This document shows positions 1 to 21,542 of a DNA stretch of 21,542 nt, piece after piece. Source of the DNA: a virus. A program made the position numbers and the translations under genes. The stretch spans positions 1 through 21,542 of IMG/VR virus record IMGVR_UViG_3300028394_000352; one strand, given 5' to 3'. Below the pieces are notes generated by a model, which saw nothing but the letters and a program-made list of their open reading frames with translations, was not told where the DNA came from and searched no databases. Every line of letters starts with the position of its first letter. Within the stretch, counting starts at the first letter, position 1.

Positions 1-302
1 CTGAAAAGTTGGAAGCCAAGTCGCAGTTGATTGAGAAGACCGCGTTTGCCGTCTTACCGATTCTGTTTACCTGCGTTGTCTACCTGATGAGCGCGTTGGA
101 CAAGATCACGCACGATGTGACGGTTCTCAACGCCAAGATTAGCCTTGTGGTCACCAGCGACAACAAACAAGCCGCCAACAGCGGCGCAGAATTGGCACGG
201 GAGAAGTTGCGCCAAGATCTAGAAAAGCAAATTGGTGAGAACCGGGAACTGATCCACCTGAACCGAGAGCGGATTGTCATTCTTGAGCAGAAGGTGAAGT
301 GA
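1..302 (+). CDS. Membrane-anchored coiled-coil phage protein, 5' partial
   Basis: The reading frame is open to the left edge (first whole codon at base 3), so the true start lies outside the window; the TTG at base 9 need not be a start. The visible 100 or so residues hold one hydrophobic segment near the N-terminal side (AFAVLPILFTCVVYLMSA), followed by a charged, Leu/Ile-spaced, probably coiled-coil tail ending in ILEQKVK. It lies directly upstream of another small membrane protein, the endolysin and the holin, and its TGA overlaps the next ATG, so it is probably cotranscribed with the lysis cassette. A spanin-like or other envelope role is possible from context, but I see no lipobox or second spanin partner and do not assign a function. 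Confidence 0.7.
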   Translation, partial: EKLEAKSQLIEKTAFAVLPILFTCVVYLMSALDKITHDVTVLNAKISLVVTSDNKQAANSGAELAREKLRQDLEKQIGENRELIHLNRERIVILEQKVK

Positions 303-460
303 TGGATGCGTTTGAACTTATCCTAAAGGCGTCGCCAGCGATTCTTGCGCTGATCACGTTGATTGTTGTCCTAGCCAAGCTCGACCTGCGCGTCGCGGTG
401 CTTGAGGAAAAGGTTAAGACGCTGTTCGACCTTATCAATAAGAGGCCGCACAATGGCTGA
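302..460 (+). CDS. 52-residue single-pass membrane protein of the lysis cassette
   Basis: A short ORF starting at the ATG that overlaps the previous TGA (ATGA) and running seven bases into the endolysin gene. The product has a short polar start, one hydrophobic helix at about residues 11-26 (PAILALITLIVVLAKL), then a charged helix with heptad-like Leu/Val spacing (VAVLEEKVKTLFDLINK). Size, single membrane segment and position between a membrane coiled-coil gene and the endolysin suggest a holin, pinholin or spanin accessory role; this is inference from context. The tight stop-start overlaps on both sides are the main evidence that it is a real gene. Confidence 0.7.
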   Translation: MDAFELILKASPAILALITLIVVLAKLDLRVAVLEEKVKTLFDLINKRPHNG

Positions 461-968
461 CTTCAACGCTGCTTTTGAAAAGATGATCACCGATGAAGGT
501 GGTTACGTCCTACACACTATCCCCGGCGACACGGGTGGAATGACATATGCAGGTATCGCACGAAACAAAAACCCAAACTGGCCCGGTTGGAACCTTATTG
601 ACCATGAAGCCACCAGCAATCCGCTACTTAGCGGGATGGTGCGTAACTTTTATAAAGTTGAGTTTTGGGATCGTATCAGAGGGGATGAAATTACGAACCA
701 AGTTGTTGCAGAATCGGTTTTCAACTTCGGTGTAAACACCGGCTTGTCAGTTGCGGTCAAGCTGGCGCAGTTGATCGTGGGTGCTACACCAGACGGCGCG
801 GTTGGAGACAAGACCGTAGAGAAATTCAGCAATGTTGAACCAGAAGCGTTCAAGAAAGCCTACGCGCTTGCAAAGATTACCCGATACACAGACATCTGCA
901 ACAAGAACCGCACGCAGTCTAAGTTCCTGTTGGGCTGGTTAAATCGCACTCTGAAAGGGCTAAAGTGA
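453..968 (+). CDS. Endolysin, GH108-type N-acetylmuramidase
   Basis: The 171-residue product has the N-terminal signature of the GH108 muramidase family: DEGGYV at residues 14-19, with Glu15 the expected catalytic acid, followed by GDTGGMTYAGIA. The C-terminal half (FNFGVNTGLSVAVKLAQ...GDKTVEKF) resembles the predicted peptidoglycan-binding domain usually attached to GH108. Members cleave the glycan strand of peptidoglycan at the end of infection. The start ATG at 453 was chosen because it begins the family N-terminus (MADFNAAFEKM) and follows the purine-rich AAGAGG; a longer in-frame extension to 402 only adds sequence overlapping the upstream gene. There is no signal peptide, so export should depend on the holin. 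Its stop overlaps the holin start. Confidence 0.93.
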   Translation: MADFNAAFEKMITDEGGYVLHTIPGDTGGMTYAGIARNKNPNWPGWNLIDHEATSNPLLSGMVRNFYKVEFWDRIRGDEITNQVVAESVFNFGVNTGLSVAVKLAQLIVGATPDGAVGDKTVEKFSNVEPEAFKKAYALAKITRYTDICNKNRTQSKFLLGWLNRTLKGLK

Positions 969-1405
969 TGGATCTGATTGGTATTGGGTCAATTATTGAA
1001 GGAGTTGGGAAAGTTGCAGGTGATCTCATTACGACCGACAAGGAGAGACTTGAGATGGCGCTCGAAGAGCGCAAACTCTCTTTGGAGGAAAAGAAGATTG
1101 ATCAAGCCACCGATCTCGCCCAGGTGGATATCAATAAAATTGAAGCTGCAAGCACTAGCGTATTTGTCAGCGGTTGGCGTCCTGCTGTTGGTTGGGTTGG
1201 GGTTGCTGGCCTAGCCTACCAGTTCCTTGGCTATCCCCTGATGCAATGGTGTTGGGCGTTTGGTCAGGGCGTAGACCTGATCCCGAAGGGTCTGGCCGCA
1301 CCGCCAGACCTTCAGGTTGAGCAGTTGATGACTTTACTCGCCGGTCTTCTCGGCTTCGGCGGGATGCGAAGCTTTGAGAAATCCAAGGGTGTCGCGGCGA
1401 AGTAG
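968..1405 (+). CDS. Holin, three-TM superfamily type
   Basis: The 145-residue product starts with a short glycine-rich amphipathic segment, then a highly charged helix (residues about 25-55, rich in Glu/Lys). Next comes SGWRPAVGWVGVAGLAYQF, the conserved Trp-Arg-Pro entry into a membrane segment typical of the 'holin of 3TMs' superfamily found in phages and gene-transfer agents. A second hydrophobic helix ends near GLLGFGGMRSFEK. Holins permeabilise the inner membrane and release the endolysin made just upstream. The ATG at 968 overlaps the endolysin TGA (TGATG); a GTG one codon earlier is an alternative. Its last 72 bases overlap, tail to tail, a minus-strand gene ending at 1334. Confidence 0.88.
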   Translation: MDLIGIGSIIEGVGKVAGDLITTDKERLEMALEERKLSLEEKKIDQATDLAQVDINKIEAASTSVFVSGWRPAVGWVGVAGLAYQFLGYPLMQWCWAFGQGVDLIPKGLAAPPDLQVEQLMTLLAGLLGFGGMRSFEKSKGVAAK

Positions 1406-1543
1406 GTCGCGGTAGGCGTTAATCGCCGCTTTTAAGTCGGCGTTTAGCGCCTCAACCTCCGCATTAAGCAGGTTCATCCTCTCGGTTGCTTCCTTGGCAA
1501 ACTGCACAAGGTTCTGGTACTGCCACGTTTCAAAATTAGCCAT
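1334..1543 (-). CDS. 69-residue coiled-coil protein, last gene of the left operon
   Basis: I do not recognise a family. From the ATG at 1543 (preceded by GAGGAA) the product reads as one long helix: FAKEATERMNLLNAEVEALN and following residues have heptad-spaced Leu/Ala/Val, with a basic turn (YRDLLRRD) and an acidic tail. The start overlaps the stop of the upstream gene by eight bases, as throughout this operon, which supports it being real. The final 72 bases lie antisense to the 3' end of the holin gene. The overlap could be neutral compaction, or it could let the two transcripts interfere. Confidence 0.7.
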   Translation of the reverse strand: MANFETWQYQNLVQFAKEATERMNLLNAEVEALNADLKAAINAYRDLLRRDTLGFLKASHPAEAEKTGE

Positions 1544-1841
1544 GCGATTCCTCAAGCAGTTGGATGCTGTTCTGTAGAAAATTTTCTTTTGGTAAATTTC
1601 TCAGGAAATAAACTGGGTCAGGTTCGTTCTTGAACTGATGCGGGCGGTTTGGTTTATAGATTGCCGTATAGGCCCACATATCTCCTCGGTTGGTGGTGAC
1701 CATTCTGCGGTCAACTTTGCCCTGTTCAAAAAGATGTCTCAACCTACTGTTAAGAGACGCTCGTGTAATCTGCGGGAACGTCATCTCTGGCGTCGTCTTC
1801 TCGCCGTTTTGAATCAGAAATTGAACAATCTCATCGGTCAT
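1536..1841 (-). CDS. Possible winged-helix DNA-binding protein, 101 residues
   Basis: The start ATG at 1841 forms an ATGA overlap with the stop of the gene before it. Residues 1-50 (MTDEIVQFLIQNGEKT, then MTFPQITRASLNSRLRHLFE, QGKVDRR) have the helix-turn-helix and beta-wing rhythm of a winged-helix domain: a short helix, a helix ending in a recognition-like SLNSRLRHL, then a basic wing. The remaining half is polar and aromatic with no motif I know. A role as a late-early regulator of the phage or host is possible. The fold assignment is by eye. Confidence 0.7.
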   Translation of the reverse strand: MTDEIVQFLIQNGEKTTPEMTFPQITRASLNSRLRHLFEQGKVDRRMVTTNRGDMWAYTAIYKPNRPHQFKNEPDPVYFLRNLPKENFLQNSIQLLEESHG

Positions 1842-2008
1842 CTGATCACCTTCTCAATCAGGTTGCGGGTTAACCGTTTCTCGCCCAACAACCAGGATTG
1901 AATCCGGCCCATGTCCCAAGTTATCTGCCGGAACTGATTGGGTTTCTGGTAGCCTGTTGAGATCTGGCGCTTGTCCCAGTCTTTTACGATCTTGCCGTTG
2001 ATAATCAT
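1838..2008 (-). CDS. 56-residue basic protein, unknown function
   Basis: The ATG at 2008 overlaps the TGA of the previous gene, and its own TGA overlaps the next ATG at 1841; both are ATGA junctions, as elsewhere in this operon. The product is Lys/Arg- and Trp-containing (IVKDWDKRQISTGYQKPNQF, then WDMGRIQSWLLGEKRLTRN), with no membrane segment and no cysteine pairs. A longer open frame at 1854-2114 covers the same stretch but starts out of register with both neighbours, so this frame is preferred. Function unknown; nucleic-acid binding is conceivable from its charge. Confidence 0.68.
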   Translation of the reverse strand: MIINGKIVKDWDKRQISTGYQKPNQFRQITWDMGRIQSWLLGEKRLTRNLIEKVIR

Positions 2009-2154
2009 TTTTTATCTTTAAGTTTCTGCTCATATAACGCTTGGTAGTAACGATCAAGCTCGTCAAATTCAAGCGGATTTCCGTACAATTTGCGAGGATC
2101 AATGGGTGGCGCAAGATACCAATCCCACCATTCTTTAGTTGGTTTTTTATCCAT
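2005..2154 (-). CDS. 49-residue acidic/aromatic protein, unknown
   Basis: Bounded by a TAATG junction with the upstream gene and an ATGA junction with the downstream gene. The product is rich in Trp, Tyr, Asp and Lys: KEWWDWYLAPPIDPRKLYG near the start, then a probable helix ELDRYYQALYEQKLKDKK at the C-terminus. I recognise no family. Size, compactness and position in the distal half of an early operon fit the small host-interaction proteins that phages often carry, but that is context only. Confidence 0.65.
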   Translation of the reverse strand: MDKKPTKEWWDWYLAPPIDPRKLYGNPLEFDELDRYYQALYEQKLKDKK

Positions 2155-2297
2155 TAAAATAAAGCCTCCGGTACGTTGGACAAGTCCAGCTTTGGTTTAC
2201 GCTGGCGTTTGATTTTTTGGACGATGTGCGGGTATGGCGGCATATGCCAGACCCACCGGACGACGCGGCCTTCATCGTCAAGGATGCCGTATCTCAT
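2154..2297 (-). CDS. 47-residue protein, unknown
   Basis: The ATG at 2297 is preceded at a suitable distance by GGAAG and overlaps the upstream stop as ATGA; its own TAA shares an A with the next ATG. The product begins MRYGILDDEGRVVRWVWHMP, a beta-hairpin-like segment, and continues with a basic stretch (QKIKRQRKPKLD) and a short hydrophobic end. The first 18 residues resemble the strand-turn-strand openings of many small phage proteins, but I cannot name a family. Confidence 0.65.
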   Translation of the reverse strand: MRYGILDDEGRVVRWVWHMPPYPHIVQKIKRQRKPKLDLSNVPEALF

Positions 2298-2494
2298 AGC
2301 CAACTTCCTTTCAACACATACGCTTTTTGCCCCCGCACCCGCACATCAATCTGTCGCACTTTGAGTTTTAGTTTCTTAGAGTAGTACCGCGCTCGGCCCA
2401 GCGACGGTGTGCGGACATAGTTTCTGCTGCCATTTTTTATGGCAATCCAGCGGCACATGACGTAGTACATTTTTTTGGGCCAGCAGTGTTTCAT
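2294..2494 (-). CDS. 66-residue strongly basic protein, unknown
   Basis: Starts at an ATG overlapping the upstream TGA and ends in an ATGA overlap with the next gene. The product is very basic and aromatic (RNYVRTPSLGRARYYSKKLK, then LKVRQIDVRVRGQKAYVLKG), with two cysteines near the N-terminus. The C-terminal half alternates basic and hydrophobic residues, as in a small beta-sheet or RNA-binding domain. Nucleic-acid binding is plausible from composition but not shown. Confidence 0.66.
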   Translation of the reverse strand: MKHCWPKKMYYVMCRWIAIKNGSRNYVRTPSLGRARYYSKKLKLKVRQIDVRVRGQKAYVLKGSWL

Positions 2495-2685
2495 GCGATC
2501 TTGTCCTTAAACCCACTTGTGTGTAGACGCTTAAAACAAGCCTCGCATTTCCATCTAAACCCTTTGCCGCTTGATAAAGGAACCTTGTGGCTTGCAGGGT
2601 TTACTCGGCATTGCTGGCAGTTGACGCCTTGGTAGGGGCAGTCACGTCCTTGATTGCAGTTGTTATTGCAACACTTCACTTCCAC
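2491..2685 (-). CDS. Small zinc-ribbon-like protein, 64 residues
   Basis: The product carries many paired cysteines: KCCNNNCNQGRDCPYQGVNC, then QQCR, and near the C-terminus WKCEACFKRLH. The spacing suggests two zinc knuckles or one ribbon plus an extra knuckle; the second CxxC is followed by a His. Such small zinc proteins in phages commonly bind nucleic acid or host proteins, but no family is recognised. The GTG at 2685 was chosen because AAGGGG lies six bases upstream; a GTG at 2679 making a GTGA overlap with the previous stop is an alternative. The stop overlaps the next ATG. Confidence 0.68.
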   Translation of the reverse strand: MEVKCCNNNCNQGRDCPYQGVNCQQCRVNPASHKVPLSSGKGFRWKCEACFKRLHTSGFKDKIA

Positions 2686-2927
2686 GATCCACCCCTTGCC
2701 GCCATTTGACCAGCCAAAAACGCCGCTTTGTACGCACCATCATTGGTGTTAGCGCGCAGCAACTGTTCTTTGAGATGGGTAATCTCAACCTGCGATTGTT
2801 TGGTTGATTCATCCCACGCCGCCTCCCAGGCATCCCACATAGGTGCTTCTCTTGGGTCATAACTTCCAGCCGGTGCGGTCTTGTGGATTACAGACCACCA
2901 CTTGCGCCATGCTTCTGCTTTGCTCAT
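2676..2927 (-). CDS. 83-residue Trp-rich helical protein, unknown
   Basis: The ATG at 2927 overlaps the upstream TGA as ATGA. The N-terminal half is unusually rich in tryptophan (AWRKWW near the start, then MWDAWEAAWDE); the rest reads as a charged helix (VEITHLKEQLLRAN) followed by an Ala/Gly-rich end. This Trp-spaced pattern is common in short phage proteins that count helical repeats around 'AW..AW', but I cannot attach a function. An overlapping frame at 2663-2860 is a shadow. Confidence 0.66.
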   Translation of the reverse strand: MSKAEAWRKWWSVIHKTAPAGSYDPREAPMWDAWEAAWDESTKQSQVEITHLKEQLLRANTNDGAYKAAFLAGQMAARGGSWK

Positions 2928-3244
2928 AGCCGTGCCTTTATCAAGATTTTGAGTTCTGCGCTGCTGAACGCCCGTTCTTTGCCTTGGAAGATAATTTTCT
3001 CAGTCCAAGGTCTAGTCCACAAGCATTGAAGTTCTGGGACCGCACGGGAGTTAAGCAACTCCTCAGTTGAATACACGAACCCACCCAATCCCATCCATTG
3101 ATGCGGTTCAATAAAATGTGGCACAACAATTTGCTCGCTGTTGGGCAACCTAAATACGGGTTCTAGCGCGTAGTCAGAAAAACGCTGAAGCATTTCAGCA
3201 AGGCTAAAATTTACTTTGAACTCTGGTTTTTGTTTCTTAGTCAC
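2924..3244 (-). CDS. 106-residue protein of unknown function
   Basis: The frame is joined by ATGA-type overlaps at both ends, to the VRR-NUC gene upstream and the Trp-rich gene downstream. The product starts with a basic tail (MTKKQKPEFKVNF), followed by a helix (SLAEMLQRFSDYAL) and a mixed alpha/beta body containing EPHQWMGLGGFVYSTEELL. No catalytic motif is evident. Its position right after a structure-specific nuclease gene makes a DNA-metabolism accessory possible, but nothing in the sequence requires it. Confidence 0.65.
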   Translation of the reverse strand: MTKKQKPEFKVNFSLAEMLQRFSDYALEPVFRLPNSEQIVVPHFIEPHQWMGLGGFVYSTEELLNSRAVPELQCLWTRPWTEKIIFQGKERAFSSAELKILIKARL

Positions 3245-3570
3245 GTGTTCTCTCCAATTTTGGTTTTGGCATCGTCAAATCCGTACCCCACAATGACCCG
3301 ATGCCCGCAGCCCTGTAGGTATTCAATCCAATCCTTCTGTTCTGGTCTTAACACACCTCCTTTCTGACGTTTCATCTCAATCCACAAACCCCACGACGGC
3401 ACAAACAGGTCAGGAACCCCGGCGCTAACGCCTTCGGTCTTGAGCCTTGCCGCCACGCTGATGCTTCGTTTCTCCCCGTTTGGGATAGCAAAGATGCGAA
3501 CGTCTGGGTACGTCTGGCGAAACCAACGCACTAGGTCACGTTGCTCTTCATGCTCTGTTGGCATTACCAT
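3241..3570 (-). CDS. VRR-NUC domain nuclease
   Basis: The 109-residue product is essentially one VRR-NUC domain (virus-type replication-repair nuclease, a PD-(D/E)XK fold). Signature parts are an early Glu-rich helix (PTEHEEQRDLVRWF), IPNG at 29-32, GVPDLFV with Asp54, WIEMK with Glu65 and Lys67, and a late Gln (RPEQKDW, Gln78). These match the catalytic D...ExK core. The family includes FAN1-type and phage stand-alone nucleases; stand-alone forms are proposed to act on branched or flap DNA during replication and recombination. The helicase encoded just upstream is a likely partner. ATG 3570 has GGTGAG at good distance; ATG 3564, sharing the helicase stop, is an alternative. Confidence 0.9.
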   Translation of the reverse strand: MVMPTEHEEQRDLVRWFRQTYPDVRIFAIPNGEKRSISVAARLKTEGVSAGVPDLFVPSWGLWIEMKRQKGGVLRPEQKDWIEYLQGCGHRVIVGYGFDDAKTKIGENT

Positions 3571-5165
3571 TTTCTGCTCACCACCCTAAAGAATTTTCCA
3601 TCGCGCTTGTACTCGATGGATACTGGGGGAAACCCTTGGTTCATTTGCGCCACAACATAATCAACCGCGTTTGACTCGGCCACTTCGTTAATCTGGTTCA
3701 GCACCGATTGGGCCTTGTTGGCGATGTAGTACAACGTACCCAACGCCTTTTCACCGGCAAAACCAGAATGCAGTATTGGCAAGTATTCGGTGATGGGCGT
3801 GTCACTCAAACCGCCGTAGTAGGTAATTGACACCATTAGCTTGCCGCTGGCCTGACTAACGTGCCGCCGCCAAGACCAGTCGGTGACCACCATCTCGGTC
3901 CCGCTGTCACCCATAATGTCGTCATACTGTAGCTTTAGTTTCTTAGGCTCAACGACGGGGAAATTCGTTCCGCAGGCGGGGCATACGCGCACCGCCAACG
4001 CACAGATTTCGTTGCAGTTGTCGCATACCTTGACCGGGGCCACACCGTCCCCTGTACCGCCTTTTTTGGGCGGCTGGACGTTAGTAATTGGCCCATGCGT
4101 TGCAACCACTTTGGCGAAGTCCAGCACCATGCAATGATCGGTGTGGCTCTTGGGCCGCATTCCTCGACCGGCCATCTGGATGTACAAGCCAGGTGACATC
4201 GTTGGTCGAAGCATTGCGATTAGGTCAATGTCTGGGTAATCAAACCCCGTGGTCAGCACGTTGGCGTTAGTTAACGCCCTAATCTTTCCGCTTTTGAACT
4301 CCTCAATAATCTTCTCGCGCTCTTTCTTGGGTGTGTCGCCAGTCACACACTTGGATGGCACACCCCAATAGTTCAGGATCTCGCAGACATTCTCGGCGTG
4401 GGATACGCCGGTACAAAAGAACAACCAATGCTGCCGATCTTCGGCCAGCGCAATTACTTCGGACACCACTCGCACGTTCTGGTCTTTAGTGTTGACCGCC
4501 TTCTGTAACTCGCCTTCAACAAACTCTCCACCGCGCTTGGCAACGCCATCGGTATCAAGTTTTGTTGTGGTTACCTTGGAGCGCAGCGGGGCCAGATGCT
4601 TCTTGAAGATTAACTCTTCAATCGTTACTGGCTCAATCAGGGCGTTGAAGATTGCCGGTTCGTCAGTAATCATGCCGTGGCCTAGCCGGTACGGAGTAGC
4701 GGTCAAGCCAATGACACGAAGGTTAGGGTTGATGCGTTGAAGCTGGCGCAGCAGATCGCGGTAGCCGCCTGTGTCCTTGTGATTGACCAGATGGCACTCG
4801 TCAATGATCACTAGATCAACGTGGTCAATCTGCGCTGCCTTGTTCCGCACCGACTGTATTCCGGCAAACGTAATAGGCTGGTGCAACTCACGCCGCCCTA
4901 TGCCCGCGCTGTAGATACCAAGCGGTGCGTCCGGCCAATGTGTGTACATTTTCTCGGCGTTCTGTTCAATTAGTTCCTTCACGTGGGTCAGCATTAACAC
5001 CCGCGTCTCAGGCCATTTGGTCAGCGCATCTTGGCAAAGAGCCGCAACGATGTGGCTCTTGCCTGATCCTGTTGGCAATACCAAACAGGGGTTGCCCGCA
5101 TAGCCAGCAAGAAACCAGTTGTACAGGTCATCTATGGCGCGTTGCTGGTAGTCACGCAGGATCAT
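3564..5165 (-). CDS. Superfamily 2 DEAD/DEAH-type helicase with zinc-binding insert
   Basis: The product of 533 residues opens with a Q-motif-like MILRDYQQRA, then motif I PTGSGKS (31-37), motif II DECH (122-125), motif III TATP (155-158) and a C-terminal RecA-like lobe with QMAGRGMR (330-337, motif VI). After the second lobe comes CDNCNEIC...CPAC (about 381-398), a likely zinc ribbon. The layout matches ResIII/UvrB-like helicases common in phage replication modules, which use ATP to unwind or remodel DNA. ATG 5165 makes an ATGA overlap with the methylase gene and gives the usual family N-terminus; ATG 5177 or 5171 would only add a few residues. It lies between genes for a methylase-like protein and a VRR-NUC nuclease. 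Confidence 0.93.
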   Translation of the reverse strand: MILRDYQQRAIDDLYNWFLAGYAGNPCLVLPTGSGKSHIVAALCQDALTKWPETRVLMLTHVKELIEQNAEKMYTHWPDAPLGIYSAGIGRRELHQPITFAGIQSVRNKAAQIDHVDLVIIDECHLVNHKDTGGYRDLLRQLQRINPNLRVIGLTATPYRLGHGMITDEPAIFNALIEPVTIEELIFKKHLAPLRSKVTTTKLDTDGVAKRGGEFVEGELQKAVNTKDQNVRVVSEVIALAEDRQHWLFFCTGVSHAENVCEILNYWGVPSKCVTGDTPKKEREKIIEEFKSGKIRALTNANVLTTGFDYPDIDLIAMLRPTMSPGLYIQMAGRGMRPKSHTDHCMVLDFAKVVATHGPITNVQPPKKGGTGDGVAPVKVCDNCNEICALAVRVCPACGTNFPVVEPKKLKLQYDDIMGDSGTEMVVTDWSWRRHVSQASGKLMVSITYYGGLSDTPITEYLPILHSGFAGEKALGTLYYIANKAQSVLNQINEVAESNAVDYVVAQMNQGFPPVSIEYKRDGKFFRVVSRKW

Positions 5166-5758
5166 AAACATCCCCATTGCGCGGCCATTGCGTCGGCAAT
5201 ACCTTGATAAGTCTTAGAGCGTAACTTCCAACGGTCTGGACCTGGCGACAAGTAATGCAACCGCTGCCGTTCGTTGTCGGGCAGCAGTAACATTTCCGCT
5301 TTGACGTTGTTGGTCGCCGTCAGCAGAGGCAGATTCTTCAACCACAGACAAGTTCCTTTTTGTTCCGTATGGCCAAACATCCACGGTTGGACAACTTGGT
5401 CTTGCTTGCGGTTACCGATGCGCTCTTTTGCGTACTTGTGCATGATCGGGTTTTCAACGGCAATCCGGTTTACTGGCGCGTCCAGCAGCAGATTAAAAAA
5501 CGCGGCGGCGTCATTTAACAGCGCCCATCTTGCGGGGTCTTTGTGCAGCCAACTAACGCCGCTATTGGTCATATATGTGCAGGGCGGGTGGGCAATAATC
5601 AGATCCCACCCATCGTTCAATATGTCCGCAACGTCGCCCTGATAGTGCGGCCCCGCCACGTCTGTCGGCAGCAAATCGCAAGACATGGCATTGTGTCCTG
5701 CTTTGATGAAAGCGTCCCTTACTGTGCCGCTGTATTCGCAAGCAATAAGGACTTTCAT
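5162..5758 (-). CDS. Compact C5-cytosine methyltransferase-like protein
   Basis: The product is 198 residues. It has a SAM-site-like start (KVLIACEYSGTVRDAFIKAG), then AHPPCTYM with the catalytic-type Pro-Cys at 59-60, and VENP at 101-104, corresponding to motifs I, IV and VI of C5-cytosine methyltransferases. A normal enzyme of this family exceeds 300 residues and has a target-recognition domain; here there is almost no room for one. Similar short proteins are frequent in phage early regions and usually annotated as DNA methylases, but activity is not assured. It joins its neighbours by ATGA overlaps on both sides. It may methylate phage DNA against restriction or have become a non-catalytic relative. 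Confidence 0.8.
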   Translation of the reverse strand: MKVLIACEYSGTVRDAFIKAGHNAMSCDLLPTDVAGPHYQGDVADILNDGWDLIIAHPPCTYMTNSGVSWLHKDPARWALLNDAAAFFNLLLDAPVNRIAVENPIMHKYAKERIGNRKQDQVVQPWMFGHTEQKGTCLWLKNLPLLTATNNVKAEMLLLPDNERQRLHYLSPGPDRWKLRSKTYQGIADAMAAQWGCL

Positions 5759-6780
5759 CCCACCACTCTTGCATCAAACATCTTCCGAAACTCAATCATG
5801 CCTTCGTCAGACTCAGCACAAGCGGCAGCGTTAGCAACCAACTCCTTAGACCCATACACGCCATCACCTGGCTCGCCGTTCACAACATCCTTGCCTTTGA
5901 TGACGTAGATTGCCTGCCACTGGTCGCCGGCTTCCTTGAACTGCCACGGGACCATATTGGGGTGCAGAACATGGCTACCACAACCCTCGTGCTGCCACTC
6001 AACGGGAATCTCGTTTCCGGCGTGGCGTTCGCAGATCCACTTGGAATCCTCAGTCGCCGTACTGTGGGCGCAGGTGCGGCAGTTGACTTCTTTGGTCAGG
6101 CGGTCGCCGTGGCAGAATTCATGCGCTGGACACCACTTACATTGATACCAGCTAGGGTCTGCGCTTAGAGGCTCTGGCATCCGGTCTGATAGCGCGATAC
6201 GTTTGCCACGAGCTATTGCGTTTTCGGCGACGCCTTTGTCGTACTCCACTCTTTCGGTGTATAGCCTGTCGTCATCTTTGCAGACAGCAACATACAACGC
6301 GCGGTCAATATTAGTGCCATGCATATACAACTGCATTTGCACAAAGTGATCAAACTTGGCGCGTTCCACACCCTTGTCTTCGACTTGTTCAAACGATTTT
6401 TTATTGTGGGTTTTGTACTCACAAACGTGTTTTTTCTGTGGCGCTCCCGGCACTCCAGATAAGGCGATGTCATCTATGCTCCCGCTGATGTGACAACCAA
6501 AGTCCACCCGTTCTTGCGCTACCCCTGGCTTGAATTGAATGCCAATGGCTTGCAGATCATCTTTGATCGTGGCTTCTTCATTCTGGCCGCGACGAAACAT
6601 ACGCAACACGCGGCCTTCAAACTTACTTGCTACGGCCCATCTAAACGACAGCCATAACCAGCGCTCGCAAGCGTGACCAAGCTGGCTTGCACCAAGATGG
6701 GCGCGTGGCCTTTCTGGTTTGCTGGCGTGGTGCTGGTCAATTAACTCGGGGATGCTATACTGAGCGTCAGGTATCTTCAC
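5755..6780 (-). CDS. PD-(D/E)XK exonuclease, Cas4/AddB-like with iron-sulphur cysteines
   Basis: A GTG start at 6780, with AAGGAGAG just upstream, gives 341 residues; the frame is open further upstream, but that part crosses the hairpin and lacks a ribosome site. Visible are ACERWLW with Cys38, GSIDDIAL with Asp103, CEYKT with Glu121 and Lys123, the QMQLYMHG helix, then CKWCPAHEFC: Cys214, 217 and 223 in C-x2-C-x5-C spacing. One upstream Cys plus this triplet is the 4Fe-4S arrangement of Cas4 and AddB, and D...ExK is the RecB-family active site. The enzyme probably resects DNA ends for recombination or replication. A second Cys cluster follows (C234, C237, C250, C267). There is no cas1 or CRISPR array here. 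Confidence 0.88.
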   Translation of the reverse strand: MKIPDAQYSIPELIDQHHASKPERPRAHLGASQLGHACERWLWLSFRWAVASKFEGRVLRMFRRGQNEEATIKDDLQAIGIQFKPGVAQERVDFGCHISGSIDDIALSGVPGAPQKKHVCEYKTHNKKSFEQVEDKGVERAKFDHFVQMQLYMHGTNIDRALYVAVCKDDDRLYTERVEYDKGVAENAIARGKRIALSDRMPEPLSADPSWYQCKWCPAHEFCHGDRLTKEVNCRTCAHSTATEDSKWICERHAGNEIPVEWQHEGCGSHVLHPNMVPWQFKEAGDQWQAIYVIKGKDVVNGEPGDGVYGSKELVANAAACAESDEGMIEFRKMFDARVVG

Positions 6781-6803
6781 GTGCTCTCTCCTTGGTATCG
6801 ATT

Positions 6804-6833
6804 TGCCCCGGCATTCCACCGGGGCATTTTTTT
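6804..6833 (+). terminator. Hairpin with T-run, plus-strand intrinsic terminator in a minus-strand operon
   Basis: TGCCCCGG (6804-6811) pairs perfectly with CCGGGGCA (6819-6826) around a 7-base loop and is followed by seven T (6827-6833). The arrangement works as a rho-independent terminator for plus-strand transcription, yet every gene here is on the minus strand. Read in the minus direction the A-run precedes the stem and there is no U-run after it. It lies in the 58-base gap between the DUF669-type gene and the nuclease gene. Confidence 0.75.
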
Positions 6834-6838
6834 GTTTA

Positions 6839-7318
6839 TTACTTCTTAGCCCACGGTGGCGCAGCCTTAACACCCGCAGCCGGAGCTGTTGGCGTAGCCT
6901 TCGGTGCAGGTGCAGCGCCGCCTGACAACGACTTGAACCCACGCACCTCGTTGCTGTTGCCGTACTGCTCCGAGATCCGAATATCCAACTTGATCGACAG
7001 GTTGCCGCCGATCATCTGGTCCGTATCCTTAAGAGATGTCAAGCCAATCGCCCGCATGATCTCGCCGAGCTGTTGCCGCCCAATCTCCTCGGCCTTTGGG
7101 TTGGGGTTGCGTACATTCAAGTTGCCAAACACCACGCGCCCCTGATGCGTTGGGCCTTGGATGTCGTATCGGATCTTGATGTACTTGCCGTTGCCCATTT
7201 TGGTTGTAACGATCTCAGCGTTAGAAATTGTTGCGGTGTACCAACCTTGTGGTAACGGTTCAAAGTTGCGCTCCGACTGGGGCAGCGAGGCAACGTCAAA
7301 GGTTTCGTCTAAAAGCAT
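6839..7318 (-). CDS. DUF669-type phage DNA-metabolism protein
   Basis: The product of 159 residues starts MLLDETFDVASLPQSE and continues FEPLPQGWYTATISNAEIV, then GKYIKIRYDIQGP and GRVVFGNLNVRNPNP. This is the core pattern of the DUF669 family: a beta-rich fold in phage recombination modules, often next to an AAA ATPase and a PD-(D/E)XK nuclease, as here. It ends in a flexible Ala/Pro/Lys-rich tail (APAPKATPTAPAAG, then APPWAKK), reminiscent of the disordered tails of single-strand DNA-binding proteins. Binding ssDNA and helping the ATPase is a reasonable inference but not shown. ATG 7318 has AGGAAG upstream; the open frame to 7381 is excluded because it runs into the previous gene. Confidence 0.82.
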   Translation of the reverse strand: MLLDETFDVASLPQSERNFEPLPQGWYTATISNAEIVTTKMGNGKYIKIRYDIQGPTHQGRVVFGNLNVRNPNPKAEEIGRQQLGEIMRAIGLTSLKDTDQMIGGNLSIKLDIRISEQYGNSNEVRGFKSLSGGAAPAPKATPTAPAAGVKAAPPWAKK

Positions 7319-7322
7319 TTTT

Positions 7323-7727
7323 TTACTTCCTGGTGATGGTGAACGATGGGCGACCGGGCTTGGCAGTAATCGCTGCCGCAAACGGTTTGGTGATTGACTC
7401 GTCTGTTGCTTTCCAGACGGTCATGTTGATTTCTGGCTTCCACCGGAAAACGGTGGACAAATGCTCTTCACTACCCGTCTCATGGGCGATGACCAGCAAC
7501 TTGTCAGCATTGACCGTGCGATTAACACGGCCTTCGATTTTGATGGCAAATGGTGACCCAACTTGCACCACGTTCTCGGTCCCCTCAAACGTCTCTGGGA
7601 ACTGAACAATTTTGGCGATCGTATCTTCAATCTCTCGGCGGCATTCGACCGCAATTTTCTCAGCCTCCTTGTAATTGATCCATTTTTCGGCAAGTTCGTC
7701 CAAAGTAATATCATCAAAGATCCTCAT
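7323..7727 (-). CDS. 134-residue recombination-module protein, unknown function
   Basis: The start ATG at 7727 makes an ATGA overlap with the ATPase gene and has GGAGGTG upstream. The product begins MRIFDDITLDELAEKWINYK, then a helix EAEKIAVECRREIEDTIAKI and a beta-rich body with KIEGRVNRTVNADKLL and FRWKPEINMTVWKA, ending PGRPSFTITRK. I have a general memory of similar proteins between AAA ATPase and DUF669 genes in phages but know no assigned function. Its stop lies five bases upstream of the DUF669-gene ATG, so the three genes are probably translated together. Confidence 0.75.
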   Translation of the reverse strand: MRIFDDITLDELAEKWINYKEAEKIAVECRREIEDTIAKIVQFPETFEGTENVVQVGSPFAIKIEGRVNRTVNADKLLVIAHETGSEEHLSTVFRWKPEINMTVWKATDESITKPFAAAITAKPGRPSFTITRK

Positions 7728-8401
7728 TCCACACCTCCAATTTTTTTGATAATTTCCCCAAGATCGGCGTCTTCCCACACTTCCAGCTTGCCGCTGCGGT
7801 CCTTGGCAAGCCACAACCCATCGCCATCGGTCATCAAAGCGCGGCGGGTCATCCCTTCGGCATCCTTCTCCACCCGCAAAGCCAGCACTTCGTCAAAGAA
7901 GTAGGGCAGCGACTGGCCGGTTTTGTTACCCGGCATTGAGGGCGCATACAGAACTCGACCCATCTCGTCCTGAGTCTTTTCCAATTTTGCCGACATATAA
8001 ACGTGCTTACCGGGCAGGTCGCGGAAACCTCGGATGATGTCGGCCATCTGTTCCTGCATCGCACCGTAGGCGGCGCGTGGATCTTTGTTGATCTTCTTCT
8101 CCGCGTTCAGCACTACCTCGGCTATTTCCGAGATGCTGTCCAGCGCCACCGACTCAAACTCTGCCGCTTCGGTGCTGCTAGTCAGCCACTTGTAAGCCTC
8201 CCTAAGATCATCCATGCTCGTGATCTCAATGAACGGCAAATTAGTATCTGCAATCGATAGCAAACCGCCTTCGGCACTCAAAATTACCGGCGTTGGTAAG
8301 GTTGGGATGAGGCTGGTCTTGCCCGCACCGGCCTGACCGTAAACCAGAAGCTTGACCGCTTGCGCGGTGGCTTCCTTTGTCCTCTTCAATAAAATTGCCA
8401 T
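7724..8401 (-). CDS. RecA-like AAA ATPase, Sak4-type recombination protein
   Basis: The product of 225 residues has Walker A YGQAGAGKTS (about 21-30), a Walker B-like segment FESVALDSISE with Asp88, and KHVYMSAKLEKTQDE, a sensor-like strand and turn. This is the phage nucleotide-binding family (AAA_24) that includes Sak4, a single-strand annealing or RecA-like recombinase working with a phage ssDNA-binding protein. ATG 8401 is supported by GGAGG and by a TGATG overlap with the membrane-peptide gene; the open frame to 8482 is unlikely. The DUF669-type protein and Cas4-like nuclease downstream make a complete recombination set: end resection, ssDNA binding, annealing. Confidence 0.88.
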   Translation of the reverse strand: MAILLKRTKEATAQAVKLLVYGQAGAGKTSLIPTLPTPVILSAEGGLLSIADTNLPFIEITSMDDLREAYKWLTSSTEAAEFESVALDSISEIAEVVLNAEKKINKDPRAAYGAMQEQMADIIRGFRDLPGKHVYMSAKLEKTQDEMGRVLYAPSMPGNKTGQSLPYFFDEVLALRVEKDAEGMTRRALMTDGDGLWLAKDRSGKLEVWEDADLGEIIKKIGGVE

Positions 8402-8511
8402 CAGATGCCTCCACTTAACGCAAGAAACAAACAGATGGCAGCAGATGCGCCGACCGCAATCGACGCCAAGATAATGACCCAAGGCGGGTCTTCTTTCTCT
8501 TCAAACTTCAT
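8401..8511 (-). CDS. 36-residue single-pass membrane peptide, first gene of the left operon
   Basis: Very short, but with an AAGGAG ribosome site seven bases before the ATG at 8511 and a TGATG overlap with the ATPase start. The product has a charged N-terminus (MKFEEKEDPP) and one hydrophobic helix from WVIILASIAVG through CLFLALSGG, and ends immediately after. Being the first reading frame after the leftward promoter candidate, it should be made early and abundantly. Such peptides in phages often act at the host membrane (superinfection exclusion or host-protein inhibition), but function is not determined. A leader-like role in translating the ATPase by coupling is also possible. Confidence 0.68.
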   Translation of the reverse strand: MKFEEKEDPPWVIILASIAVGASAAICLFLALSGGI

Positions 8512-8562
8512 GGTTACTCCTTGGTTGGAACCGCACATTCGGGCCATCCGGTTGTGCAGTTG

Positions 8563-8591
8563 TTGCTAGATTAACGGTTTCCACGTAGAGT
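8563..8591 (+). promoter_or_regulatory. Rightward promoter candidate overlapping the leftward one
   Basis: TTGCTA (8563-8568) and TAGAGT (8586-8591) are 17 bases apart, four of six matches each. A start near 8598 would precede the GTG of the Cro-like gene by about 28 bases. Its elements interleave with those of the opposed promoter, so the two could not be occupied together. Confidence 0.4.
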
Positions 8592-8596
8592 GTCAA
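8568..8596 (-). promoter_or_regulatory. Leftward sigma70-type promoter candidate
   Basis: On the minus strand a perfect TTGACA (8596-8591) is followed after 17 bases by TAATCT (8573-8568), three of six to the -10 consensus. The start would fall near 8561, about 50 bases before the first left-operon gene. The -10 match is weak, so an activator or different spacing could be involved. It is the best leftward candidate in the divergent gap. Confidence 0.55.
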
Positions 8597-8603
8597 CACA
8601 AAG

Positions 8604-8621
8604 TTTCAACCGAGGTGGAAA
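8604..8621. promoter_or_regulatory. Operator-like palindrome over the Cro-like gene ribosome site
   Basis: TTTCAACC (8604-8611) and GGTGGAAA (8614-8621) form an inverted repeat with one mismatch around GA. A third copy of the half-site, TTTCCAC, lies at 8578-8584 inside both promoter candidates. The right arm contains the GAGGTGG ribosome site of the gene starting at 8626. This suits autoregulation by the Cro-like protein; binding is inferred. Confidence 0.45.
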
Positions 8622-8625
8622 AAAA

Positions 8626-8799
8626 GTGACAACGAACGAGGCGATACAATTTTTTGGGAGCTTGAAGAAGCTTGCCGATGCGCTTGGGGTCTGGCCCCAG
8701 GTGATCTATCGGTGGGGTGAACGCCCACCGATGGCGCGACAGTACGAGATCGAAGTTAAGACCGAGGGCAAGTTACGTGCAGACCATGAACAAGATTGA
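8626..8799 (+). CDS. Cro-like helix-turn-helix regulator, 57 residues
   Basis: From the GTG at 8626, seven bases after GAGGTGG, the product is 57 residues with a compact helix-turn-helix: FFGSLKKLADALGVWPQVIY, then RWGERPP. This resembles small Cro and YdaS-type phage regulators. An ATG at 8590 is in frame but lies inside the promoter candidate and has no ribosome site. The gene is first on the rightward arm, divergent from the recombination operon, and overlaps the primase gene by 14 bases. No CI-like partner is visible, so it may act alone as an early switch rather than in lysogeny; that depends on parts of the genome outside the window. Confidence 0.83.
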   Translation: MTTNEAIQFFGSLKKLADALGVWPQVIYRWGERPPMARQYEIEVKTEGKLRADHEQD

Positions 8800-10687
8800 A
8801 CCAAGCGCAACCAATCGAGTAGAGAACAAGATTGAAGCCGCCCTGACCTACGCCTCATGGGGCTGGCGAGTGTTACCAGTAGTGCCAAACGGCAAAGTTC
8901 CAGCTACCGCCCACGGGGTCAACGATGCAACGACAGACCCGACGCAGATCCAGCGTTGGTGGGGGCAGAACCCTAACTTGAACGTAGGGATTGCTTGCGG
9001 TAGCGCCAGCGGGATCGTGGTGTTTGACATTGACCCACGCAACGGTGGCGACGCTAGTTGGGCTGAGTGGTTAGACCAGCACGGCCAGATCCCAGACGGG
9101 GTAATGGCGATGACCGCAGGTGGCGGGCAGCACTACGTTGCCAAGCACGTTGATGGCATCCGATCTTGCAAGCTGGCCGATGGTATAGACCTGCTGGCCG
9201 ATGGACGGTATTTCATCGTCTACCCGTCCACAATCGAACACCGGGCCTATGAGTGGGAGGCATCCAGCGATCCGTTGGACGGCATAGCACCAACCGAAAT
9301 ACCAACCCATTGGTTGCCGCTCCTTGGGCAGCGCAAGGTGGCGCCCACAACCAACGGCGATCTGATTCAGGGTAACCGCAACGACGGCCTAACCAGTCTG
9401 GCCGGGGCAATGCGCTCGTTTGGGATGACGGAAGCGGAGATCCTGGCCGCGATAAGTGTTGCAAACGAGACACGCTGCGAGATCCCATTACCATCGAGCG
9501 AGATCAAGCAGATCGCACGCTCCGTGTCACGCTACGAGCCTGACGCAGATGTGGCCGCTAGTAGCGCAATCGGCTCAGAGGCCGCAGACGCGCTTTTATC
9601 TGAGCCGCCCACATCTGACTACTTCCTAACCCGCGCAACGAGCTTCTTGGGCCAACCAAGCCCTGTGCCGTGGATTGTGAAGGGATGGCTTCCTGCATAC
9701 GCCACAACGATGATGTATGGCGAGAGCGGCGTTGGCAAAACATTTGTCGCCTTGGACATGGCTTGTTGCATAGCCAGCGGCATTGACTGGCACGGCATCA
9801 GAACCAAGCCGGGGATCGTGGTGTATCTGGCCGGTGAGGGTAATTACGGGATGCGACAGCGTATTGCAAGCTGGTGCAAGCGTAACAACGTGACGAGCTT
9901 GGACAACTTGCTAATCAGCAACAAGGCCATCGACATGGATGGCCCCGGTGCTGCCACGCAGGTGATTGCGGCGGTCCGGGCGTTGACTTCCGAGCCAGTT
10001 GCGCTAGTCAACATTGATACGTTGAACAATCATATGAGCGGCGATGAGAACTCGGCCAAAGACTCACGCGCCATGATCAATGCTTGTAACGTGGTCTCAA
10101 TGGCTCTCAGCGCCACGACCATGCTGATACACCACCTTGGGCACAGTAACGAAGCAAAACAGCGTGCGCGGGGTTCTAGCGCGTGGCGCGGGGCATTAGA
10201 CGCGAGCATTCTGGTTCATGGCAAGACGCATGAGATCGTCGTGTCTTGCACCAAGCAGAAAGACGCGCCAGAACCAGCGGATCTGTTTGGATGTCTAAGC
10301 CCGGTTGATCTGGGTTGGCAGGATGAGGATGGGATGCCGCTACCCGGGGCGGTGTTTGAGATGTTCGCAGAGGGTGATCTTCGGATGCCACAACCAAAGG
10401 AAGACAAGCTGGCAGAGCACAAAACCAATTTGGAACGCGCTTGGTTCGTTGGCGGTGCGGAAGTTGTGGATGAGATGCCCTACGTCAGTCGAGAGGCGTT
10501 TAAGACGTTTCTGCTTGAGCAAGGCATCAAAGCCAACTCGGTTGACCAGCATCTGAAGTCTTCAGCCAGACCAGGAATGATCATCAGGGATCTAACCGAT
10601 GCTGAAATTATAGGCAAGCACGACAAGGGATGGGTGGTGAAGGATCAAGGGTTGGCGGCGAAACTGATGAGTAAGGTGAAGCAATGA
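8786..10687 (+). CDS. Primase-polymerase/helicase fusion (Prim-Pol with RecA-like ATPase)
   Basis: The product of 633 residues has an N-terminal Prim-Pol domain: WRVLPVVPNGKVPAT near residue 30, VFDIDPRNGG with Asp81 and Asp83, and GGGQHYVAK with His116. These are the metal-binding and nucleotide residues of archaeo-eukaryotic-type primase-polymerases. The second half is a RepA/DnaB-like ATPase: Walker A GESGVGKT (312-319), LVNIDTL as Walker B with Asp411, then LIHHLGHSNEAKQRARGSSA. The protein should prime and unwind phage DNA. ATG 8786 lies within the end of the Cro-like gene, with only a distant GAGGG as ribosome site, so translational coupling is likely. The stop overlaps the next gene as ATGA. 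Confidence 0.93.
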   Translation: MNKIEPSATNRVENKIEAALTYASWGWRVLPVVPNGKVPATAHGVNDATTDPTQIQRWWGQNPNLNVGIACGSASGIVVFDIDPRNGGDASWAEWLDQHGQIPDGVMAMTAGGGQHYVAKHVDGIRSCKLADGIDLLADGRYFIVYPSTIEHRAYEWEASSDPLDGIAPTEIPTHWLPLLGQRKVAPTTNGDLIQGNRNDGLTSLAGAMRSFGMTEAEILAAISVANETRCEIPLPSSEIKQIARSVSRYEPDADVAASSAIGSEAADALLSEPPTSDYFLTRATSFLGQPSPVPWIVKGWLPAYATTMMYGESGVGKTFVALDMACCIASGIDWHGIRTKPGIVVYLAGEGNYGMRQRIASWCKRNNVTSLDNLLISNKAIDMDGPGAATQVIAAVRALTSEPVALVNIDTLNNHMSGDENSAKDSRAMINACNVVSMALSATTMLIHHLGHSNEAKQRARGSSAWRGALDASILVHGKTHEIVVSCTKQKDAPEPADLFGCLSPVDLGWQDEDGMPLPGAVFEMFAEGDLRMPQPKEDKLAEHKTNLERAWFVGGAEVVDEMPYVSREAFKTFLLEQGIKANSVDQHLKSSARPGMIIRDLTDAEIIGKHDKGWVVKDQGLAAKLMSKVKQ

Positions 10688-11517
10688 GCGATCCATTTAA
10701 GATTGACGGTCCAACCGTCATATCGTTTTCAGGCGGCAGAACCTCTGCTTACATGCTGTGGCGCACTCTTAAGTCCAATAACGGGTTGCCAACAGAAGCC
10801 AAGGTTTGCTTTCAAAACACTGGCAAGGAGCGCGAGGAAACGCTGAAATTCGTTAACGAATGTGGCAAACGATGGAACGTTGATATTGACTGGCTTGAGT
10901 TCAGGGACGCAGAGATTAAGTTTGAGAAGGTGACGTTTGAGACGGCCAGCAGGAACGGCGAACCATTTGAGGCGATCATCCGTAAGCGCCAGTTCTTGCC
11001 CAATCCAATTGCTAGGTTCTGCACCGTTGAACTTAAAATCAAGACCGCTGAACGATATTTGAAGTCTTTGGGTTGGACTGATTACGAAAACTGGATTGGA
11101 ATTAGGGCAGATGAACCTAGAAGGTTAGCCAAAACCAAGATCCAAGACCAAAGTAAGGGCACTACAAAATACGCTCCTTGTGGGATTGCGGGTATCACTA
11201 AGCACGACGTGGCTAAGTTCTGGCGTGAACAATCGTTTGATCTTGAGTTGGTCAACGACAACGGCACAACCCCTTGGGGAAACTGTGACCTATGTTTTTT
11301 GAAAGGAACAAGTAAAGTCATGAGTCTGATCTCTAGGGAGCCAGGTCGAGCAACGTGGTGGGCAAAAATGGAAAAAATACCAATGGTTGGCAAGCCGCTA
11401 GGCGGCGCTTTCAGATCTGACCGTCCGTCATACCAGTCAATGATGGATGCGGCTAAGAGTCAAATGGATATGTTTGACGAACCAGAAGAGGACATTTCTT
11501 GCTTCTGTGGAGACTAA
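10684..11517 (+). CDS. PAPS-reductase-like ATP pyrophosphatase
   Basis: The product of 277 residues has the PP-loop SFSGGRTSAYM (14-24), followed by VCFQNTGKEREET, typical of the phosphoadenosine phosphosulphate reductase/N-type ATP pyrophosphatase superfamily. Cysteines sit at RFCTVELK (Cys113), CDLC (201-204) and CFC near the end (273-275); in related enzymes such as DndC some Cys bind an iron-sulphur cluster. Phage members are common but mostly unassigned: they may adenylate a substrate for sulphur or amino transfer, possibly modifying tRNA or DNA. The methyltransferase gene downstream makes DNA modification an attractive but unproven idea. It ends before the repeat array, and the start overlaps the primase stop. 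Confidence 0.85.
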   Translation: MSDPFKIDGPTVISFSGGRTSAYMLWRTLKSNNGLPTEAKVCFQNTGKEREETLKFVNECGKRWNVDIDWLEFRDAEIKFEKVTFETASRNGEPFEAIIRKRQFLPNPIARFCTVELKIKTAERYLKSLGWTDYENWIGIRADEPRRLAKTKIQDQSKGTTKYAPCGIAGITKHDVAKFWREQSFDLELVNDNGTTPWGNCDLCFLKGTSKVMSLISREPGRATWWAKMEKIPMVGKPLGGAFRSDRPSYQSMMDAAKSQMDMFDEPEEDISCFCGD

Positions 11518-11536
11518 AGTAGTTATAAATTATAGT
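11508..11536 (+). promoter_or_regulatory. Possible promoter ahead of the ParB-MTase gene
   Basis: TGGAGA (11508-11513) and TATAGT (11531-11536) are 17 bases apart; the -10 matches five of six and the -35 four of six. TATAAA at 11524-11529 is a second possible -10. The start near 11543 would fall in the first CCGTAACA copy, so the repeats could act as operators. The evidence is only base matching in an A+T-rich gap. Confidence 0.35.
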
Positions 11537-11669
11537 CCGTAACAACCGTAACACGCCGTAACATGCCGTAACATTGTTACGGCGGCAAAGGCGAGTTTAC
11601 CGTAACGTAACGTAACACACCCTTTAGGGTGTTACGGTGTTACGGTACGATGCGGAGCGTTACGTTACG
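11537..11669. repeat. CCGTAACA/TGTTACGG repeat array
   Basis: In 133 bases the core CGTAAC or GTTACG occurs 12 times. Exact CCGTAACA begins at 11537, 11546, 11556 and 11566 (steps of 9-10 bases, about one helical turn) and TGTTACGG at 11575, 11630 and 11638. The copies at 11566 and 11575 make a perfect 17-base palindrome, CCGTAACATTGTTACGG (11566-11582). At 11611-11636 CGTAAC and ACCC pair with GGGT and GTTACG around TTTA, with a two-base bulge. There is no T-run, so this is not a standard terminator. The array fills most of the 184-base gap between two genes and looks like a protein-binding array: operator, origin iterons or packaging site. Confidence 0.8.
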
Positions 11670-11701
11670 CAAAGGTTTCACCTTGAGGGGAAAATTGAAA
11701 G

Positions 11702-12895
11702 ATGACCGATCCAGCAGAAAAAATTGAAAAATGGGCGATTGAAAAACTGATTCCCTACGCGAGAAATGCCAGGACGCATTCGGATGAGCAGGTAGGGCAG
11801 ATCGCTGCTTCGATCCGCGAGTGGGGATGGACTACCCCGGTGTTGGTAGATGAGGATGGAGGCATCATCGCTGGTCACGGCAGGACAATGGCAGCAAAGC
11901 GTCTAGGGATGCTTGAAGTACCCGTGATGGTGGCTAGAGGGTGGAGCGATGCAAAGAAGCGAGCCTATGTTCTGGCTGATAACAAACTGGCTCTCAACGC
12001 GGGTTGGGATGATTCAATGCTTGCCCTTGAACTCAAGGAGCTTGGCGAGACAGGGTTTGACTTAGATCTGACTGGTTTTAGCCTAGATGAGATCAACGCG
12101 CTCACGCCGTTGGAGGTGGAACCTGGATTAACGGATGAGGATGCCGTTCCAGAGGCCCCAGAAAAGCCTACAACGCGATTGGGCGACGTTTGGATACTGG
12201 GACAGCACCGACTGATGTGCGGCGATTCTACGTCGATTGACGCGGTTGAGAAGCTGATGGATGGGCAGAAGGTTGACGTACTGTTTACAGATCCACCTTA
12301 CAACGTGGCTTTCAATGGCCGGTCAGGTAAACACGATGTCATTAAAAATGACAACTTGGAAGAAGGTGAGTTTGATCAGTTTATTGGTGATGTGCTTCAA
12401 ACCATAAAAACGATCAACGCTCCGGCTTTTTACATTTGGTGCAACTGGAAGTTTTACGCAACGCTGCAACGCGAACTTGAATACAAGTCTTGCATTGTGT
12501 GGGCAAAAAACGTGTTCGGTATGGGTACAAATTATCGCCACCAACACGAGTTTTGCTTGTTTAACGGCAGCATTGACGATCACATAAAAAACGAATCTGA
12601 TCTTTGGGAAGTCAAAAAAGACACTAATTACGTCCACCCAACGCAAAAACCAGTTGCATTATCTGAACGCGCTCTCGGTAACCACAAAAAAGCGCAAAAC
12701 ATTCTCGACTTGTTTGGTGGAAGCGGCAGCACATTGATCGGATGCGAGAAAATGGGGCGCAAAGCTTTTGTGATGGAGCTTGACCCGAAGTATTGCGATG
12801 TGATAGTAAAGCGATGGCAGGATTACACAGGCAATCAAGCAATACTTCAAGAAAACTCTATAACATTCAATGAGTTAGCATCGAATGGAAGTTGA
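11702..12895 (+). CDS. ParB/Srx-domain plus DNA adenine/cytosine-N4 methyltransferase fusion
   Basis: The product of 397 residues starts with a ParB/sulfiredoxin-like domain (about residues 8-125): KLIPYARNARTHSDEQ, then GGIIAGHGRTMAAKRLG and AYVLADNKLALNAGW. The methyltransferase follows in beta-class order: DPPY at 197-200 (catalytic motif IV), HPTQKP from 312, FGGSGST from 338 (SAM site). Such fusions are frequent in phages; the enzyme transfers methyl from SAM to an exocyclic amino group, N6-adenine or N4-cytosine. The target cannot be read from sequence. ATG 11702 follows AGGGG by about ten bases. The gene lies between two clusters of the same 8-mer repeat and overlaps the small terminase gene by 11 bases. 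Confidence 0.92.
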   Translation: MTDPAEKIEKWAIEKLIPYARNARTHSDEQVGQIAASIREWGWTTPVLVDEDGGIIAGHGRTMAAKRLGMLEVPVMVARGWSDAKKRAYVLADNKLALNAGWDDSMLALELKELGETGFDLDLTGFSLDEINALTPLEVEPGLTDEDAVPEAPEKPTTRLGDVWILGQHRLMCGDSTSIDAVEKLMDGQKVDVLFTDPPYNVAFNGRSGKHDVIKNDNLEEGEFDQFIGDVLQTIKTINAPAFYIWCNWKFYATLQRELEYKSCIVWAKNVFGMGTNYRHQHEFCLFNGSIDDHIKNESDLWEVKKDTNYVHPTQKPVALSERALGNHKKAQNILDLFGGSGSTLIGCEKMGRKAFVMELDPKYCDVIVKRWQDYTGNQAILQENSITFNELASNGS

Positions 12896-13388
12896 AAGTC
12901 AGCAACAACAAAATCGTCACGGTGGTGTAAGGGAAAATGCGGGTCGCCCACGCTTTGAACCAACGGACGAAGAGCGCAAGCAAGTCGAGGCAATGGCTGG
13001 CTATGGCGTTGCTGAAGCGCACATCGCATCATTGATTCGCGGCGGGATTGGCGTCTCGACTTTGCGCGAGCGGTTCAAGGAGAACCTTGAGCAAGGCCGC
13101 GCCAAAGCGCACGCCGGGATTGGAAAGACGCTGTTCCAAAAGGCAATGGCGGGCGACGTGGCGTCGCTCATCTGGTGGACGAAGACGCAGATGCGCTGGA
13201 CCGAAGCACCGCGCCAGATCGAACTGAGCGGCAACATCAGCATCACCGACGCGCTCGCCCAAGCGCAAGCACGCTTGATCGAGGCCGAGATCATTGAGAT
13301 GGATGCGCCGTTACTGACCGTAACAGACCCCGTTACGCTTGTTACGGACGCCGTTACGGTTGACCGCGTTGAGGTAAAAGACCAATGA
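12885..13388 (+). CDS. Probable terminase small subunit
   Basis: The product of 167 residues has GGVRENAGRPRFEPTDEER near the N-terminus, then a helix-turn-helix segment (VEAMAGYGVAEAHIASLI, then GGIGVSTLRERFKE) and a helical part (TLFQKAMAGDVASLIWWTKT). This is the usual architecture of phage small terminases, which recognise phage DNA and hand it to the large subunit. Position before the large terminase and portal supports the call. The last 25 residues are a Val-Thr-rich tail (LLTVTDPVTLVTDAVTVD) produced by the repeat motif in the DNA; it is not a usual part of the family. ATG 12885 overlaps the methylase gene and has only a weak ribosome site. Confidence 0.75.
   Translation: MEVESQQQQNRHGGVRENAGRPRFEPTDEERKQVEAMAGYGVAEAHIASLIRGGIGVSTLRERFKENLEQGRAKAHAGIGKTLFQKAMAGDVASLIWWTKTQMRWTEAPRQIELSGNISITDALAQAQARLIEAEIIEMDAPLLTVTDPVTLVTDAVTVDRVEVKDQ
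13318..13359. repeat. Second CCGTAACA/TGTTACGG cluster, inside the small terminase gene
   Basis: CCGTAACA at 13318-13325 and TGTTACGG at 13340-13347 are exact copies of the 8-mers in the array 1.6 kb upstream, facing each other across 14 bases. CGTTACG at 13331-13337 and CCGTTACGG at 13351-13359 are close variants, and CGTTAC also occurs at 13309. Reading the motif in frame gives the repeated Val-Thr residues of the protein tail. Confidence 0.7.
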
Positions 13389-13531
13389 AATCAACGACTT
13401 AGGGCCGATTCTTCGACCACCGGCAGGGCCGGCGTCGGTTCCGGCCACGCGCCGAGGGGGCCGGGTAGGGCCGGCGGGCGACCGGTCACGGTAACGGTGG
13501 CCCCACAAGAATTTTTTTTATTTTTTGAAAA
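13389..13531. other. G+C-rich island and A/T-rich leader between the terminase genes
   Basis: This gap contains no convincing gene. Bases 13421-13500 are 65 of 80 G or C (81%), far above the rest of the window. AGGGCCGGCG occurs at 13425-13434 and 13467-13476, and the block is closed by CCACCG (13417-13422) and CGGTGG (13495-13500). CGGTAACGG (13489-13497) partly matches the nearby 8-mer. It is followed at once by A/T-rich sequence (27 of 30 at 13511-13540) with T-runs at 13512-13519 and 13521-13526. Strong RNA or DNA structure, or a packaging site (cos/pac), are the main possibilities. Confidence 0.6.
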
Positions 13532-15055
13532 ATGCAAAAAACCAAGTACAGCGCCGAAGACGAACAGATCCTGATGACCAAGCTCTGGTCGCCGGCGGTC
13601 GCGGACAACCCGGAGGCGTTCGTGTTGTTTGCGTTTCCGTGGGGTCAGGCGAACACGCCGTTAGCTAAGTTCAGCGGGCCGAGGAAGTGGCAGCGCGAGA
13701 TCCTGCGCGACATTGCCAAGCACATTAAGGAGAACCAAGGCCAGGTTGATATGCAGACGCTGCGCGAGGCGGTGTCGAGCGGGCGTGGTATTGGCAAGTC
13801 GGCGCTGGTGAGTTGGTTGATATTGTGGATGCTATCAACGCGGATCGGCTCAACGGTGATCGTGTCGGCGAACTCAGAGAGCCAGCTACGCTCGGTGACC
13901 TGGGGCGAGTTGACCAAGTGGCAAGCCATGATCATCAATAGCCATTGGTGGGAGATCAGCGCAACGAAGATAGTCCCGGCGGCGTGGTTAACGGAACTGG
14001 TTGAGCGCGATCTTAAGAAAGGGACACGCTACTGGGCGGCAGAGGGCAAGCTCTGGTCAGAAGAGAACCCAGACGCTTACGCTGGGGTACACAACCACGA
14101 TGGGATGATGTTGATATTTGACGAGGCGTCAGGGATACCAGATCCAATCTGGGCGGTGGGTGCGGGGTTTTTTACCGAGAACATCCTAGATCGGTATTGG
14201 TTTGCGTTTAGTAACCCAAGGAGAAATAGTGGGTACTTCTTTGAGACATTTCATGGCAAGCGGGATTTTTGGAAGGGGCGGCAGATTGATGCCAGGGAGG
14301 TTGAGGGGACGGACAAGAATACTTATGAGCAGATCATCGCCGAGTATGGGGAGGATTCACCTCAAGCGCGGGTGGAGGTATACGGGGAGTTTCCAGCTAG
14401 TGGGGATGACCAGTTCATTGGACCGCGACTGGTGGATGATGCGATGGAGCGGGAGAAATACAAGGATCAGACCGCGCCGATTGTCATTGGTGTTGATCCG
14501 GCGCGAGGAGGATTGGATTCAACGGTGATTGTGGTGCGCCAAGGCCGCGACATTGTTGCAATCAAGCGGTTTAGGGGCGACGATACAATGACTACCGTTG
14601 GCAATGTCATTGACGCGATTGAGGAATACAAGCCCACGCTGACGGTCATTGACGAGGGTGGCTTGGGGTATGGAATACTTGACCGATTGGTTGAACAAAG
14701 GTATAAGGTGCGAGGGGTGAACTTTGGCTGGAAAGCCAAAAACCCGGTGATGTGGGGTAATAAGCGGGCAGAGATGTGGGGTGCTATGCGGGACTGGTTA
14801 CGGTCTGCGAGTATTCCGAAGGATCGGCAACTCAAAGCAGATCTGGTTGGCCCGATGAAAAAGCCCAACAGCGCGGGTACGATCTTCTTGGAGGGAAAGA
14901 AGGAGATGAAGTCTAGGGGTTTAGCAAGTCCCGATGCGGCTGATGCGTTGGCCGTAACCTTTGCTTACCCTGTGGCGCATCGAGAATACAAAGAGCCACC
15001 TAGGACGTTAAGGTCTAGTGGGTCTACAATGTCTGGATCTTGGATGGGTGCATAA
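13532..15055 (+). CDS. Terminase large subunit
   Basis: The product of 507 residues is the packaging ATPase-nuclease. The ATPase half has SSGRGIGKS (Walker A, residues 82-90) and MMLIFDEASG (192-201), with Asp197 and Glu198 as Walker B and catalytic Glu. The nuclease half has IGVDPARGGLDST, with Asp322 as metal ligand, then TVIDEGGLGYG and SPDAADALAV, the further acidic positions of the RNase H-like nuclease. It pumps DNA through the portal and cuts it. An in-frame stop at 13526 fixes the start at ATG 13532, although no good ribosome site is present in the A/T-rich leader. The downstream small gene starts directly after its stop codon. Confidence 0.95.
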   Translation: MQKTKYSAEDEQILMTKLWSPAVADNPEAFVLFAFPWGQANTPLAKFSGPRKWQREILRDIAKHIKENQGQVDMQTLREAVSSGRGIGKSALVSWLILWMLSTRIGSTVIVSANSESQLRSVTWGELTKWQAMIINSHWWEISATKIVPAAWLTELVERDLKKGTRYWAAEGKLWSEENPDAYAGVHNHDGMMLIFDEASGIPDPIWAVGAGFFTENILDRYWFAFSNPRRNSGYFFETFHGKRDFWKGRQIDAREVEGTDKNTYEQIIAEYGEDSPQARVEVYGEFPASGDDQFIGPRLVDDAMEREKYKDQTAPIVIGVDPARGGLDSTVIVVRQGRDIVAIKRFRGDDTMTTVGNVIDAIEEYKPTLTVIDEGGLGYGILDRLVEQRYKVRGVNFGWKAKNPVMWGNKRAEMWGAMRDWLRSASIPKDRQLKADLVGPMKKPNSAGTIFLEGKKEMKSRGLASPDAADALAVTFAYPVAHREYKEPPRTLRSSGSTMSGSWMGA

Positions 15056-15187
15056 ATGCTAAAGAAGTCTACAACGCCAAAAGCCTTCAAGGAAAACATC
15101 AAGACTGAAGTAAAAGCCGGTAAGCCGGTCAAGCAAGCAGTTGCGATTGCCTACGCTACCAAGCGTGAAGCGGCGAAAAAGAAATGA
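15056..15187 (+). CDS. 43-residue basic phage protein
   Basis: The ATG at 15056 follows the terminase stop codon directly. The product is Lys-rich (MLKKSTTPKAFKENIKTEVK, AGKPVKQAVAIAYATKR, ending AAKKK) and has the 'GKP.KQAVAIAY..KR' pattern that I recognise from small conserved proteins of many tailed phages (similar to DUF6496 entries). No function is established to my knowledge. Its charge suggests DNA binding or a packaged protein. The TGA overlaps the next ATG. Confidence 0.75.
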   Translation: MLKKSTTPKAFKENIKTEVKAGKPVKQAVAIAYATKREAAKKK

Positions 15188-15333
15188 GTAAACCCGGTCT
15201 ATACGCCAACATCCACGCCAAGCAAGAACGCATTAAAGCTGGTTCTGGCGAGAAGATGAACAAGGTTGGCAGCAAAAATGCGCCAACCGCTGCTGACTTT
15301 AAGCAATCCGCAAAGACTGCGAAAAAGAAGTGA
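15184..15333 (+). CDS. 49-residue conserved basic phage protein (KPGLYANIHAK type)
   Basis: An ATGA overlap with the gene before and a GTGA overlap with the gene after show it is translated with them. The product starts MSKPGLYANIHAKQERIKAG, then SGEKMNKVGSKNAPTAADF, and ends QSAKTAKKK. The 'LYANIHAK..RI..GSGEKM..GSK.APT' string is one I associate with small proteins widespread in marine and freshwater phages; their role is unknown. It is strongly basic with no membrane segment. Confidence 0.77.
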   Translation: MSKPGLYANIHAKQERIKAGSGEKMNKVGSKNAPTAADFKQSAKTAKKK

Positions 15334-15587
15334 AGAAAGGCGTATCGTTATCGGTTGGGCGCGGTGAGAAGTTGCCAGTTAAGCAAGGCGCTGGACTGAC
15401 CGAGAAAGGGCGCGAGAAGTACAATCGGGAAACTGGTAGTCACTTGAAAGCACCAGCGCCAAATCCTAAGACAGAAGCCGATAAAGGCAGGAAGTCTAGC
15501 TTTTGCGCTAGAATGGAAGGGGTTGTAGCCCATGCTTCTGGCGATGCCGAGCGGGCTAAAGCGTCACTTAAACGCTGGAAGTGTTGA
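15330..15587 (+). CDS. 85-residue DUF6321-like basic protein
   Basis: A GTG at 15330 overlaps the previous TGA, and its TGA overlaps the portal ATG (TGATG). The product contains GAGLTEKGREKYNRETGSHL, KAPAPNP, then SSFCARMEGVVAHASG and a terminal LKRWKC. The Asn-Arg-Glu-Thr-Gly-Ser...Leu-Lys-Ala-Pro and Ser-Phe-Cys-Ala-Arg-Met blocks match a small phage family (DUF6321 as I recall it). Function unknown; the invariant Cys and basic character make a nucleic-acid or virion role possible. It is translated in one chain with the two other small basic genes, between terminase and portal. Confidence 0.78.
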   Translation: MKKGVSLSVGRGEKLPVKQGAGLTEKGREKYNRETGSHLKAPAPNPKTEADKGRKSSFCARMEGVVAHASGDAERAKASLKRWKC

Positions 15588-17767
15588 TGGCTGACTACAC
15601 CGGGATTAACGCTGTTGGCAATGTCGCGTTGGGTGGCAAACCACTCAAGAGTGACTCAGATGTGCTGTCAACAGCGCGGGATCGCCTGTCGATGGCTATT
15701 TCGGCGTATTCGGAAAGTCGGGAAGATGAGCTAGACGACCTGCGTTTCTACGCTGGTAGCCCCGATAACCAATGGCAATGGCCCGCAGATGTGCTGGCAA
15801 CTCGTGGGGCGGTGCAGGGTCAGACAATTAACGCGCGGCCATGCTTGACGATTAACAAGCTACCGCAACACGTACATCAGATTACCAACGACCAACGCCA
15901 GAATCGGCCTGGGATCAAGGTCATCCCAGTAGATGACAACGCGGACGTTGAGGTTGCCGAGATTTTCAACGGCATGATCCGGCATATTGAGTACATCTCC
16001 GATGCCGATGTGGCTTACGACACGGCTTGTGAGAACCAAGTAGCGTATGGCGAAGGATATATTCGGATTCTGACCGAGTATTGCGACGACGATACGTTTG
16101 ATCAAGACATCAAGATCGCCCGCGTTCGCAATAGCTTCTCGGTCTACATGGACCCGCTGATTCAAGACCCGTGCGGGTCGGACGCGAAGTGGTGTTTTAT
16201 CACCGAGGATCTGTCTAAAGACGAATACGCGCGGCTTTTCCCGAATGCGTCGCCTATTTCTACGCTGGAAACGCTTGGTATCGGTGATCAGAACCTGAGT
16301 CAATGGCTGAATACCGACACAATTCGGATTGCAGAGTATTTTTACTGCGATTACGAGCGCAAAACGCTGAATTTGTACCCCGGCAACGTGACTGCGTTTG
16401 AGGGTACGCCAGAAGACAAGCAGTTAAAGGCGGTTTACGGCACGCCAAAGAAGTCGCGCGAAGCGGATATTAAGAAAATCAAGTGGTGCAAGATCAACGG
16501 CTACGAAATCCTTGAAGAGCAGGAATGGGCCGGTAGTTGCATCCCTGTTGTGCGGGTGATTGGTAACGAATACGAGGTTGAGGGCCGCATTTACATCAGC
16601 GGGCTGGTGCGTAACGCCAAAGATGCCCAACGGATGTACAACTATTGGACTAGCCAAGAGGCAGAAATGCTGGCGCTGGCTCCAAAAGCACCGTTTATCG
16701 GTTATGGCGGTCAGTTTGAGGGCTACGAGTCCCAATGGAAAACAGCAAACACGAATAATTGGCCTTATTTGGAGGTCAACCCAGATGTAACGGACGGCCA
16801 AGGCGCGATTCTGCCGTTGCCGCAACGCGCACAACCGCCAATGGCGTCATCTGGTCTGATGCAAGCCAAATTGGGCGCGTCGGAAGACATTAAGTCTGCT
16901 ACCGGGCAGTACAACGCATCACTTGGGCAGCAATCCAATGAGCGTTCCGGCAGAGCAATTCTTGCCCGCCAGCGTGAGGGCGATGTTGGCACTTACCACT
17001 ACCAAGACAACTTGGCGCGGGCTGTTCGCTATGTTGGCCGTCAATGTGTTGAGCTAATCCCCAAGATTTACGACACGCAGCGCATTGCCCGCATCATTGG
17101 GATTGATGGCGAGACGAAGATGGTCAAGATTGACCCTACGCAACAAGAACCTGTGCGTAAGATCCAAAACCAAGAAGGCATTGTGATTGACAAGATCTAC
17201 AATCCTTCGGTTGGCAAGTACGACGTAGTAGTTGCAACTGGTCCGGGCTACGCTACCAAGCGCCAAGAGGCTCTTGAGGCAATGGCGCAACTGTTGCAAG
17301 GCAATCCACAACTTTGGTCAGTCGCTGGCGACCTGTTTGTTAAGAACATGGACTGGCCTGGGGCGCAGGAAATGTCCAAGCGGTTTGCCAAAACGATTGA
17401 CCCCAAACTCATGGGCGACGCCGAAGATAATCCACAGTTGCAAGCAGCGCAGCAGCAGATGCAAGCGATGGCGGCAGAGTTGGATCAACTGCACCAGATG
17501 TTACAGAACGTCGGCAAGTCGATGGAAGCGCAGGACATGGAGCGCAAAGACTACGAGGCTAAGATCAAGGCATTTGACGCTGAGACTAAGCGTATTGCAG
17601 CGGTCCAAGCGGGTATGTCTGAAGAGCAGATTCAAGACATCGTTATGGGTACGTTACACGGTATGATTACGAGTGGCGATCTGGTTAGCGAGATGCCCGG
17701 ACGGGAAACAAACGAGATGCTGCCGGAATCGGCTGAGTACGCACCACAGCAAGGGATGATGCAATGA
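15587..17767 (+). CDS. Portal protein, P22 type
   Basis: The product of 726 residues carries the hallmarks of P22-like portals: an early ARDRLSMAISAYSESREDEL helix, RFYAGSPDNQWQWPADV, then RPCLTINKLPQHVHQITNDQ and NRPGIKVIPVDD, and a long central body with WTSQEAEMLALAPKAPFIGY. Near the C-terminus (about 612-680) is a Gln/Met-rich coiled coil (QQQMQAMAAELDQLHQML), like the portal barrel helix. Portals form the dodecameric ring at one capsid vertex through which DNA is packaged and ejected. ATG 15587 overlaps the stop of the previous gene and has GGAAG just upstream; the open frame from GTG 15581 adds two residues only. Its stop overlaps the next ATG. Confidence 0.95.
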   Translation: MADYTGINAVGNVALGGKPLKSDSDVLSTARDRLSMAISAYSESREDELDDLRFYAGSPDNQWQWPADVLATRGAVQGQTINARPCLTINKLPQHVHQITNDQRQNRPGIKVIPVDDNADVEVAEIFNGMIRHIEYISDADVAYDTACENQVAYGEGYIRILTEYCDDDTFDQDIKIARVRNSFSVYMDPLIQDPCGSDAKWCFITEDLSKDEYARLFPNASPISTLETLGIGDQNLSQWLNTDTIRIAEYFYCDYERKTLNLYPGNVTAFEGTPEDKQLKAVYGTPKKSREADIKKIKWCKINGYEILEEQEWAGSCIPVVRVIGNEYEVEGRIYISGLVRNAKDAQRMYNYWTSQEAEMLALAPKAPFIGYGGQFEGYESQWKTANTNNWPYLEVNPDVTDGQGAILPLPQRAQPPMASSGLMQAKLGASEDIKSATGQYNASLGQQSNERSGRAILARQREGDVGTYHYQDNLARAVRYVGRQCVELIPKIYDTQRIARIIGIDGETKMVKIDPTQQEPVRKIQNQEGIVIDKIYNPSVGKYDVVVATGPGYATKRQEALEAMAQLLQGNPQLWSVAGDLFVKNMDWPGAQEMSKRFAKTIDPKLMGDAEDNPQLQAAQQQMQAMAAELDQLHQMLQNVGKSMEAQDMERKDYEAKIKAFDAETKRIAAVQAGMSEEQIQDIVMGTLHGMITSGDLVSEMPGRETNEMLPESAEYAPQQGMMQ

Positions 17768-18126
17768 AAGCCGCTGATTTCGTAGGTCTGTTGTTCTTGG
17801 CGCGTGATGTATCCCATAGCGTACACCTGAACACCCGTAGTTACAGCAAGCACAAAGCGTTGCAGAAGTTTTACGAGTTGATCATTGAGGCGGCAGACGA
17901 TTTTGCCGAAGCCTATCAGGGCCGGCATGGCCTAATTGGGCCAATCACGTTGATGTCAGCCAAGAAAACGACTAACATCATAGAATTCTTGGAAGCTCAG
18001 TTAGCTGAGATTGAAGCTGCTCGTTACGAAGTTGTCGACAAGACTGATATGTCTTTGCAGCAGTTGATTGACAACATTATTGAAGTCTATCTGAGAACCC
18101 TCTACAAACTACGCTTTTTGGCGTGA
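17764..18126 (+). CDS. Dps/ferritin-like phage protein (DUF5856 type)
   Basis: The product of 120 residues is mainly helical: FVGLLFLARDVSHSVHLNTR, then SYSKHKALQKFYELIIEAAD, DFAEAYQGRHG, and two later helices. His18, His30, Asp45 and Glu49 reproduce the spacing of the Dps ferroxidase ligands (His-12-His-15-Asp-4-Glu by position difference). The family is listed as DUF5856 in phages, as I recall; Dps proteins oxidise iron and bind DNA in 12-mers. In a phage it might protect DNA, carry iron or be a virion component; none of this is shown. The protein is shorter than a typical Dps of about 160 residues. The start overlaps the portal stop as ATGA. Confidence 0.75.
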   Translation: MKAADFVGLLFLARDVSHSVHLNTRSYSKHKALQKFYELIIEAADDFAEAYQGRHGLIGPITLMSAKKTTNIIEFLEAQLAEIEAARYEVVDKTDMSLQQLIDNIIEVYLRTLYKLRFLA

Positions 18127-18133
18127 GGTAAAT

Positions 18134-18409
18134 ATGGCCGCGACGTACAGATATTTAACGGCTTCGGCTAACGTCAAGCCGATGGGTGGCAAGCTCAAGG
18201 GCATCTTTGTATCTGCCGCCAGCGGCACACCAACGATTACGGTTTACAACAGCGCCGCTGCTACCACGACCGACACGATTGTTGGGGTGTTTACGCCAAC
18301 TGGTGCGACCAGCTACGTGTTTACCGGCGACGAGGGTGGGGTTTACTTTAGCTCCGGCCTATATGTTGTGATTAGTGGGACCGTTGCAGCAACGGTTTTC
18401 TTTGAGTAA
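18134..18409 (+). CDS. Small beta-rich virion-associated protein, 91 residues
   Basis: The ATG at 18134 follows GAGGTAAAT. The product is rich in Gly, Thr, Ala and Val, without charged clusters, and looks all-beta: ANVKPMGGKLKGIFVSAASG, TPTITVYNSAA, then VYFSSGLYVVISGTVAATVF. I recall similar small proteins near structural genes of environmental phages, with 'G.L.GIFVS', 'TI.VY' and 'GLYV.I.GT' blocks. A head-decoration, head-tail or fibre-base role is possible; I have no evidence to choose. It sits between the Dps-like gene and the fibre gene and is probably expressed with them. Confidence 0.65.
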   Translation: MAATYRYLTASANVKPMGGKLKGIFVSAASGTPTITVYNSAAATTTDTIVGVFTPTGATSYVFTGDEGGVYFSSGLYVVISGTVAATVFFE

Positions 18410-18412
18410 AGC

Positions 18413-20308
18413 ATGGCAAATACAACGATTACAGGTTTACCGGCGGCGACTACCCCGCTCGCGGGTACTGAAGTCGTTCCTATTGTCCAAGGCGGTGTAA
18501 CCAAGCAAGTTGCCGTTAGCAATATCGGCGGCAGCGGTTCTGGTACGGTTACCAGCATCGCTACGGGTGCTGGACTAGCTGGTGGGCCAATTACCACCAG
18601 CGGCACGATTAGCTTGGCGGCAACTTCGGTTGCACCGGGTAGTTACACCAACACCAACCTAACGGTTGACGCTTACGGACGCATTACCGCCGCGTCGGCT
18701 GGTACATCCACGGTTACAAGCGTTAGCGGCACGCCTAACGAGATTACATCTAGCGGATCGTCCGCAATTACGCTGTCGTTGCCCGCTGCGCTGACGTTTA
18801 CGGGCAAAACAGTTACTGGTGGTGCGTTTACCGGCGGCACGATCAACAATACGTCTGTAGGGGCTACCACGCCAGCTACAGGTGCGTTCACGACGTTCAC
18901 GACTGGAACGGGCCAGATCACGACCGCTCCAAGCAGCGCGAATGACTTGGTTAACAAGTCTTACGTTGACTCAATTGCTGCTGGTCTGACGTTCCACGCG
19001 GCTTGTAATCTAGCGACGACCGCTGCCCTGCCAACGGTAACGTACAGCAACGGCTCAAGCGGTGTTGGCGCTACGTTGACCGCATCGGCTAACGGTGCGC
19101 TAACTGTAGATTCAGTTACGCCTAGCGTTGGAAACCGGATTCTTGTTAAAGATCAAGCATCTGCGCTACAGAACGGTGTTTATACTGTAACTACGGTTGG
19201 TGATGGGTCTACCCCATTTTTACTGACCCGTGCGACCGACATGAATACGTCGGGCAGCGGTTACAACCAGATCAATGCTGGTAACTATTTCCTGATTACG
19301 GCAGGAACGGTTAACACCAACACCTCATGGGTGCAGACGACGGCGCTGCCGATTACGGTTGGCACAACTAGCTTGGTGTTTTCGCAGTTCTCGTCTGGCG
19401 CTACTGCGTATAGCGCAGGGACTGGCCTGTCGCTGCTGGCTAACCAGTTCAGCATTACTAGCACCGCCGTTACGGCAGGAAGCTACGGTAGCGGATCGCA
19501 AGTTCCTACGTTCGCGGTCAACGCTCGCGGTCAACTGACCTTGGCAGCAAACACCAGCATTGCAATTGCAGGCTCGCAGATTACGTCTGGAACGGTCGCC
19601 ATTGTTAACGGTGGCACGGGCGCAAACTCGCAGCAAGGCGCACTCAATGCGTTGGCTGGTGCCACAACGTCTGGATCGTTCTTGCGCGGCAACGGCACAA
19701 ACGTGTCAATGTCTACAATCCAGGCTGCGGATGTACCAACGCTGAACCAGAACACGACTGGTAATGCTGCCAACGTAACCGGAACGGTTGCGATTGCCAA
19801 CGGCGGTACGGGTCAGAACAACAAAGCCAACGCTTTCAATGCGTTGTCGCCAATTACAACGACTGGCGACATTATTATTGGGACCGGGACCAATGCGTCC
19901 AGTCGGTTGGGGATTGGTACGGTTGGTTATGTACTGACGTCTACCGGCACAACCGCAACGTGGCAAGCGTCAACTGGCGGTGTAACGTCATTCCAGACCA
20001 GTTTGTCCGGTCTGACGCCTAGCTCGTCTACAGGCGGTGCAATTACACTTGCTGGCACGTTGGGGCCAACGAGCGGTGGTACAAACCAATCGTCGTACAC
20101 TAAGGGCGACATTTTGTATTCTTCGGCTACGAATACATTGTCAAAACTTGGGATTGGAACTGCCAATCAGATTTTGACTGTTGACGCGACGGGGGTTCCG
20201 TATTGGGCCGCTAACTCTGGCGGCAGCGGGGGAAGTCCAAATCTTGATGGCGGCACACCATCGTCTAGTTATGCTGCCATATCGCCAATTAACGGGGGGA
20301 CACCGTAA
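18413..20308 (+). CDS. Tail fibre protein with modular Gly/Thr/Ser repeats
   Basis: The product of 631 residues has a conserved N-terminal part ([20 protein letters not shown], then [13 protein letters not shown]) seen at the start of many phage fibre or fibre-like proteins. The rest is almost free of charged residues and full of beta-strand modules: [14 protein letters not shown], the domain from [20 protein letters not shown] through [19 protein letters not shown], and two IxNGGTG modules (residues 397 and 461) each followed by a 'FNAL' or 'LNAL' helix. Such proteins form long trimeric fibres that contact the host surface. The stop shares an A with the next ATG (TAATG), so the two fibre genes are coupled. 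Confidence 0.87.
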
Positions 20309-21399
20309 TGCCGGTGCAAATTCAACTTAGAAACGGTACTGCTGCTCAGTGGACCGCCGCCAACCCAACGCTTGCCGCTGGTGAGGTTGGCATTGAAAGC
20401 GACACCAAAAAACAAAAGTTTGGTGACGGCACAACTGCTTGGAACTCGCTTGCATATGCTGGCGGGGGTAGCGTTACGTCGGTAGGTTTATCTGCTCCCG
20501 CTTTTTTGTCAGTTGGTGGTAGCCCGGTAACAGGTTCTGGAACGCTCGCGCTTTCTTATTCTGGAACTGCGCTGCCGATTGCTAACGGCGGTACGGGTGC
20601 AACATCGGCCATTTCTGCATTTAACGCGCTTGCCCCATCGCAAACGTCTAACTCAGGTAAATACCTAACAACAGACGGAACCAATACGTCTTGGGCAACG
20701 GTATCTAGCGGTGGCTCTCCCGGCGGCTCAACAACGCAAATTCAGTACAACAACGCTGGCGCGTTTGCTGGTTCCGCTAACTTGACGTTTGATGGAACTA
20801 CGCTGACCGCAGCAGGATTGGCTGGCCCGCACAACGGTACGGTTGGCGCTGGAACGCCAAACACGGGCGCATTTACAACTCTTTCCGCAAGCTCAACGGT
20901 TAGCGGAACTGGATTCAGCACTTATCTTGCCTCTCCTCCTGCAATTGGTGGAACAACTCCAGCAGCGGGTACATTTACGACTGCAAAAGCTATTGCAGCG
21001 GCAACGCAAGACGCCGTGCAATTACAAGGTCGTGCTGGCGGTACAAGTAGTTATGTGGCGACTATTACGCCAACGACGCTGACAGCAAGTCGCACGTTTA
21101 CGTTGCCAGACGCAACAGGGACGCTGCTGCTTAGTGGTGGCGCTCTTGGCACTCCATCTAGCGGTACGCTGACGAACGCAACTGGATTGCCATTGTCCAC
21201 TGGTGTCACGGGGAATTTGCCTGTCACTAACTTGAATAGCGGTACGGGCGCAACAAGCTCAACGTATTGGCGCGGTGATGGTACTTGGGCATCGGTAAGT
21301 GCTGGAGCAGGTGGAAGCACAACTCAAGTTCAATACAACAGTAGCGGATCACTTGCTGGTTCAGCTAACATGACGTTCAACGGTACTGCCTTGACGCTT
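19601..21399 (+). repeat. Repeated fibre modules shared by the two fibre genes
   Basis: The I-x-N-GGTG module occurs at 19601 and 19793 in the first fibre gene and 20578 in the second, with closely similar bases (attgttaacggtggcacggg, attgccaacggcggtacggg, attgctaacggcggtacggg). Inside the second gene the TTQ-QYN block at about 20731-20811 returns at 21319-21399. The T-P-x-T-G-A-F-T-T motif appears near 18867 in the first gene and near 20850 and 20955 in the second. Confidence 0.75.
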
Positions 21400-21542
21400 G
21401 GAGCTGATGCCACCGTCAATAGCATCACCGTTGGTCGTGGTGGAAGTGCTTTAAACACTTGCGTAGCGGTTGGAAAATCTGCAGGTGCGTCTGCGACAGG
21501 CTCAACAGATGGATCAACAGCCGTTGGGAATTTGGCACTTCA
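20308..21542 (+). CDS. Second tail fibre, Mtd-N-like start, 3' partial
   Basis: The frame is open to the right edge, so the C-terminus and receptor-binding part are missing. The first 50 residues ([40 protein letters not shown]) resemble the N-terminal domain of the Bordetella phage major tropism determinant and many other fibre proteins. It continues with an [10 protein letters not shown] module (residue 91), two related TTQ-QYN...GSAN-TF-GT-L modules (about 142 and 338), a [14 protein letters not shown] block, and near the edge a YadA-head-like [12 protein letters not shown]...AVGNLAL stretch. It probably pairs with the fibre encoded just upstream. Confidence 0.85.

Follow-up and report, generated by a model that had tools for sequence, protein, structure and literature searches.

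Podovirus-like phages of one clade, with genomes of 35-39 kb, carry a conserved DNA element next to their terminase genes, and it probably serves as their DNA packaging-initiation site, of the pac or cos type, a reading to which we assign, on sequence grounds, a probability of roughly 0.58. The site has two parts, an upstream array of iterons and a constant core of roughly 70 bp made up of a G/C-rich run, TAGGGCCG, an ACGGT block, and a T-tract. A single copy beside terS, repeats that follow the small terminase subunit (TerS), and a core that follows the large one (TerL) are together as expected of a packaging-initiation site. The main rival is a replication origin, alone or combined with packaging, because one subclade carries DnaA boxes at the site.

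The island between the terminase genes

The window, which here means the whole stretch of 21,542 bp that was analysed, belongs to virus record IMGVR_UViG_3300028394_000352, a podovirus-like phage with a P22-like portal. The features around the element are the following.

12885-13388, + strand: terS, putative terminase small subunit (phrog_309, E 1.1e-9; phrog_12540, E 1.1e-12)
13310-13357, + strand: array of iterons at the 3' end of the terS coding sequence, with GTTAC/GTAAC copies starting at 13310, 13320, 13332, 13341, and 13353 (spacings 10, 12, 9, and 12) and a 21-bp repeat, D1
13411-13490, + strand: richest 80 bp in G+C, from a composition scan of the window
13411-13454, + strand: variable region between terS and the core, the left half of the G+C stretch
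13455-13526, + strand: conserved core (nhmmer, positions 2-73 of a 74-position profile, E 2.6e-18; 133-copy alignment), comprising a G-run, TAGGGCCG (13466-13473), GGTCACGGTAACGGT (13484-13498), CCCC-ACAAGAA, and a T8-A-T6 tract
13491-13495, + strand: a sixth GTAAC, within the core
13512-13526, + strand: T-rich tract TTTTTTTTATTTTTT, within the core, separated from the terL ATG by 5 bp (core alignment)
13532-15055, + strand: terL, terminase large subunit (phrog_2, E 4.4e-43; tblastn to annotated TerLs)

The annotated TerLs matched by the window TerL in tblastn include those of epsilon15, Tyrion, and P1 (PacB). No Pfam match was found for the window TerS, and a search against the sequences of solved structures gave no match for TerL (E up to 0.01) or TerS (E up to 1). 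From the terS stop (13388) to the terL start (13532) there are 143 bases, in which the only ORF of at least 50 aa is a 65-aa minus-strand frame overlapping terS. Elsewhere in the window, a fusion of a ParB N-terminal domain and an N6/N4 DNA methylase lies immediately 5' of terS (11702-12895), and a gene with a PAPS reductase domain (10684-11517) is likely an auxiliary metabolic gene. An ORF with an Mtd_N (major tropism determinant N-terminal) domain at 20308-21540 is cut by the contig end, so that the window stops short of where a diversity-generating retroelement could be sought.

The first-pass annotation had described a G+C island followed by an A/T-rich leader, with a 10-base direct repeat 42 bases apart and complementary closing segments, and the composition and the repeat were both confirmed. 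The G+C maximum of the window is 65/80 (13411-13490) against 55/80 in the next non-overlapping stretch, while 200 first-order Markov sequences reached 64/80 at most. The A+T maximum per 30 bp is 27/30 from 13510, in a stretch that takes in the terL start codon; this run alone is unexceptional, since the same number of Markov sequences reached 28/30 (mean 24.3). The direct repeat is AGGGCCGGCG, with copies at 13425-13434 and 13467-13476, and also has a 13-base version that is 12/13 identical; of the two copies, the conserved core includes the second alone. The closing segments GGGCC (13468-13472) and GGCCC (13499-13503), read by eye, are indeed complementary in the window, but the pairing is not kept in relatives.

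A core shared by a large phage group

A TerL search gathered 80 loci without reference to the element, and the island stands immediately 5' of terL in eight of these. Viral contigs were in addition scanned with a pattern for the core, and a profile built from 27 diverse copies was iterated. The iterated profile gives one match per locus at 238 loci (E 0.05), and 228 loci match at E<1e-3 with the duplicate L001 excluded. The 133 dereplicated copies that were aligned have in common a G-rich run, a near-invariant A-GGGCC, a variable stretch, and an ACGGT block, after which come pyrimidine-C-purine-C, ACA, and the T-tract. The core is a conserved DNA signal of a large, mostly uncultured freshwater phage group.

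Among the TerL-found loci, the core is present in 63/80 at E<1e-3; five more (L045, L048, L060, L069, and L070) match weakly (E 0.001-0.005), L061 matches in part (E 0.04), and 11 have no profile match, seven of which have less than 130 bp of upstream sequence. The near-complete set comprises 27 records of 35-39 kb, namely 24 IMG/VR contigs and three GenBank genomes. Exactly one core copy, on the terL strand, is held by 24 of them, which means a single copy in 24/24 records with a match, as a packaging site would require. For the other three, W02 has a degenerate core only (L292, about 2029-2110, seen by eye; profile E 0.08-0.28), and the profile search gave no core match in W03 or in G024, whose contig start at that place looks rearranged. 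The element of phage DSL-LC05 scores weakly with the profile (E 0.0006-0.008, depending on search size) and is clear by eye.

An assembly accident was rejected, as the core recurs once per genome in 24/27 near-complete records and beside terminase genes. The view that the island is a selected element is strongly supported by this conservation, single copy, and terminase linkage, whereas its recent insertion, also raised by the first-pass annotation, is contradicted by a core common to phages whose TerL is just 68% identical. A host-derived or attP origin was likewise set aside: a scan of genome contigs gave 106 stretches with one strong profile match, L252, which is an Acidimicrobium bin carrying terL, and two weak ones (L185 and L251, E about 0.04). 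Blastn of the island against phage and plasmid records returned short chance-like matches only. A protein-coding core, suggested by a VTVTV-like frame seen by eye, was dropped because of one-base indels upstream between close relatives and because the variable positions were partly fixed by our own search pattern.

Linkage of the core to the terminase genes

Terminase adjacency, which a packaging site should display, was found in 156/164 pattern-found loci, where the core is followed, at a distance of -7 to 2545 bp (median 468 bp), by a same-strand gene of the TerL family to which the window TerL belongs; the other eight have less than 960 bp of downstream sequence. The gene terS is upstream of the core in 99 of the 164 loci, downstream in 59, and not found in six. 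Relatives without the island at the terS-terL junction had been named beforehand as grounds for doubting it, and in the literal sense they are common, since the island precedes terS in most close terL relatives (52/63 element-bearing TerL-found loci); yet the core is present there, before terS. Adjacency to terS, rather than the junction itself, is therefore what counts.

The TerLs of element-bearing loci are 68-99% identical to the window TerL (197 measured). The site is clade-specific, as MW202898, with a TerL at 53% identity, has no core by profile search. In MW202483 (TerL 68-70% identical) only a degenerate core is seen, by eye, and an annotated homing endonuclease gene separates this element from terS (L292:2139-2585). 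An extra gene of ~450 bp, beginning MPLLITPISLEEAN or similar, sits exactly between the T-tract and terL in L087, L092, L099, L131, and L133; the L131 and L133 copies are preceded by what is left of a terL start, which looks as though the gene had been inserted just after that start. As for the named relatives of DSL-LC05, tblastn found no homologous TerL in Rhodoferax phage P26218 (portal 41%), which also lacks the element, and Vibrio phage VvAW1 gave no core match in one profile search.

Whatever the replication genes, the core is confined to one TerL clade. The 28 records searched contain at least three replication modules, and the core is found with all three: an AAA_25 helicase together with a primase-polymerase (10/28 with AAA_25 above the cut-off, the window included), a DNA_pol_A polymerase (12/28), and a group with neither, among which G005 has a different polymerase, phrog_1252. 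MW202867 resembles the window in TerS (61%), primase (55%), and methyltransferase (54%), and has no homologous TerL and no core. Loci with the window primase have both the TerL clade and the core in 20 cases and neither in three, with no discordant case (40/63 loci were skipped for too little downstream sequence). Those with the window TerS have both in 51 cases and neither in five (23/80 skipped for the same reason), and one has the core without TerL, at a locus with 1.6 kb of room. These splits imply that the core goes with TerL, and core distances have a partial r of 0.31 with TerL versus 0.18 with TerS.

Iterons beside the core

The five GTTAC/GTAAC copies within terS have a mean step of about 11 bp. 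Across 33 distinct loci of the window group, the median density of this motif is 36 per kb at the array versus 0.88 per kb downstream. Tandem repeats in 500-bp flanks are present upstream in 66/119 loci and downstream in 4/130, compared with 11/101 and 1/117 in distant flanks, and in many genomes the densest 9-mer cluster is within about 300 bp of the core. In some loci with terS downstream, repeats were seen by eye on both sides of the core. In G016 and G017 a second cluster, in which TGTACCGAA is repeated 8-9 times, lies about 1.5 kb 5' of the element.

The repeat type varies between subclades. With five iteron classes, defined after seeing the data and covering 50/101 loci (51 unlabelled), iteron class agrees with TerS clusters at an AMI of 0.84 and with TerL clusters at 0.34, the largest AMI in 200 permutations being 0.13 (at four clusters). 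Part of the agreement with TerS may be due to the physical linkage of the repeats to the adjacent terS.

Perfect DnaA boxes replace the iterons in one subclade. Boxes such as TTATCCACA lie directly upstream of the core in this large subclade and in L041 and L297. Perfect box clusters (TTATCCACA, TGTGCATAA, and TTGTCCACA) are seen just upstream of the element in the large subclade and two other groups; examples are L364:1-137 and the sequence preceding the element in L082, L143, L165, L041, and L297. Small proteins with DnaA domain IV (PF08299) are encoded in two phages (W02:31477-31671 and G019:23298-23486).

Packaging initiation and known packaging sites

From these patterns we infer protein binding, a cut, its position, and the packaging mode. 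TerS oligomers would bind the iterons, presumably side by side, since the iteron spacing is roughly helical. TerL would read the core, or the core would be bent for it by the contrast of a stiff G/C run and the T-tract. The first cut by TerL could then fall inside the core or adjoining it, after which the DNA would be pumped into the prohead.

In lambda-type cos (cosN/cosB), G+C-rich DNA lies next to A/T-rich DNA before the terminase genes, and TerS binds repeats. The element likewise is G+C-rich beside an A/T-rich stretch, precedes terminase genes, and has repeats. It differs in that its repeats are mainly on the side of the core away from terL and in that a relative, Enterobacter phage Tyrion, has circularly permuted ends, as determined by PCR (PMC5754475). 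The Tyrion TerL is 36% identical to that of the window, and because a related TerL serves a circularly permuted phage, headful (pac) packaging would by analogy be likelier than cos.

The contig ends were considered along with this. None of 23 near-complete element-bearing IMG/VR contigs ends inside the core, and 11/23 have assembly end repeats, which fit but do not prove headful packaging. Four of the 23 end at most 300 bp upstream of the core, three of these in or near tandem repeats, and a few short contigs (L168 and L102) end within it. Clustering of contig ends was rejected as cos evidence, as the ends near the element coincide with tandem repeats or G-runs, at which assemblies break.

The closest known anatomy is that of P1 pac, a 161-bp site in pacA that combines a cut site and an IHF site with seven TGATCA/G hexamer repeats (PMC10028697). 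P1 PacB is homologous to the window TerL (28% identical), and short repeats lie in a small-terminase gene in P1 and in the window group alike, beside the cut region in P1 and beside a putative one here. Unlike those of P1, the repeats are of another sequence that differs between subclades, and a long conserved core with a G/C run and a T-tract is present. PaP3 cos is a G+C-rich 20-mer with GGGGCCGGC on one strand (PMC7672466), which resembles the element; unlike the element, it has no T-tract after the 20-mer. Homology to PaP3 cos is not supported, the PaP3 genome ends compared having given no profile match, and the likeness is probably chance.

Alternative functions

Bacterial oriC and iteron plasmid origins have boxes or iterons, then G+C-rich and then A+T-rich DNA, once per genome. 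The element resembles them in this order and in being single in the genome. It could be an origin at which DnaA or a phage initiator binds the upstream boxes or iterons, the G/C run being a boundary and the T-tract the unwinding element. The flanks lend this some weight: 45 DnaA-type boxes occur in the upstream 300 bp of 121 loci (21 loci with at least one), whereas 131 downstream flanks have none and more distant sequence has 0.12 per kb; the tandem repeats show a similar one-sidedness, and all four DnaA-like boxes of the G016 and G017 genomes lie within 115 bp upstream of the element. Such boxes are origin-like, and packaging has no need of them and leaves them unexplained; the clusters are possibly an origin at the packaging site. 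However, nearby DnaA-like boxes are confined to some subclades, and the window is without any DnaA box (TTWTNCACA). Unlike bacterial oriC, the element follows TerL and not replication genes: the association with a replication module expected of an origin was not found, and the core is missing where the same primase has another TerL. The detrended GC skew also makes no turn at the element. An origin is therefore held to be rather unlikely, though ahead of the other rivals.

Less probable still is a late promoter or regulatory leader preceding the late operon, in which case the iterons would be operators. The element heads a long, mostly same-strand late gene block upstream of terL, and its T-tract is often 5-50 bp from a start codon. 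Against this, a scan of 12885-14100 found no sigma-70-like promoter, and the core, which tracks TerL, precedes terS in 59 loci and follows it in 99, and so has no fixed place in the operon. A structured RNA, a terminator, or a G-quadruplex or R-loop element is very improbable. Pairing of GGGCC with GGCCC before a T-run would be possible in the window group, but the single-sequence fold of the island is no better than shuffles (z -0.95), no intrinsic terminator was found by a scan at the island, and no Rfam family matches it above chance. The covariance-aware folding of homologous gaps proposed by the first-pass annotation gave no conserved pairing: RNAalifold predicts no consensus structure in 132 aligned copies, and the strongest covarying column pairs are non-complementary. 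A four-tract G motif is present in 41/131 copies and absent from 90/131, and a C-run replaces the G-run in eight, so that a G-quadruplex or G-strand R-loop is not a conserved property and this candidate was rejected. Of the functions that had been listed at the outset (cos/pac site, structured RNA, or processing signal), cos/pac is the best supported, and structured RNA falls away.

A more specific form of the packaging-site reading is offered tentatively. Packaging would use two keys, an invariant core read by TerL and inherited with it, and an exchangeable iteron array read by TerS. Phages would swap arrays, in one subclade for DnaA boxes, which would couple the start of packaging to the host initiator or to a co-located replication origin.

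Significance

The Dishui Lake phage paper proposes the family Luchaoviridae for DSL-LC05, and the words ‘packaging’ and ‘repeat’ are absent from its main text as available (PMC10611076). Searches of the open-licence literature on packaging sites, cos sites, and origins gave no paper describing the element, as judged by titles and the beginnings of abstracts, which is no proof of its being unpublished.

Packaging sites are known for few phages and have usually been found singly by end mapping. Here, more than 200 contigs from a common group of freshwater phages have a probable packaging site marked by one conserved profile, and the element is usable as a marker to orient and close such genomes. 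Natural exchanges of TerS and TerL suggest the part of the site that each protein reads, so that the long-standing question of what TerL itself recognises becomes directly testable. Likewise, a connection of replication with packaging, raised by the DnaA boxes that one subclade has at the site, can be tested.
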